Assembly (NCBI GenBank): GCA_000961595.1
Contig: LADO01000056.1
Coordinates: 1-64,000, forward strand
DNA: 64,000 nt
Direction of reading: 5' to 3'
Origin: Peptococcaceae bacterium BRH_c4b
GTDB lineage: Bacteria > Bacillota > Desulfotomaculia > Desulfotomaculales > Desulfocucumaceae
A program made the translations under genes and the position numbers. The notes under the pieces were generated by a model. That model was not told the origin of the DNA and searched no databases. It saw only the letters and a list, made by a program, of their open reading frames with translations. Within the stretch, counting starts at the first letter, position 1. Every line of letters begins with the position of its first letter. This document shows positions 1 to 64,000 of the stretch, in pieces.

Positions 1-170
1 GCTTCGCCTTTCGCGCCATGCTTGTTTTTGAACGGCCTCTGAATGACTTTAAAGCTAGGAGCCGCAGGAGCTGCAAATTTTTGTTTAATATAAAGGGATA
101 TGATATTTGTTGTAGAAAAAATATCTATTAGCTTAATATAATAAACACCAACGGAAGGAATGATGTTACC

Positions 171-635
171 TTGCGGGTGGCGATTGCCAGTGATCACGGA
201 GGATTCAGGCTGAAGAGCGAGATTATCGCTTTTTTGCACAAAGAACATATAGAATATAAAGACTTCGGCACCTATTCCGATGAATCTGTGGATTATCCGG
301 ATTATGCCCTGTCGGTGGCCGAGGCTGTACGGCTGGGAGACTTTACCCGGGGGATTATTTGCTGTGGCACGGGAATAGGAGTATCCATAGCAGCCAATAA
401 AGTTGCGGGGATCAGGGCGGCCCTCTGCCACGACACTTTTTCCGCCCGGGCCTCCAGGGAACACAATGACGCCAACGTGCTTACCATGGGAGAAAGGGTA
501 ATTGGCGTTGGCCTGGCCCTGGATATTGTTAAAATATGGTTGGAGACTGAGTTTCAGGGAGGCAGACACGCCCGCCGGCTGGAGAAAATAAGCAATATAG
601 AAAACGGCGTCTGCCACGGCACCGAATATAAGTGA
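171..635 (+). CDS. rpiB: Ribose-5-phosphate isomerase B (RpiB/LacAB family)
   Basis: Interconverts ribose 5-phosphate and ribulose 5-phosphate in the cytosolic pentose phosphate pathway. The 154-residue length fits the family. The N-terminal SDHGG (residues 7-11), the CCGTGIG stretch with the catalytic-type Cys65, and EHND with His98 are the RpiB signatures. The start is TTG at 171, about 11 bases after a GGAAGGA at 153-159; the nearby ATG at 161 is out of frame. It lies just upstream of glyA, as ywlF does in many Firmicutes. A TATAAT at 137-142 could be its -10 box, but I see no good -35. Confidence 0.93.
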   Translation: MRVAIASDHGGFRLKSEIIAFLHKEHIEYKDFGTYSDESVDYPDYALSVAEAVRLGDFTRGIICCGTGIGVSIAANKVAGIRAALCHDTFSARASREHNDANVLTMGERVIGVGLALDIVKIWLETEFQGGRHARRLEKISNIENGVCHGTEYK

Positions 636-640
636 GCCTT

Positions 641-673
641 GGGTTCGGTAGGGGTTATTCCCCTACCGAACCC
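641..673. other. Perfect 14-bp stem hairpin after rpiB
   Basis: Stem 641-654 pairs perfectly with 660-673 around a 5-base loop. No T-run follows, so it is not a classic intrinsic terminator. It may be an mRNA-stabilising or Rho-associated hairpin. Further inverted repeats follow up to glyA (agcctgt 701-707 with acaggct 735-741), giving a structured spacer. Confidence 0.6.
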
Positions 674-797
674 TTAGAGCGAACTTAGTTCGAGCTATAC
701 AGCCTGTTGATTCCCGACCTTCGAGGACGGAGTCTTACAGGCTGTTAGCGAGATAATTAACAGACAATGGTCAAGTGAATTGCGGGAGGAGTACTAA

Positions 798-2042
798 ATG
801 AGCCTGATGAACACCCTTGCCGGGACGGACCCCGAAATTTCCAGGGCCATAAAACTGGAGTTGGATAGGCAGCGCAACACCCTGGAGCTCATTGCCTCGG
901 AGAATATAGTAAGCCGGGCGGTGATGGAGGCCCAGGGGTCCGTTCTTACCAACAAGTATGCCGAGGGTTACGTAGGTCGCCGCTATTACGGCGGCTGCCA
1001 CTGTGTGGATATTGCCGAGGATATCGCTATCAAGAGGGCTAAAGAAATATTCGGTGCGGAATACGCCAACGTCCAGCCTCATTCCGGGGCCCAGGCTAAC
1101 CTGTCGGTATATTTCGCCCTCCTGCAGCCCGGTGATACCATCCTGGGCATGAATCTTGCCCACGGCGGGCACCTGACCCACGGCAGCCCGCTGAATATTT
1201 CGGGTAAATATTTTAAAATAGCTTCCTACGGGGTAGATCAGGATACCGGGCGGATCGATTACGACAAGGTACACGAGGCGGCCAGGCAGAGAAGGCCGAA
1301 AATTATAGTGGGAGGGGCCAGTGCCTATCCCCGGGAGATAGATTTCAACAAACTGGCGGATATAGCCAGGGAAGTAGGCGCCTACCTGATGGTGGACATG
1401 GCCCACATTGCCGGCCTGGTAGCGGCGGGGTTGCACGTGAGCCCTATGCCCTGCGCCGATGTGGTAACCACCACCACTCACAAAACACTGCGCGGCCCCC
1501 GGGGCGGCATGATCCTGTGCAAGGAAAAACTGGGGCCGGCTATCGACAAGGCCGTATTTCCCGGCATCCAGGGCGGCCCGCTGATGCACGTGATTGCCGC
1601 CAAGGCGGTGGCCTTTGGCGAGGCCCTCCAGCCCGAATTTAAAACCTACCAGCAAAAAGTGGTGCGGAATGCTGCTGTCCTGGCCGATGCCCTGACCGGA
1701 TACGGTTTCAACCTGGTCAGCGGGGGCACCGACAATCACATGATACTGGTGGACCTGCGCAGTAAAAATATCACCGGCCGGGATGCGGAGAAACTGCTGG
1801 ATCAGGTGGGGGTAACGGTAAACAAAAACGCCATTCCCTATGACCCGCAGCCCCCGGTGGTGGCCAGCGGCATAAGGATCGGCACCCCGGCGGTGACCAC
1901 CAGGGGACTGAATGAAGACGACATGAAAATACTGGCGGATATCATGCACCATGCCTTTAGTTTTGACGGGGATGCCGGACATTTGCGCCAGGCAGAAGAA
2001 AAGGCTGCAGCATTATGCCGGAAATATCCAGTGTACGAGTAG
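798..2042 (+). CDS. glyA: Serine hydroxymethyltransferase
   Basis: PLP enzyme that converts serine and tetrahydrofolate to glycine and methylene-tetrahydrofolate, the main one-carbon source. The 414-residue length is standard. The PLP-lysine motif [14 protein letters not shown] places the Schiff-base lysine at residue 229. The N-terminal [10 protein letters not shown] and [13 protein letters not shown] substrate motifs are intact. The ATG at 798 follows GGGAGGAG. It sits between rpiB and a dCMP deaminase gene, so one-carbon and pyrimidine nucleotide functions are neighbours. The long open frame on the opposite strand is a shadow of this gene. Confidence 0.97.
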
Positions 2043-2094
2043 GTAGAGTCCCTTCAGGTGGTATCGCCTGAAAGGTAAAGATTTTATGTAACTA

Positions 2095-2175
2095 CCCTGA
2101 CAATAAGTTTAGGGAAATGTCATCCTGAGCGTTAGCGAAGGATCTTAAGATTCTTCACTTCGTTCAGAATGACAT
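2095..2175. repeat. Palindromic dispersed repeat, copy 1
   Basis: The sequence contains ATGTCATCCTGAGCG at its left and CGTTCAGAATGACAT at its right, which are near inverted repeats. The left 60 or so bases recur almost exactly, in inverted orientation, at 18145-18210 after spoIID. Mobile or REP-like intergenic repeats of this look occur in many Firmicutes. No coding potential. Confidence 0.8.
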
Positions 2176-2304
2176 AACTGCAAACAGATTTTCACCCTTC
2201 TGCTGGTGGCGTTTAGCGGCATGGGGGTCTGAATTCTGAATACTTGATAGATATTTAAAATTAACTTGTTATACTATTTGCGAATTTTGGGAGGTTTGTC
2301 GGAT

Positions 2305-2751
2305 ATGACCTCAACCCGCCCTTCATTTGATGAAACGTACATGGAAGTGGTGGAAACCATAGCCCGCCGCTCCACCTGCCTGCGCAAAAAGGTAGGAGCG
2401 GTTATTGTAGTTGACAAGCGTATTATTTCCCATGGGTACAATGGTCTGGTCAGCGGTGAGGTGCACTGCTGCGACACCGGCCAGTGCCTCAAGGAAATTG
2501 CTGGCCGGGAGGATTACAAACCCTGCGTGCACGCCGAGCAAAACTCCATCTGCCTCTGCGCCAAGAGGGGGCTGGCGGTAAAGGGAGGCACAATTTACGT
2601 TAACGCTGATATCTGCGTTACCTGCGCCAAACTCATCGTTACCTGCGAGATTAGCCGGGTGGTGGTGCGGCGGGACCATAAAGGCACCAGGGAAGGCATA
2701 GACTACCTGGAGCGCTACGGGGTGAAGGTGGATTACTGGCCGCCGGAGTAG
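2305..2751 (+). CDS. dCMP deaminase (ComEB family)
   Basis: Zinc-dependent deamination of dCMP to dUMP, feeding dTMP synthesis. The 148-residue protein has the CHAE-type motif CVHAEQ (His76, Glu78) and a CVTC pair (Cys104, Cys107) that complete the zinc site. A Cys-rich segment VHCCDTGQC (about residues 51-59) fits the extra structural zinc seen in bacterial dCMP deaminases. I chose the ATG at 2305, which has GGGAGG at 2289-2294; an upstream in-frame TTG at 2266 has no ribosome site. ComEB is the Bacillus name for this family; a competence role is not implied. Confidence 0.92.
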   Translation: MTSTRPSFDETYMEVVETIARRSTCLRKKVGAVIVVDKRIISHGYNGLVSGEVHCCDTGQCLKEIAGREDYKPCVHAEQNSICLCAKRGLAVKGGTIYVNADICVTCAKLIVTCEISRVVVRRDHKGTREGIDYLERYGVKVDYWPPE

Positions 2752-2755
2752 TACC

Positions 2756-2783
2756 GCGACGAGGGGACGGTTCTCGGTGTCGC
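2756..2783. repeat. GCGAC...ACGGTTCTC...GTCGC palindromic repeat
   Basis: A 28-base element with GCGAC/GTCGC ends and an ACGGTTCTC core. At least six related copies lie in the next 2 kb, always between genes. Confidence 0.7.
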
Positions 2784-2870
2784 ATTAACTTCAGTTCATC
2801 ATTTTGAGCAAGCAGGTTATACAAAGTTGTTAAAAGTACAATAATGACTATTTTGAGGAGATTGTCAATA

Positions 2871-3551
2871 TTGCCGGAAAAAGCGGTATTGTTTGATATA
2901 GGTTCCACCCTGATCATGGGGCCGGACATATCACCGGCCAAATACATCAGCCGCCTGCTGGGACTGCCTGACAGGGAAAAGGGCAGGGTAGCGGACCTGG
3001 TCATGTGCAGGGATTTCACCTGCCACCGGCATGTGTGCCGGGAACTGGCCGGGAGATTTGCGGTGCCGGAAGAACTGGAAAGTAATTTAGAACACCTGTG
3101 GCGGGAGCAGGAAATGTCGGCCAGAGAAATTCCCGGCGCTTCCGTGGCTGTGAACAGGGTAAAGAGCCTTGGTTTTAAGGTGGGACTGGTTTCCGATATA
3201 TGGGCCCCCTATTACCGGGCTTTTTTGCAGGCCTGCCCGGAAGCGGCGGCACTGGTGGACTATGCAGCTTTGAGCTTCCGGGAGGGAATCAAGAAGCCTT
3301 CCCGGGAGATATTCCGGCGTGCCCTGGACGGGCTGGGGGTCAGCCCGGAAAACACCTGGATGGTAGGGGATACCTACGAAAACGATCTGGCCCCGGCCAT
3401 GGAACTGGGGATAAAAACAGTGTGGGTGCTGTGCCGCCCGGAAAAGGAATACATGGCCATGGCTGGGGTGCTGCTGGGCAGACTTAAAAAACCCGACATA
3501 ATAATCAGCTCCATTGCCGAATTGGCGGAGATAGATTTAGGTACCGGATAG
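2871..3551 (+). CDS. HAD-superfamily hydrolase
   Basis: Cytosolic HAD-like hydrolase, probably a small-molecule phosphatase; the substrate is unknown. About 226 residues. Motif I is FDIGST, so the nucleophile Asp9 is present but the usual second Asp (general acid) is Gly. A Ser/Thr-type motif II (LVSDI), a motif III lysine (KKPS) and motif IV GDTYENDL are visible. I prefer TTG at 2871, which has GAGGAG at 2855-2860; the ATG at 2844 would lengthen it by 9 residues but has no ribosome site. It lies between two repeat clusters and is probably transcribed alone or with the upstream deaminase gene. Confidence 0.8.
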   Translation: MPEKAVLFDIGSTLIMGPDISPAKYISRLLGLPDREKGRVADLVMCRDFTCHRHVCRELAGRFAVPEELESNLEHLWREQEMSAREIPGASVAVNRVKSLGFKVGLVSDIWAPYYRAFLQACPEAAALVDYAALSFREGIKKPSREIFRRALDGLGVSPENTWMVGDTYENDLAPAMELGIKTVWVLCRPEKEYMAMAGVLLGRLKKPDIIISSIAELAEIDLGTG

Positions 3552-3587
3552 ATTTATAAGTTATTAAGTTATTGCGACCAGGGTATT

Positions 3588-3666
3588 GCGACAAGGGGAC
3601 AGTTCTCTGTTTCGCATTTCCAAGCTCAAACCCAACTGTGCGACAGGAGAACCGTCCCCTATGTCG
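3588..3666. repeat. Two opposed copies of the ACGGTTCTC-type repeat
   Basis: Copy 3588-3615 (GCGACAAGGGGACAGTTCTC...) and copy 3639-3666 (GCGACAGGAGAACCGTCCCC...) are in opposite orientation. They could fold together into one long hairpin between the HAD gene and the next gene. Confidence 0.7.
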
Positions 3667-3702
3667 TCCCCTATGTAGCATGAAATGAAAGGTGGGACAG
3701 AT

Positions 3703-4323
3703 ATGAATATAGTTAAGGTTGAAAAGCATACTGCCGGGGAGTTGATCGACAGGCTGCGCATGGTTACCATGCTCACAGATCCGGAAAAATGCATATACAG
3801 GGATACCTTTATATCCCTGGAGAATATACATACGGATGAGCTTTCTCCTCCCCAGTCCTACGTGCTCACCAGCGAACTGCAAAAGGTGCGCGATCTGCGC
3901 TGGGAGCTGCAGCGGCACGGCGTGGATTTGTTCAACCTGGACGGCTATGTCAGCGTCTATCTGGACGACTACCCGGAGCCCATCGACGTGATGCCCCCGG
4001 TGATCGAGGAGTCCGTGGAGCGGGACGGCACCGTGCACAGCATCGTCTGTGACGGCATGCACCGGGTATACCTGGCCCGGCTGGAGTGGGTCATCCCCCA
4101 GGTGATATTTATCCGGGGCATTCCCCGGGAAATGCCCTATTACGCCTTCCCCGTACACGGCGGCTGGGACGCCGTGGTGCTCCGGGAAGATCTGCCCGAG
4201 GGCTTTGTAAAAAAATGGCACCGGATCTCCAACTACAAAACCCTTTACCGTAACTTCAACTCTGCTTTTGACAACGTAGGCGGTCCCCGGGGACGGTTTG
4301 TTAAAGCGGTACCGGGAAACTAA
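3703..4323 (+). CDS. Uncharacterised protein with a ParB/sulfiredoxin-like DGMHR motif
   Basis: I do not recognise the family with certainty. About 206 residues, soluble, with no signal peptide. The central stretch SIVCDGMHRVYLAR resembles the DGxHRxxA motif of ParB-like NTPase/nuclease-fold proteins, and the preceding PEPIDVMPPVIE would suit the strand before it. The C-terminal half is rich in aromatic residues and has no known motif. The start at ATG 3703 is chosen because AAGGTGGG lies at 3689-3696. The neighbours are a HAD hydrolase and wecB, with repeat clusters on both sides, so operon membership is doubtful. A sugar-nucleotide role is possible only by location. Confidence 0.65.
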   Translation: MNIVKVEKHTAGELIDRLRMVTMLTDPEKCIYRDTFISLENIHTDELSPPQSYVLTSELQKVRDLRWELQRHGVDLFNLDGYVSVYLDDYPEPIDVMPPVIEESVERDGTVHSIVCDGMHRVYLARLEWVIPQVIFIRGIPREMPYYAFPVHGGWDAVVLREDLPEGFVKKWHRISNYKTLYRNFNSAFDNVGGPRGRFVKAVPGN

Positions 4324-4662
4324 GTTATTAAGTTATTGAGATGAATGGTACCCCTGGGAGAACAGGTGGAAGGCGTTATTGCATTTTTCTTAATACCCAA
4401 GCAGTAGTGTGATTTTTGCGACAAGGAAGAGCTGTTCCCTGTCGCATAGCGCGACAAGGTCAAGAGGACGGTTCTTGGTGTCGCAAGTCTAGATCGAATC
4501 GTATGACAGGAGAACCGTTCCCTGTGTCGAGCCCTGTATTACGAAGTTATTGGGGCAAGAATGTATATAAAATGTATATAATATGATAAGTGCGATGGAA
4601 TTGGAATGGGTCAGGGGAAAGTGAGTCAGAGAACCGTCCCCTGACTCAAACTGGAGATTGTT
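4324..4662. repeat. Gene-free stretch filled with palindromic repeats
   Basis: Four more members of the repeat family are packed here: 4418-4445, 4451-4484, 4505-4529 and 4610-4647. The last has GTCAGGGGA/TCCCCTGAC arms and GAGTCA/TGACTC in place of GCGAC/GTCGC, so it is a variant. No open frame of note; the wecB promoter may lie in the AT-rich 4560-4585 part. Confidence 0.75.
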
Positions 4663-5811
4663 ATGATAAAAATACTAGCTATATTCGGCACCCGGCCGGA
4701 AGCCATCAAAATGGCCCCTCTGGTGAAGGAGTTGGGCCGCTACCCGGGACAGATACAGTGCCGGGTGGCGGTCACCGCCCAGCACCGGGAAATGCTGGAT
4801 CAGGTGCTGAGATTGTTCGCCATAGAACCGGAATACGATCTGGGCATTATGCAGCCCGGGCAGTCCCTTTTTGACATTACCGGCCGGGCTCTGGCCGGAC
4901 TGGAAAAGGTGTTGGCAGAGGAAAAGCCCGATCTGGTGCTGGTGCACGGTGATACCACCACCACCTTCGTGGCCGCCCTGGCCTCCTACTACCTACAGAT
5001 ACCAGTGGGGCATGTGGAGGCGGGCCTGCGCACCGGCAACAAATACTCCCCCTATCCCGAGGAAATTAACCGCCGCCTGACAGGGGCGCTGGCGGACACG
5101 CATTTCGCCCCTACTGCTCTGGCCAGGGATAATCTTTTGCGGGAGGGAGTCCCGGAGGAAAATATTTTTGTCACCGGCAATACCGTCATAGATGCTCTGC
5201 TGAGCACGGTGTCGGACGACTACCTCTTTACCCAGCCGGAACTGAACGCTATTGATTACCCTGGCTCAAGGGTTTTGCTGGTCACCACCCACCGCAGGGA
5301 AAACCTGGGCGAGCCCATGCGTCATATATATCTGGCTCTGAGGGAAATAATAGAGTCATATTCCGATGTGCGGATAGTATTTCCGGTGCACAAAAACCCC
5401 GCTGTAAGGCAGGTGGTGGAAGCGGTGCTGGGGGGATTGGAGCGGGTGCACCTGACGGAGCCCCTGGACTACCAGCCCTTTGTCAATCTGATGCAGAAAA
5501 GCCATATTGTGCTGACTGATTCCGGCGGCATGCAGGAGGAAGCCCCATCCCTGGGCAAACCGGTGCTGGTGCTACGCAACACCACGGAAAGGCCAGAGGC
5601 TGTGGAGGCCGGCACGGTGCTCCTGGTGGGCACCGGCAGGGAGGATGTGCTGAGGGAAACCCGCCGCCTGCTGGACGACCCCGGGCACTACCACAGCATG
5701 GCCGGGGCGGTCAATCCATATGGCGACGGCCATGCCTCTAGTAGGATAGCCGGCTTCATACAGTACAGGTATGGAATGACAAAAACCCCCCCGGAGAGTT
5801 TTGGGCGGTAA
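4663..5811 (+). CDS. wecB: UDP-N-acetylglucosamine 2-epimerase (non-hydrolysing)
   Basis: Interconverts UDP-GlcNAc and UDP-ManNAc, supplying ManNAc for wall teichoic acid linkage units or surface polysaccharides. The 382 residues match WecB/Mna[13 protein letters not shown] near the N-terminus, [10 protein letters not shown] in the middle and the UDP-binding [11 protein letters not shown] in the C-terminal half are diagnostic, in a GT-B-like fold. The ATG at 4663 follows CTGGAGATTGTT. In many Firmicutes this gene sits directly upstream of the ATP synthase operon, as here. Confidence 0.95.
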
Positions 5812-5982
5812 ACCGTTCGGCAAGGAAAAATGTCTCTTCGGGGACAAAATTATTTCATTCCCCCCAGAAAAAAGTCCATTGGCTATGGAGGAATAACGCA
5901 GTCCGTGTAGAAGATATTCATTTGTATAAAGTGTTATTAACCTGCATTTAATATAAAAAAAACACCCGGCGGTTTAAATATT

Positions 5983-6216
5983 ATGGATGAAAAAAAGCCC
6001 GGCAGCGGCGGATTCCTGCAGGCCATGGCCTTTACAACCGTTCTTAGCATGGAGATGGCCATTGCCGTAACCCTGGGATTTTTCGGCGGCAGGTTGCTGG
6101 ACAAACAATTTCACACCGAACCCTGGAGCATGGTGGCGGGCATACTGCTTGGAGTGGCCGCCGGTATCTGGGGCATCATCAGTACCCTGCAGCGCTTTTG
6201 GAAAGACAAAGTCTAA
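5983..6216 (+). CDS. atpZ: AtpZ-like small ATP synthase-associated membrane protein
   Basis: 77-residue membrane protein with two predicted transmembrane segments (about residues 13-34 and 44-66), matching the AtpZ/AtpI-related family at the head of Firmicute atp operons. It is thought to help c-ring assembly or magnesium supply, a role not fixed for most species. The ATG at 5983 has only a weak upstream ribosome site. It lies upstream of a second, larger AtpI-like gene, with a 267-base repeat-rich spacer between them. Confidence 0.8.
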   Translation: MDEKKPGSGGFLQAMAFTTVLSMEMAIAVTLGFFGGRLLDKQFHTEPWSMVAGILLGVAAGIWGIISTLQRFWKDKV

Positions 6217-6249
6217 AGTCAAAAGTCTAAAGTCTAAAGTCTAAAGTCT
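6208..6249. repeat. Tandem heptamer AAAGTCT, about six units
   Basis: Units at 6208, 6215 (one change), 6222, 6229, 6236 and 6243 run through the stop codon of the upstream gene. The complementary wording GACTTTTGACATT appears twice at 6431-6465, so the spacer could form a long-range stem. Confidence 0.8.
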
Positions 6250-6427
6250 GACGACCGGCAACCTAATCCGGCGTTCGGCGAACAAAGGCGTCAGGCACCA
6301 TTTGCTAACTTATTTACCGGCAATCCCATGACGTTACGCACGCAGTGCTGCGAAAGCCTCAAGAAACGGAGAACCTGACAAGGAAACATTCTTACGATCA
6401 ATAACAGAATTATAGTTTGACAACTTT

Positions 6428-6467
6428 TTTTGACTTTTGACATTCGACATTTGACTTTTGACATTTA
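6428..6467. repeat. Direct repeat TTGACTTTTGACATT before atpI
   Basis: Two copies of a TGACTTTTGACATT-type word separated by TCGACAT. The word is the near reverse complement of the AAAGTCAAAAGTC at 6215-6227. It ends just before the AAGGAGG ribosome site of the next gene. Confidence 0.7.
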
Positions 6468-6483
6468 ATTAAGGAGGCAGCTC

Positions 6484-6915
6484 ATGTCCGGTACACAGCC
6501 CGTACCCGAACTGGATAACCAGCTAAAGATTGTGCTCAAGTATTCCGGCCTGGTTATGATCGGGCTATGCCTCGCCTTAATTTTATATCCCGGTGATACC
6601 ATGCTTTACGGCATGATTACCGGCCTGGCTGTGGGTATCTTCAATTCCGTTACCCTTACGAAAAGAATCAAAAGACTTGCCTATCTACACCCTGATGCAG
6701 CCAGAAAGCATATGAAACGGGGCCTGACCATGCGTCTGGGCCTTATTATGATAGTGCTCTTTTTCCTGGTGAGAGAAGCACCCTTTGTCAGCCTTTACGG
6801 AGTGGGGGCCGGCCTATTGATTCCCTCCGCTATTGCCATAATCCTGTCCATGGTTGAAACATATACTTTGCACCGTCAATCCAACGAGTTTATAAAAAAA
6901 TATTACAGCGACTAA
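6484..6915 (+). CDS. atpI: ATP synthase subunit I (AtpI-like)
   Basis: 143-residue integral membrane protein with four hydrophobic segments (about residues 17-37, 40-57, 77-97 and 100-122), typical of the ATP synthase I family. It probably assists assembly of the c-ring in the cytoplasmic membrane. The ATG at 6484 has the strong site AAGGAGG at 6471-6477. It precedes atpB by 121 bases. Sequence conservation in this family is low, so the call rests on topology and operon position. Confidence 0.85.
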   Translation: MSGTQPVPELDNQLKIVLKYSGLVMIGLCLALILYPGDTMLYGMITGLAVGIFNSVTLTKRIKRLAYLHPDAARKHMKRGLTMRLGLIMIVLFFLVREAPFVSLYGVGAGLLIPSAIAIILSMVETYTLHRQSNEFIKKYYSD

Positions 6916-7036
6916 TACCATGACCACACCGGCACAAACCCTTGCGCCGGTATACCATTATGCCGTACGGTACCCGTCAAAACAACTGTTTTTATATAAA
7001 ATAAAAAATATTTTACGGAAAGGGGTGAGAAAAAAC

Positions 7037-7771
7037 ATGAGAGGTTTAGAAGAAATCCATAAGGATCTAGATTTCTGGGGTTTTCTGCACATGGGGCACC
7101 ACGGTGTGGTTCCAACCCCCATTGGAGATGTAAACATCAAAACTCTGGTCATGACCTGGGGGGTTATGATACTGGTGGCGCTGTTCACGGTGTCGGCTAC
7201 CAGGGGCATGAAGGTGGGCAAACCCGGTAAACTGCAGTTGATGGTAGAGGAGATGTTCCAGTTTTTACGCGGCCTGGTCTATGAGAATATGGACTACAGA
7301 AAAGGCGCGGGTCTGATGTGTCTTATTTTCACTCTTTTTATCTTCCTGCTCTTCAGCAACCTGATAGGTCTGATACCTACCATGATGTCTCCCACGGCGG
7401 ACATCAACACCACCCTGGGCATGTCGCTGACGGTATTTTTGCTGGTACAGGTCCTCGGTTTCAAGTACACGGGAGGAAAATTTCTGAAGCACTATATTCA
7501 GCCTATTCCTTTATTCCTGCCGCTGGTCATTGTTGAGGAACTGTCCAAGCCCATCACGCTGGCCTTCCGTATTTACGGGAACATATACGCCGGTGAGGTC
7601 CTGATAGCAGTGCTGTTAGGGATGTTCAGCCTTACGGCCACTCTGCTGGGCGGTTTTGTAGCATCGGCTATCTGGCTGGCCTTCAGTATTTTTGTGGGCT
7701 TCATCCAGGCATTTATTTTTACCATGCTATCCATTGTCTATATCAGTCTGGTAGTAGCTGAAAATCACTAA
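7037..7771 (+). CDS. atpB: ATP synthase Fo subunit a
   Basis: Membrane stator subunit with the proton half-channels. 244 residues, with several transmembrane helices. The essential helix holds ELSKPITLAFRIYGN with the invariant arginine at residue 178, and the last helix has the conserved GFIQAFIFTMLSIVYI pattern. I start it at ATG 7037, preceded by AGGGGTGAG at 7021-7029; the upstream frame extension from 6920 lacks a ribosome site and any homology-like sequence. First of the eight core subunit genes. Confidence 0.96.
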   Translation: MRGLEEIHKDLDFWGFLHMGHHGVVPTPIGDVNIKTLVMTWGVMILVALFTVSATRGMKVGKPGKLQLMVEEMFQFLRGLVYENMDYRKGAGLMCLIFTLFIFLLFSNLIGLIPTMMSPTADINTTLGMSLTVFLLVQVLGFKYTGGKFLKHYIQPIPLFLPLVIVEELSKPITLAFRIYGNIYAGEVLIAVLLGMFSLTATLLGGFVASAIWLAFSIFVGFIQAFIFTMLSIVYISLVVAENH

Positions 7772-7793
7772 TATTTTGTATAGATACTGTCTG

Positions 7794-7830
7794 TTCGAAT
7801 CTCGAATTTCGAACATCGATTTTCGAGAAG
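7794..7830. repeat. Short TCGAA-rich inverted repeats between atpB and atpE
   Basis: TTCGAATCTCGAATTTCGAACATCG and the following TTTCGAGA contain overlapping palindromes (TCTCGAA with TTCGAGA). Function is unknown; it may act as an intercistronic mRNA hairpin. Confidence 0.5.
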
Positions 7831-7880
7831 TGCCACCATCAATCACGTATTAAAATATTTTAGAAGGGAGGGGAAAATAA

Positions 7881-8126
<246 letters not shown>

Positions 8127-8169
8127 TTATCCTGCCGGCCATCCGGCAAGCGGTGGCCCGACAGACTGG

Positions 8170-8220
8170 TAGCGGGCTTGGTCACGATTTGCCAAAGCCC
8201 GCTATCGCAATCCTTTTTTT
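8170..8220 (+). terminator. Hairpin plus T-run between atpE and atpF
   Basis: A stem of about 12 bp (8170-8181 with 8192-8204, one bulge) around TCACGATTTG is followed, 9 bases later, by seven Ts at 8214-8220. The gap makes full termination doubtful. It may be a partial terminator or a 3'-end stabiliser that raises atpE mRNA relative to downstream genes. Confidence 0.5.
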
Positions 8221-8335
8221 ACGAAGTTTAAAGCAAAGCCTTTACTGCGGTTGTGGTTGCCGAATGGCGCCTACCGTAAACCAGACGATTTAACCTTTTT
8301 CTCCGCAGGCAAGGAAGGAGGGGTAGTGAAGCTAT

Positions 8336-8842
8336 ATGGAATCAGTTATTGGTGCGTTAAACTTGAACGCAACTCTGGTGGCACAAATTTTTAACTTTAT
8401 AGTTCTTTTAATCTTTCTCCGCGTGGTGGTTTACAAACCCATTGTCAATGTGTTGGAACAAAGACAAAAAGCCATTGCCGACAATGTAGCCGCTGCTGAA
8501 GAAGAGAGAAAACAAGCCGAGGCCCTGCGTCAGAGTTATCTGGCCGAAATGCAGAAAAGCAAGGAAGAGGCTCAGGCTATTATCCAGCAGGCCACCAAAG
8601 CTGGCGAAGCCCAGGCCCAGCAGATACTCGAAGCTGCCAAGGCCGAGTCCGTGCGGATCAAAGATTCCGCATTGGCTGATATAGAACGGGAGAAGGAGAA
8701 AGCGGTTGCAATATTGCGCGAGCAGGTGGTTACACTGTCCATCATGGTTGCCAATAAAGTGGTTAGCAAGCAAATTACCGATAATCTCCAGCACGATATG
8801 GTCAATGAATTTATTAAAGAGGCAGGGGATCTGCCATGCTAA
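8336..8842 (+). CDS. atpF: ATP synthase Fo subunit b
   Basis: Peripheral stalk subunit: an N-terminal membrane helix (about residues 12-32), then a long charged coiled coil reaching to F1. 168 residues, the usual length. The stretch [22 protein letters not shown] after the helix is typical of b subunits. The ATG at 8336 follows AAGGAGGGG. Its end overlaps the start of atpH by seven bases, which implies translational coupling. Confidence 0.95.
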
Positions 8843-9378
8843 AGGGAGCCGTAGGCGGACGCTACGCCGAGGCGTTATACGAATTGGCCAGGCGTGACGA
8901 CAAAGTGGATTTGGTGGAGCAGGAACTGAGGACCGTCAGTCAGTTAATCGTGGAGGACAGGGATCTCCAGAAGATACTCTATCATCCCAGGATAACTGCG
9001 GAAGAGAAGAAAGACCTTTTGAAAGTGCTTTTCGAGGGTAAAATCTCCGAGGTCACCTTTGAATTTCTTAAATTGCTGGTGGAACGCCAGAGGGAACAGT
9101 TCCTCCCCGATATTGTAGAGTATTTTGTTAATAAGGCCAATTACGACCGTAATATTACCGCTGCCGGCATATCTTCGGCCATTGAGCTGACCGCTGGGGA
9201 AAAGAAAGATATCGAGACCATGCTGGCCAAGATTACCGGCAAAAAAGTGGTAACCGAGTACTCTGTTGATCTTGCTCTCATCGGCGGTGTGGTAGTACGT
9301 ATAGGTGACCGGGTTATTGACGGCAGCATTCGTACCAGACTGGAAGCCATGAGAGAGCACTTAAGGCTTATAAGTTAA
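8836..9378 (+). CDS. atpH: ATP synthase F1 subunit delta
   Basis: Connects the b stalk to the top of the alpha3-beta3 head. 180 residues, with the family pattern [11 protein letters not shown] at the N-terminus, the conserved central L..LL..R.RE.....I (around residues 77-97) and the C-terminal [16 protein letters not shown]. It starts inside the atpF stop region (ATG 8836), so it is coupled to atpF. Confidence 0.95.
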
Positions 9379-9422
9379 TTGGGTTAATAAGCTAGTCAAC
9401 CAAGTTTAACGGATAGGGGTGA

Positions 9423-10958
<1,536 letters not shown>

Positions 10959-11014
10959 GGCAAGCTAACAAACCTGTTATACCGTTATTTAACGGCGAGG
11001 TGGTGAAAAAATAG

Positions 11015-11872
11015 ATGGCGAATATACGAGACCTGCGGCGCCGTATTAAAAGTATTAAAAATACCCAGCAGATAACCAAGGCCATGAAAGCTGTATCGGC
11101 CGCCAAAATGCGCCGGGCGCAGGATGCGGTTGTCGCCGCCAGGCCATATGCCAAGAGGCTTATGGATGTCCTCGGCCGGGTAGGTTCGGCCACCAGGGGT
11201 GTAAAGCATCCCCTGCTGGAAGTTCGTGAACCCAAGAACGTGGTTTACGTGGTTATCACTGCCGACCGCGGACTGTGTGGCGGCTTTAACAGCAATGTAA
11301 TTCGTAAGGCAGCGCTGGAGATGAAGAATCATCCTGATGCCGGCCTGGTTTGCATCGGGCGTAAGGCGCGGGACTTTTTCCGCAAGCGCGGCTACAACAT
11401 TGTTCAGCAATACGTTGGCTTGGGTGAAAACGTTAATGCGGCCCAGGCCAGGGAAATAGGGGAATTTATTATCCAGAAGTATTCCTCCGGCGAATTTGAT
11501 GCCGTGTACGTTGTATACAGCGAATTTGTCAACGTTATGGTACAGAAGCCCGTGATGGTAAAGCTGCTCCCCGCGGAGCCTCCGCAAGCGGAGGCAGGGG
11601 ATGCCAACAAGCTGGTGGATTACATCTACGAGCCTTCGGCGGAAGAAGTAATGGGCGCGCTGCTGCCCAAGTACGTGATTAACACCGTATTCCAGGGCAT
11701 ACTGGAATCCAAGGCCGGTGAGCACAGCGCCCGGATGTCGGCGATGGATAACGCCACCAAGAACGCTTCGGATATGATTTCCAAGCTTACCCTGACCATG
11801 AACCGTATTCGTCAGGACGCCATCACCAAGGAGATTTCCGAAATTGTGGGTGGCGCCGCGGCACTGGAGTAA
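11015..11872 (+). CDS. atpG: ATP synthase F1 subunit gamma
   Basis: Central rotor shaft. 285 residues. The N-terminal [21 protein letters not shown] and the C-terminal [15 protein letters not shown] with its following helix are the two conserved coiled-coil strands of gamma. The ATG at 11015 follows GGCGAGGTGG. The internal segment 11575-11598 (EPPQAEAG) carries a small GC-rich hairpin in the DNA, harmless to the frame. Confidence 0.97.
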
Positions 11873-11961
11873 CTGGGATATTCCGGTTGCCGGATAGCGG
11901 TTTATGTGCCGCATAATAAGACAGTGGATATTCAAACCCCGGAGAAGGAGGTACGAATTAG

Positions 11962-13368
<1,407 letters not shown>

Positions 13369-13371
13369 GAC

Positions 13372-13773
13372 ATGGCGGAAAAAACACAACGCCTGGAAGT
13401 TGTCACTCCCGAGAAGAAGTTATTCAGCGAAGATGTGCGCTTCGTGGTTGTGCCCGGCGTAGTGGGCGAACTGGGTATACTGCCCGACCATGTTGCCCTC
13501 ATGAGCGGCCTGAAAGTCGGCGTGATGAGGGTGCAGCAGGAAGGCAAGACCTTCAAAATGTCGATAAACGGCGGGTTTGTGGAAGTGCGCAACAGCCGGG
13601 TTACAGTACTGGCCGATTCCGCCGAGCGGTCCGACCAGATCGACCGCGCCAGGGCTGAGGCCGCCAAAGCCAGGGCTGAGCAGCGTCTTGCCGCCAAATC
13701 AGCCGATATTGATGTGTTGCGGGCTGAAATGGCTCTGCAGCGGGCACTGAACAGGCTAAAAGTCCTGCAGTAA
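13372..13773 (+). CDS. atpC: ATP synthase F1 subunit epsilon
   Basis: Foot of the rotor and intrinsic inhibitor. 133 residues with an N-terminal beta-sandwich (VTPEKKLFSEDVRFVVVPG, GELGILPDHV) and a C-terminal helical hairpin (about residues 90-133) rich in Ala, Arg and Glu. It is the last gene of the operon and is followed by a large inverted repeat and a strong terminator. Confidence 0.96.
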   Translation: MAEKTQRLEVVTPEKKLFSEDVRFVVVPGVVGELGILPDHVALMSGLKVGVMRVQQEGKTFKMSINGGFVEVRNSRVTVLADSAERSDQIDRARAEAAKARAEQRLAAKSADIDVLRAEMALQRALNRLKVLQ

Positions 13774-13774
13774 A

Positions 13775-13819
13775 ATAAGTTAATAAGTTAGGTGCCTGGC
13801 ACCTAACTTATTAACTTAT
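13775..13819. repeat. 22-bp perfect inverted repeat with GGTGCCTGGCACC centre
   Basis: Arms 13775-13796 and 13798-13819 are exact reverse complements around a single T, starting two bases after the atpC stop. The right half, with the DNA up to the terminator, recurs at 15182-15240. The 13-base GGTGCCNGGCACC core also occurs at 29407-29419. Confidence 0.85.
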
Positions 13820-13836
13820 GTAGAGTAAAGCAAAAA

Positions 13837-13866
13837 AGCCGGTACGCGATAGCGTGCCGGCTTTTT
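13837..13866 (+). terminator. atp operon terminator
   Basis: An 11-bp GC-rich stem (13837-13847 with 13852-13862, loop GATA, one G-T pair) is followed by TTTTT. It closes the ATP synthase operon. Nearly the same hairpin, with the same trailing CTTTTTGACATG, reappears at 14403-14438. Confidence 0.9.
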
Positions 13867-13941
13867 GACATGTGATGGTGAATAATATATATTTAGCTTA
13901 AAGTGGTAGTTCAATTAACCAATTTTAGGGGAGGGTTGCCA

Positions 13942-14169
13942 ATGGAACGAAGATTTAAAGTAGTACTTGATTGGGATAATGAGGGAAATGCCTTTCATGT
14001 ATACGTTCCCTCCTTACCCGGCTGCTTTACCCACGGCAGCACAAGAGAAGAAGCGTTGGAAAGGGCACAGGAAGCAATACGTGGTCATTTAAAAGCATTA
14101 AAGATTATTGGCGAGCCTATACCAGAAAGTGATGTGGACATTGCCGAGATATCTGTGAATATCTCATGA
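13942..14169 (+). CDS. hicB: HicB-family antitoxin
   Basis: 75-residue antitoxin of a type II HicAB module. The fold signature is seen in FHVYVPSLPGCFTHGSTREEALERAQEAI, the degraded RNase H-like domain of HicB. It has no clear C-terminal DNA-binding part, so this is the short HicB form. The start is ATG 13942 after GGGGAGGGTTGCCA; the frame extends to 13903 but without support. It overlaps the toxin gene by 4 bases (ATGA). The order hicB-hicA is the reverse of the common hicA-hicB. Confidence 0.88.
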   Translation: MERRFKVVLDWDNEGNAFHVYVPSLPGCFTHGSTREEALERAQEAIRGHLKALKIIGEPIPESDVDIAEISVNIS

Positions 14170-14390
14170 CGAGATTGCCACGGGTTACGGGAAAAGAAGT
14201 GGTTTCAGCATTAAAAAGGGCTGGCTTCATCGTAATCAACATAGAGGGCAGTCACCATCATCTGTATCGCTCAGGTAGCAGGTTAGTTACAGTACCGGTT
14301 CATTCTAAAGACACGATTCCCCCTAAAACTTTGAAAAGCGTTATAGAACAGGCAGGTTTGACAGTAGACGAACTAATTGATTTGTTATAG
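14166..14390 (+). CDS. hicA: HicA-family mRNA interferase toxin
   Basis: 74-residue toxin with a double-stranded RNA-binding-like fold that cleaves mRNA when free of HicB. Diagnostic features are GKEVVSALKRAGF, then GSHHHLYR with the catalytic-type histidine, and the C-terminal VPVHSKDTIPPKTLKSVIEQAGLT. It is coupled to hicB by a 4-base overlap and followed by a terminator 12 bases later. Confidence 0.9.
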   Translation: MTRLPRVTGKEVVSALKRAGFIVINIEGSHHHLYRSGSRLVTVPVHSKDTIPPKTLKSVIEQAGLTVDELIDLL

Positions 14391-14402
14391 ATGTGACAGA
14401 GT

Positions 14403-14432
14403 AGCCGGTACGCGATAGCGTACCGGCTTTTT
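14403..14432 (+). terminator. Terminator after hicA, near-copy of the atpC terminator
   Basis: Perfect 11-bp stem with loop GATA, then TTTTT. Stem, loop and the following GACATG match 13837-13872 except for one base, so the terminator seems to have been duplicated with the hicBA insertion. Confidence 0.88.
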
Positions 14433-14445
14433 GACATGCAGTTTT

Positions 14446-14877
14446 TTAAGGCTGCTTTTTAACTGGAGGTTTAAAAAACTCAATTCCGAGGTGATTTTTT
14501 AATGCCGATTGAAGAATGTGGGAAAAATTTATATTCTCCCGTTCAGCCAAGTCATTAAGCCACTTGGGAATTGTAAGAGTCTTTTTCACGGCCTTATTTT
14601 CTATAGATTCCCGAAAGGCGGGCATCCAGACTTCAATGAGAACCACTACCTGACTAGGCTCCGGACGCAAATTTTCTACAGGTGTAGCTTCGGGAATAGG
14701 ATCGTTGTCCTGCTCCATGCCCCAGAGATGGAGACCCAGAGCTTCTTTGGCATTTTTAAATGCTTCTTCTGTGGTATGAGCGCAGGGTAAACAACCAGGT
14801 AAATTGGGAAATTCGATAGAAATGCCATCGTCAGCATAATCGAAAATGGCAGGAAAGATGTATTTATCTTTAGACAT
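14446..14877 (-). CDS. hicB: HicB-family antitoxin (long form)
   Basis: 143-residue antitoxin. The N-terminal half has the HicB pattern (FPAIFDYADDGISIEFPNLPGC, then TTEEAFKNAKEALGLHL). The C-terminal half, TLTIPKWLNDLAERENINFSHIL, looks like a ribbon-helix-helix DNA-binding domain, so it can probably autorepress the operon. The ATG at 14877 follows GGAGATAACTCAA. It is the second gene of a minus-strand hicA-hicB pair, 37 bases after the toxin gene. Sequence differs clearly from the plus-strand HicB at 13942. Confidence 0.9.
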   Translation of the reverse strand: MSKDKYIFPAIFDYADDGISIEFPNLPGCLPCAHTTEEAFKNAKEALGLHLWGMEQDNDPIPEATPVENLRPEPSQVVVLIEVWMPAFRESIENKAVKKTLTIPKWLNDLAERENINFSHILQSALKNHLGIEFFKPPVKKQP

Positions 14878-14914
14878 TTGAGTTATCTCCTTTTAGTTTT
14901 TTTATTGGCGGGAA

Positions 14915-15112
14915 TTACTGAATTGTAATTCCCGCCTGTTTTAATATGCTCTTTACTGTTTTTATTGGGATGTCTTTCAATGGATGGGTTACTGTAACTT
15001 TACCTTGCTTGGTGGGGTGTTTGAAGTGGTGGTGGTCGCCGGCAGTAGCCACATGATTCCATCCATCTTCAGTTATTATTCTAATTATTTCTCTTGATGA
15101 GAAGCTTTTCAA
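14915..15112 (-). CDS. hicA: HicA-family mRNA interferase toxin
   Basis: 65-residue toxin. The core ITEDGWNHVATAGDHHHFKHP and the ending VTVTHPLKDIPIKTVKSILKQAG are typical of HicA. I chose TTG at 15112 because AGGAGG lies 7 bases upstream; a GTG at 15118 overlaps that site and is less likely. It precedes the long hicB on the same strand, the usual order. The DNA around the start (TATTAATAATACGTG) holds short palindromes that could be the operator. Confidence 0.88.
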   Translation of the reverse strand: MKSFSSREIIRIITEDGWNHVATAGDHHHFKHPTKQGKVTVTHPLKDIPIKTVKSILKQAGITIQ

Positions 15113-15181
15113 TTCCACCCCTCCTACAATTCCATAATAGCACGTATTAATAATACGTGTCAATATTGAGGGTCTGCCAAA

Positions 15182-15260
15182 GGTGCCAGGCACCTAACTT
15201 ATTAACTTATGTTGAGAAAAGCAAAAAAAGCCGGTATGCCAAAGCATACCGGCTTTTTTT
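15182..15260. repeat. Second copy of the post-atpC repeat with terminator
   Basis: 15182-15236 repeats 13791-13843 nearly base for base: GGTGCC, GGCACCTAACTTATTAACTT, then GAGNAAAGCAAAAAA. It ends in a hairpin (stem about 15228-15239 with 15244-15254, T-run to 15260) that can terminate in either direction. The two copies bracket both hicAB modules. Confidence 0.8.
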
Positions 15261-15289
15261 TACGGTGTAAAAACTGTCTCTTGCATGGT

Positions 15290-15559
15290 TTAGATGAACT
15301 CTATCTTGAGTTTCTTGCCTGTTGCTTTAGCGATTTTGTCGAGAAACTGGACCGAAGGATTGTAGGTTCCGCTTTCCAACCTGGAAATGTTGGATTGTCG
15401 TGTATGGACGAGTTCGGCCAGATCCTTTTGGGTCAGATTATTCTCCTGGCGCAGCCGAAGCATTTCGCGGACAAGCTGGTATTCCACTTCATTTTCCTTC
15501 AACTCCCTGAGTACTTCGGGATTGGAGTTAATCAGACGTTTTGCGTCGCTCCATTTCAT
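15290..15559 (-). CDS. XRE-family HTH antitoxin (HigA-like)
   Basis: 89-residue DNA-binding protein. The helix-turn-helix is in LRQENNLTQKDLAELVHTRQSNISRLESGTYNPSVQFLDKIAKA, typical of HigA-type antitoxins. Start ATG 15559 has AAGGAAGG upstream; an alternative GTG at 15568 overlaps the upstream toxin remnant's stop (GTGA). The gene probably once formed a higBA operon with the fragment just upstream. With the toxin broken it may persist as a stand-alone regulator. Confidence 0.85.
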   Translation of the reverse strand: MKWSDAKRLINSNPEVLRELKENEVEYQLVREMLRLRQENNLTQKDLAELVHTRQSNISRLESGTYNPSVQFLDKIAKATGKKLKIEFI

Positions 15560-15564
15560 CTGAA

Positions 15565-15735
15565 TCACCTTCCTTGATATTGTTTCATACGGCTGAGTGC
15601 GATCTCCAGTTCTGAACTGGGCGTCTTGTTCGTTTTTTTGATAAACCCGTGGAGAAGAACAAACGTCCCCGGGATCTCCACTTCTTCATGGTCTATATTA
15701 TATCTTATCCGATATATTTTGAAAAGATACTTCTT
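15565..15735 (-). pseudogene. C-terminal remnant of a HigB/RelE-like toxin gene
   Basis: On the minus strand the frame ending at the TGA 15567-15565 reads KIYRIRYNIDHEE, then TFVLLHGFIKKTNKTPSSEL and a short tail. This is the C-terminal half of Gp49/HigB-type toxins. An in-frame TGA at 15738-15736 cuts it off, with no usable start after it, and only about 56 codons remain of the usual 100 or so. The residual frame further upstream shows no clear homology. It is directly coupled to the XRE antitoxin gene. Confidence 0.75.
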
Positions 15736-15862
15736 TCATTCCTGGGGATTTGCTGGCAAACAAAAAAGGGACAACCTTTTACTTTGTTGGCATAAATGTT
15801 TTATTATAGGCATATTCTGTCAAAACTAAAGATAACTGTCCCTAGCGAAAGGAGACAAAAAT

Positions 15863-17122
15863 TTGGACAGGCTCGTGATTACCGGGGGTAAAAGATTATC
15901 CGGCAGTGTCAAGGTAAGCCCGGCCAAAAACGCGGTTTTGCCGGTCATTACCGCCACGCTGCTGGCCAAAACACCGTGTTTGCTAGAGGAAGTACCTGCT
16001 CTGGCGGACGTGGAAACTATTTGTTCAGTTATTGAATACCTCGGGGCCGAGGTAGTAAAAGAAGGCCCCGGGTTAAAAATATACGTGCCTGACATCAGGC
16101 AGACCGAGGCGCCCTACGACTTTGTACGCAGAATGAGAGCCTCCTTCCTGGTGATGGGGCCACTGCTGGCCCGGACCGGAAGGGCCAGGATAGCCCTGCC
16201 CGGCGGTTGCGCCATCGGCAGCCGGCCCATAGATCTGCACCTGAAAGGGTTTTGCCTGCTGGGTGCCGAGATAATCCAGGGGCACGGGTACATAGAGGCC
16301 AGGGCAAGAAAACTTATCGGCTCCAGAATTTACCTGGACTTTCCCAGCGTGGGGGCTACGGAAAATCTGATCATGGCGGCCTCCCTGGCCAGAGGCAAAA
16401 CCGTTATCGAGAATGCAGCCGAAGAGCCGGAGGTTGTGGACCTGGCTAATTTTTTAAACGCCATGGGGGCCAGTGTCAAGGGAGCCGGTACCAAAGTTAT
16501 AAGGATTGAAGGTGTCAGCGAACTTTACGGGGCCATATACAACGTCATACCAGACCGTATTGAGGCAGGCACATTTATGATCGCAGCGGCTATCAGCGGG
16601 GGGGAAGTGACCGTGGAAAATGTCATCTGCGACCATATCGCCCCGGTGCTGGCCAAACTCCAGGAGGCTGGGGTTAACGTGGTAAGGGGAGACACCTGGG
16701 CAAAGGTGGTGGCCCCGGAAAAAGTAAAGCCCGCCGATATCAAAACCATGCCTTACCCGGGATTCCCCACGGATATGCAGCCTCAGTTCATGGCGCTGAT
16801 GTCTGTGTCCAGGGGAGGGGCCAGCGTCATTACGGAAACGGTTTTCGAAAACCGTTTCATGCACGTGAACGAATTGAAAAGAATGGGTGCCAAGATCAAG
16901 GTCAGCGGTCGTACGGCCATTGTGCAGGGGGTAAAGCAGCTCACCGGGGCGAGAGTGAAATGCACGGATTTGAGGGCCGGGGCAGCCCTGGTGCTGGCAG
17001 GACTGGCTGCCCGGGGGGAAACTGAAATTTCCAACCTGCAGCACATCGACCGGGGTTACGAGTCCCTGGTGGACAAGATAAAATCCCTGGGAGCAGACAT
17101 AAAACGGGCCCGCGGCGCATAA
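15863..17122 (+). CDS. murA: UDP-N-acetylglucosamine 1-carboxyvinyltransferase
   Basis: First committed step of peptidoglycan synthesis: transfers enolpyruvate from PEP to UDP-GlcNAc. 419 residues. The N-terminal [16 protein letters not shown] holds the substrate lysine-asparagine pair, and the loop [17 protein letters not shown] has the catalytic cysteine at residue 116, so fosfomycin sensitivity is expected. The TTG start at 15863 is supported by AAAGGAGA at 15848-15855. In many Firmicutes murA follows atpC closely; here three TA modules lie between. Confidence 0.97.
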
Positions 17123-17167
17123 AAATAGGACAGGCATCCCGCGCCGCAGGAGGAAAAATATTTTATC

Positions 17168-18130
17168 ATGAAAAAAACAGTTATTATATCTACATTATTA
17201 ATAATATTGCTGATGCTGGGCATACCCGCGGCTATTAACTGGTTCAGCCCGGCCAAAATCAGCGGATCCGGCACAGTCGTCAGTCTTTACCTGCACAGGG
17301 AAAACAAAATAGTAAACATTCCCCTGGAGGATTACCTGGTGGGGGTGGTGGCGGCGGAAATGCCGGCGGCTTTTCCCATGGAAGCGTTGAAAGCCCAGGC
17401 CGTGGCTGCCCGCACCTATGTGCTTAAGCGCATGGGTGCGGGGGAGCTGGTTAACCCCGTTTATCCTGGGGCGGATGTAAGCGACGATTCCAGGCAATGT
17501 CAGGCCTGGATTAGCAGCGAAGAAATGAAAAAGCGCTGGGGCACCCTGGGTTTCTACGAAAACTACCTGAAAATTAAAAGGGCGGTAAACGCCACCAAGG
17601 GTGATATTATAATCTACCAGGGGGAAATCATCGATCCCGTTTACCACTCTTCCTGCGGCGGGGCCGGGACGGAGAACGCCGCCGATGTCTGGCGCTTTGA
17701 CATACCATACCTCAAAGCGGTGGAATGTCCCTATGATGCCGATCCGGAACCAAAGCGCACGGTGCTGCTTACTCCGGAAAAGGTGAGAGAGGTCCTGCAA
17801 CTTAAGCAGGAAGCCCTGCCGGTGACGGCGGGGAGCAATAAACTACCCGCTATAGAGGTGGTGGACAAAACTTCCACCGGCCGTCCGAAAACGGTGCAAG
17901 TTAACGGGGAAATGATATCCGCCGTTACTTTGAGGGATTACCTGGGGCTGCGCTCCACTAACTTCCGTCTCTTACCGGGGCCAGGAGGTTTAACGGTGGA
18001 AACAGTGGGCTACGGCCACGGAGTGGGCATGTGCCAGTACGGGGTCAAGGGATTGGCCTTGAAGGGCAGAGATTACCGGGAAATACTAAAGCATTATTAC
18101 ACAGGCGTGGAAATAATAAAGCAAGAATAA
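17168..18130 (+). CDS. spoIID: Stage II sporulation protein D
   Basis: Membrane-anchored lytic transglycosylase of the engulfment machinery. 320 residues, with one N-terminal membrane anchor (about residues 3-22) and an extracellular domain. VAAEMPAAFPMEALKAQAVAARTYVL contains the catalytic-type glutamate, and the C-terminal GHGVGMCQYGVKGLALKGRDYREILKHYYTG is diagnostic. GGAGGAAAAATATTTTATC precedes the ATG at 17168. It follows murA by 45 bases, the same neighbourhood as in B. subtilis. Confidence 0.96.
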   Translation: MKKTVIISTLLIILLMLGIPAAINWFSPAKISGSGTVVSLYLHRENKIVNIPLEDYLVGVVAAEMPAAFPMEALKAQAVAARTYVLKRMGAGELVNPVYPGADVSDDSRQCQAWISSEEMKKRWGTLGFYENYLKIKRAVNATKGDIIIYQGEIIDPVYHSSCGGAGTENAADVWRFDIPYLKAVECPYDADPEPKRTVLLTPEKVREVLQLKQEALPVTAGSNKLPAIEVVDKTSTGRPKTVQVNGEMISAVTLRDYLGLRSTNFRLLPGPGGLTVETVGYGHGVGMCQYGVKGLALKGRDYREILKHYYTGVEIIKQE

Positions 18131-18144
18131 AGCGAGACATGGGG

Positions 18145-18210
18145 GAAGTGAAGAATCCAAGATCCTTCGCTAACGCTCAGGATGACATTTCCCTAAACTT
18201 ATTTTCAGGG
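18145..18210. repeat. Palindromic dispersed repeat, copy 2 (inverted)
   Basis: The reverse complement matches 2095-2160 with only a few changes, including the flanking ccctga-aataagtttaggg part. It lies 15 bases after spoIID. Confidence 0.85.
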
Positions 18211-18221
18211 CAGTAGTCAGT

Positions 18222-18272
18222 GGGGACATTCCTCCGACGCTAGAGCATGGCTCAAAAGAGAGGTGTGTCCCC
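18222..18272. repeat. Inverted repeat with GGGGACA/TGTCCCC ends
   Basis: GGGGACATTCCTC at 18222-18234 pairs with GAGGTGTGTCCCC at 18260-18272, 11 of 13 matching. It adjoins copy 2 of the dispersed repeat. Confidence 0.55.
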
Positions 18273-18283
18273 TTTCCTTAGAC

Positions 18284-18360
18284 CCGGGGTGAGGGACCGA
18301 TAGTCCCGAGGGGCGGTAGCCCCTTTTAAAATTAAGATAGGGCCGAAGGCCCTTTTTTTT
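18284..18360 (+). ncRNA. Candidate structured RNA: three stem-loops ending in a terminator
   Basis: Three hairpins follow each other: 18293-18307 (GGGAC/GTCCC), 18309-18324 (AGGGGC/GCCCCT, loop GGTA) and 18339-18353 (AGGGCC/GGCCCT) with an eight-T tail. I do not match it to a known RNA family. It could be a small RNA or just stacked terminators for the murA-spoIID unit. Confidence 0.35.
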
Positions 18361-18371
18361 CTGTTTCCTTA

Positions 18372-18400
18372 AAATACCGCCTCATAACGAGGCGGTATTT
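18372..18400. terminator. 12-bp stem terminator upstream of spoIIID
   Basis: AAATACCGCCTC pairs perfectly with GAGGCGGTATTT around ATAAC. It is A-rich on one side and T-rich on the other, so it could work in both directions. It insulates spoIIID from the upstream unit. Confidence 0.75.
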
Positions 18401-18414
18401 ATTTCGCTCCCGGG

Positions 18415-18442
18415 ATATTTAAACCCAAGCCCAGCATATACA
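18415..18442 (+). promoter_or_regulatory. Candidate sigma-E promoter for spoIIID
   Basis: ATATTT at 18415-18420, a 14-base spacer and CATATACA at 18435-18442 resemble the sporulation sigma-E pattern (ATATT, N14, CATACANT). In B. subtilis spoIIID is a mother-cell sigma-E gene, so the site is in the expected place. Confidence 0.5.
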
Positions 18443-18547
18443 TTTAATAGTTATTGCCGGGGAGGGGTGAACCAATGGGCAAAGCAACACAAAACCCTGC
18501 TGGTACAACGGAACTCCAATCCCGAACACCGGGGAGGGAGTAAGCCG

Positions 18548-18799
18548 ATGCAGGAATACATACAGAAACGGGTGCTGGATATTTGCGCCTATATACTGGA
18601 AACACAGTCCACGGTGCGGCAGGCGGCCAATGTATTCAAAGTCAGCAAAAGCACAGTGCACAAGGATATGACGGAGCGGCTGCCTTCGCTGAATAAAGAA
18701 ATGGCCAGGGAAATAAAAGCAGTACTAGAATATAACAAAGCGGAACGGCATCTGCGGGGCGGCGAAGCCACCAGAAAAAAATATAAAGATTTGGCATAA
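18548..18799 (+). CDS. spoIIID: Sporulation transcription factor SpoIIID
   Basis: 83-residue mother-cell DNA-binding regulator that adjusts the sigma-E regulon and promotes sigma-K expression. The N-terminal YIQKRVLDICAYILET and the helix-turn-helix TVRQAANVFKVSKSTVHKDM are essentially the family signature, with a basic tail after it. The start is ATG 18548 behind GGGAGGGAG; the frame is open upstream to 18467 but only this start gives the family length. mbl follows, as in B. subtilis. Confidence 0.96.
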   Translation: MQEYIQKRVLDICAYILETQSTVRQAANVFKVSKSTVHKDMTERLPSLNKEMAREIKAVLEYNKAERHLRGGEATRKKYKDLA

Positions 18800-18863
18800 T
18801 ATGATCCTTAGATAGAGGATTTTCCCTGAATTTGTAGAATATTTCCACCATATGTTCACGGAT

Positions 18864-18884
18864 GCGATCCGGATGCCGGATCGC
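18864..18884 (+). other. 8-bp hairpin before mbl
   Basis: GCGATCCG and CGGATCGC pair around GATGC, 26 bases before the mbl start. It may be an mRNA structure or operator; no T-run follows. Confidence 0.4.
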
Positions 18885-18910
18885 TTTAACGAAAGGGGAA
18901 AATTCTTTCT

Positions 18911-19963
18911 ATGTTTACCACGGATATAGGAATTGATCTGGGTACCGCCAACGTGCTGGTTTACGTAAAGGGCAAAGGGATCGTATTAAGAGAGCCGTCG
19001 GTGGTGGCCATCAACAAGGACAACGGCAGGGTCATAGCTGTGGGCTCTGAAGCCCGCCGGATGCTGGGCCGCACCCCGGGCAATATAGTGGCCATCAGGC
19101 CCTTAAAGGAAGGGGTTATTGCCGATTACGACGTCACGGAAAAAATGCTTCGCTACTTTATTGTTAAATCCGGGCTTAGAAAATTCTTCAGCCGCCCGCG
19201 GATCATGGTCTGCATCCCCTCTGGGGTTACCGGTGTGGAGGAGCGCGCCGTCCGCCAGGCCGCCATACAGGCCGGGGCCAAGGCCGCTTACGTCATCGAA
19301 GAGCCTCTGGCCGCCGCATTAGGCGCCGGACTGGACATATCCGAGCCCTCCGGGACCATGGTGGTGGACATAGGCGGCGGCACCACCGATGTGGCCGTGC
19401 TTTCCCTGGGCGGGATAGTTACCAGCAAGTCACTCAGGGTCGGTGGTGATAAATTTGACGAGGCCATCGTCCGCTACGTTCGCCGGGAATTCAGCATGGC
19501 TATCGGAGAGCGTACCGGGGAGGAGATCAAGATAGAGATAGGCACCGCCTATCCCAACGATTCCCAGGAAAAAACCTACGAAATAAAGGGCCGGGATCTG
19601 GTCAGCGGGCTGCCCAGAGCCGTTACCATTACCAGCACCCGGGTGCACGAGTTCATCAGGGAAACACTGGAAGCTGTGGTGGGGGCGGTGAAGGAAGTGC
19701 TGGAGCAAACACCGCCGGAGCTTTCCGCCGACATAGTGAACAAGGGCATTGTGATAACCGGCGGCGGTGCGATGCTGCAGGGGCTGGACAAGCTGATCAG
19801 CCATGAGACTGGCCTGGCGGTGAACCTGGCCGAAGATCCCCTCTCCTGCGTGGCCATGGGCACCGGCAGGGCACTGGGCATGATTAACATACTGGCCAAT
19901 TCCAAGGATGCGGCGCGGTCAATTAAAGGATACAATAAAAATTATTCATCAATGGGCGGCTAA
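18911..19963 (+). CDS. mbl: MreB/Mbl-type actin-like cell shape protein
   Basis: Actin-family ATPase that forms membrane-bound filaments guiding lateral wall synthesis. 350 residues. Phosphate-1 motif DLGTANVLVY, phosphate-2 DIGGGTTDVAVLSLGG and the adenosine motif GGGAMLQGLD are all present. The N-terminal MFTTDIGID and its place after spoIIID point to the Mbl paralogue and not MreB. GAAAGGGG precedes the start. The stop codon lies in a hairpin (19954-19972). Confidence 0.93.
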   Translation: MFTTDIGIDLGTANVLVYVKGKGIVLREPSVVAINKDNGRVIAVGSEARRMLGRTPGNIVAIRPLKEGVIADYDVTEKMLRYFIVKSGLRKFFSRPRIMVCIPSGVTGVEERAVRQAAIQAGAKAAYVIEEPLAAALGAGLDISEPSGTMVVDIGGGTTDVAVLSLGGIVTSKSLRVGGDKFDEAIVRYVRREFSMAIGERTGEEIKIEIGTAYPNDSQEKTYEIKGRDLVSGLPRAVTITSTRVHEFIRETLEAVVGAVKEVLEQTPPELSADIVNKGIVITGGGAMLQGLDKLISHETGLAVNLAEDPLSCVAMGTGRALGMINILANSKDAARSIKGYNKNYSSMGG

Positions 19964-19972
19964 AAGCCGCCC
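19954..19972 (+). terminator. Hairpin overlapping the mbl stop codon
   Basis: GGGCGGCT pairs with AGCCGCCC around AAA, followed by TCTTCATT. The T-run is poor, so it is a weak terminator at best. Confidence 0.45.
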
Positions 19973-20267
19973 TCTTCATTAGCAATACTCTAAGATGCTC
20001 GAATTGTGGCGGAACATGTCAATATAGTTAAGATAGTATATAATTAAAAAAGTTAACCAATTCAGCAGGAACAGGATGAACTGTGTCGAATACCATAAAC
20101 AAGACAAATCAAGGTAATCGGCAGGTTGTAATAATCCTGCTATTTTTATGCGATGTTCTATTGTTTTGTGTAACAATTCCTCGTTTAAAAACGTCATACT
20201 TATGAGGTGTATTTTTGGGCAAGCCGGTTTGATGTGAAACATTTGTCTGGATTCAGGAGGACTTTCC
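19973..20267. promoter_or_regulatory. AT-rich intergenic region with a candidate promoter at 20016-20044
   Basis: ATGTCA (20016-20021), a 17-base spacer and TATAAT (20039-20044) form a plausible vegetative promoter for the protease gene. Nothing else certain is seen in the roughly 300 bases. TGTCGAA near 20080 resembles a Spo0A box core, but one copy is weak evidence. Confidence 0.4.
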
Positions 20268-23200
20268 TTGAGAAATAGAATAATAGTCCTGGCGGCGGCT
20301 TTAGCGATGATAGCCATCCCGGCAGTTAATCGTGATTATAATGACATACATTTATTAAATGATCGCTCCAGGGAAATAATCGGCGCTGCGGCGCTGAATG
20401 CCCCAGGTTTTATTAATACCGGGGGACTCACCGGTGAAGGACAGGTAGTGGCTATTGCCGACAGCGGATTGGACAAGGGGTCCATGGACGATATACACCC
20501 TGATTTGCAGAGCACGCCCGGCAAAAAGCCTAAAGTAATCATGCTTAAATCCTGGGCGGAACGGGAAAGGGTGGACGACTCGCTCGGCCATGGCACTCAC
20601 ATGGCGGCTGCCATTGCCGGCACAGGGGCGGCGTCAGACGGTAAATTCAAGGGGGTAGCCCCCGAAGCAAGCATATACTTCCAGGGAATATTGGATAAAG
20701 AAAACAAAATAAAGCCTCCCCTGCCAGAGAAACTTTTTCTGCCGGCTTATGCCGCAGGTGCACGGATTCATGTGGATGCCTGGGGCGGAGGGAAAAACTG
20801 TTATGGCGGAAATGCCCAGAATATTGACGCATTCGTAAATAGATACAGAGACTTTTTGGTGGTGCTCGGGGCCGGCAACAGCGGTCCCGGAGCAGGGTCA
20901 CTCACCTCTGAGGCCAACAGTAAAAACGCGCTGGTAGTTGGGGCATCCTGCAGTCCGCGCCCGGCCCTGGACCCCGAGAACACAGACACCAGCGCAACTG
21001 CGGCCTTTTCCAGCCGCGGTCCGGCGGCTGACGGCAGAATAAAGCCTGAGTTGCTGGCTCCGGGCACCTCTATAGTATCAGCAAAATCCACTGAGATTCC
21101 GGGAAACCTACCGGGCTTTCCACAATACCTGAGAATGCAGGGTACCAGCATGGCTGCGGCTGTGGCCGGGGGAGCGGCAGCTCTGACCAGAGAAATGCTG
21201 CAGAAAGATCTTTCCATAGCATCTCCTTCGGCGGCACTGCTTAAAGCAGTACTAATTAACGGGGCCAGGGCGGAAAACGGTCCGTCCAGGCAGGGATTCG
21301 GAATCATTGACTTGACCGGGACGGCCATATCTTTTGCGGAAAAAAGATTGGAGGCGGTGGACGAGGGCTCCGGCCTGCAAACGGCAATGATGAGGGAATA
21401 CAAATTTGAAGTAAAGAAAGAAGACGGGCCGTTTAAAGCTACCCTGGCCTGGAGTGATCCTGAGGCTTCCCCGGAAGCGGATCAAACGCTGATAAACAAC
21501 CTGGATCTGGAGATAATTTCCCCCAGTGGTGAGAAACTCCCAGGGAACGGTTTTTTAAAAACCGGCTCTCCGGATAGTACCAACAATGTAGAGCAGGTAT
21601 ATATAGAAGAGCCCGAAGCAGGAAATTACACCATCAGGGTATGGGCAACCTCGGTGGATAATCAGAAAAGCCCCTCCGGCCAGAAATATGCCCTGGCTTT
21701 TGGCCAATTACCGGCATCAGCGGTAATTGGTGAAGACAGTAATAAAGCAGGGCAGGACCCGTCCGCCGTAAAACTGCTGGCGAACGGAAGTACCACTGAT
21801 TCCAAAAAGGAAATCAGCCCTGGATTCAGGGAATACCTGATCAATAAAACAAAGTACATAATAGGAAACATCTGGCGGCCGCCAGGAGTGCAGGTGAGAC
21901 TTACCTCCCGGGGCAACATCTGGTTTGAGGCCGGCAGGGAGCAGAGGACGGGAGGATACTACCAGGATGTGAGTGCCGGTATTACGATCAACGGCCAGAC
22001 ATCGAAAAGCGTTGAGGAAATACCCCCCGGCGCCGTCCTGGTGGCGGTGGTGGATCCGGTTACACAGAAACTGCACAGCATCCGTGTCGATTATGAGGTG
22101 ACTAGCGGCAAGGTGTCGGGCGTTAGTGTGGCCGACAACAGCCTAAGACTTGCGGGCAACAGCAGTAATTATAAAATTTCCCCATTAGTTGCCTACTTAA
22201 ACACCTATAACATCCGGGACTCCGACCCCCTGCTGGACGCTTTCGGGCCCGTGGACGGCGCTATGCAGCCGGAAGTGCTGCCCGGCATGTCGGTTACCCT
22301 GGTAGCTAACCCCCTTACTTCTGAAGTTCAAAGTATCAAAATCAGCAGGGATGTGGTACTGGGCATGCTGATGAGTATTGACGTTGGCCGGGGGGAAATG
22401 GTACTGGACAATGGAAAAAAATACAGTATTTTTTCCGGGTCGTCAGTATATGTTGATGATATTATGTCGCAGCCGGGTGGTTTAAAGCCGGGGTACATGA
22501 TCAGTGCGGTCCTTCAGCCCGGCACGGATACAGTGCTGGGAATTACTGCCTGTACAAAGGTTTCTTATGGCCAGATAGTATTTATCAGCCGCAAGGACCA
22601 GACAATATATTTCAACGACATAAAGGACGGCTTCAAAGTATACAGGTATTCCGAAAATCTCAGGGTAAACCGCTGGAACGCCGAAGACAGTATTGAAACC
22701 TTAGGCACGGACACCTGGGCCAGGCTGGTGCTGACCCCTTTGGGGTCGGAAATAACTGCAGTCCAGGTGGCTGAAAAGGCTGAACAATTTGAAGGCAGGA
22801 TTTCCTCTATATCTGATGGAGAAGTGGCGTTCAGGGATGGGAGTAAAATACTTATCAGCCCACTGACGGGACTGGAGAAATCGGGATACCCGGTTGCAGA
22901 AAGAGATTTCCTTCCCGATGAGAAAATAGACGCCTTATCATTGTACACTTCAAAAGGGAATCATGTTATAGCCTATTTAAAAACCTTGGAAACCTATCCC
23001 GAAGATGAACCAGCTATAAAATACATAGCCCTGCCTTTAAACAAGCGGTATTTCATCGGAGGCAATACAAACGGGGATGTGGTCTATATCTGGCGCACCG
23101 GGGGAACCAGGGTGGAAATGGCGCCCGACGAAAGGGGAGACTTCACTTATTCCTTTATTCCGGCGCCGGACGAAAATGTTGTCAGGCTAGTGGCGGTAAA

Positions 23201-23813
23201 CCGCCATACCGGGGCCGTAACCGGCAGGTATATCGAAATAAATGTGGGTGCGGAAAGGAACTTTACCGATATATCGGGGCACTGGGCTGAAGACGACATA
23301 CTGAAACTTTCGGCCAAAGGCAGGGTCCTTGGGTACGGTGACGGCACCTTGCAGCCGGACAGGAAGATAACCCGGGAGGAACTGGCGGTTCTGCTTGCCA
23401 ACTGTTTCGGCTGGAGGGAAAAAGCCGGGGCGGCTGTGAAATATACCGATAAAAAGGAAATCTCTGACTGGGCGATGCCCGGGGTATACTGGTCCGGCTA
23501 CATGGGAATACTCACGCCTTATAATGATGGTTCCTTCAAGCCTTCACAAACAGTCAGCCGGGCGGAACTGGCGGTGGTTCTGGAGAAGCTGAGGCAGAAA
23601 CTAAAAATAAATACCGAAAACGCGTCAAAATCCTTTCGGGATGTTTACAGCGTACCGCCCTGGGCCAGAAGTTCCATAGAGAATATATATATGTCAGGTA
23701 TATTAAAAGGAAAGCCGGACGAAATGCTGGCCCCCTTGGAGGGCGCTACCAGAGCGGAAACGATAGTAGCGCTGGCAAGAATAATGGATGAATTTGAAAA
23801 GGGCGGGGGTTAA
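20268..23813 (+). CDS. Secreted subtilisin-family (S8) protease with three SLH domains
   Basis: 1181-residue surface protease. An N-terminal signal peptide (about residues 1-20) is followed by an S8 catalytic domain with Asp65 (IADSGLD), His108 (GHGTHMA), the oxyanion Asn204 (GAGNSG) and Ser294 (GTSMAAA). A proprotein-convertase-like beta domain follows (about 375-490). Residues about 530-970 form repeated beta-rich modules of unknown function. The C-terminus (about 999-1181) has three S-layer homology domains for non-covalent wall attachment. The TTG start at 20268 has AGGAGG seven bases upstream. Its end overlaps the convergent anti-sigma gene by 4 bases. Possible roles are surface protein processing or peptide scavenging. 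Confidence 0.9.
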   Translation: MRNRIIVLAAALAMIAIPAVNRDYNDIHLLNDRSREIIGAAALNAPGFINTGGLTGEGQVVAIADSGLDKGSMDDIHPDLQSTPGKKPKVIMLKSWAERERVDDSLGHGTHMAAAIAGTGAASDGKFKGVAPEASIYFQGILDKENKIKPPLPEKLFLPAYAAGARIHVDAWGGGKNCYGGNAQNIDAFVNRYRDFLVVLGAGNSGPGAGSLTSEANSKNALVVGASCSPRPALDPENTDTSATAAFSSRGPAADGRIKPELLAPGTSIVSAKSTEIPGNLPGFPQYLRMQGTSMAAAVAGGAAALTREMLQKDLSIASPSAALLKAVLINGARAENGPSRQGFGIIDLTGTAISFAEKRLEAVDEGSGLQTAMMREYKFEVKKEDGPFKATLAWSDPEASPEADQTLINNLDLEIISPSGEKLPGNGFLKTGSPDSTNNVEQVYIEEPEAGNYTIRVWATSVDNQKSPSGQKYALAFGQLPASAVIGEDSNKAGQDPSAVKLLANGSTTDSKKEISPGFREYLINKTKYIIGNIWRPPGVQVRLTSRGNIWFEAGREQRTGGYYQDVSAGITINGQTSKSVEEIPPGAVLVAVVDPVTQKLHSIRVDYEVTSGKVSGVSVADNSLRLAGNSSNYKISPLVAYLNTYNIRDSDPLLDAFGPVDGAMQPEVLPGMSVTLVANPLTSEVQSIKISRDVVLGMLMSIDVGRGEMVLDNGKKYSIFSGSSVYVDDIMSQPGGLKPGYMISAVLQPGTDTVLGITACTKVSYGQIVFISRKDQTIYFNDIKDGFKVYRYSENLRVNRWNAEDSIETLGTDTWARLVLTPLGSEITAVQVAEKAEQFEGRISSISDGEVAFRDGSKILISPLTGLEKSGYPVAERDFLPDEKIDALSLYTSKGNHVIAYLKTLETYPEDEPAIKYIALPLNKRYFIGGNTNGDVVYIWRTGGTRVEMAPDERGDFTYSFIPAPDENVVRLVAVNRHTGAVTGRYIEINVGAERNFTDISGHWAEDDILKLSAKGRVLGYGDGTLQPDRKITREELAVLLANCFGWREKAGAAVKYTDKKEISDWAMPGVYWSGYMGILTPYNDGSFKPSQTVSRAELAVVLEKLRQKLKINTENASKSFRDVYSVPPWARSSIENIYMSGILKGKPDEMLAPLEGATRAETIVALARIMDEFEKGGG

Positions 23814-24853
23814 TTCCCCTGGCCTTTTTCTATCCACAGTATTATTGTGTGTTTTGTAGCCTGTTCCCGCCATTCCTGCAGCTGTTTGCTCAGGCTGTCA
23901 AACTCCGTCCGGTAGGATGCGTTTTCTGCCTGGGAGTTGTTTATCAGCGACGCCAGCTCTTGCTGCCTGGCCAAAGCTTCTTTATACCTGTAGGTTATAT
24001 CCTTGGCCTCATCTGATTTGTCTATTACCGGGCCTAAAGACATGAAGTAATTCATTAGTTCAGCGCTTGCGGCTTCCGGTACTGTTATCGATGTTATGCT
24101 AACTTCCTTGCCACCAGTATTCTGAGCGGATATTATCTGTGATACCGCACCGCTCCCGTTCGTTTTAGCGGCAGCCTTGGCGATGGTTCCTATGGGGTCA
24201 TCGGAGGACAGTTTCAATAATGTGCTTTTAATTGTAATCTCATTGTCAAAGAGGGCAAATTCCTGAGCAACTACAACCCGCGCCTCTGCTTTGGGATTGT
24301 CCGGCGCTGCGGTTTCCGGCACTGCAGCATCTGGTGCTACAGCATCGCTTTTACTGTCATTCGCTGTGTCGGGCCTATTGTTCGCCGACGTATTTAAATG
24401 CGCCTCCGGCTCAGCATGCTTTTTATTGTTGTCGACCACGGCAGTTTGGGCAGTCCGGTTGCTTTTCATTACTATGTTATTGTTCTTTTTCTCCGGCATG
24501 AAATTATTGGCGATGCCTACTGATCCTGCGAATAATATAACCGCTGCTGCTGCAGCAATGGTCTTGTGCCAGGTTTTGATGAAGCCGTATTTCTCCGGTT
24601 TTTGCTCCGTTATTATCCTGTTCATTAGCTGTGCTGCAAAGCCTGGCGGGGGATCAGCCGAATACGTGAAGCCTTGAAGCGAATGCGATATGGACTGCCA
24701 GGATTCCAGCTCTGTTTTACAAGGGGGGCAGCTTTGTATATGTTTCTCCAGTATATTTGCATCTTCGGGGGTAATTTCACCGTCCAGCCAGGGTGAAAAT
24801 AGCTCCCTGACTTCAAAGCAGCTTTTATTTCCGACGGTGTATTTTCTTGTCAT
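23810..24853 (-). CDS. Anti-sigma factor with zinc-finger and DUF4349-like domain
   Basis: 347 residues. The N-terminal cytoplasmic part has the ZAS motif His38-x3-Cys42-x2-Cys45 (EKHIQSCPPC) of anti-sigma factors. One membrane helix follows (about residues 87-108), then a low-complexity Asn/Ala/Asp-rich linker and an extracellular domain (about 195-345) with a coiled coil that resembles DUF4349. It overlaps the sigma gene by 4 bases, so the two are co-translated. It presumably holds the ECF sigma factor at the membrane and releases it on a surface signal. Confidence 0.85.
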   Translation of the reverse strand: MTRKYTVGNKSCFEVRELFSPWLDGEITPEDANILEKHIQSCPPCKTELESWQSISHSLQGFTYSADPPPGFAAQLMNRIITEQKPEKYGFIKTWHKTIAAAAAVILFAGSVGIANNFMPEKKNNNIVMKSNRTAQTAVVDNNKKHAEPEAHLNTSANNRPDTANDSKSDAVAPDAAVPETAAPDNPKAEARVVVAQEFALFDNEITIKSTLLKLSSDDPIGTIAKAAAKTNGSGAVSQIISAQNTGGKEVSITSITVPEAASAELMNYFMSLGPVIDKSDEAKDITYRYKEALARQQELASLINNSQAENASYRTEFDSLSKQLQEWREQATKHTIILWIEKGQGN

Positions 24854-25473
24854 ATTTCCCCCCCCTTTCCGGCTTTTGTCATACCTGTCTGGAGTATCTT
24901 TTCCTTAAGCGCCTGCCTGGCCCGGTTCATTCTGGATTTCACCGTGCCCAGTGAACTCTGGGTAATTTGGGCTATTTCCTCGTAGGAATAGCCTTCAATT
25001 TCGCGCAGCACCAATACCGCTTTGTGCTCCGGGGAGAGACTGTCAAGCGCCTGCTTAATGACATTCCTGTCTTCCTTTTCCTCTATCTCTTGTGAAGGGT
25101 CGGCGCTTTCGTCCAGTATCTCCCGGTTAATCTCACCTGTGTCCGTCTTTACCGGGTCATCGATATAGAATATAGTAACCTTTGAATTCTTTTTTTTGTA
25201 ATTGAGGTACATATTTACGGTTATCCTGTGCAGCCAGGTACCGAAATCAGCCTCCAGGCGAAATCCCTTTAAGGATCTAAAAGACTTTAAAAAAACTTCC
25301 TGTGCCAAATCCTCCGCGTCGCTCCGGTTGCCGGTAAGTTTCAGGCAGAGTCCTAAAACTTTGCTCTGGTATATATTTACCAGACTGCCGAAGGAATCTA
25401 CCTCGCCTCTTTGAGAACGCATTATCAACTCTACTATATTATTACTCATAATTCTATTCGATATCTGATCCAA
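24850..25473 (-). CDS. ECF-type RNA polymerase sigma factor
   Basis: About 207 residues. Region 2 is visible in NRSDAEDLAQEVFLKSF, and region 4 in LSPEHKAVLVLREIEGYSYEEIAQI plus LGTVKSRMNRARQAL. Between them lies an acidic linker. I choose TTG at 25473, 8 bases after GGAGGAG; a GTG at 25482 abuts that site and an internal ATG at 25449 has none. The anti-sigma gene follows directly. A promoter of its own type lies upstream at 25517-25545, suggesting autoregulation. Confidence 0.93.
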   Translation of the reverse strand: MDQISNRIMSNNIVELIMRSQRGEVDSFGSLVNIYQSKVLGLCLKLTGNRSDAEDLAQEVFLKSFRSLKGFRLEADFGTWLHRITVNMYLNYKKKNSKVTIFYIDDPVKTDTGEINREILDESADPSQEIEEKEDRNVIKQALDSLSPEHKAVLVLREIEGYSYEEIAQITQSSLGTVKSRMNRARQALKEKILQTGMTKAGKGGEI

Positions 25474-25516
25474 AGGATTCACTCCTCCGGAGCCGGCTTA
25501 TTCCCGCCGACACCGT

Positions 25517-25545
25517 TTAGACAAAAATAATACCGTGAAAGTTCC
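25517..25545 (-). promoter_or_regulatory. ECF-type promoter of the sigma/anti-sigma operon
   Basis: Read on the minus strand: GGAACTTT (-35, 25545-25538), then GTCTAA (-10, 25522-25517), with 18 bases between GGAAC and GTCTAA. This is the classical ECF layout. Transcription would begin about 35 bases before the TTG start. Confidence 0.72.
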
Positions 25546-25587
25546 ACCAGAGGAAACCCCACGGACTAATATTTTATATATATTTCG

Positions 25588-25616
25588 TTGTAAAAGTTTT
25601 TTCTCCTTCGTATATT
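25588..25616 (+). promoter_or_regulatory. Possible vegetative promoter upstream of the surface protein gene
   Basis: TTGTAA, 17-base spacer, TATATT. This is a fair sigma-A match that would give a leader of about 330 bases. It is an alternative or second promoter to the ECF-type one at 25660. Confidence 0.4.
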
Positions 25617-25659
25617 TTGTTGTTAATAAATAGTAAGTTGAAAAATTTTTATAAACCAT

Positions 25660-25688
25660 GGAACCTTAAACCTGTTCCGGTTGTCTAA
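25660..25688 (+). promoter_or_regulatory. ECF-type promoter of the surface protein gene
   Basis: GGAAC (25660-25664), 18 bases, GTCTAA (25683-25688), the same elements and spacing as the promoter of the divergent sigma operon. It would give an mRNA leader of about 255 bases. Confidence 0.68.
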
Positions 25689-25695
25689 CTGAACA

Positions 25696-25952
25696 GGTAA
25701 AACGCAGAAAGATTCCCAGTGCAGGAAGGATATTGGCCTCTGGTGTAGAATTCACCACCTTGGCTATATCCAACCAATCAGTTGGACGGCCCGGCTAAAC
25801 GTATCCCAGACGCAGCACCAATCGCGGCCAAAACTCAGCAAATATTGTGAGATCTTGAAGGGGAGGGATGGTTAAACCGCCGGCGGCATACCGGATAAGC
25901 GGTACCCGTGGCAAAAAGCAAATTTTATTTAACTAATAAGGAGGAAAAATTC
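25696..25952 (+). other. Long 5' leader of the surface protein mRNA
   Basis: No gene is seen in this stretch. Small hairpins are possible (ACCG-GATAAG-CGGT near 25892, GCCGCCGGCGGC near 25879). It does not match a riboswitch I know. Long leaders that stabilise mRNA are known for S-layer genes. Confidence 0.4.
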
Positions 25953-28139
25953 TTGAAAAGAAGCAGAAAATTACTTTCTATTCTTCTGACACTATCTCTG
26001 TTGGCAGCCATGTTAGTTCCCATGGCTGTACCGGCTGCAGCGGCTTCTGATGATTCCGCGGCTCAGAATGTTCCAAGTGTTACCTCAGGCGACAACAAGG
26101 TTCTCGGCACCCTGCAACTGAAAGAAAGCGAAACAACTGTCGGCGCGTTGGCTAACAATGCCCAAATTACAATTAACCTGCCGGATGGCGTTGAATTCAG
26201 CACCGCGCCAACAGCAGGAACCATTGCTAACTATATTAATACCACCGTTGGTGGTGCCGGTGGTCTTACATCGACTGCAACTCCCCTCTTCGGAACCGAC
26301 CCCGCTATTGCTGGAAACCGCATTACGGCTGTGGCATTTGTTTCAGGTAGCGTCAAGCACCTGACAGTACAAGTTACCACCGGCGGCACAGGAACCTACG
26401 CCTGGTTGGTATTCTACTTTGGCGCCGTTGCCGGCGGTACAGTTGACATTACCAGCGGCACCTCAGGCGATATCCTGGCGGAAGTTGAGAATACTTCCGG
26501 CGGTTTCGTTAATGCTAAACACATCATTGGTACCACAGCTTCTGGCGGTGGAACTGTTTCAGCCTTAAGCACACCTGACGTACAGGCTGACTCAACCACT
26601 GCGCTGGGACAAATTAAGATTAAAGAAACCGGAGCAGGTGCTCTTACTACTACTGACGGCAACATTAAAATTAAACTGCCGAAAGATTGCGATTGGAACG
26701 TTCCTGGTACAGCTATTGCGTCTTTACCGACCGGCATGGTCGTTGGTGCGTTGACCGGTAACGGAACCCGCACCCTGGAATTCCCGATAACCACCGCATC
26801 TACTACGGCAGGCAGCATCATTATTACTACCAACGTCGATATCGGTGCGGATGTTGAAGCTGGTGACCTGAAAGTCACAGTTAGCGGCAACAAGTTAACA
26901 ACAACCGAAATAACCATAGGTGAAGTCGGCGACTTAACACTGGACGCCGAGGTTGAAGGCGATGTGCCTACCGTTATAGCCGGACAGGCAGACCAGGATA
27001 TTGCTGACTTTACCATCAAAGAAGGTGCGGCAGGTTCATTGGTCGCGGGCCGTACAATTAACGCTGAACTTCCCAACAATGTTGACTGGAACACAGTTCC
27101 CGGCGGCGACGGCCTGACCGTAACCGACACCACAGCTGGCGATGAAAAAGTAAGGTTTACCATTGCTGCAGCAACAGCAGCCCGTACAGATTTCGAGCAG
27201 GAGAACATGACCATTGATGTTCCTGAAAACTTCGTGGGAGATGTTGAAATTGAACTGTCCGGTACTGCAGGGTTAGAGAAAAAGATTGTCGTTGCCAAAG
27301 CCATTGCACCTGTCAAGGCTGAGTCAACTCCTGTGGACCTTAAGCTCGGTACTTTAAGTCAAGCAGCCGGTGATATTATTATCACGGAAAATGCGGCTGG
27401 TGCGTTAATGGATGCAGCAGGAAACGAAACACTACAATTAAGCTGCCCGAATGGGATTTCCTTTGCTAAGCTTCCCACGATAGAAGTAACCTCTGGTGAT
27501 CTTGAGCTTGATGCCGATACTCTTGACTTCGTAGCAGGTACCGATAAGGCCGATGTTTGCATCGATGTGGATAATTCAAGTGATGTAGCATCTACCATTA
27601 AAGTTTCCGGTATAGTGTACAATATTGACCGTACAGTGCCGGAAGGACCAATTTCTTTGAATATCGGCGGAGATGGGCTGGATGCAGTAGGCGCTGTTAG
27701 CGATGAAGTTGTCTCAGTAAATAACGCCAACCTGATAACCTCTATTAATCTGGGTGACAAAGCTTCTGCTTCCTTTGTAATCGGTTCAGCTACTTATAAT
27801 GCTAATGGCGTAGAAAAGACCATGGATGTTGCTCCGTATGTAAAAGACGGTCGTACCTTCCTGCCTGTTCGTTATGTAGCGGATGCGCTTGGCGTAACAG
27901 AAGATAACATTATTTGGGATGCGAATGCCCAAACTGTAACACTTCTTAAGGGCGATAAAGTTGCACAAATGAAAATTGGCAGCAAAGCACTGTTGGTAAA
28001 CGGCGTTACTATAAACATGGATGTCGCTGCTGAACTGAACAGTGGACGTACAATGTTACCCTTCCGCTTCATCGCTCAGGCACTGGGAGCGACAGTAGGT
28101 TGGGATGAAGCAACACAAACAGTGAGCATGGATCTGTAG
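25953..28139 (+). CDS. Secreted surface protein with C-terminal copper-amine-oxidase-N-like domain
   Basis: About 728 residues. A signal peptide (KLLSILLTLSLLAAMLVPMA, ending near AAAA) leads a long Thr/Ala/Gly/Asp-rich body of four or five beta-rich modules, each with an IKExxAGxL...LP pattern (about residues 40-600). The end (about 613-728) has two half-repeats, GRTFLPVRYVADALGV and GRTMLPFRFIAQALGA, of the Cu_amine_oxidN1 type; in Clostridia this domain serves as a surface module and not as an oxidase. Very low Cys, no SLH domain. Start TTG 25953 follows AAGGAGG. It is probably an abundant S-layer-like protein under ECF sigma control. Confidence 0.85.
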   Translation: MKRSRKLLSILLTLSLLAAMLVPMAVPAAAASDDSAAQNVPSVTSGDNKVLGTLQLKESETTVGALANNAQITINLPDGVEFSTAPTAGTIANYINTTVGGAGGLTSTATPLFGTDPAIAGNRITAVAFVSGSVKHLTVQVTTGGTGTYAWLVFYFGAVAGGTVDITSGTSGDILAEVENTSGGFVNAKHIIGTTASGGGTVSALSTPDVQADSTTALGQIKIKETGAGALTTTDGNIKIKLPKDCDWNVPGTAIASLPTGMVVGALTGNGTRTLEFPITTASTTAGSIIITTNVDIGADVEAGDLKVTVSGNKLTTTEITIGEVGDLTLDAEVEGDVPTVIAGQADQDIADFTIKEGAAGSLVAGRTINAELPNNVDWNTVPGGDGLTVTDTTAGDEKVRFTIAAATAARTDFEQENMTIDVPENFVGDVEIELSGTAGLEKKIVVAKAIAPVKAESTPVDLKLGTLSQAAGDIIITENAAGALMDAAGNETLQLSCPNGISFAKLPTIEVTSGDLELDADTLDFVAGTDKADVCIDVDNSSDVASTIKVSGIVYNIDRTVPEGPISLNIGGDGLDAVGAVSDEVVSVNNANLITSINLGDKASASFVIGSATYNANGVEKTMDVAPYVKDGRTFLPVRYVADALGVTEDNIIWDANAQTVTLLKGDKVAQMKIGSKALLVNGVTINMDVAAELNSGRTMLPFRFIAQALGATVGWDEATQTVSMDL

Positions 28140-28152
28140 TATTACCTCTTGA

Positions 28153-28181
28153 AGAGACCTCCCCTATGGGAGGTCTCTTTT
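28153..28181 (+). terminator. Terminator of the surface protein gene
   Basis: Perfect 11-bp stem AGAGACCTCCC/GGGAGGTCTCT with loop CTAT, followed by TTTATT. Confidence 0.9.
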
Positions 28182-28197
28182 ATTAATGTCGTATACC

Positions 28198-28226
28198 TTG
28201 ACAGCAGGTATTTTTGGTGGTATATA
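28198..28226 (+). promoter_or_regulatory. Vegetative promoter of the TolC-like gene
   Basis: TTGACA, 17-base spacer, TATATT: a perfect -35 and 5 of 6 at -10. It starts 17 bases after the upstream terminator and about 50 bases before the TTG start. Confidence 0.75.
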
Positions 28227-28275
28227 TTAAATATGTTAAATAATTAACCAACTCAAATGATTGGGAGTGGGGGCC

Positions 28276-29391
28276 TTGAGGAAACCTTTTATCTATATTA
28301 TTTCTTTATTTTTAATTGTTTGTTTCATGAATTCGTCAGCTCTGGCTGACGAGCAGAATACTGCAAGGTTTACTCTAAACGAGGTTATTACAAAGGTTTT
28401 AGAAAACAGTAAAGATGTTAAAAAGGCAAAGCTCGCAATAGATAAGGCTGAAGAACAGCGTGATAATAATGCAGATTTAGTATCCTATGTACCGACAACA
28501 GGTTCTAACTCGCCAGAGGAGGAACATACATGGTATAATTTGTTATCTTCTGATATGACATGGGAATTGAGTAAAAAATCATATGCTGCAGAAGAGGATA
28601 AGCAGGTTTTAAATGCCTGTAAAATGTATTGGGATGTTCAGAATGCACTGGAAAAATTAAACGCTAAAAAGTTGGGTCTTTCATATTCAAAACTATATTT
28701 ACAACGCGTTCAGGCAATGAACAGACTTGGTATGATTCCATCGGATGTCTCGCAAGGGACTTCGCCGCAGCAGGCTATAACGGATGCAGAAAGGCTTGTA
28801 GAAAAAGCGGAGTCGGATTTAACTGCATCGGAAAATGAGGTAAATTCTGCTTATGACGCTTTGAACCAGGCCATTGGTTTTTCGGTTGAGGAACGGCCGC
28901 TACTAATCGATGAAATTAAATTTGAACCTCTTGAAATAGATAATTTAGAAGTAGAAGTCCAAAGGGCTATTGAATTAAACCCAAACATATGGCAGTTGGA
29001 CGAAAGCGTTAAGCTTGCCAAATACTCATATGATATGTTGTATGCCTCTGGGATATATACACCTTATAAAATTAGGCAAATAAATAAAAATGAGGCTGAA
29101 CTTAATTCTGCAACTGCTAAGGATGCCGCTCGATTGGCTACTCGTGCGCTATATTATGCAGTAATAAATTTGGAAGACGGCTATAATGCAGCTGATAAGT
29201 CAGTAACTGGGGCGGCTGAGTCTCTAAGGGTATCACAGTTATTATATGATCTGGGCATGATAACTCGTGAGCAGCTTTTGAATAAAGAATCATTATTGGC
29301 AGAAGCAAAACTGGCTAGATTAAATATTGTTGCAGAACACTCCTATATGAAATTGGCATTTCAAAAACCGTGGGCTGTATCTGCTAACTAA
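28276..29391 (+). CDS. Secreted TolC-family-like coiled-coil protein
   Basis: About 371 residues, with a signal peptide cut near SSALA-DE. The mature part is almost wholly helical, with two related halves. Each half begins with a TolC-like opening (FTLNEVITKVLENSKDVKKAKLAID; then VEVQRAIELNPNIWQLDESVKLAK) and ends with an LGMI turn (NRLGMIPSD, DLGMITREQLLNKES). This is the repeat plan of outer membrane efflux proteins, but no strong beta-barrel segments are seen, and the organism looks monoderm. Start TTG 28276 lies behind GGGAGTGGGGG. An envelope-spanning or wall-associated role is inference. Confidence 0.75.
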   Translation: MRKPFIYIISLFLIVCFMNSSALADEQNTARFTLNEVITKVLENSKDVKKAKLAIDKAEEQRDNNADLVSYVPTTGSNSPEEEHTWYNLLSSDMTWELSKKSYAAEEDKQVLNACKMYWDVQNALEKLNAKKLGLSYSKLYLQRVQAMNRLGMIPSDVSQGTSPQQAITDAERLVEKAESDLTASENEVNSAYDALNQAIGFSVEERPLLIDEIKFEPLEIDNLEVEVQRAIELNPNIWQLDESVKLAKYSYDMLYASGIYTPYKIRQINKNEAELNSATAKDAARLATRALYYAVINLEDGYNAADKSVTGAAESLRVSQLLYDLGMITREQLLNKESLLAEAKLARLNIVAEHSYMKLAFQKPWAVSAN

Positions 29392-29406
29392 TAAGCGCTT
29401 GATTGT

Positions 29407-29419
29407 GGTGCCAGGCACC
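29407..29419. repeat. GGTGCCAGGCACC palindrome, third copy
   Basis: Same 13-base palindrome as at 13791-13803 (centre T) and 15182-15194 (centre A). A half copy, GGTGCCTAACGG, lies at 29448-29459. Confidence 0.6.
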
Positions 29420-29475
29420 TAACGGAAAAGGCAGCGAATATATTTATGGTGCCTAACGGGGTCTCGTTATGGAGC

Positions 29476-29514
29476 AAAAAAATAAGCGCCTCATGATGAG
29501 GCGCTTATTTTTTT
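29476..29514. terminator. Bidirectional terminator between convergent genes
   Basis: Stem AATAAGCGCCTCA/TGAGGCGCTTATT with loop TGA and A/T runs on both sides. It serves the TolC-like gene (+) and the SLH protein gene (-). Confidence 0.92.
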
Positions 29515-29518
29515 TAAA

Positions 29519-31024
29519 CTAAATCTTCAGGTTGTTAAGAACTCTAACAATCATAGTCGAGGATTCTGCACGGGTAGCATTGCTGTTGGGCATATAGACG
29601 TTGCCAGGCATTCCCTTGATGATGCCTTCGGCCACTGCAGTAGCTATGGCACCCTTTGCCCAAGCAGGAGCAGTAGAAGCATCAGCAAATGTCAGTGCAT
29701 TCGAGGATGCTGGTTTGCCCAGAGCTTTTACTACCATGGCAGCGATTTCGGAGCGGGTAATCAGACGATCTCCACCAAAAGTACCATCGGTGTAGCCATT
29801 GATTACTCCCTTGGCAACTGCTGCCCCAACAGATCCTTTAGCCCAGGCTGGAATGTTGCTGCTGTCGGCAAATTTATCAGCCGCAGCGGAATTGGCGCTC
29901 CAGGCCATGGCTTTGGCCAGGATGGTAGCAAATTCATTGCGTGTTATCTTGTTATCCGGCTTAAATGTTTTGTCAGCATAGCCGCCAATGGCCATCATAC
30001 CTACCAGCCTCTTAATGTCGGCAGCCGCCCAATGGGAAGCCAAGTCGCTAAGAACGGGCAGTTTTGTATTAGCCATAACGGCAAATTTAGTAAAGTGGTT
30101 TACGTTAGCGGTCACTTTACCGGTGGTTGTGTCAACATTGCCGCCTACAAATACCCAGCCCTGGCGGGTTTCATTGTAGTAGTACAGGCCAATCTGATCG
30201 GCGGGTACATCGGTAAAAGCTGTAGTGTCAAAAGCAAAAGTCAGCGCTACATTTCCGGTTAATTGCGCGCCGGTAAGTGTAACTTCAAATACCTTGCTGC
30301 CTATTTGCAGTACGACAGTACCTGCGGTTGCAGCCGGCACCTCTCCGCTGGGTACTTCTGTAATGCTAACAGTACCTTCGCCGGTAACAGCGCCAGCCGG
30401 CAATGTTACGGATACTGTACCGTCGGCCGTTGCTACGGTTGCGGATGTACCTCCACTAATGGACGCGCTTACAGGTGCTGTGGGCGCTGTCGGATAGGTT
30501 GGTGTAACTGGTGTAACTGGTGTAGTAGTCGAGCTGCCGCTACTGCTGCCACTGCTGCTTGACGTTATGTCGAAATATGCAGAATAGACTACTGAGTTAA
30601 CGGTGGCGACACCGAAATAATAATCACTTCCAGCAGCAGGGTTTGTAAGGCCGTAAACTTTCACCGCTACCGAACTTCCAGCTGGTACATTATTGATGGC
30701 AGCCGTACTTGCTTGGTAGACAGCTGAGCTTACAGCACCGTTTACATAAACTGCATTGGTTAGGGTTCCAGTTCCGGCAGGGAATAATGCAACTGTTCCA
30801 CCTGCGCTGTTATAGAGCGTTAGATAAACGATGGAAGGTGCGCTGTTATCAAAATAAACAGTATAGTTACATGATGCATTTGCCTGGTAAGTTGACAAAC
30901 TTACGCTGCCATTCGAAACAGCGGCTAACGCTAGTCCCGGCATGACCATTGTCAGGACGAATGCCAGGATAATGAGCAGAGACAGTTTTTTCTTCCCCTG
31001 GTTTGTTAACAAAATACCTTTCAC
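29519..31024 (-). CDS. SLH-domain surface protein
   Basis: 501 residues. Signal peptide ending near LALA-AVS, then an N-terminal beta domain (about 35-160), a Ser/Gly then Thr/Pro linker (about 160-190), a beta domain related to ZU5/DUF-type surface modules (about 190-330), and three SLH domains (about 335-501: LASHWAAADIKRL, PAWAKGSVGAAVAKGVINGY, PAWAKGAIATAVAEGIIKGM). It is anchored to a wall polymer by the SLH part. GTG 31024 has AAGGA five bases upstream; TTG 31012 is an alternative. It lies convergent to the TolC-like gene with a shared terminator. Confidence 0.88.
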   Translation of the reverse strand: MKGILLTNQGKKKLSLLIILAFVLTMVMPGLALAAVSNGSVSLSTYQANASCNYTVYFDNSAPSIVYLTLYNSAGGTVALFPAGTGTLTNAVYVNGAVSSAVYQASTAAINNVPAGSSVAVKVYGLTNPAAGSDYYFGVATVNSVVYSAYFDITSSSSGSSSGSSTTTPVTPVTPTYPTAPTAPVSASISGGTSATVATADGTVSVTLPAGAVTGEGTVSITEVPSGEVPAATAGTVVLQIGSKVFEVTLTGAQLTGNVALTFAFDTTAFTDVPADQIGLYYYNETRQGWVFVGGNVDTTTGKVTANVNHFTKFAVMANTKLPVLSDLASHWAAADIKRLVGMMAIGGYADKTFKPDNKITRNEFATILAKAMAWSANSAAADKFADSSNIPAWAKGSVGAAVAKGVINGYTDGTFGGDRLITRSEIAAMVVKALGKPASSNALTFADASTAPAWAKGAIATAVAEGIIKGMPGNVYMPNSNATRAESSTMIVRVLNNLKI

Positions 31025-31593
31025 TCCTTTCCTTTATTATATGATAATGTGTTTCAACTATCTGAATAGCTGTCATATCCCCCCCTTTTTTGTTAGCCTA
31101 ATACTAATTACTGAAACCCGGACTACTATTGGGTTGCCAGTAATTAATTCTAAAAATTAAATTTAAAATTAGGAATAAAAATATAAGCAGTGAATGCTTT
31201 TACCATAATTTCTATAAAAAATATGAAAATCCTGCATAAAAAACAATATTTTTCTTTGTCAAAGGAAGTATATGTCACATTAACGTATGAAGGCACCCAG
31301 GAGGCTGTCGTAAAAACACTTTATTTACAGTATGACGCACAACATATAGTTACTGAATGATGTTGCCCGGTCTGTATATGGAATATTTCTTACAATCATT
31401 TATAACTGTGACCCGCAGGGCCATGAAAGTTCAAATGGAAAATTTTAACTGGCAATACCTGATGCTTAAGGCAGGAAAAGGGGAAGAAAAAAAAGGAAAT
31501 TTTACAACGCAAAATGTGTTACAATATGCAGGAATTTGTATCAGAACCATAGAAATACTTTTTGTCTTTTGAATATTTAGGAGTATAAAGTTA
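31025..31593. other. Gene-free AT-rich stretch between surface protein and glycan cluster
   Basis: It must hold the promoters of the SLH gene (-) and of the glycan cluster (+). I see no convincing pair for either. A 71-codon frame at 31357-31572 has no ribosome site and looks accidental. It marks the border where base composition turns clearly AT-rich. Confidence 0.4.
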
Positions 31594-33987
31594 ATGTCCA
31601 AAAAAAAAGCAGGTATAGAGATACCAACTGTCACTGCACAAAGCCAGACGATTGATACCGCCAGCTATTTAAGGATTACGGTTCTTTGGGGAATCTGTCT
31701 GCTAATTGTGTTCACTCCTTTTTTTCGTGGCTTATTTTTTCCCGTTGAGCAACAGAAGGCGCTTTTATTAGTAATCATTCTGTTCTGGGTTACCTGTCTT
31801 TGGAAATGGCTAAACTCTAACGGGCAAATATTTTCTCACCCTGTAGATTATTTTCTCCTTGCTTTGCCTGTCGTATATGTATTATCCAGCATTAATCCCG
31901 CCAACACCGGACTGGCAATTGATGAAGTTGTAAAAGCTTTGCTGTATTTTTTTGTATACTGGATAATCACAAACATAGTAATCACCGAGAAGGATACATT
32001 GCGTGTACTGAAGGTAATATGTCTTGCCGGCATGCTTGCCTCTTTGGCCGGTCTTGGTGTTGCAACGGAATTGATTAAAATAAAAGACGGCTTTCTGAAC
32101 GCGAGGATATACTCGACGTTTCAGTATCCAAACGCACTGGCCAGTTATCTCATGGTATCATTTTTTATATCGTTTTATTTGTGGCTTCGCAAAGACGACT
32201 ATTCACTGGCTGATATTATTGGACTTCACAAGAAAGGCTTGCCAGGATTTTTGCTTGTGAATTTACATGGCTATATATACATATCGCTTGCTTATATAAT
32301 CATGCTGTCCTTTATTGGAGCCAAATCAAACGGTGTTTTTCTGGTTTTTGCCCTCCTGATGCCGGTATTATTATGGGGTGTGCCGCGTGATAGCAGGTAC
32401 CCCGCCATATTTTATCTGCTGGCTTCATTTATAGTAGCTATTCCTTGCGGACTTATGTTTGTGAGAAATAGCGCAGCAGGTAAATATGCCCTTGCATGGT
32501 TATGGGTATTAAGCGGATTTGTCTTAGCATTACTCATGCAATATTTTTTCAACTACTTAAATAATAAAAACTCGTTTAATAATGTAAAAAAATACAAGGT
32601 TTATCTATTCACGGCCGTAGCCGTTATGGCAGCTTTACTGGCGGCATATGCCATCCACTATATTGATTCCCACAGCCGGGCCGTGGCTGCAATTGTAGAG
32701 GAGTTCCGCGTACGCAACGCTCTGGAGCGCATGTACTTTTATAAGGACGCCATTAAAATGATTTCTGAAAGGCCTCTTCTGGGGTGGGGAGGCGGGGGCT
32801 GGCAGGAAGCCTACAAGATGTTCCAGGGCTATATGTATAATTCAACACAGGTACACAGCTATTATTTTCAGCTGGCAGTAGAGACAGGTATTACAGGTAT
32901 TTTAGTAATAATTATGATCTGGTCAGGTTTTCTTTATTCGACTATACGAGTATTAAAAGAAGCCCGGGATCAACCGGAAATTCGCTTCATGGCATGGACT
33001 GTATGCATATCCGCCCTGGCCCTGGGACTACACGCCAGCATAGATTTTGACCTCTCGCTGTCCGCATTGGCAATTGTGCTATGGATTATGTGGGCATTGA
33101 TGAGGAATTTAAGCTTTGCTGAAACAAACGCAAAAATAAATAAGATTAGCAAACAGAAAAAAAAGCCGACAAATATGTTTATCTGCGTTTCAATTTTTTC
33201 TATCGTCTTAATGTTTGGCACGACCTGTTTGGTGAATGCTTCCACCGCTGCTAAAAATGTGGCTATGCGAGTAAACAGCGGAGACTTGCCAGGCTTAGTA
33301 ACGCTAATGGAAAGCGCAGTAAAAAATAATCCTTGGAATTCAGAATATAAAGCAAACCTGTCATCCCTGTATATGCGCCAGGGAAAGCTTGATCAGGCCA
33401 TAAACCAGATGGAGATGGCGGTTGCTATAGGTAAATACAATGCTGTTCTATATGCCGTATTATCAGATTTGTACATGAGGGCAAATACTTTACAAAAAAG
33501 CGTGGCAATGGCAGAGAGGGCGGTCCAATTAGCCCCCTTTCAGACTCCATGGTACGATCAATTGTCACGCTTTAGTTTTTACACCGGCTTAAACCTTAAG
33601 CTCCAGGGGAAAAGCAATGAAGCTGATGAATATTTGAAAAAAGCGGCAGAAGTAAATGGCATGATAGAAAAGCAGGCTTCAAAAATGGGACCTTTGGAAA
33701 AACGACTGCTAAGAGATGCGCCGATGCTTGCGCCTACCCCGGTGACACTGCTTTATTCCGGCGCTGTATATTGCATCGCAGGTGAATTCAATAAAGCAGA
33801 GCCCATACTTCTTGCTGTAACAGGGGACGACAGGGCAAAAACGGAGGCCTTAATGTGGTTAAGCTATCTGTATCAACGGGAAGGAAAGCAAGCAGAATCC
33901 GTCCGGATGGTTACCCAGGCAAAAGCCATAAATCCGGACGCGGAGAAACAGTATGCTTATATCCAACAAGTAAATAATTTTAAATAG
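31594..33987 (+). CDS. O-antigen polymerase/ligase-like membrane protein with TPR domain
   Basis: 797 residues. About 12 membrane helices occupy residues 20-520. The large external loop near residues 360-440 has RNALERMYFYKDAIKMISERPLLGWGGGGWQEAYKMFQ, typical of the Wzy_C/WaaL superfamily that polymerises or attaches glycans on the outer face. The rest (about 550-797) is tetratricopeptide-like (NPWNSEYKANLSSLYMRQGKLDQAINQMEMAV). Ribosome site TTAGGAG precedes ATG 31594. First gene of the glycan cluster. With an ABC exporter nearby, a ligase role joining glycan to an S-layer protein or wall polymer is as likely as polymerisation. Confidence 0.82.
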   Translation: MSKKKAGIEIPTVTAQSQTIDTASYLRITVLWGICLLIVFTPFFRGLFFPVEQQKALLLVIILFWVTCLWKWLNSNGQIFSHPVDYFLLALPVVYVLSSINPANTGLAIDEVVKALLYFFVYWIITNIVITEKDTLRVLKVICLAGMLASLAGLGVATELIKIKDGFLNARIYSTFQYPNALASYLMVSFFISFYLWLRKDDYSLADIIGLHKKGLPGFLLVNLHGYIYISLAYIIMLSFIGAKSNGVFLVFALLMPVLLWGVPRDSRYPAIFYLLASFIVAIPCGLMFVRNSAAGKYALAWLWVLSGFVLALLMQYFFNYLNNKNSFNNVKKYKVYLFTAVAVMAALLAAYAIHYIDSHSRAVAAIVEEFRVRNALERMYFYKDAIKMISERPLLGWGGGGWQEAYKMFQGYMYNSTQVHSYYFQLAVETGITGILVIIMIWSGFLYSTIRVLKEARDQPEIRFMAWTVCISALALGLHASIDFDLSLSALAIVLWIMWALMRNLSFAETNAKINKISKQKKKPTNMFICVSIFSIVLMFGTTCLVNASTAAKNVAMRVNSGDLPGLVTLMESAVKNNPWNSEYKANLSSLYMRQGKLDQAINQMEMAVAIGKYNAVLYAVLSDLYMRANTLQKSVAMAERAVQLAPFQTPWYDQLSRFSFYTGLNLKLQGKSNEADEYLKKAAEVNGMIEKQASKMGPLEKRLLRDAPMLAPTPVTLLYSGAVYCIAGEFNKAEPILLAVTGDDRAKTEALMWLSYLYQREGKQAESVRMVTQAKAINPDAEKQYAYIQQVNNFK

Positions 33988-34032
33988 TAGAGTATATTTT
34001 AACCGGCAAAATAACGGTAGGCAGGGTTTGCT

Positions 34033-35172
34033 TTGAAATATAAAGCTGTAATATGTTTTTCGGCCCTTGACTGGAATTTTTTAAGACAACGGACCCACTA
34101 TATTATGGAGGGCATGGCCACCAGGGGGCTGAAAGTACTCTTCGTGGAAAATACCGGGGTGAGAAACCCAAGATTCGATGATTTTAACCGGATTTTAAAC
34201 CGGCTTAAAAATGCGGCAGATACGGGTAATGCAAGCAACTCTGTTCCGGACAACATGGAGATATTCTCGCCCATGGCCTTACCCTTTCCATATAATAAAC
34301 TTGCTATTTATTACAATGCCTGGTATATAAAAAAATATATAAATGGTTTTCTGGCAAGATACAACCTTTTACCATCCGAAGTAATATTTTGGACATACCT
34401 GGCCACACCGGCCATATTGCGCCTGGCGGAGGATTATCTCTGGGGATTAGTTGTATATGATGTGGTGAGTGACCCCAAGTTGGTGGAAAGAAAGCTTGCC
34501 CCACATGAAAAGAAGTTGCTCCTGACGGCAGACAAAGTTTTATTCGCGTCCCATGTTTTGTACGAGCAGTACAGCCCAGTTACCAGAAACCCTGTAGTTT
34601 TTGAAGATGGCTTCAACACCGGATTGCTTCAGTCCAGGATAAAGCCGTGCCTCATGGATAATCTGCCCAGACCCAGGTTCCTTTATATCGGGGGAATTAA
34701 CAGAAAGATATGGCGGGAAATGATTGAAAGCCTTTGCGCAGCATTTCCCGGTGGGTCGGTAACCCTAATAGGACCTACTTCAGATGACACAAAGCTTGCA
34801 AATTTACCGAATCTGTACATTCTGCCGCCTTGCAGCGATTATAGAGAGTTGGCGCCATATCTGGAAAACGCCGAGGCAGGAATTATACCCTATTATAATG
34901 ATGACTACGCAGGCGCCATGCACCCGGCAAAGTTAAATGAATATATAATCTTCGGGCTTCCTGTGGTGGCCACGGCCACTCCGGAATTGACAAAACTGGA
35001 CCAAACATGGGGCAAAGGATTTTTTTATCTGGGAGCGAATCCAGAAGAATTTGTACGCGCTGCCACCACGGCTTTAGCTGATGACACCGTAACCAGGGAA
35101 TCAAGAAAGGCTTTTGCAGTTACTAATACATGGGATGTACGCCTCGAGGTGCTTTTCGATTTGATTGAATAA
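34033..35172 (+). CDS. Glycosyltransferase (GT-B fold)
   Basis: 379 residues, cytosolic, transferring a sugar to the growing surface glycan; donor unknown. The N-terminal part (VICFSALDWNFLRQRTHYIMEG...VLFVEN) and the C-terminal NAEAGIIPYYNDDYAGAMHPAKLNEYIIFGLPVVAT match family 4-like enzymes, with the acidic residue of the donor loop replaced within MHPAKLNEY. TTG 34033 is used, with GGTAGG about 9 bases before it. It is 45 bases downstream of the polymerase-like gene and co-directional with the whole cluster. Confidence 0.83.
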   Translation: MKYKAVICFSALDWNFLRQRTHYIMEGMATRGLKVLFVENTGVRNPRFDDFNRILNRLKNAADTGNASNSVPDNMEIFSPMALPFPYNKLAIYYNAWYIKKYINGFLARYNLLPSEVIFWTYLATPAILRLAEDYLWGLVVYDVVSDPKLVERKLAPHEKKLLLTADKVLFASHVLYEQYSPVTRNPVVFEDGFNTGLLQSRIKPCLMDNLPRPRFLYIGGINRKIWREMIESLCAAFPGGSVTLIGPTSDDTKLANLPNLYILPPCSDYRELAPYLENAEAGIIPYYNDDYAGAMHPAKLNEYIIFGLPVVATATPELTKLDQTWGKGFFYLGANPEEFVRAATTALADDTVTRESRKAFAVTNTWDVRLEVLFDLIE

Positions 35173-35207
35173 ACTAACTGACTGACTGAAAGAAAGGGTG
35201 TCGCCCG

Positions 35208-37004
35208 GTGAAACCAGGGTCCATTCTGGCTAAAGCCTGCTGGATACTGAAGTACCAGGGTCTGGCGGAACTCTGTAAAAGAGCCTGGCGGTACATAAAA
35301 AAGCATAAGCTAATAGGGTTATGGCGCAATAGGAATAATGCCGCAGCCTATAGACGATGGCTGAAAAATGAAGCCGTGCAGGTAAACAAAAAATTAATGA
35401 CAGCGCCAGAGGATATTGAATCCTTTAATTATCACCCGGTAATAAGCATAGTTATGCCTGTTCATAACACCACGGCTAAATATCTTGAAAAGGCAATAGA
35501 TTCAGTGTCCAAGCAGGTTTATCCCTACTGGGAGTTGTGCATTGCCGATGACGCCTCTACAGAACCTCATGTGCCGTTGATTTTAAATAGATACTGTGAG
35601 ACTGATTCCCGTATAAAAGTTGCATTTCTATCCAATCGGGACGGTATAGTGGGTGCAGGCAACAGTGCAATTAATCTGTCAACAGGGGATTATATCTGCT
35701 TCCTTGACCATGATGACGAGCTCTCACCCCATGCGTTGCTGGAAATTGTTAGATGCTTGAATGTTAACCCGGTTGCAGATATTATTTATACTGATGAGGA
35801 TCGCCTGATAGGTGATGGACTTCGCGCCGAGCCATTCTTTAAACCTGACTGGTCACCTGACTTACTGATGTCAATGAATTATGTAGGTCATCTGACAGTG
35901 GTACGCAGAACGCTTATTGAAAAAACAGGAGGTTTTACTGAGGGAACCGATGGCAGCCAGGATTACGATTTGATATTACGTCTTTCTGAACTTACCAAAA
36001 ATATAATTCACATTCCGCAGGTACTATACCACTGGCGGATGACACCGGGGTCTGTGTCCAGCGTGGCAGAAAGCAGGCTTAGGGCATTGGAGGTTGGAAG
36101 GGAAGCTATAGTGGAGGCATTAGGTAGACGAGGCATTAACGGGCGAGTTACTTTAATGGAAAATGGCTATTACCGGGTACAGTACCATATAAAAGATGAC
36201 CCACTGATCAGTATTATTATCCCTACCAGGGATAGGATTGACTTATTACGCCGCTGCCTGGAGTCAATTCAGAGAAAGAGTACCTATCATAATTATGAAA
36301 TAATTGTGGTGGACAATGGCAGCACTGATGAAGAGACATTGAAATATTTACATGAGATAAAAAAAACGAACAAGTGTTTTGTTTTGCGTTATGATGAGCC
36401 GTTCAACTATTCCCGAATAAATAATTATGCAGTGCAACAAGCAAGTGGTGAATATCTTTTGTTTTTAAACAATGACACCGAGGTGATTTCTGAAGACTGG
36501 CTTGAAGAAATGCTTTCCCATGCTCAGCGTCCGGAAATTGGGGCGGTGGGGGTAAAATTACTCTTTCCTGACAAAAGGATTCAGCACGGCGGTGTTTTAT
36601 TAGGTATTGGAGGAATTGCCGGACATGCAGTTTATGGGCTTCCGGATAGTTCCCCAGGCTATATGAACCTGGCCAATGTGAGCAGGAATTGCTCGGCGGT
36701 TACGGCTGCCTGCCTGGCGGTGGGCAGAGAGGTTTTCGAAGAAGTGGGTGGCTTTGATGAAGAGCTTGACGTAGCCTATAATGATGTGGATTTATGCCTG
36801 AGAATTTTAGAGCAAGGTTACTTCAATGTTTGGACTCCCTACGCAGTGCTTTACCACTACGAGTCTGCAACAAGGGGACATGCCATACCTGAAGAAAATG
36901 TTGAGTACTTTTGTCGTAAATGGAGATCTGTTATTGAAAGAGGGGATTACTTCTACAACCCTAATCTTTCACTAAACCATTGTGATTATCAAATTAGTTG
37001 TTGA
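35208..37004 (+). CDS. Tandem two-domain family 2 glycosyltransferase
   Basis: 598 residues. The first GT-A domain starts near residue 78 (ISIVMPVHN) with the acidic site LDHDDELSP near 165. The second starts near 331 (ISIIIPTRDR) with LNNDTEVIS near 418 and the C-terminal VAYNDVDLCLRILEQGY acceptor region. Such tandem enzymes often add alternating sugars. It is clearly paralogous to the tandem GT2 part of the 1765-residue protein downstream (GSQDYDL, FKPDWSP and LYHWR shared). GTG 35208 is the likely start. It ends just before the ABC permease gene. Confidence 0.9.
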   Translation: MKPGSILAKACWILKYQGLAELCKRAWRYIKKHKLIGLWRNRNNAAAYRRWLKNEAVQVNKKLMTAPEDIESFNYHPVISIVMPVHNTTAKYLEKAIDSVSKQVYPYWELCIADDASTEPHVPLILNRYCETDSRIKVAFLSNRDGIVGAGNSAINLSTGDYICFLDHDDELSPHALLEIVRCLNVNPVADIIYTDEDRLIGDGLRAEPFFKPDWSPDLLMSMNYVGHLTVVRRTLIEKTGGFTEGTDGSQDYDLILRLSELTKNIIHIPQVLYHWRMTPGSVSSVAESRLRALEVGREAIVEALGRRGINGRVTLMENGYYRVQYHIKDDPLISIIIPTRDRIDLLRRCLESIQRKSTYHNYEIIVVDNGSTDEETLKYLHEIKKTNKCFVLRYDEPFNYSRINNYAVQQASGEYLLFLNNDTEVISEDWLEEMLSHAQRPEIGAVGVKLLFPDKRIQHGGVLLGIGGIAGHAVYGLPDSSPGYMNLANVSRNCSAVTAACLAVGREVFEEVGGFDEELDVAYNDVDLCLRILEQGYFNVWTPYAVLYHYESATRGHAIPEENVEYFCRKWRSVIERGDYFYNPNLSLNHCDYQISC

Positions 37005-37029
37005 TATGAATAGATTTGTGGGAGTTGCT

Positions 37030-37851
37030 ATGCATAAACTTAATATTTGGAACCCGATTGGGATAATTGTAAGCCTTTGGAGATATCGCGAATTAATCAA
37101 GCAATTTGCAAAAAGGGATGTAATAGTACGCTACAAGGGCTCCTACCTTGGTATGTTATGGACGTTTCTGTATCCGCTATTCATGCTGATGGTATACTCT
37201 TTTGTATTCAGTGTCATTTTCAAGAGTAGATGGGGGACTGAAGTTAACAATAAGCTGGAGTTCGCCCTGATTCTCTTCTGCGGACTGACTACATATAACC
37301 TCTTTGCGGAATGCGTAACCCGTGCGCCGGGATTAATTCTCAGCAATGTCAACTATGTTAAAAAAGTAGTTTTCCCCTTGGAAATACTGCCTTTAGTAGT
37401 AGCAGGATCGGCCCTAGTCCAGGCTGTAATCAGTCTTCTTATTCTGGTAGTCGGCTTGATTGCCGTAATGGGAGTTTTTCACTGGACCATAGTATTCTTA
37501 CCATTGGTATTGCTACCATTGTTATTACTGATACTGGGATTTGGCTGGTTTTTATCTTCACTGGGTGTTTACCTGCGGGATATCGGTCAGGTGGTGGGAA
37601 TTGTGGTACAGGCATTGATGTTTTTAAGTCCCATTTTTTACCCTGTATCAGTTATACCTGTGGAACTGAGGCCGATATACTATTTAAATCCAATGAGTTA
37701 TGTGGTTGAGGACATGCGCCGTGTTATTATATGGGGTCAGATGCCGGACTGGAAATGGTTGGTTATTGGAACAATAGCCAGTGCTCTTGTGGCTATTTTG
37801 GGGTACGTATGGTTCCAGAAGACAAGGAAGGGGTTTGCAGATGTCCTCTGA
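37030..37851 (+). CDS. Polysaccharide ABC transporter permease (Wzm/TagG type)
   Basis: 273 residues with six membrane helices of the ABC-2 type. The N-terminal WRYRELIKQFAKRDVIVRYKGSYLGMLWTFLYPL is the signature of O-antigen or teichoic acid exporters. It moves lipid-linked glycan from the inner to the outer face of the membrane. ATG 37030 has GTGGGAG five bases upstream; ATG 37006 is possible. It overlaps the ATPase gene by 11 bases. Confidence 0.94.
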   Translation: MHKLNIWNPIGIIVSLWRYRELIKQFAKRDVIVRYKGSYLGMLWTFLYPLFMLMVYSFVFSVIFKSRWGTEVNNKLEFALILFCGLTTYNLFAECVTRAPGLILSNVNYVKKVVFPLEILPLVVAGSALVQAVISLLILVVGLIAVMGVFHWTIVFLPLVLLPLLLLILGFGWFLSSLGVYLRDIGQVVGIVVQALMFLSPIFYPVSVIPVELRPIYYLNPMSYVVEDMRRVIIWGQMPDWKWLVIGTIASALVAILGYVWFQKTRKGFADVL

Positions 37852-39244
37852 TATAGCTATATCAGTTAAAAAAATCAATAAATGCTATTTTATTTATGAC
37901 CGTCCGCAGGATCGTCTAAAGCAGGGATTTTTTCGTAACCGTAAATATTACCGGGAATTTTGGGCTTTAAAGGATGTGTCTTTTCAAGTAAGCAAAGGGG
38001 AGACTGTGGGGATAATAGGTCGCAATGGTTCCGGTAAAAGTACGCTTTTACAGATTATTGCCGGCACACTCACCCCCACCTTCGGTGAGGTAAAGGTGAG
38101 TGGCAGAGTTGCCGCATTGCTGGAACTGGGCAGTGGCTTCAATCCTGATTTTACTGGCCGGGAAAATGTTTTTATGAATGGGGCTATACTTGGCATAAAA
38201 AAGGATGAAATGGAAAAACGTTTTGAAGATATAGTAGATTTTGCAGATATAGGTGATTTTATCGACCAACCGGTAAAGGTATACTCCAGTGGTATGGTAT
38301 TGAGACTGGCTTTTGCTGTTCAGGCAATGGTACCTAAGGAAATATTAATTGTTGATGAGGCTTTGGCTGTCGGAGATGAATTGTTCCAGCGAAAATGTTT
38401 TGCTAAAATTGAGGATTTTAAAAAACACGGAGGCACAATATTATTCGTTTCTCATGATGGCTCGGCTGTGACCCAGCTTTGTGACAGGTCACTTCTTCTG
38501 GACGGAGGAGAAGAGCTAATTTTTGGACAAAGCAAACAGGTTCTTAATTTGTACCAGAAGCTGATGTATGCCCCACCGGATAAGGCACAACAGGTTCGTA
38601 ATGAAATATCGAACATAGCCCTGAACACAAATACAGAACAACAATTAAAAGCAAGCAGAAGAGTACATACCGATAAATCGACAGATGTAACCCTGGAAAA
38701 TGGCGAATGTACTCCTGATGTAGTTACTGAGCCGGCTTATTCGCCTGGGCTTGTATCCGACAGTGTGGTTAATTATGAAAGCCAGGGTGCAGATGTTAGC
38801 AATGTTGAGATTTTGACGTTGCAGGGGAAAAAGGTTAATATACTGGTGCCAAACAGGCAATATGTTTATAAATATGAAGTGTATTTTGACAAGGATTGCC
38901 ACAATGTTAGGTTTGGAATGCTAATAAAGACATTAAACGGCCAAGAACTTGGTGGGGCTGTAACTGCCATGTCGGGTAAAGGAATCCCATATATTCAGGC
39001 GGGATCCATCATTAGAGTTGAGTTCCAGTTTAAGGCCATGCTTACGCCTGGGACTTATTTTCTTAATGCCGGAGTTTTGGAACTTACCTCCAATGAAGAA
39101 ATATATTTATGTCGCGCCTTGGATGTTAGTGTTTTCAAGGTAGCAGTTGCTGATAACCAGTTGATGACCGGTACAATTGATTTCGGTATTATTCCTCAAG
39201 TTTATTTAATGAAGGATACAAATGAAAGGGTCAGTTATGCTTGA
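37841..39244 (+). CDS. Polysaccharide ABC transporter ATPase with C-terminal glycan-binding domain (Wzt type)
   Basis: 467 residues. Walker A GRNGSGKST at 60-68, signature VYSSGMVLRLAFAVQ, Walker B EILIVDEAL. A variable linker (about 255-320) leads to a beta-sandwich (about 325-467: DVSNVEILTLQGKKVN, YVYKYEVYFDKD) like the Wzt C-terminal domain, which in Gram-negative systems reads the finished chain end before export. Ribosome site AAGGAAGGGG. This implies that chain termination or capping is a checkpoint here, perhaps through the modifying enzymes encoded downstream. Confidence 0.93.
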   Translation: MSSDIAISVKKINKCYFIYDRPQDRLKQGFFRNRKYYREFWALKDVSFQVSKGETVGIIGRNGSGKSTLLQIIAGTLTPTFGEVKVSGRVAALLELGSGFNPDFTGRENVFMNGAILGIKKDEMEKRFEDIVDFADIGDFIDQPVKVYSSGMVLRLAFAVQAMVPKEILIVDEALAVGDELFQRKCFAKIEDFKKHGGTILFVSHDGSAVTQLCDRSLLLDGGEELIFGQSKQVLNLYQKLMYAPPDKAQQVRNEISNIALNTNTEQQLKASRRVHTDKSTDVTLENGECTPDVVTEPAYSPGLVSDSVVNYESQGADVSNVEILTLQGKKVNILVPNRQYVYKYEVYFDKDCHNVRFGMLIKTLNGQELGGAVTAMSGKGIPYIQAGSIIRVEFQFKAMLTPGTYFLNAGVLELTSNEEIYLCRALDVSVFKVAVADNQLMTGTIDFGIIPQVYLMKDTNERVSYA

Positions 39245-39794
39245 CAACATGAATAAACACCAAGGCTTTACTGTATTTATTACTGGTTTGTCAGGGTCTG
39301 GAAAATCCACATTGGCAAACAATTTGGCTTTAGGGCTTTCTGGAAATAGGAATAGAAAGGTTACACTATTAGATGGTGATATAGTAAGAAAGCACTTGTC
39401 ACAGGAGCTTGGTTTTTCAAAAGAACACCGAAATGTAAACGTGGAGCGGGTTGGATTCGTAGCTAGCGAGATAACAAAGCATGGTGGCATTGCCATTTGT
39501 GCGCTAATTGCGCCTTATGCCTCCAGCCGCAATAACAATAGAGAACATATAAGCAGATATGGCGGTTATGTCGAGGTTTATAATGCAACACCTATTGATG
39601 TGTGTGAGAATCGAGACAGCAAGGGTTTATACGCCAAAGCCAGGCAGGGAATAATTGAGCGATTTACAGGGGTTAACGATCCATATGAGCAGCCGGAGAG
39701 CCCGGAAATAGTAATAGACACAACTCATTTATCACCTGATGACGCAGTGCATGAGGTTCTTACGTATTTAAAACAGGAAGGTTATATAGACTAA
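39237..39794 (+). CDS. cysC: Adenylyl-sulfate (APS) kinase
   Basis: Phosphorylates APS to PAPS, the donor for sulfotransferases. 185 residues. P-loop GLSGSGKST at 17-25; LLDGDIVRKHLSQELGFSKEHR and ITKHGGIAICALIAPY are APS kinase signatures, with the KGLYAKARQG loop further on. I choose ATG 39237 with AAAGGG six bases upstream; ATG 39222 is possible. The last base of its stop codon is also the first base of the sulfotransferase fusion gene, so the pair is coupled. No ATP sulfurylase gene is nearby; APS would come from a housekeeping or dissimilatory sulfurylase elsewhere. Confidence 0.93.
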   Translation: MLDNMNKHQGFTVFITGLSGSGKSTLANNLALGLSGNRNRKVTLLDGDIVRKHLSQELGFSKEHRNVNVERVGFVASEITKHGGIAICALIAPYASSRNNNREHISRYGGYVEVYNATPIDVCENRDSKGLYAKARQGIIERFTGVNDPYEQPESPEIVIDTTHLSPDDAVHEVLTYLKQEGYID

Positions 39795-42700
39795 TGGCTA
39801 TTGATTTAAATAACAATTCATCAAGACAATTCAAATCAAAGGCTATATGCGTACTGGGTATGCACCGGAGTGGTACGTCAGCCATAGCCAGAGCGATGAA
39901 TTTAATTGGCGCTTATATAGGAAGTTCTGAATCTATAATGCCACCAAAAGAAAATAACAATCCGGAAGGTTTTTGGGAGCATATTTCTATAGTTAATTTT
40001 CATGAAAAATTGCTTAATCACTTTAACCGTCACTGGGATAGTATTTTTCCTCTGCCGGACAAATGGTGGAAAGAGCCACATTTAGCTGATTATAAACAGG
40101 AACTTATTGAGTTGATATCAGATGAGTTTTTAAATAAACCCCTTTGGATGTGGAAGGATCCAAGAACCTGTTTGTTTTTACCAATATGGGAAGAGGTTTG
40201 CAAGGATTTGGGAATTGAAGTATGCTATCTTGTTGCATTTAGAAATCCTTTGGATGTGGCAGCATCATTAAATAGACGAGACGGTTTCAGTAAACAGAAA
40301 TGTTATGCGTTATGGCTTCTATATAATTTATCATCATTATACTGGACTAATGAATCGAAACGTATCGTATTAAGCTACGATCAATTCCTGCAGAACTGGG
40401 ATAAGACTCTAAAAAATATAGCCAGTGCCTTTGATATAGTTTGGCCTTCTGACGAAGATAGTTTTAATAAATCAATTAGTTCTTTTTTGAGGATGGACTT
40501 GCGGCACAGCCATTCCACCGAGGAAATGCTATTAGAGCAAAGAGATATTCCACAACAAGTAATTTCGCTGTATAATCTCTTTATTAAAGCCCAAGCCTCT
40601 GCCGGTTTTTTAAGTACAGAAATATTTAACGATGTAATTAACAGTATGCATGAAGAATATATAAAATATGCCAATATGTTTAGTTCTAATTGTGAATTTT
40701 CGATAGAACACAGCAACTCTATTCAGGTTTATTGGGAAGTTGATAATAATTATATAGAAAACAGCTCACTCATCAATTCTATAGTGGATAATGATAATTT
40801 TAACCGATATGAATTCAATCTCCCTTTAGATATTGAAGGTGCCTTGCGTATAGATCCGATTGATGCGCCTGCATTTTTAGAGATAGAAAAAATCGAGTTA
40901 TTAGCTAATAATAAATTTACGGAAGATTCACTTCTCCTAAAAACATGGTCTGCTGCAAATGGTTTTGAAGATTTAATTCCTGGTCAAGGCATACTTGAGA
41001 TGGATAAAAAGGAAGTATATGCTTTTATTAGTACCGGCAATGATCCCCAGATTATTTTGCAAAACATATGTTTAGATGATTCATGTAGAGATAACAATAT
41101 TATACTTCGGGTAGTTATGCATAAAAAGAAAAATAATGATAATTTATCAATATTTGTATTTGATAATTTATCCAAAAAGATTAGTGGAATTGAACAGGCA
41201 AAAGTATTGTTTCATCAGGAATTAATTGAATTAAGGCGGAAAGTTGATGAGAATTCATCTGTAATACGGAGACAAAGAGAAAGGCTGGATAATCAGTTTA
41301 CAGAAATAGAAAATATTAATGCTCTATTGGTTGATAAAGACAAAATCATATCAAATCAGATGCAGAATATTAATGCTCAATTGATTGATAAAGACAAAGT
41401 CATATCAAAGCAGATACAGAATATTAACGAACTTAATGAGATAGTAAGTACAAATAAAGACAAAATGGAACAATTGCTTTTTATGCGGGCACAAGTCTCG
41501 TTAATAGAAAAACAATTAAATGCTTTACATAATTCGTTGTCCTGGAAAATAACATTACCATTACGAATAATGGGTAGGCTTGCAAAAAATTGTTGGGAAC
41601 TACTAAAAAGAAAAAAGTATAGGCCAGAATTATTGCCTGTTAATGATTTGTCAACTTCCGATGGAGACAGCAAATACAAATGGGTTTCTCTAGGTAATGA
41701 TCCTCAGTTTATATTAAAGAAGCCTTACCCGATAGGCTGGGTAAGATTAAATATTATATTAGCTGCTGAGAAGAATTTACTAAGCAGGTCACGACTTTAT
41801 GTTAACCATGGTGATGGTTTTAATGAGACGAAAAGCTATGATCTAGGAGAAATCGCTGAGACAAAAATATTATCTAAATTTATCCAATTAAATAATATTG
41901 TAACTGAAATACGATTTGATCCTCTTGAATGTGCAGGTTCTTTTGATGTAAAGGAGTTGATTTTAACCAGAGTCAGTTTTATTGAAATTAAATCCAGAAA
42001 TATTTTCCACTCATTGAGACGCAAAATTAATTCAAGTAAAAGCTTTTGTTTATTTGGTTTTTCATCGGCCCACTCTTGGATACGAGAGCGTAAACGTTTG
42101 CCTTATCCCGGGGAACTCCTTGTATTAATTAGAAAAGCACGTTATATATGGAACAGTAATTTTAATTTAAATAATGAATTGTCCTTGAATCCACCGCATG
42201 GGTTTACAATCCCCATTGCATTGGAACCTTATGCTGCATGGCTTGAGGTTAATAACTGGAATCAAAGGCGGGAAAAGATTTTAATAGAGAAAATAAAAAA
42301 CATATCTACTCCCCCATTGTTCAGCATAGTTATGCCTGTTTATAATCCACCATTAAAGTATTTGGAAAAGGCAATTGAAAGCATCGTTGGTCAGGTATAT
42401 GGAAACTGGGAACTATGTATTGCTGATGATGCCAGCACCGACCAAGAAGTAAGGGTAGTTCTGGAAAAATGGTCTGCCCAAGACAAGCGGATTTTGGTTG
42501 TATACAGAGATGTAAACGGTAATATTAGTGAAGCATCAAATACTGCTGCTACATTGGCTCGAGGAGATTTTTTGGTTTTACTGGACCAGGATGATGAGCT
42601 ATCTCCGGATGCCCTGGGGGAGGCAGCTTTATACATTGCACATCATTCTGATACTGATGTTTTATATTCGGATGATGACAAAATGGACATGGAAGGCCGG

Positions 42701-45091
42701 CGCTTTGCGCCTCAGTTTAAACCTGACTGGTCACCGGAATTATTACTTTCATATATGTATTTCAGCCACCTTTTTATAATTCGAAGAAGTCTGTTTGCTA
42801 TGATTGGAGGCTTCAGAAAGGGGTTTGAGGGCTCTCAGGATTATGATTTGGCATTAAGAATAACAGAACATGCGCGTCATATAGGTCATATGCCCAAAAT
42901 CCTTTATCATTGGAGGGTCATGCCGGGTTCAACTGCTTCTTCCGGCGTGGCTAAACCAAACAGTATTGAGGCGGGCAGACGTGCAGTAGACGAGGCACTA
43001 AATCGCAGAAACATTATGGCTTCCGTAGTGCAGCCCGGGTGGGCGAAGAGTGCAAATTGCGGAATATATGAACATAAATTTCCAGATGACGGTCCAAGCG
43101 TTACTATTCTGATACCTACACGCAATCAAAAGAAAATATTACAAAGATGTCTGGATTCTTTATCAAAGACAACCTACAAAAACTATCAAATTATTATTAT
43201 AGATAATGATAGCGATGACCCGGATACAATAGATTACCTGAAGAAAGTCTCATGTAAAATTGTAAGAGTGCCTAACGTTGATGGAAAATTTAATTATGCC
43301 AATATTAATAACAAAGCCGTGGAAATAGTCCAAACAGACTATGTTTTATTCTTAAACAACGACACCGAAATAATATCACCTAACTGGTTAAGCCAGATGG
43401 TTGGTTACATGGGAATAGAAGGTGTAGGGGCTGTTGGTGCAAAGCTATTATTCCCGGATGGCAGAATACAGCATGCTGGTATCGTGCATGGATTGTATAA
43501 CGGAATGGCAGGTCCGGCTTTTAAATTATTGCCGGGGTGGGATAATGGATATTTAAGTTATGCTAATGTAACAAGAAACTATTTGGCAGTGACCGCTGCC
43601 TGTCTTTTAACCAGGCGGGATTTGTTTGTTAAACTGGGTGGCTTTGATGAGTCTAATTTTGCTGTTGCTTTTAACGATGTGGATTATTGCTACCGTTTAA
43701 ATAATACAGGCTACAGAGTAGTTTATTGTTCTACTGCTGAACTGCTTCATTATGAGGGCTATACGAGGGGATTTGGTGATAACCCTGAAGAAATCTTTAG
43801 TTTTAGATTGAAATATGGCAAGATGAAAGATCCGTATTATAATCCAAACCTGTCATTAATAAACGAAAGATTTGAAATTGCCAGCCGTGCCATAGCATAT
43901 GATGAAAATCCTCCTATAAAAGCACTAATGTGTGCTTTTACGTTAAACTGGGAAGGAGCTCCATACAGTCAGTATGAAATGACGGTTCAATTAAAGGAAA
44001 AAGGTATTCTGGATCCCATAGTGTATTGTCATATGGATGGTCCATTACGTCAAGCTTATGAAGAAAAAGGTGTACATGTATATGTATTCGAACATCCTCT
44101 GTCAGGCGTGACAACTGTAACTGAATATGATGCTGCTATTGCTCAGTTTTCAGAAAAGGTGAAAAACTGGGAAGTGGAACTTGTTTATGGAAATACACTG
44201 CAAACATTTTACGGGATCGATGCGTCTACTCAGCTTAACCTTCCCAGTATATGGAACCCCAGGGAAAGCGAGCCATGGCAAACGTATTTTAATAACTACG
44301 GACATGATATTGCGGCGCGTGCGTTAAACTGCTTTCTTTATCCGTATCAGGTGGTTTTTGTGGCAAATGCCACACGTTCAGGCTGTGAAGCATTGGCTAC
44401 ACATCATAATGCTATGACTATACACAATGGGTTGAACCTTAATCGGCTCTCAAAAATGGCTTCAATGTGGCCAAGGGATGAAGCAAGGAAACAGTTATCG
44501 ATTCAGAAAGACGAAATCATGCTGTTACTTTTAGGAACAGTATGTGAACGAAAGGGACAACTAGATTTATTAGAAGCAATAAATATTCTCCCGGAGGAAA
44601 TGTTGCCCAATATTCGTTGCTTTATAGTGGGTGACAGACCCGGTGCATATAGCGATGAACTAAAAAGAGAACATACAAAGAAATCAAAGTCTATTAAATC
44701 ACGCATAGAAATTATACCGGAAACTTCGGATACGGCACTGTATTATTCAGCCGCAGATATATTTATATGCACGTCTAGAATTGAAAGCTTTCCCAGGGTT
44801 ATATTAGAAGCCATGGCATATAATCTTCCCATAATTACCACTCCGGTATTTGGCATTAGTGAACAAGTAAAGGAAAATGTTAATGCCTTGCTTTACCAAC
44901 CTGGAGACATTAAAATGCTGTCTGAATCAATAATTTGCTTAGTCAATAATGCGGATAAAAGGCTAGCTATGGCCAAGAACAGCGGGTTTGTACTCAATAC
45001 TTTGAATGATTTTGAAGACATGGTTAACGCTTACGGCCTTGTTTTTCAGGAGGCGTGGCTTAGTGGGGGTTCTAGAAAATGTGTGGAATAG
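39794..45091 (+). CDS. Sulfotransferase / tandem GT2 / GT4 fusion protein
   Basis: 1765 residues. Domain order as read: (1) sulfotransferase, about 15-240, with the PAPS-binding GMHRSGTS at 22-29 and FRNPLDVAASLNRRD; (2) a beta-rich module, about 310-470; (3) coiled coil, about 474-580, with two INAxLxDKDKxIS repeats; (4) a second beta-rich module, about 600-740; (5) GT2 domain from about 843 with LDQDDELSP near 930; (6) GT2 domain from about 1101 with LNNDTEIIS near 1187; (7) GT4-type GT-B domain, about 1375-1765, with IFICTSRIESFPRVILEAMAYNLPI. No membrane helix. It probably builds and sulfates a glycan repeat in the cytoplasm, using PAPS from the preceding cysC. Its 3' end overlaps asnB by 13 bases. 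Confidence 0.88.
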   Translation: MAIDLNNNSSRQFKSKAICVLGMHRSGTSAIARAMNLIGAYIGSSESIMPPKENNNPEGFWEHISIVNFHEKLLNHFNRHWDSIFPLPDKWWKEPHLADYKQELIELISDEFLNKPLWMWKDPRTCLFLPIWEEVCKDLGIEVCYLVAFRNPLDVAASLNRRDGFSKQKCYALWLLYNLSSLYWTNESKRIVLSYDQFLQNWDKTLKNIASAFDIVWPSDEDSFNKSISSFLRMDLRHSHSTEEMLLEQRDIPQQVISLYNLFIKAQASAGFLSTEIFNDVINSMHEEYIKYANMFSSNCEFSIEHSNSIQVYWEVDNNYIENSSLINSIVDNDNFNRYEFNLPLDIEGALRIDPIDAPAFLEIEKIELLANNKFTEDSLLLKTWSAANGFEDLIPGQGILEMDKKEVYAFISTGNDPQIILQNICLDDSCRDNNIILRVVMHKKKNNDNLSIFVFDNLSKKISGIEQAKVLFHQELIELRRKVDENSSVIRRQRERLDNQFTEIENINALLVDKDKIISNQMQNINAQLIDKDKVISKQIQNINELNEIVSTNKDKMEQLLFMRAQVSLIEKQLNALHNSLSWKITLPLRIMGRLAKNCWELLKRKKYRPELLPVNDLSTSDGDSKYKWVSLGNDPQFILKKPYPIGWVRLNIILAAEKNLLSRSRLYVNHGDGFNETKSYDLGEIAETKILSKFIQLNNIVTEIRFDPLECAGSFDVKELILTRVSFIEIKSRNIFHSLRRKINSSKSFCLFGFSSAHSWIRERKRLPYPGELLVLIRKARYIWNSNFNLNNELSLNPPHGFTIPIALEPYAAWLEVNNWNQRREKILIEKIKNISTPPLFSIVMPVYNPPLKYLEKAIESIVGQVYGNWELCIADDASTDQEVRVVLEKWSAQDKRILVVYRDVNGNISEASNTAATLARGDFLVLLDQDDELSPDALGEAALYIAHHSDTDVLYSDDDKMDMEGRRFAPQFKPDWSPELLLSYMYFSHLFIIRRSLFAMIGGFRKGFEGSQDYDLALRITEHARHIGHMPKILYHWRVMPGSTASSGVAKPNSIEAGRRAVDEALNRRNIMASVVQPGWAKSANCGIYEHKFPDDGPSVTILIPTRNQKKILQRCLDSLSKTTYKNYQIIIIDNDSDDPDTIDYLKKVSCKIVRVPNVDGKFNYANINNKAVEIVQTDYVLFLNNDTEIISPNWLSQMVGYMGIEGVGAVGAKLLFPDGRIQHAGIVHGLYNGMAGPAFKLLPGWDNGYLSYANVTRNYLAVTAACLLTRRDLFVKLGGFDESNFAVAFNDVDYCYRLNNTGYRVVYCSTAELLHYEGYTRGFGDNPEEIFSFRLKYGKMKDPYYNPNLSLINERFEIASRAIAYDENPPIKALMCAFTLNWEGAPYSQYEMTVQLKEKGILDPIVYCHMDGPLRQAYEEKGVHVYVFEHPLSGVTTVTEYDAAIAQFSEKVKNWEVELVYGNTLQTFYGIDASTQLNLPSIWNPRESEPWQTYFNNYGHDIAARALNCFLYPYQVVFVANATRSGCEALATHHNAMTIHNGLNLNRLSKMASMWPRDEARKQLSIQKDEIMLLLLGTVCERKGQLDLLEAINILPEEMLPNIRCFIVGDRPGAYSDELKREHTKKSKSIKSRIEIIPETSDTALYYSAADIFICTSRIESFPRVILEAMAYNLPIITTPVFGISEQVKENVNALLYQPGDIKMLSESIICLVNNADKRLAMAKNSGFVLNTLNDFEDMVNAYGLVFQEAWLSGGSRKCVE

Positions 45092-46953
45092 TAGGGCTGA
45101 TAGATAATGTCATGGGCCACATTGATGAAAATCATCTACGTGAAATGAATGATGAAATGGTGAATCGCGGGCCGGACGGAGAGGGCTTTTTTATCGAAGG
45201 CGCTGTCGGAATGGCCATGCGAAGACTCTCTATTATTGATATAGAGGGTGGATGGCAGCCCTTTTTCAGTGGAAAAAAAAATATTGTAGCCTTTCAGAAT
45301 GGTGAGATTTATAATTATCGCGGATTACGGGAGCAATTAGAGAACCATGGATATCTGTTTAACAGCAAAAGTGATACTGAAGTATTAGCCCATGGTTATG
45401 ATTTTTGGGGTATGGAGGGCTTACTAAAACGTATTGATGGCATGTATGCAATTGCTATTTATGACAGGAGAAGCAGGGAGCTCCATCTAGCCAGAGACCG
45501 CTTTGGCGAAAAGCCTTTATTCTATGCTTACGCAAGAGGAAGATTTGCCTATTCATCCAATATGGTTGTGCTGGCTGCGCTTCCATGGGTGTCGGAGGAC
45601 ATTGATTTAAAGTCACTGGACAGGTATCTGGCACTTCATTATATACCGGGGGATGCTACTATATTAAAGGGAATACATCGGGTGCTGCCTGGGGAACGGT
45701 TAGTTATCTCTGTAGATGCTCCTATACCTCAGCGAGAAAGATATTATAATCTTTTGCTGGGTTCCGTAAAAAAAATATCTGATGAGCAACTGGCCAATTT
45801 AGTTGAAGAAGCCGTTTCTTCAAGGCTTGTTGCAGATGTTCCCGTTGGAGTTTTCCTGTCAGGTGGTTTGGATAGTTCTATAGTCGCTGCAATAGCAGCC
45901 AGAAAGCAGCCAAGGATAGCTACATTTTCAATGGGTTTCAGTAAAGTAAGCCACGATGAAAGTGTACATGCGGCAAAAGTTGCTGAACTTATTGGCAGTA
46001 CCCACTATCATTTTCAGTTTGATGAAGAATCCTTCCGGGATTTACTGCCAAAGGTTGCATGTGCTTTGGATGAACCAATTGGCGACCAGGCATTATTGCC
46101 CGTATTCTGGCTATCCAGGGAGGCCCGCCGTCATGTAACTGTGGTACTGGCGGGGGAAGGAGCTGACGAGGTGTTTTCAGGTTATAGTTATTATCGTACA
46201 TTTACCGGTCAGCGAGATTTTATTAGCCGAATAAAAGCCTTGTTTAGTAGTTCCGCTTCAAATGCTACTCCCTTGAATCGTTTGATTTATAATAGAGTTC
46301 CCGTTTCCCCGTCAGGTTTTCCGTTGTTAACCGATGGCGGGCAAAGAAAAAATTTGCTCGGGATAGATATGTCTGATGAAGATTCATGGGAAAAGGAACT
46401 AATGATTTGGCTCGATTCTGCAGGAACTTCCTTACAAAAAGCAACTGTAGGAGATATCGCAACCTGGTTGCCGGATGATTTACTTGTAAAATTTGATAGA
46501 ATGGCTATGGCACATAGTCTGGAAGGGCGTGCTCCATACCTTTATCCCGACCTTGTGCAGGCTGGTGTTAGAATGCCCGACGTTCAGAGAATGCACGGCA
46601 ATGTAAGTAAATATGCCTTGCGGCGGATTGCCCGCAATTGGCTACCTGATGAAATACTGAAACGACCTAAACAAGGTTTTGTATTACCAATGAAAAAATG
46701 GATAAGCCAATGGTTTATTGAAAACGGATCTGTTGAAAAATATTTGTCTGAATTTAATATCCCAGGACTCGATACATGCAATTTAACAATGGTTATTAAA
46801 AATGATTTAGCGGCTGGTGTACAGAGAGAGAGATTGTTGTTTGCTGTTTTAATGTTAATTGAATGGTATAAGGCTTTTATAAAAAAGAGAAAAGAATTGC
46901 TGGTTAAATATAAAAAAGCAAACAATACTATAATTACGGAGGGCCGCAAGTGA
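45079..46953 (+). CDS. asnB: Asparagine synthetase-like glutamine amidotransferase
   Basis: 624 residues. Cys2 of MCGIVGLIDN is the glutaminase nucleophile; the class II domain runs to about 200. The synthetase domain has the PPi loop LSGGLDSS near residue 261. Enzymes of this family inside glycan clusters often amidate uronic acids instead of aspartate (inference; WbpS-type proteins are the precedent). Here UDP-glucose dehydrogenase and a uronate epimerase follow directly, which suits that reading. ATG 45079 lies inside the fusion gene; the stop overlaps ugd by 4 bases. Confidence 0.88.
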   Translation: MCGIVGLIDNVMGHIDENHLREMNDEMVNRGPDGEGFFIEGAVGMAMRRLSIIDIEGGWQPFFSGKKNIVAFQNGEIYNYRGLREQLENHGYLFNSKSDTEVLAHGYDFWGMEGLLKRIDGMYAIAIYDRRSRELHLARDRFGEKPLFYAYARGRFAYSSNMVVLAALPWVSEDIDLKSLDRYLALHYIPGDATILKGIHRVLPGERLVISVDAPIPQRERYYNLLLGSVKKISDEQLANLVEEAVSSRLVADVPVGVFLSGGLDSSIVAAIAARKQPRIATFSMGFSKVSHDESVHAAKVAELIGSTHYHFQFDEESFRDLLPKVACALDEPIGDQALLPVFWLSREARRHVTVVLAGEGADEVFSGYSYYRTFTGQRDFISRIKALFSSSASNATPLNRLIYNRVPVSPSGFPLLTDGGQRKNLLGIDMSDEDSWEKELMIWLDSAGTSLQKATVGDIATWLPDDLLVKFDRMAMAHSLEGRAPYLYPDLVQAGVRMPDVQRMHGNVSKYALRRIARNWLPDEILKRPKQGFVLPMKKWISQWFIENGSVEKYLSEFNIPGLDTCNLTMVIKNDLAAGVQRERLLFAVLMLIEWYKAFIKKRKELLVKYKKANNTIITEGRK

Positions 46954-48308
46954 AGGTAACAGTAATTGGAACAGGATATGTTGGCTTAACAACTGGAGTA
47001 GCTCTTGCCTATATTGGCCATTATGTAACTTGTGTGGATCGAAATGAGTCACTAATAGAAAAATTAAACATCGGAGAAATTCCAATACATGAGCCTGGGC
47101 TTGTGGATTTGTTGCACGATTCATCTTCGCACTTGCGGTTTAGCTCCGACTTTAATTTGGAGGAGGCATCTGCCGATGTTATTTTAATATGCGTCGGTAC
47201 GCCAACCCAACAGAATGGTGATGCAGATCTCCGATATGTTGAAGAATGTGCATACACAATAGGCAGCGCCTTACCGGAAGGGCATGAAGTGGTAATAGTA
47301 AACAAATCGACTGTACCTGTTGGCTCAGCGCGTAGAGTTATAATGATTGTTAACTCGGTTTTAACTGATCGTGGCGTAAGCGCTAATTTATACGTTGCGT
47401 CAAACCCTGAATTTCTAAGAGAAGGAGCAGCGCTCAACGATACCTTCTATCCTGACAGAATCGTAATAGGCGCAGATGAAAAGTGGGCTGTAAAGACTTT
47501 ATATGAAATGTATGCACCAATATTGGAGCAAACATTTATACCACCCGCCGGATTACCACGAACTGATGGACAACCCCTTCCGGTATTGGTTACAACTAAT
47601 CCTACCAGTGCAGAATTGGTAAAATATGCTTCAAATACCTTTCTCGCTATGAAAGTATCATTTGCCAATGAAATTTCTGGAATATCCGAACGGGTAGGCG
47701 CTGATATAACGGAAGTCATGAAAGCCGTGGGCCTTGACCGAAGAATAGGAACAAGATACCTTGGAGCAGGCGCAGGTTGGGGTGGATCCTGCTTTGGTAA
47801 AGACCTGAAGGCTTTAAACGCTTTAGGTAAGCAATATGGGTATGATATGCCGTTGGTCGATGCAACAATATCTGCTAATTACAGGCAGAGAAGAATTATT
47901 GTTGAAAAACTTCAGCAGTTGCTAAAGGTAATAAGGGGAAGCGTTATTACCCTTTGGGGATTATCCTTTAAACCGGATACTGATGATCTTCGGGATGCTC
48001 CTGCCATTGAGATTGCTAAAATGTTGATTGACCTTGGTGCACGCGTGAGAGCTTATGATCCGGTGGCGATGGACCGGTCCAGGAGAGAACACCAGGAACT
48101 GAATATTGAATATGCTGATTCCCCTGTGGAGTCGATTCAGGGAGCAGATGCCGTGGTGCTGATGACTGAATGGGAAATTTTTAAGAAATTGGATTGGAAT
48201 CAAATTGTTAAATGTATGCAGCAGCCAGTATTAATAGACGGCCGTAATTTTTACAATCCGTCCTTGTTAATAAACTATGGTATTAATTATGTGGGTATAG
48301 GGAGGTAA
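46950..48308 (+). CDS. ugd: UDP-glucose 6-dehydrogenase
   Basis: Oxidises UDP-glucose to UDP-glucuronate with two NAD. 452 residues. N-terminal Rossmann motif GTGYVGLTTG; catalytic GAGWGGSCFGKD with Cys281; C-terminal LWGLSFKPDTDDLRDAPAIE. Could also act on UDP-GlcNAc or GDP-mannose-type substrates, but the pattern is closest to UDP-glucose enzymes. GTG 46950 follows GGAGGG and overlaps the upstream stop. It supplies uronic acid to the cluster. Confidence 0.93.
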   Translation: MKVTVIGTGYVGLTTGVALAYIGHYVTCVDRNESLIEKLNIGEIPIHEPGLVDLLHDSSSHLRFSSDFNLEEASADVILICVGTPTQQNGDADLRYVEECAYTIGSALPEGHEVVIVNKSTVPVGSARRVIMIVNSVLTDRGVSANLYVASNPEFLREGAALNDTFYPDRIVIGADEKWAVKTLYEMYAPILEQTFIPPAGLPRTDGQPLPVLVTTNPTSAELVKYASNTFLAMKVSFANEISGISERVGADITEVMKAVGLDRRIGTRYLGAGAGWGGSCFGKDLKALNALGKQYGYDMPLVDATISANYRQRRIIVEKLQQLLKVIRGSVITLWGLSFKPDTDDLRDAPAIEIAKMLIDLGARVRAYDPVAMDRSRREHQELNIEYADSPVESIQGADAVVLMTEWEIFKKLDWNQIVKCMQQPVLIDGRNFYNPSLLINYGINYVGIGR

Positions 48309-48320
48309 GAGTTAAGCTTA

Positions 48321-49289
48321 ATGAAAAATATATTAGTAACAGGTGCTGCCGGTTTTATAGGCGCAAAAGTGTCTGAAAAACTTCTTGAATTAGGTTACAG
48401 TGTTATAGGTGTCGATAATCTTAATGACTATTATGATGTAAGATTAAAAATTTGGCGTCTGGAGAATTTAAAAAAACATGATAAATTTGTTTTTTACCGG
48501 ACCGATATAGAAAATCTTGAAGCACTAAAAATAATATTTCAAATTCATACAATTGATGCAGTTATTAATGAGGCAGCAAGGGCCGGAGTACGCTATAGCT
48601 TGGAAAATCCTTTTGTTTATCTATCCACCAACAGCAAAGGGACGCTCAATTTATTGGAACTTTGCAAAGAAAATAATATTGAAAAATTAGTATTGGCATC
48701 AACTTCTTCTTTATATGCAGGGCAACCCCTTCCATATAAAGAGGATTTGCCTGTTAATAATCCTCTTTCACCATACGCTGCTTCCAAAAAGGCTGCGGAA
48801 GCTTTAGCATATAGCTATCACCATCTCTATGGAATAGATGTATCTGTATTAAGATATTTTACTGTGTATGGCCCGGGGGGTAGGCCTGATATGAGTGTTT
48901 TTAGGTTTGCAAAATGGATTATGGAGGATAAGCCTCTGGAGGTTTTTGGAGACGGCAGTCAGAGTAGAGATTTTACATATATTGACGATATAGCCGATGG
49001 TACTGTAAAAGCTTTAAAACCGGTAGGCTATCAGGTGATTAATCTGGGAAACAATAAACCTTATAAACTTTCTCACTTAATAAATTTGATTGAAGAGAAT
49101 TTAGGCAAGAAAACTGAAATTATTTATAAGTCTTTTCATAAGGCTGATATGTTGGAGACGTGGGCGGATATAGGCAAGGCGGAAAGGTTATTAGGTTGGG
49201 AACCCAAAGTGGATTTGGATAAAGGGATAAAGAAAACAGTCGTTTGGGCAAAAGAAAATATGAGATTTGTACGAGAAATAAAGATATAA
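48321..49289 (+). CDS. NAD-dependent sugar epimerase, probably UDP-glucuronate 4-epimerase
   Basis: 322 residues, extended SDR. GAAGFIG at 7-13 binds NAD; the active site has STSSLY and Tyr152-x3-Lys156 (YAASK). The sequence VDNLNDYYDVRLK after the first Rossmann units is typical of CapI/GAE-type UDP-glucuronate epimerases, and the gene follows ugd, so UDP-galacturonate is the likely product. A UDP-glucose 4-epimerase role cannot be excluded. ATG 48321, with GGGAGG at 48300-48305. Confidence 0.88.
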   Translation: MKNILVTGAAGFIGAKVSEKLLELGYSVIGVDNLNDYYDVRLKIWRLENLKKHDKFVFYRTDIENLEALKIIFQIHTIDAVINEAARAGVRYSLENPFVYLSTNSKGTLNLLELCKENNIEKLVLASTSSLYAGQPLPYKEDLPVNNPLSPYAASKKAAEALAYSYHHLYGIDVSVLRYFTVYGPGGRPDMSVFRFAKWIMEDKPLEVFGDGSQSRDFTYIDDIADGTVKALKPVGYQVINLGNNKPYKLSHLINLIEENLGKKTEIIYKSFHKADMLETWADIGKAERLLGWEPKVDLDKGIKKTVVWAKENMRFVREIKI

Positions 49290-49330
49290 CTTATGGGATA
49301 CTTGCCAAATTAAGCTCCAGGAGATTAAAC

Positions 49331-49849
49331 ATGAACAGAGTAATGCTTTTATGTATTATATTTATATTATGCAGTCTACTATTTGGGTGCTCAAATAAAA
49401 ACCATGAAGTAAATGCAAAAAATCAGATAAACATAAATAAAGAATTATTGAATGAACTAAAAGATGCAACGCTAAATATTAATCTTGATCGATATGTTAG
49501 CTCAAATCAGGTCAAAATAGAGTCCGGAAGTCAAAGCATATCTTTATGTACTATGGGTGCTGATCCTTATATTATTTGGAATTTAGCAGAACCGAAAAAT
49601 AATATTAGGGTGCATATGGAAGTTGAACTGCCAGATGTTGATACAATCGGTCAGATGTATTGGATAACTAGTTTAGATCCTAATTGGAATGAACAAAAAT
49701 CTACCGCGTTTGAAATAAAAAAAGGCAAAAGTTTTTATGATATTAGAATTCCGTTAGTTGAGCAGGTAACTGATATCAGGTTGGATTTTGGTTGCCTAAA
49801 AGATATAAGTTTTACTTTGAAATCTTTGGTGGTTTGGTATAAAGAATAG
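49331..49849 (+). CDS. Small lipoprotein with a beta-module shared with the fusion protein
   Basis: 172 residues. Signal peptide with lipobox LLFGCS, so it should be lipid-anchored outside the membrane. The mature part has TMGADPYIIWN and IRLDFGCLKDISFTLKSLVVW, matching the plan of the two beta-rich modules of the 1765-residue protein (SLGNDPQFILKK, IRFDPLECAGSFDVKELILTRV). This suggests a common glycan-associated beta-sandwich. No catalytic motif. AGGAG at 49318-49322 supports ATG 49331. It lies between the epimerase and the YfhO-like gene. Function unknown; it may bind or guide the exported glycan. Confidence 0.75.
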   Translation: MNRVMLLCIIFILCSLLFGCSNKNHEVNAKNQININKELLNELKDATLNINLDRYVSSNQVKIESGSQSISLCTMGADPYIIWNLAEPKNNIRVHMEVELPDVDTIGQMYWITSLDPNWNEQKSTAFEIKKGKSFYDIRIPLVEQVTDIRLDFGCLKDISFTLKSLVVWYKE

Positions 49850-49968
49850 TAGCAGTGTACAAACCCAATGACGATAATTAAATTTTTAATATTTGCCCCC
49901 CCAACGGCCATTTGCCAGATAAATATCAATGGACTTAAATATGATCATATTATTTTGGAGTGAACTAT

Positions 49969-52398
49969 TTGAATACTAGAGGCGCACGTGGAACGATCTT
50001 GTTTTTAGCACTACTAACTATCATCTTGTTTGTTTTTTTTTATAGAGTGGTTATTTATAAGGAAATTTTAATGCCAAGCGACTTTATAATTTTTCACGAT
50101 CCATCTTATGATTCGTTTAATATACCTGGAAAGGAACATCCAGGAAATTCGCTAATTGCAGGTGATAATGTTTATTTGTATTATCCGTGGAGGGATTTCA
50201 TAAAAGATTCTTTTAATAATGGTAACCTGCCGCTGTGGAATCAATACTCGCATAATGGAGCGCCATTACTGGCAAATCATTTGTCAATGGTTCTCGAACC
50301 CATTAACTTAATAGTTACACTGTTATTTGAAGCAAAATATGTGCCTGGAATTGCTTCTATGACTACTATGTTTCTGGCAGCAATCTTTATGTTTATTTAT
50401 ATGCGTAGTATAGGATCGTCATTTTATGTCTCCTTAGTATGCGCAATTTCATATGCTTTTTCTTCATACTTTATAGTGTGGATGTGGCGGCATAATGTTA
50501 GTGTAGCAATGTGGATTCCACTTATAATGTGGTCTATTGAAAAAATTGTGACTAGTAAATCGTATAAGTATTATCTTGTTTTAGCCATATCTATGGGTTG
50601 TCAATATCTTGCTGGTCATTTACAGACAACCATTTTTGTAATAATATTATCCTCATTATATATTATTGTAAGATCGCGTGATGAAGGTTGTTTAAAAGTT
50701 AATATTTTAGTTGGATTTATATTTGCAAATTTTTTGGGTTTTATGCTTGCAGCAGTACAGTTGTTTCCGTTTATTGAGTACATGTTGCAAAGTCCAACAT
50801 ATGAAGTTGGTAGGGGATATGGTAGAGAAAATGCCAGTCTAATAGAAATCGTTTGCAAGGGTCTAATTGGTGATTTAAGTTATATGAAGATTTCATTACC
50901 TACCATACTAACGTTCCTATTGCCGAACTTTTTTGGACTTCCCACTGATGGTACTTATTGGTGGAAATGGAATTATAGTGAGCAGAGTGCTTATGCAGGA
51001 TTTTTAACAATACCTATGTTTTGTTTTGCTTTAATTAAGTTGAGAAACAATAAAAGAGTTGTTTTCTTTCTATTATGTATTATCTTTTCTATTGGAATAA
51101 TGTTTGCTTTACCGGTATTTAACTTTATTAATTATCTACCGATAATTAATAAAGTTGCTACAGCAAGATTAAGAATATTTTACTTGTTTAGTCTTATTGT
51201 CATTTTTGGATATGGTCTTCAATATTTCCTGAGTAATGTCAAAGAGCTAGATTGTTATAAATATTTTTGTAAAATAAAAACATTCTGCATGATATATTTA
51301 TTTTTTCCACTTGCCATTATTCTCTTATATCTAATAATAAACTATGAGATTATAGATAAAACGGCACATTACCTGCATAGAATAAGCTATTTTTATCTAA
51401 TATTTCCTATGGTTAGCTTATTTGTTTTTATATTATTAACAAGTATATATAGAAAAAATTTATTAAATTTAAATTTATATAAAATTTTTCTATTGTTACT
51501 TATTATATCTGATTTGTTTGTATTTGGCTATAAATACAACCCAACTATTAAACAGGAATATTTTTATCCTAAAAATGAGCTGGTAAATTATTTAAGCCAA
51601 GATAAAGATGTTTATCGAATATCTGTCAAGGGGATGTATACATTTAGGCCGAACTTAAATATGGCATACAATATTCAGAGTAGTGATGGATCTGATGCAT
51701 TAACAATAAGAAGATATGCAGAGTTTGTTAATATTATTAATAAGAACACAAGTTTAGAGCAATTTAGTATATCGCCAAAACGTTACGACAATGAGTTGGT
51801 AGATTTAATGGGAATAAAATATATTATTATCAATTATCAAGAAGAGCCAGGGAAATATGGCCTGGAGTCTACTAAATTTGAAGAAATTAGGTTGAGGAAT
51901 GTTAGAGTTTATAAAAATAGAGATGCTCTTGATAAAGCATTTTTTGTGCCTGTTATTAAACAAATGCAATCAAAAAATGAAATATTATCTTATTTGGAGA
52001 GCGATTCGTTTAAAGCAAGAAATATTGGACTGGTGGAAGGCAACCTTGAAGATAGTGTATTTGACGTTAATGATGCAAAAGCAAAGGTAGTTGGGGAAGG
52101 TGGTAATAAAATTATTGTTACAACATCCAATAAAAATGATGGATATTTGGTGGTAACAGATACTTACTACAATGGATGGAATGTCTATATAGATGGCAGG
52201 AAGACTAATTTGTATCCGACAGATTATGCTTTTAAGGGCACATTTATACCTAAAGGTGAACATACAGTTATTTTTTCTTATGAACCAATGTCTTATGGAT
52301 ACGGCTTATATGCTAGTTTAATCTCATTTATAATATTGTTAATATTATTTTTTAAATTATGTATAAGAAGAAAAGAATTAGAGAATGAAATTGATTGA
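49969..52398 (+). CDS. YfhO-family integral membrane protein (GT-C-like)
   Basis: 809 residues with about 12-13 membrane helices (residues 7-520 region). The first external loop has the acidic pattern FHDPSYDSFN and YYPWRDFIKDSF, and the C-terminal extracellular domain ends in YYNGWNVYIDGRKT then GEHTVIFSYEP, as in the YfhO family. These are GT-C-type candidates that use polyprenyl-phosphate sugars on the outer face, as with YfhO in teichoic acid glycosylation. TTG 49969 (TTGGAG upstream) is preferred over GTG 49960. The DNA is notably AT-rich. Confidence 0.85.
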   Translation: MNTRGARGTILFLALLTIILFVFFYRVVIYKEILMPSDFIIFHDPSYDSFNIPGKEHPGNSLIAGDNVYLYYPWRDFIKDSFNNGNLPLWNQYSHNGAPLLANHLSMVLEPINLIVTLLFEAKYVPGIASMTTMFLAAIFMFIYMRSIGSSFYVSLVCAISYAFSSYFIVWMWRHNVSVAMWIPLIMWSIEKIVTSKSYKYYLVLAISMGCQYLAGHLQTTIFVIILSSLYIIVRSRDEGCLKVNILVGFIFANFLGFMLAAVQLFPFIEYMLQSPTYEVGRGYGRENASLIEIVCKGLIGDLSYMKISLPTILTFLLPNFFGLPTDGTYWWKWNYSEQSAYAGFLTIPMFCFALIKLRNNKRVVFFLLCIIFSIGIMFALPVFNFINYLPIINKVATARLRIFYLFSLIVIFGYGLQYFLSNVKELDCYKYFCKIKTFCMIYLFFPLAIILLYLIINYEIIDKTAHYLHRISYFYLIFPMVSLFVFILLTSIYRKNLLNLNLYKIFLLLLIISDLFVFGYKYNPTIKQEYFYPKNELVNYLSQDKDVYRISVKGMYTFRPNLNMAYNIQSSDGSDALTIRRYAEFVNIINKNTSLEQFSISPKRYDNELVDLMGIKYIIINYQEEPGKYGLESTKFEEIRLRNVRVYKNRDALDKAFFVPVIKQMQSKNEILSYLESDSFKARNIGLVEGNLEDSVFDVNDAKAKVVGEGGNKIIVTTSNKNDGYLVVTDTYYNGWNVYIDGRKTNLYPTDYAFKGTFIPKGEHTVIFSYEPMSYGYGLYASLISFIILLILFFKLCIRRKELENEID

Positions 52399-52422
52399 TT
52401 TATTGTTAAGGATTAAAAATAA

Positions 52423-53955
52423 ATGTTAGAGGTCAAGATAATGAAAGAAAAGAGTAATATTATTAGTTTAGTTAACCCAAATCTTGTAACCCAAATTGGT
52501 GATAGTTTAGGCAGTGGAATTCCTTATATGCCTCTTCCATTGGCTTATTTGGCTGCATGTCTGATAAATAAATATAATTTAAATGTAATTGATGCATTTG
52601 GTGAGGATCCTTTTAAGGTATGGCAGAAAGAAAATTTTATTGCCCAGGGAATTACTATCTCAGAGGTAGTAAAAAGAATTAACCCGTCTTCGAGATGTAT
52701 CATTATATATTACAGTTCAGTAATGGCAAGTATTATAATTGATGAAATGATGAATTCTCTTAAAGCTGAATATCCCCAAATTCCTATAATTATAATTGAA
52801 AATTCCCAAGCTGTAATAGGCTGTTCGTTGAAACATATTATAGATAAATTATTTGCGTGTGGTGCAGATTATGTAGTATTTGGTGAATGCGAAGAAAGAG
52901 TGCCAAACATTATTGATATAATTATAAAATCAGATCTAAATAAATTAGATTTAATTGATGGTATTGCCTACAAAGCACAAAACGGTATGTTAAAAATTCT
53001 TCCTCAAAAAAAAAATATTGCAAACCTTGACAGATTACCATTTCCGGCTTGGGAATACTTTGCGTTAGATAAATATTGGAAGTTACGATATGCTCATGGT
53101 CCAATGGAGGGCGAATATTTAGCAATAATGACCTCTCGTGGATGCCCATATAGCTGTAATTTTTGTGTAATTCCTTCAACTAACCAAAAAAAATGGAGAG
53201 CACGAAGTTATAAGAATGTTGTTGATGAATTAGAATATATGGTAAATAAATTCAATGTAAAGGAGTTTCATTGGGAGGATGTAAATCCAACGGTAAATGA
53301 AGAAAGAATTATTGAAATCTGCAAACTGATTATTGATAGGGAACTGAAAATTAAATGGAAATTAGCTTCAGGAAGTAAAATTGAGACTATGAGGCTGGAA
53401 ACTTTAGAATGGATGAAAAAAGCTGGATGTAACTACATATCTTTTTCTCCAGAATCAGGCTCAAAGCATGTTTTAAAATTAATGAACAAGCCTTTCGACC
53501 ATGATTATGCATTGGACATGGTTAGACATATGAATCGAATTGGTATAAAGTCTCAGGCGTGTTTTGTTTTGGGTTACCCTGGTGAAGAAGAAAATGATTT
53601 AAAACAGACCGAAATTTATATAAAAAAACTTACAAAAGCGGGTGTAGATGAAATAGCTTTATTTATTATGACTCCTATTCCCGGGACAGAAACATTTGGG
53701 CAAATTTCAGGGTATAAGAATTTTTCTGAATTAACTTTTTCTCCAGCGTGGAGAGATGATTTTGAAATCTTAAGTACTTTTCGAATGAGACTTTACAAGA
53801 AGTTTTTGTTGTGGAAAATTATATATCATCCGTTCAAAGTGTTTCGGCAAATGATTAACTTACTTCGCAGAAGATTTGAAAGCAAGGCGGAGATGAACAT
53901 TTATAGAGCCTTACGGCTTAAATATATGGTTGCAAGAGGAACTAATAAATGTTAA
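52423..53955 (+). CDS. B12-binding-type radical SAM protein
   Basis: 510 residues. The N-terminal part (about 10-190) has a cobalamin-binding-like Rossmann fold with GADYVVFGECEERVP. The radical SAM core follows, with the cluster motif RGCPYSCNFC (Cys-x3-Cys-x2-Cys), and KMNKPFDHDYALDMV-type helices later. Such enzymes methylate or rearrange unactivated carbons; in glycan clusters they can modify sugars or lipid carriers. ATG 52423; ATG 52441 is an alternative. Its end overlaps the small transporter gene by 7 bases. Substrate unknown. Confidence 0.85.
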   Translation: MLEVKIMKEKSNIISLVNPNLVTQIGDSLGSGIPYMPLPLAYLAACLINKYNLNVIDAFGEDPFKVWQKENFIAQGITISEVVKRINPSSRCIIIYYSSVMASIIIDEMMNSLKAEYPQIPIIIIENSQAVIGCSLKHIIDKLFACGADYVVFGECEERVPNIIDIIIKSDLNKLDLIDGIAYKAQNGMLKILPQKKNIANLDRLPFPAWEYFALDKYWKLRYAHGPMEGEYLAIMTSRGCPYSCNFCVIPSTNQKKWRARSYKNVVDELEYMVNKFNVKEFHWEDVNPTVNEERIIEICKLIIDRELKIKWKLASGSKIETMRLETLEWMKKAGCNYISFSPESGSKHVLKLMNKPFDHDYALDMVRHMNRIGIKSQACFVLGYPGEEENDLKQTEIYIKKLTKAGVDEIALFIMTPIPGTETFGQISGYKNFSELTFSPAWRDDFEILSTFRMRLYKKFLLWKIIYHPFKVFRQMINLLRRRFESKAEMNIYRALRLKYMVARGTNKC

Positions 53956-54305
53956 AGAATCTACTATTGATTTTTTCTTATGTTGTCATAGTCACTATTG
54001 CCCAGATATTGCTAAAAATGGCAATGAATAATTTTTCAGATAAAGCTATCAATGCCGATTTCTTTTTATGTGCTATCATGACTCCAAAAGTAATAATTGG
54101 TATGTTTCTATATGCGCTTAGTTTTCTAATATGGTTAGTAGTACTTAGTAAGGTAGAGATTACTTTTGCATATCCATTACTTTCACTGTCTGTAATATTA
54201 GTTGCAGTTATATCGTGGTTGTTTATGGAAGAAACCTTTAATCTTTATAGGATATCTGGAATGATTTTAACAATTTTCGGCGCTTGGCTTGTGGTCAGGA
54301 GCTAA
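53949..54305 (+). CDS. SMR/EamA-type small membrane transporter
   Basis: 118 residues with four membrane helices. IAQILLKMAM in helix 1 and the ending ISGMILTIFGAWLVV fit the DMT superfamily, close in size to ArnE/ArnF-type flippase subunits. In this setting it could flip a polyprenyl-phosphate-linked sugar for the YfhO-like enzyme (inference). It overlaps the radical SAM gene and precedes the methyltransferase gene by 18 bases. Confidence 0.8.
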   Translation: MLKNLLLIFSYVVIVTIAQILLKMAMNNFSDKAINADFFLCAIMTPKVIIGMFLYALSFLIWLVVLSKVEITFAYPLLSLSVILVAVISWLFMEETFNLYRISGMILTIFGAWLVVRS

Positions 54306-54323
54306 AGAAATGGGAGGTAATTA

Positions 54324-55232
54324 ATGAAAAACACTACTATTCTTGAGTATGTACCATGTAATCTATGTGGTAGTACGGATTATAAAATTATGTATCAGCC
54401 TACTAAAAAGGATTACGATCCCAGTGAAATATTTTCTGCTTCAGGTGGAGTAATGGGAACTCAGCAAATTGTTAAATGCAATCATTGCGGATTAGTATAT
54501 GTAAATCCCAGAGTCAAAAATGAAATAGTTGTGAATGCTTATTCGGATGCGGTTGACGAGTTGTATGTTTCTCAAGCAGAAGGGAGACAAAAGACTTTTA
54601 ATAATGGTCTTAAGCTGGTAGAGAAGTATGTTCCTCAGAGGGGAACAATTCTTGATGTAGGATGTGCGGCGGGTTTTTTTCTTAACGTTGCTAAAAAAGC
54701 TGGCTGGCAAACTTATGGTATAGAACCCAGTAAATGGATGTCTGATTGGGGTAATAAGAAATTTAACGTAAATATAAAAAACGGAACTCTTAAAGATGCA
54801 AAACTTCAAGATGAATTTTTTGACGTAGTAACAATGTGGGATGTACTAGAGCACACCTCTGACCCTATGGGTGAATTGGCTGAAGTTAATAGAATTCTTA
54901 AAAAAGATGGTATCCTAATTATTAATTTCCCAAATGTTGGTAGCAAATTGGCAAGGGTGGCCGGGGGGAAGTGGTGGTTCTTTTTATCCGTCCATTTGTA
55001 TCATTTTTCACCTCGCAGCATGTCTATGATGTTGGCAAAGAATGATTTTGAGGTTATTAAGTTTAGCCGTCACTACCAAACCCTAAGTCTGGAACACTTG
55101 GTGAAGATGGTCGGATTATACAGCAAGGGAGTTTCTAAATTGGGCTTGAAAGTAATTAATGGGTTAAGTATAGAAGATTGGTTGATACCCTATTATGCGA
55201 GTCAGGCTAATGTAATCGCAAAGAAAAAGTAA
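54324..55232 (+). CDS. SAM-dependent methyltransferase with N-terminal zinc-binding motif
   Basis: 302 residues. The N-terminus has CNLCGS and CNHCGLVYVNPR, two CxxC pairs as in sugar C- or O-methyltransferases of glycan clusters. The class I SAM motif is ILDVGCAAGFFLNVAKKAGW, followed by the post-motif MWDVLEHTSDP. The likely role is methylation of a sugar in the exported glycan or of its lipid-linked precursor. GGGAGGTAATTA precedes ATG 54324. Confidence 0.87.
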   Translation: MKNTTILEYVPCNLCGSTDYKIMYQPTKKDYDPSEIFSASGGVMGTQQIVKCNHCGLVYVNPRVKNEIVVNAYSDAVDELYVSQAEGRQKTFNNGLKLVEKYVPQRGTILDVGCAAGFFLNVAKKAGWQTYGIEPSKWMSDWGNKKFNVNIKNGTLKDAKLQDEFFDVVTMWDVLEHTSDPMGELAEVNRILKKDGILIINFPNVGSKLARVAGGKWWFFLSVHLYHFSPRSMSMMLAKNDFEVIKFSRHYQTLSLEHLVKMVGLYSKGVSKLGLKVINGLSIEDWLIPYYASQANVIAKKK

Positions 55233-55245
55233 ACTGGAGGACGTA

Positions 55246-56664
55246 ATGAGTAAGAAAGCAATTATTATCGGTGCAGGTATAACTGGACTTAGTGCCGGTT
55301 GGAAGCTGTCAGAAGGTGGATATCAGGTTGAGATAATAGAGCGGAATGATTATATTGGAGGGATGTCTTCTACATTTAAGCACAAGGATTATTATTTGGA
55401 TTATGGTCCACATAAAATATTTACGGTTATGGACCATATAATGGAAGAAATTAAGGGGCTTTTTCAAGATGAGACCTTGTTGTCAATTGAAAAGAGAAGT
55501 CGCATTCGCTTAAAAGGAAAATATTTTAGCTATCCGGTGGGTTTGAAAGATATATTTTCCGGCATGGGTGTCGGGACAGGGATTAGTTGTGGCTTAGGAT
55601 ACATTAGAAGTATTATTAGGAACATGCTAACATCTCCTCAGGATGATTCCTATGAAGATTGGGTTGTCAATAGATTTGGTAGACCAACTTATGAATTAGT
55701 GCTAGGACCGTATGCGCAAAAAATATGGGGTAATCCTAAGGAGTTATCTAAGGAATTAGCAGAAACTCGAATAGCCATCCCAAATCTCATGGAAATGCTG
55801 AAGCAGATGCTTTTTGGCAGAAAAGGGAATTCACCTGTTATTAGTGCAGATGTTTTCTATTATCCACGAGACGGATTTATAGAACTAAGCGAGAGAATGG
55901 CAAAAAAAATACTCAATAATGGTGGAAAAATAGAACTCGGGAAGAGCATTAAGAAGATTGAAAGTGATGAAACGGGTGCAATTCGAAAATTAATCTTTTC
56001 TGATGGAAGCAGCGAGTCTGTAGATGAGAATGATGTCATAATATCTACTATTCCACTTTCGATTTTTATTAATAGCCTTGGAACTTTAATTAATGAAAGT
56101 ATAAAAAAAGCTGTTTTAAATTTAAAGAATAGAAAGTTAATACTTCTCTATGTTGTATTGGATAAACAAAGGCTTACAGAAGATAATTGGCTATTTTTCC
56201 CAGAGAGAAAATATTTGTTTAATAGAGTCTTTGAGCAAAAAGGGTTTAATCAAAATATGATTCCTGAGGATAGAACAGTGCTTTGTGTGGAGATTACATG
56301 TGGTGCGGATGATTCGATTTGGTTTGCTAATGATGATAAAATATTTGCTGAAGTTCACACAGGTCTAAGTGAGGCAGGTTTGGTTGACGATAAGGTAATA
56401 GAGTACTTTGCAAAGCGATTAGATAACGCATATCCAATTTATGATCTTAATTATAAGGAAAACCTTCATTTTGTTATGAACCGATTAGATGTTTTTTCTA
56501 ACCTATATTCAGTTGGCAGACAAGGATGTTATAGTTATGCTGGAATGGCGGATTGCATGGATATGGGTATATCTACTGCAAAATTTATAATGGAAGGTAA
56601 TAATAAGCTGACTGATTGGCCGGAATATAGAAAGAAATTTTATAACTATCTAGTTGTGGATTGA
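55246..56664 (+). CDS. FAD-dependent amine oxidase/protoporphyrinogen oxidase-like protein
   Basis: 472 residues. FAD-binding IIGAGITGLSAGWKLSEGGYQVEIIERNDYIGGMSS at the N-terminus; YLDYGPHKIF is the flavin-contact pattern seen in UDP-galactopyranose mutase-like relatives. The C-terminal YSVGRQGCYSYAGMADCMDMG closes the FAD site. Relatives in polysaccharide clusters are common but their reactions are mostly unknown; sugar ring mutase or desaturase activity are options. CTGGAGG precedes ATG 55246. Confidence 0.82.
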   Translation: MSKKAIIIGAGITGLSAGWKLSEGGYQVEIIERNDYIGGMSSTFKHKDYYLDYGPHKIFTVMDHIMEEIKGLFQDETLLSIEKRSRIRLKGKYFSYPVGLKDIFSGMGVGTGISCGLGYIRSIIRNMLTSPQDDSYEDWVVNRFGRPTYELVLGPYAQKIWGNPKELSKELAETRIAIPNLMEMLKQMLFGRKGNSPVISADVFYYPRDGFIELSERMAKKILNNGGKIELGKSIKKIESDETGAIRKLIFSDGSSESVDENDVIISTIPLSIFINSLGTLINESIKKAVLNLKNRKLILLYVVLDKQRLTEDNWLFFPERKYLFNRVFEQKGFNQNMIPEDRTVLCVEITCGADDSIWFANDDKIFAEVHTGLSEAGLVDDKVIEYFAKRLDNAYPIYDLNYKENLHFVMNRLDVFSNLYSVGRQGCYSYAGMADCMDMGISTAKFIMEGNNKLTDWPEYRKKFYNYLVVD

Positions 56665-56675
56665 GGTGTTTGGCT

Positions 56676-57425
56676 TTGAGGGGACTCATAATTATACCGG
56701 CATTTAATGAGGCTGAAAATATCATAGCTTTATTAAAGAAAATCAACGCATTATGTTTAAATTTAGAAATTATTGTAATAAATGATGCTTCAGAAGATAA
56801 CACTGCTGCTTTGGCCAGAAGTATAGGAGCGAAAGTTATTGATATTCCTATCAATTTGGGAATAGGTGGGGCTGTTCAAACAGGATATCTTTATGCCTAT
56901 TATAATGACTATGATGTGGCAGTTCAAGTTGATGGGGATGGACAGCACGATCCCTTATATATCCAAAATTTGATTACACCTATTATTAGTGGACAGGCCG
57001 ATATGGTAGTAGGCTCTAGATTTATAGAATGCACAGGTTTTCAATCTACCTCTCTCAGAAGATTTGGTATAAAATACTTTGAGAAACTTATTTTTTTACT
57101 TACAAAAAAGAGATTTAGTGATCCAACCTCTGGTTTTAGAGCATGTAATAAACAAGTAATTGCCAATTTTGCAAAATATTATCCTGATGATTATCCAGAG
57201 CCCGAGACTTTGGTAACTATTAATAGAAAAGGCTTCCGAATCATCGAAATTCCCGTGATCATGAAGGAGAGAGAGGGAGGACAATCTTCGATTAAGTCGA
57301 TTAAAACCGTATATTATATGCTTAAGGTGACGCTTGCGATACTTATGGACGTTTTCAAAAAGAACGACGAGAAGAGGTATTCTTATCATGGAACCAAGGT
57401 TACAGCTATTTCTAATAATAATTAG
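56676..57425 (+). CDS. Polyprenyl-phosphate sugar transferase (DPM1-like GT2)
   Basis: About 249 residues. LIIIPAFNEAENI opens the GT-A domain, VQVDGDGQHDP has the DxD, and VVGSRFIE and FSDPTSGFRACNK are typical of dolichyl- or undecaprenyl-phosphate mannosyl/glucosyltransferases. No C-terminal membrane helices. Makes the lipid-phosphate-sugar that a GT-C enzyme would use outside. TTG 56676 has GAGGTG seven bases upstream; TTG 56661 is possible. The 3' end overlaps the DUF2304 gene by 38 bases. Confidence 0.88.
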   Translation: MRGLIIIPAFNEAENIIALLKKINALCLNLEIIVINDASEDNTAALARSIGAKVIDIPINLGIGGAVQTGYLYAYYNDYDVAVQVDGDGQHDPLYIQNLITPIISGQADMVVGSRFIECTGFQSTSLRRFGIKYFEKLIFLLTKKRFSDPTSGFRACNKQVIANFAKYYPDDYPEPETLVTINRKGFRIIEIPVIMKEREGGQSSIKSIKTVYYMLKVTLAILMDVFKKNDEKRYSYHGTKVTAISNNN

Positions 57426-57744
57426 TTTCGTTTTTGCTGGTTTCATCTTTTCTCTTGTAAAAAAAGAGACTTTAGAACTCAGATATACGTTAATTTGGAT
57501 TGTTACAGGGATCATTTTAGTATTAATTGCTTTGCAGCCTCAAATTGTAACAATTGTAGCAAATATTTTAGGGGTAGGTTTGCCGGTCAATGCACTCTTT
57601 CTTGTGGGGATATTATTTGCTTTAATTATTCTTTTTACGATGACTATTGCCTTATCTAAGGCTTCGGTAAGGATCAAAAGGTTGGCGCAAGAGCTTGCTA
57701 TATTAAAATTGGATTTATCAAAATACAAAGATGAGAGTTGTTAA
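57388..57744 (+). CDS. DUF2304 family membrane protein
   Basis: 118 residues, with three membrane helices (about 6-24, 30-52, 63-88) and a charged C-terminal coiled coil. LRYTLIWIVTGI is the conserved core of DUF2304. The family is often encoded directly beside DPM1-like glycosyltransferases, as here, and may act as their membrane anchor (inference). ATG 57388 lies within the preceding gene. Last gene of the intact cluster. Confidence 0.83.
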   Translation: MEPRLQLFLIIISFVFAGFIFSLVKKETLELRYTLIWIVTGIILVLIALQPQIVTIVANILGVGLPVNALFLVGILFALIILFTMTIALSKASVRIKRLAQELAILKLDLSKYKDESC

Positions 57745-57914
57745 ATATGGAGAATAACAGCATGAAAAATTATGATTAATTTGTATTTAAAAGGATAGAT
57801 GACATGAAAATACTCAAAATTAAAAAATGATTATTCCTTTAGCTCAGTAAGCCATTTACCCAAGAACTAATGTTTGTATACTATACATTCAAACTAATGT
57901 TCTGGGTGACGATT

Positions 57915-58496
57915 ATGGCTAAACAAACAAAGATAAATTTGCTCGAATTTCAATACAGGTTTAATTCCGGGGAACAGTCATGGAGAAAACCCGTACCAGT
58001 TTGTCTATTTGGTTTTGGGCTATATATCTTTTTGCAAATGATAAACATGGCCATTCCGCTGTCTTCCTTTCGGAGGAACTGGGCATCTCTTACAAAACCT
58101 CCTGGCTAATGTTACATAAAATCCGCAAGGAAATGGGAGAACTTGATACACAATATAATCTTAGCGGTATTGTAGAGCTTGATGATTCCTTTTTTGGTGC
58201 ACCTAAAGAAGGCGGTAAACGTGGTCGCGGAACTGATAAGACGCCTGTACTTATTGGGTTATCTCTTGGTGAATATGGAAATCCTTTGTACGTTAAAATG
58301 CGGATAGTTTCCGATGTAAAAAAAGATACCCTGGTAGACTTTGTTCAGGACATATATTGAAGCCGAATCAAAAATTTCTAGTGATGCTTTTCGCTCTTAC
58401 AAGCAACTTTCCGCAGAGGGATATAAGCATGAGGCTAAAGAGTTCAATCCCAAGGAAAATACCTCTCAGCGTCAACAATTACCTTTGCTGAGCTAA
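57915..58496 (+). pseudogene. Degenerate IS1595-family transposase
   Basis: The start (LLEFQYRFNSGEQ) is joined by a deletion to the middle of the protein. The core IWFWAIYLFANDKHGHSA, then GIVELDDSFFGAPKEGGKRGRGTDKTPV, lies in a second frame (57980-58360). A third frame from about 58343 gives IEAESKISSDAFRSYKQL and a stop near 58495. The zinc-ribbon part is missing, so it cannot be active. Confidence 0.85.
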
Positions 58497-58670
58497 CGGC
58501 ATAATCATTATCTAAAAATACAATGATTATTCTTGGCGTATGCTAAAATATTTACAAAATCTGTTTTTTATTATCATTTTTATTAAAATGAAGAAGCCTT
58601 TCGGCTTCCAAATTAGTTATTGTTTATTGGTTTTTTCCAGTTTTGACAACAAAAACTAAGTCAATTTGCA

Positions 58671-58771
58671 ATACCATTTCTGATAATATTCTTGATACTC
58701 ACCGGACTATACCCTGTTCCACCAAGATTGGTTTTGTATATACCATTTTACTGTGTTAGTCAAAGCTTCAA
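58671..58771 (-). pseudogene. Relic of the 3' end of a second rmlB
   Basis: On the minus strand it reads ALTNTVKWYIQNQSWWNRV, a stop, then SGEYQEYYQKW. This lines up with the C-terminus of the intact RmlB at 61155 (LIKTVKWYIDNQDWWNKV, SGEYINYYQKW). It is fused at its upstream side to an IS3 left-end fragment. Confidence 0.8.
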
Positions 58772-58881
58772 TTTTTAAATTCACTACAGTACACTCGCCG
58801 TTCCTCTCCCACAGCTTCCAGCACCTCCTGTTAATACTATACACTCTTAACTCGGTGTCTATCAAACCGGGGGAGGGGCAC
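58772..58881 (-). mobile_element. Left-end fragment of an IS3-family element (copy A)
   Basis: Read on the minus strand it starts with AGTGCCCCTCCCCCGGTTTG, then reaches the orfA start region (GERRVYCSEFK), where it runs into the rmlB relic. Its outer 45 bases match the left end of copy B at 59427-59474. Confidence 0.65.
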
Positions 58882-58889
58882 TGTTTTTT

Positions 58890-59474
58890 GATTGCTGGTG
58901 AATTGGTAGGCTGCCATATGTCTTGCGGTTTTCCTTGCGGATAAATTTGATTTCGTTTAATATCGTAGCATCTTGCTTTTTTCATTTGCTTTCAAGGACG
59001 CTTGCACCAGGCATAGTATGTATTCCGGGAAACCTTAATGACTCGGCACATCTCTTCGACGTGGAACTTGTCCATATGTTCCCGGATAAACCGACATTTC
59101 ATTTCGGTGTTTTTGAGAAGATAGCCACTGCTTTTTTTAATATGTCGCGTTCTTCTTTAACAATTTCCAGTTCCCGTTTAAGGCGTCGGATTTCTTATTC
59201 CTCTGGTACCCAGTTTACGTTTTACACTGGCCTGGAAAACTGTTAGGGCCGGATTCTGCAAACTCTCTACGCCAGCGTCGCAATATGTTATCATGTATAC
59301 CCAGGTCGTTTTCAACTTCATTTGGATTCTTGCCGCTAGTTATCCACAAATTTACAGCTTCACGCTTAAATTCTTCTGTATATACACGCCTCTTTTCCCC
59401 CAAAGGACACAGCACCTTCTGTTGATACTATACACTCTTAACTCTGTGTCCAGCAAACCGGGGGAATGGCACAG
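58890..59474 (-). mobile_element. Degenerate IS3-family element (copy B)
   Basis: Left end TGTGCCATTCCCCCGG at 59474. orfA lies at 59215-59415 (RRVYTEEFKREAVNLWITSG), then continues in another frame to [18 protein letters not shown]. An orfB N-terminus follows ([32 protein letters not shown]). Further frameshifts lead to KENRKTYGS, where the element is cut by copy A. It is inactive. Confidence 0.8.
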
Positions 59475-59655
59475 AGGTATCAATTGCGGAAAAAAACGAG
59501 TTGAACGCATTATGAGAACAGCAGGCATCACTGCTATTCAAAAACACAAGTACAAGGTAACAACAACAGATTCCAAACATAAACCGCCGGTGGCGGAAAA
59601 TAAGCTTGACCTCTATTTTCACTGCCTGATGAAAAGGAATTTAATAAAAATGTAG
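59475..59655 (+). pseudogene. IS3-family orfB fragment, opposite orientation
   Basis: The plus-strand reading KKRVERIMRTAGITAIQKHK, then TTTDSKHKPPVAEN, is the middle of IS3 orfB transposases. It abuts the left end of copy B, so at least three insertion or deletion events are stacked here. Confidence 0.75.
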
Positions 59656-59693
59656 AATAACGCAATAAATATTTAACTAAGGAGTATTCAATA

Positions 59694-60443
59694 ATGGTGT
59701 ATCAAGTTTTTTATACCCTTCTTTTTCCACCAAGTATTTTTATTATTATGCTGGCTTTCTTTTGTTGCTGGTTATATAAAAGGGATAAAAGAAGTTCTAA
59801 AATACTCTCAGTCATAATTTTGTGTTTTTATATTTTCACCATTCCCTTGTTTAGTAACTATTTAATAACATCTCTGGAATCCGCCTATAATCCAACAGTA
59901 AACATAGACAACTGTGATGTTATCATAATGCTTGGTGGTGGTGCCACTTTGGATACACCTAATATTGATGGCATGGGTCATCTAAGTGGGGCGTCTGCTA
60001 ATAGATTATTAACCACTGCAGTACTTTATAAAAAAGCTAATTTACCTATTATTATCAGTGGCGGACAAGTATTTTCAGACTCTGGAGAAGAGGCAAAAAT
60101 ATCTAAGCACCAACTTATTCTGTTAGGTGTACCTGAAGAGAAGATTATCCTAGAAGATAAAAGTCGCAATACAATTGAAAACGCAAAATATGTTCGTGCA
60201 GTCTTGAATGAACATAATTTTAAAAAACCAATACTTATAACTTCAGCATTTCATATGAAAAGATCTGTACAGTATTTCTTTAAGCAAAAAATTGAAGCAC
60301 AACCTTTCCCGACTGATTATACCTACAGCCTAGATACATCCATTCGTTTGAGTTCATTTATACCTTCTTCTAGTTCTATATATATTGTCGGCCTTGCATT
60401 AAAGGAATATCTCGGTATTGCTGCTGGGTTACTATTGAGTTAG
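59694..60443 (+). CDS. YdcF/SanA/ElyC-family (DUF218) membrane protein
   Basis: 249 residues with two N-terminal membrane helices (about 6-26, 35-57), then a DUF218 domain: VIIMLGGGAT, IIISGGQVFSDSGEEA, SRNTIENAKYV and ITSAFHMKRSV. ElyC-type relatives take part in lipid-carrier or envelope glycan metabolism in Gram-negatives; the reaction is unknown. AAGGAGTATTCAATA precedes ATG 59694. It is the only intact gene inside the IS graveyard, flanked by IS3 relics and an IS5-like relic. Confidence 0.87.
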   Translation: MVYQVFYTLLFPPSIFIIMLAFFCCWLYKRDKRSSKILSVIILCFYIFTIPLFSNYLITSLESAYNPTVNIDNCDVIIMLGGGATLDTPNIDGMGHLSGASANRLLTTAVLYKKANLPIIISGGQVFSDSGEEAKISKHQLILLGVPEEKIILEDKSRNTIENAKYVRAVLNEHNFKKPILITSAFHMKRSVQYFFKQKIEAQPFPTDYTYSLDTSIRLSSFIPSSSSIYIVGLALKEYLGIAAGLLLS

Positions 60444-60675
60444 TTTGTTTAAATAAGTCTAATAATTACAATTGCATTCATTCTTGGTTCGTTAAATGTT
60501 CAATTGTTATATTTACTCCTGCTATTTTGGCATCAGTTAGAATGTTTTGTTAAATAGTGCTTGCTGAATGAATTATAACTCCTGATAAATCAAGGATTTA
60601 GAAGCATATTTGTCGAAATAAGGTATAAGGAAAATGCAGCAATTGCTGTAAAAACCGTGCACCTGGAGGAAGAAT
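60444..60675. other. Short gene-free spacer
   Basis: AT-rich. I see no promoter, hairpin or frame I would defend. It probably includes the degraded left end of the following insertion sequence. Confidence 0.3.
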
Positions 60676-61029
60676 ATGTTCCGCAAACTGGAAAAACAAC
60701 TGTATCTGGAAGAATTCGTACTCCCCTTTGAAGGCAAACTTCGGGCCGATAATCGTTGGGTGAAGTTGGCTAAGATCATCCCTTGGGATACCATCGAAGA
60801 CCGCTATGCAAAATTTTTACCAGCAACCGTGGACAGGTGGCCAAACCCGTACGGATGGCTCTCGGTGCTCTCCTCATCCAAGAAAAGTGTAGATACAGCG
60901 ACTGCGAGACAGTTGAGCAGATTACAGAGAACCCGTACCTGCAGTATTTCATAAGTCTTCGGGAATACCAGGACCAACCTCCGTTCGATCCTTCTCTTAT
61001 GGTGCACTTCCGTAGTTTATGGCTGTAGT
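60676..61029 (+). pseudogene. Truncated, frameshifted IS5/IS1182-like transposase
   Basis: The first frame gives MFRKLEKQLYLEEFVLPF and NRWVKLAKIIPWDTIEDRYAK. After about 60830 the reading shifts by one to NRGQVAKPVRMALGALLIQE and then REYQDQPPFDPSLMVHFR, ending at a stop at 61026-61028. Only the N-terminal quarter of the transposase remains. Confidence 0.85.
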
Positions 61030-61154
61030 ACTACGGTAGTTCCGGCAATTTTATAAATTTGGATCATTACGTTTCTAAAGGCATTAATTTCTTGAGTAAT
61101 ATCAATTCCCTTCGATATAAGTGGCCTGTTAAGAATATCTTTATAAAAGTTTTT

Positions 61155-62165
61155 TTATTTAATTATACCGTACCACTTCTGATAGTAGTTTATATATTCG
61201 CCCGACTTTACTTTATTCCACCAGTCCTGGTTGTCTATATACCATTTGACGGTCTTAATTAGGGCGCTTTTAAAGTTGTATTGGAGGTTCCAACCGAGTT
61301 GGGACTTTATTTTTTGTGGGTCAATGGCGTAACGATGATCATGACCGGGACGGTCTTTAACATAGGTAATTAAGCTATCAGATTTATTCACTACGGATAG
61401 TATCATCTTTATGAGTTCTATATTATGTATCTGAGTGTCGCCACCGATGTTGTATACCTCGCCGGGAACACCTCTTTCCAGTACGCACTTGATTCCAGCG
61501 CAATGATCAAGGACGTATATCCAGTCACGAATATTAATCCCACTGCCATAGACCGGTATTGGTTTATCTTCTATTGCATTTGACACCACTAACGGTATTA
61601 ATTTTTCCGGGAACTGATATGGACCGAAGTTATTAGAGCATCTGGTGATCAGCACCGGTAGTCCGTGGGTTTTGTAATAGGCACGGCAAAGCAGATCGGC
61701 AGATGCTTTGCTGGCCGAATATGGGCTGTTGGGAGCCAGAGTGGTATCTTCTGTAAAAAAGCCGTCGTCTTCCAGGCTGCCGTATACCTCATCGGTGGAT
61801 ACTTGCAAGAATCTGTCAATTTTATACTTGAGGGATGCGTCCAGCAGTACCTGGGTACCTGCAATGTTGGCATTTATAAATGGTGAGGCGTCCTGTATGC
61901 TTCTGTCTACATGTGATTCAGCTGCAAAATTGACCACCGCCGTAAACTTATTCCCGCTGAATAGGTTATTGACGGCCTGGTTATCCGCAATATCACCCCG
62001 TACAAATTTATAATGAGTATTATCCTGAATATCTGCCAGGTTTTCCAGGTTTCCAGCGTAGGTCAGCTTGTCCAGGTTGGTAACCTGCCAATCAGTTTCT
62101 TCCAATATATATTTGATAAAGTTTGAGCCGATAAACCCGGCTCCGCCAGTTACCAATAAGTGCAT
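61155..62165 (-). CDS. rmlB: dTDP-glucose 4,6-dehydratase
   Basis: Second step of dTDP-L-rhamnose synthesis. 336 residues, extended SDR. TGGAGFIGSNF binds NAD; VSTDEVYGSL has the catalytic Asp-Glu pair; YSASKASAD is the Tyr/Lys site. GGAGGATTAAAATA precedes ATG 62165. Last gene of the minus-strand operon, 4 bases after rmlD. A relic of a second copy lies 2.4 kb away, within IS remains. Confidence 0.97.
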   Translation of the reverse strand: MHLLVTGGAGFIGSNFIKYILEETDWQVTNLDKLTYAGNLENLADIQDNTHYKFVRGDIADNQAVNNLFSGNKFTAVVNFAAESHVDRSIQDASPFINANIAGTQVLLDASLKYKIDRFLQVSTDEVYGSLEDDGFFTEDTTLAPNSPYSASKASADLLCRAYYKTHGLPVLITRCSNNFGPYQFPEKLIPLVVSNAIEDKPIPVYGSGINIRDWIYVLDHCAGIKCVLERGVPGEVYNIGGDTQIHNIELIKMILSVVNKSDSLITYVKDRPGHDHRYAIDPQKIKSQLGWNLQYNFKSALIKTVKWYIDNQDWWNKVKSGEYINYYQKWYGIIK

Positions 62166-62169
62166 TATT

Positions 62170-63024
62170 TTAATCCTCCATTGTGTGGTAATTCTTTATA
62201 TAGTGTTCCACTGCATCTTCCCAGGATGGGGGCGTGTAACCTAACACCCGGGTTGTAGGGAATAAATCCAGGGCAGAACTCATAGGCCTGCGGGCCGGCC
62301 GGGGGAATTCAGCTGTGCTGCAGGGCTCTATTTTTGTTGTTAGCCCAGATAATTCTATCACTTTTTTCGCGAATCCATGCCAGGTGGTAATGCCGCTATT
62401 GGTGTAATGATAGGTTCCGTATATACCCGTTCCGGATAGATCGGCTATGGCTCTGGCCAGGTCCGGTGTATAGGTTGGACTGCCCTGCTGATCGTTTACT
62501 ACTTTCAGTGAATCTCTTCCCTTTGCCAGCTTCAATATAGTATCAACAAAATGTTTGCCGCCAAGTCCAAAAAGCCAGCTTACCCGAATTATAAAATAGT
62601 TGCAGCCCGATTCTCTGATGCCCTGCTCTCCCATTAACTTGCTGGCACCATATATGTTAATGGGGTCGGGAATATCGCTAATCAGGTAAGGTTTTTTTGA
62701 CTGCCCGTTAAATATGTAATCGGTGCTGATATGCACCATGCTGGCGTTGTATTTGCGGCAGGTTAAACCCAGCAGGCGAGGGGCTAGGCCGTTTACTGCA
62801 AATGCGACTTCTTTTTCAGTTTCCGCTCCGTCCACGTTAGTATAGGCGGCACAGTTTACCACAGTTTCCGGTGTAATGTTTTTAAAGGTCTTTGTAATTG
62901 CATTGTAATCAGTTATATCCAGATCCTTCCTGGCCAGGGGATAAACCGTAGCGCCACGTTTGGTAAATTCCTCTTTAACCTGCCGGCCCAGCATGCCGGC
63001 TGCGCCGGTAATTAGCACTCTCAA
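62170..63024 (-). CDS. rmlD: dTDP-4-dehydrorhamnose reductase
   Basis: Final NADPH-dependent step to dTDP-L-rhamnose. 284 residues. ITGAAGMLGRQV cofactor motif; ISTDYIFNG and YGASKLMGE catalytic motif (Tyr-x3-Lys); VSWLFG is conserved. TTG 63024 overlaps the rmlC stop by 4 bases (TTGA), so the two are coupled. Confidence 0.95.
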   Translation of the reverse strand: MRVLITGAAGMLGRQVKEEFTKRGATVYPLARKDLDITDYNAITKTFKNITPETVVNCAAYTNVDGAETEKEVAFAVNGLAPRLLGLTCRKYNASMVHISTDYIFNGQSKKPYLISDIPDPINIYGASKLMGEQGIRESGCNYFIIRVSWLFGLGGKHFVDTILKLAKGRDSLKVVNDQQGSPTYTPDLARAIADLSGTGIYGTYHYTNSGITTWHGFAKKVIELSGLTTKIEPCSTAEFPRPARRPMSSALDLFPTTRVLGYTPPSWEDAVEHYIKNYHTMED

Positions 63025-63482
63025 CCGTGTTTTACCTCCCAGTCGTAGGGGATGGACGGGTCATTGTAAGGTGCTCTGAATTCGTCGGGCTCTTTATAAT
63101 TATAAAGTTCGGTGGGGAAATTAACAATTAGCGCTGTTTCCCCGCCTTCTGTGGTAAAGCCGTGGTGCACCAGGGGGGGGATTCTTAATAGGGTGGGGTT
63201 TAGCTGGCCGACGTGAAATACGTTAACCTTTCCTTTGGTTGGACTTTCTTCCCTGGGGTCGTAAAGCACTACTTTGGCCATTCCCCAGAGGCAAACGAAG
63301 TGATCATACTGTTTTTTGTGGTAATGCCAGGCCTTGTATACCCCGGGGTAGCAGGCGGTGACATAGGACTGGGAGAAGTTCATGAATTCAGGCCAGTCCT
63401 TGCGCATCATTTCTAAAAGATAACCCCTGTCGTCGGGAATTATTCTGAGCTGTTTTACCACCACATCTTTTATCAATTCCAT
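63021..63482 (-). CDS. rmlC: dTDP-4-dehydrorhamnose 3,5-epimerase family protein
   Basis: Cupin epimerase for the dTDP-4-keto sugar. 153 residues, shorter than the usual 180 or so. It keeps DDRGYLLEMMRKDW, the AWHYHKKQYDHFVCLWG core with paired histidines, and IPPLVHHGF. The short length and altered HxxR part mark a divergent branch; operon position supports the RmlC role. AGGGAGAATATATA precedes ATG 63482. Confidence 0.85.
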   Translation of the reverse strand: MELIKDVVVKQLRIIPDDRGYLLEMMRKDWPEFMNFSQSYVTACYPGVYKAWHYHKKQYDHFVCLWGMAKVVLYDPREESPTKGKVNVFHVGQLNPTLLRIPPLVHHGFTTEGGETALIVNFPTELYNYKEPDEFRAPYNDPSIPYDWEVKHG

Positions 63483-63515
63483 TTATATATTCTCCCTTCA
63501 GTAAAGCTTAAGAGA

Positions 63516-64000
63516 TTACAAAATTACTTCCGCATCGTCCCCTACGAACAGCCGCAGTATTTTCTGGTTATTGTTATTTTTCATTACCCTAGTGCCGGAG
63601 CCAATTAGGCTGTCTTCCAGCCGGGGTATATCTATTATCTGGCAGTTTTCCAGTATTACTGAGTGTTCCACATTGGAATTTTTTAAAACGGTATTGTCAC
63701 TTATAGCGGTAAACGGCCCGATAAAGGAATTTTCTATCACGCAGTTTTTGCCGATTACCACGGGGCCTCTTATGGTGCTGTCAATAATGCTGCTGCCGGC
63801 GTCTATCTGTACTCTTCCCGCAATGGTACTGCGGTCGTCCACTGTGCCGGCGGGATTGCAGGTGGCGTATTCATCCAGGACCACCCGGTTGGCCTCCAGC
63901 ATGTCGTCCTTTTTGCCTGTATCCAGCCACCACCCGGTAATTTTTCTGGCCAGTACCCGGTGTTTCATATTTAATAGTTCCTGGATGGCGTCTGTTATCT
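63516..64000 (-). CDS. rmlA: Glucose-1-phosphate thymidylyltransferase, C-terminal part (cut by window edge)
   Basis: Only the C-terminal 160 or so residues are in the window; the frame is open to the edge, with no start needed at 63968. TGWWLDTGKKDDMLEANRVVL is the end of the nucleotidyltransferase domain. Hexapeptide repeats of a left-handed beta-helix follow (VVIGKNCVIENSFIGPFTAI), giving the long RmlA/StrD-like form. It makes dTDP-glucose, first step of the rhamnose pathway, and leads the rmlA-C-D-B operon. Confidence 0.88.
   Translation of the reverse strand, partial: ITDAIQELLNMKHRVLARKITGWWLDTGKKDDMLEANRVVLDEYATCNPAGTVDDRSTIAGRVQIDAGSSIIDSTIRGPVVIGKNCVIENSFIGPFTAISDNTVLKNSNVEHSVILENCQIIDIPRLEDSLIGSGTRVMKNNNNQKILRLFVGDDAEVIL

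Follow-up and report, generated by a model that had tools for sequence, protein, structure and literature searches.

Two sigma/anti-sigma systems of the cell envelope serve here as points of comparison, the RpoE (sigma-E)/RseA system of Escherichia coli, with promoters of the form GGAACTT-N-TCTAA, and the SigW/RsiW system of Bacillus subtilis, whose promoters read TGAAAC...CGTA. Among related anaerobes, T. tengcongensis has the ECF factor Tt-RpoE1, which is autoregulated and has its anti-sigma gene downstream; the available portions of the report describe no surface-protein target for it (PMC3397946). A protein resembling the putative target discussed below is Swol_0133 of Syntrophomonas wolfei, a 78 kDa protein whose sole recognised domain is a C-terminal Cu amine oxidase N-type domain; no other protein of the membrane fraction is as abundant, and its authors predict it to be the S-layer protein (PMC3582634). 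Surface proteomics of Desulfotomaculum reducens has reported the OEP-family protein Dred_3141 and the PF07833 protein Dred_3143, which have neighbouring locus numbers (PMC4137172).

S-layer-type proteins can be among the most plentiful in the cells that produce them, and, a few models apart, little is known about how their synthesis is adjusted to growth and to the condition of the envelope. We describe here a locus of Peptococcaceae bacterium BRH_c4b, contained in a stretch of 64,000 nucleotides (contig LADO01000056.1, hereafter the window), in which a probable ECF sigma factor module faces the gene of a large secreted protein. Within the literature open to searching, we found no earlier description of this circuit.

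A divergent pair of predicted ECF promoters

The initial annotation had pointed to GGAAC-N18-GTCTAA, once per strand and correctly placed for each of the two divergent genes, with identical elements and spacing. Both matches are exact and they are the only two in the window: one on the minus strand at 25517-25545 (GGAACTTTCACGGTATTATTTTTGTCTAA), 5' of the sigma gene, and one on the plus strand at 25660-25688 (GGAACCTTAAACCTGTTCCGGTTGTCTAA), 5' of the secreted-protein gene. In the promoter of the sigma/anti-sigma operon, the -35 element GGAACTTT lies at 25538-25545 and the -10 element GTCTAA at 25517-25522; in promoter P1 of the surface-protein gene, GGAACCTT lies at 25660-25667 and GTCTAA at 25683-25688. 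The two sites have GGAAC, N18 and GTCTAA in common but differ in the full -35 element. Relatives nearly always carry GGAACTTT at both the sigma-gene and the surface-gene promoter, where the P1 consensus is GGAACTTTt...TGTCTAActaa.caggt, and the -35 of P1 in the window is off consensus.

That such a pair is very unlikely to arise by chance was confirmed, with 0.02 matches expected per window from shuffles, no shuffle containing two, and a mean of 0.01 in the shuffled control of the relatives. A search of the whole assembly (3,624,575 bases, 66 contigs) returned these same two sites only, both at this locus, against one match to the backwards control in the 3.62-Mb genome. Matches with one mismatch allowed are background (35 in the genome versus 54 in the control). 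An 8-bp inverted repeat around the -10 of P1, ACCTGTTC/GAACAGGT, was considered as an operator and set aside, being absent from the relatives' promoters inspected.

Over its full length of 29 bases, including the spacer, the sigma promoter of the window exactly matches those of two relatives of the same family (L141 and L142). The sigma proteins of the three are only about 65% identical despite this, and spacers vary elsewhere in the order.

Sigma factor and anti-sigma factor

The sigma gene (24850..25482, minus strand) encodes a protein of about 200 amino acids with Sigma70_r2 (34-101), Sigma70_r4_2 (141-192) and nothing between, the architecture of an ECF (group IV) factor; comparison with relatives favours TTG 25473 as its start. 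Its nearest models are RpoE and SigW, both below the equivalog cut-offs. The best NCBIfam profile, RpoE equivalog TIGR02939, scores 137.9 bits against a curated cut-off of 236.15, and SigW equivalogs TIGR02948 and NF007223 score 118.3 and 127.3 bits against 243.1 and 209. The nearest solved chain is that of SigW (5wuq). An ECF-type promoter upstream of the sigma gene, kept in relatives, is the arrangement of an autoregulated ECF operon.

The adjacent gene (23810..24853, minus strand) encodes a zf-HC2 protein with the features of a class I (zinc-finger) anti-sigma factor, namely an H-x3-C-x2-C motif, the neighbouring sigma gene and one membrane helix. Across 33 aligned anti-sigma factors, H38, C42 and C45, the putative zinc ligands, do not vary. 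In the structural model, residues 96-112 form a helix that looks like the membrane segment; a disordered linker and a confidently modelled C-terminal domain (207-343) follow. This outer domain is DUF4349-like; the match is weak here and above the Pfam cut-off in three of five relatives. A fold search with the model found no relative.

The surface protein and its neighbourhood

The large secreted S-layer-like protein is encoded at 25953..28139 on the plus strand (728 amino acids). The listed reading frame begins at GTG 25908, and a good Shine-Dalgarno sequence, AAGGAGG at 25938-25944, favours TTG 25953. P1 lies about 290 nt before this start, a spacing kept in many relatives. The protein has a hydrophobic, signal-like N-terminus and, as its sole recognised domain, a C-terminal Cu_amine_oxidN1; no SLH or other known wall-anchoring domain was recognised in it. 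Its model is a chain of beta domains, with which a fold search returned only multi-domain beta proteins at low TM-scores. Likened by description, it resembles Swol_0133 in size and in its only recognised, C-terminal domain, and by this analogy it may be a dominant, abundant protein that forms an S-layer.

The gene is followed by a probable terminator read from the sequence (28152..28179, plus strand), a 12-bp inverted repeat and then TTT, which a terminator scan did not report because its T-run is short. The next gene (28261..29391, plus strand; Pfam OEP) encodes a TolC/OEP-like protein, a conserved neighbour that is not necessarily on the same transcript. A gene of the TolC/OEP family comes after the surface-protein gene in most relatives, which is odd for organisms usually described as single-membrane. 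On the other side of the module, the gene of a subtilase with SLH domains (20268-23813) converges on the anti-sigma gene and is preceded, at a distance of about 200 bp, by a sigma-H-type promoter (20065-20092); a similar gene adjoins the module in some relatives.

Conservation of the wiring

Related sigma genes were gathered from 100 genomes and from genome contigs. A recurrent order was observed across the order, with the anti-sigma and sigma genes pointing away from a large secreted Cu_amine_oxidN1 protein gene that is followed by an OEP-like one, and most of the related sigma genes examined have GGAACTTT(T)-N-GTCT upstream in almost the same position. GGAAC-N17/18-GTCTA precedes 35 of 41 sigma genes and, among the surface genes, 32 of 33, all within the same order, against a Markov-shuffled mean of 0.01; counted by genera, it is present in 25/30 for the sigma gene and 20/21 for the surface gene. 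Five to six related sigma genes are without the exact motif, and the sole surface gene scored as lacking it (L240) has its site just past the 450-nt limit. Absence of the motif upstream of related sigma genes would have spoken against the promoter assignment, and it is instead present in close and distant relatives. In a genome of the same genus (G001), both promoters are present though the sigma factor is only 48% identical. The spacers between the promoter elements differ between most genera.

Surface genes that have been displaced from the module keep the promoter, whether they lie 1.8 kb away behind two other genes (L062/L141), at 1.0 kb (L157), 4.3 kb (L158) or roughly 10 kb (G054, G028), or on another contig (G007). 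The ECF promoter is thus tied to the target gene and not merely to the genomic place.

The strict pattern GGAACTTT-N14-TGTCTAA has matches in 65 of the 113 genomes of the class sample, all in the same order and usually with one to three sites per matching genome; its backwards control has none in all 113. Twenty strict sites outside the loci already studied were taken for a target check. At ten of them, the gene found 194-458 nt downstream encodes a secreted protein that shares the C-terminal domain of the surface protein. Of the others, two precede genes of different secreted proteins (L312, L316), one a related sigma gene (L315) and one the gene of a short protein (L307); six had no open reading frame by the criteria used. 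The surface gene can thus often be located from the DNA pattern alone. The motif also stands before additional secreted proteins in a few relatives, so the regulon is not always limited to one target.

Several other occurrences deserve mention. Below the same ECF promoter, L195, L312 and L316 encode another family of secreted proteins (814-978 amino acids) without the Cu_amine_oxidN1 C-terminus. One genome (G104) has 14 strict ECF sites, with back-to-back pairs on several contigs, reflecting either paralogy of the module or an assembly of mixed origin. Sites of a second class, GGAACTTT-N-CGTCT, are found in relatives and in the genome of the window (L197, G000:C17:78189; L198, G000:C17:109043; L199, G000:C19:62626), and one such site lies 65 bp before an SLH-protein gene. 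This class is probably the regulon of another ECF factor, told apart by the base before GTC.

In many genera the sigma-gene promoter is flanked by arms that can pair and whose sequence differs between genera (L240, L065, L146, L160, L231, L241 and others). Pairing was better than in shuffled arms (p<0.05) at 10/32 sigma-gene loci and 1/29 surface-gene promoters, and it weakened when arms were exchanged between loci (8/20,000 permutations as good), in statistics that do not fully control for relatedness and base composition. The window is weak in this respect (25480-25575, z -1.25). In read-through RNA from further upstream the arms would make a hairpin near the sigma start, which the ECF transcript cannot form. 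In Peptococcaceae bacterium BRH_c4a, an Rfam TwoAYGGAY RNA (48.5 bits) is found upstream of the module (L061, 278-436).

A probable second promoter of the surface gene

The initial annotation had overlooked a second promoter of the surface-protein gene, P2, at 25725..25752 on the plus strand. It has the form GAAGGATAT-N11-GTAGAATT, in full GAAGGATAT-TGGCCTCTGGT-GTAGAATT, and lies 37 bp downstream of the ECF -10. Such elements are present in 11-12 of 23 leaders (control 0.1-0.3), and the genome of the window itself has 16 of them against 0 in the control. In most relatives, spoVG has a similar element (AAGGAATTT...GGAGAAT or GAGAAA) roughly 140 nt upstream of its conserved coding motif. Since this gene is a standard target of sigma-H in B. 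subtilis, P2 most likely belongs to the sigma-H promoters, and it fits their consensus, RnAGGAwWW-N11/12-RnnGAATww, except at the last w. In the upstream stretches of spoIIAA inspected as a further check, no matching element was seen. Several genomes are without P2, many of them having two ECF promoters in tandem.

The conserved leader block GCAGGA...TGTAGAAT was considered as an RNA element and rejected: it is also present at other places in these genomes, where its spacing shows a preference, it matches the element upstream of spoVG, the fold of the leader is no better than that of shuffled sequences (z -0.58) and nothing was found there in Rfam. Most leaders also contain a conserved G-rich box followed by ATG (GGGGAGGGATG at 25860-25870 in the window, GGGGGGATG in most relatives), located 30-110 nt before the start of the surface gene.

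Proposed circuit and alternative explanations

Altogether, the locus is very probably an autoregulated ECF sigma/anti-sigma module whose regulon consists essentially of itself and one large S-layer-like surface protein. This reading is built on the paired promoters and their conservation, the identity of the target, the small number of sites, the gene architecture and the conserved zinc-finger residues, all established computationally. Under the proposed mechanism, the membrane-anchored zinc-finger anti-sigma factor would hold the sigma factor until an envelope cue releases it; the freed sigma factor, with RNA polymerase, would then start at GGAACTTTT-N-TGTCTAA promoters facing both ways, one raising the sigma and anti-sigma factors and the other the surface protein. 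The neighbouring sigma factor would transcribe from both sites and be inhibited by its partner, and the membrane-anchored zinc-finger character of that partner is what points to an envelope cue. The initial annotation had predicted that the sigma factor controls itself, its anti-sigma factor and one dominant surface protein; the wiring is supported by promoter conservation, whereas "dominant" goes by analogy and the surface gene turned out to have a second promoter. Given that sigma-H-type promoter, the surface gene here probably has two inputs, the activity of the ECF factor adding to growth-phase expression through P2.

The surface gene might then be driven mainly by the sigma-H-type (or a housekeeping) promoter, with the ECF promoter as a minor, stress-induced booster. 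We regard this as a real possibility, though not the favoured one. P2 is closer to the gene and belongs to a strongly enriched class of motifs, and the ECF -35 is here off consensus; however, P1 is found at 32/33 surface genes and P2 in only about half of the leaders, and genomes without P2 often carry tandem ECF promoters. A leading role of sigma-H and the ECF module can both be true.

That an ECF factor other than the adjacent one reads both promoters appears improbable. The genome does contain more sigma-like matches (25 first-look candidates) and the second class of sites, GGAACTTT-N-CGTCT, shares the -35, but in nearly every genome the TGTCTAA class accompanies this sigma gene and its surface partner, sites of the CGTCT class precede other genes, and autoregulation is usual for ECF factors. 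Chance, or a by-product of shared intergenic ancestry, we consider negligible as an explanation of the matches: the motif was read from the sequence after the fact and its one-mismatch versions are at background, but it recurs in about 25 genera at the sigma gene and 20 at the surface gene (control 0.01), control matches number 0 in 113 genomes, spacers differ between most genera and surface genes that lie elsewhere in the genome also have the site.

Returning to the autoregulated module, the outer, DUF4349-like domain of the anti-sigma factor could conceivably monitor the S-layer itself, so that loss of or damage to the coat would free the sigma factor and lead to more coat protein. Such a homeostat is a speculative extension; if true, an order of anaerobes would have conserved an ECF circuit with almost only one purpose.

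Comparison with known systems

The module would provide a regulator with an almost single structural target that sequence makes recognisable throughout an order, and a second input, linked to growth phase, is predicted. In uncultured relatives, looking below GGAACTTT-N14-TGTCTAA may reveal what is likely their main surface protein.

With RpoE/RseA of E. coli, the locus shares the promoter type GGAACTT...GTCTAA, autoregulation and a membrane-anchored anti-sigma factor. It differs in occurring in a Gram-positive-type lineage, in an outer anti-sigma domain unrelated to that of RseA and in a regulon of one to few sites, whereas RpoE has a broad stress regulon. SigW/RsiW of B. subtilis has in common with it the nearest solved chain, a zinc-finger anti-sigma factor with one membrane helix and the envelope setting; SigW has dozens of targets, in contrast to the one to three strict sites of the module in most matching genomes. 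The Tt-RpoE1 promoter, given as tGTTAC-N16-CGTC in the available portions of the report, is of another recognition class than the motif of the window (PMC3397946). The module thus works like the RpoE and SigW systems while being a member of neither equivalog family, and the difference is one of scope, which is centred here on one structural protein.
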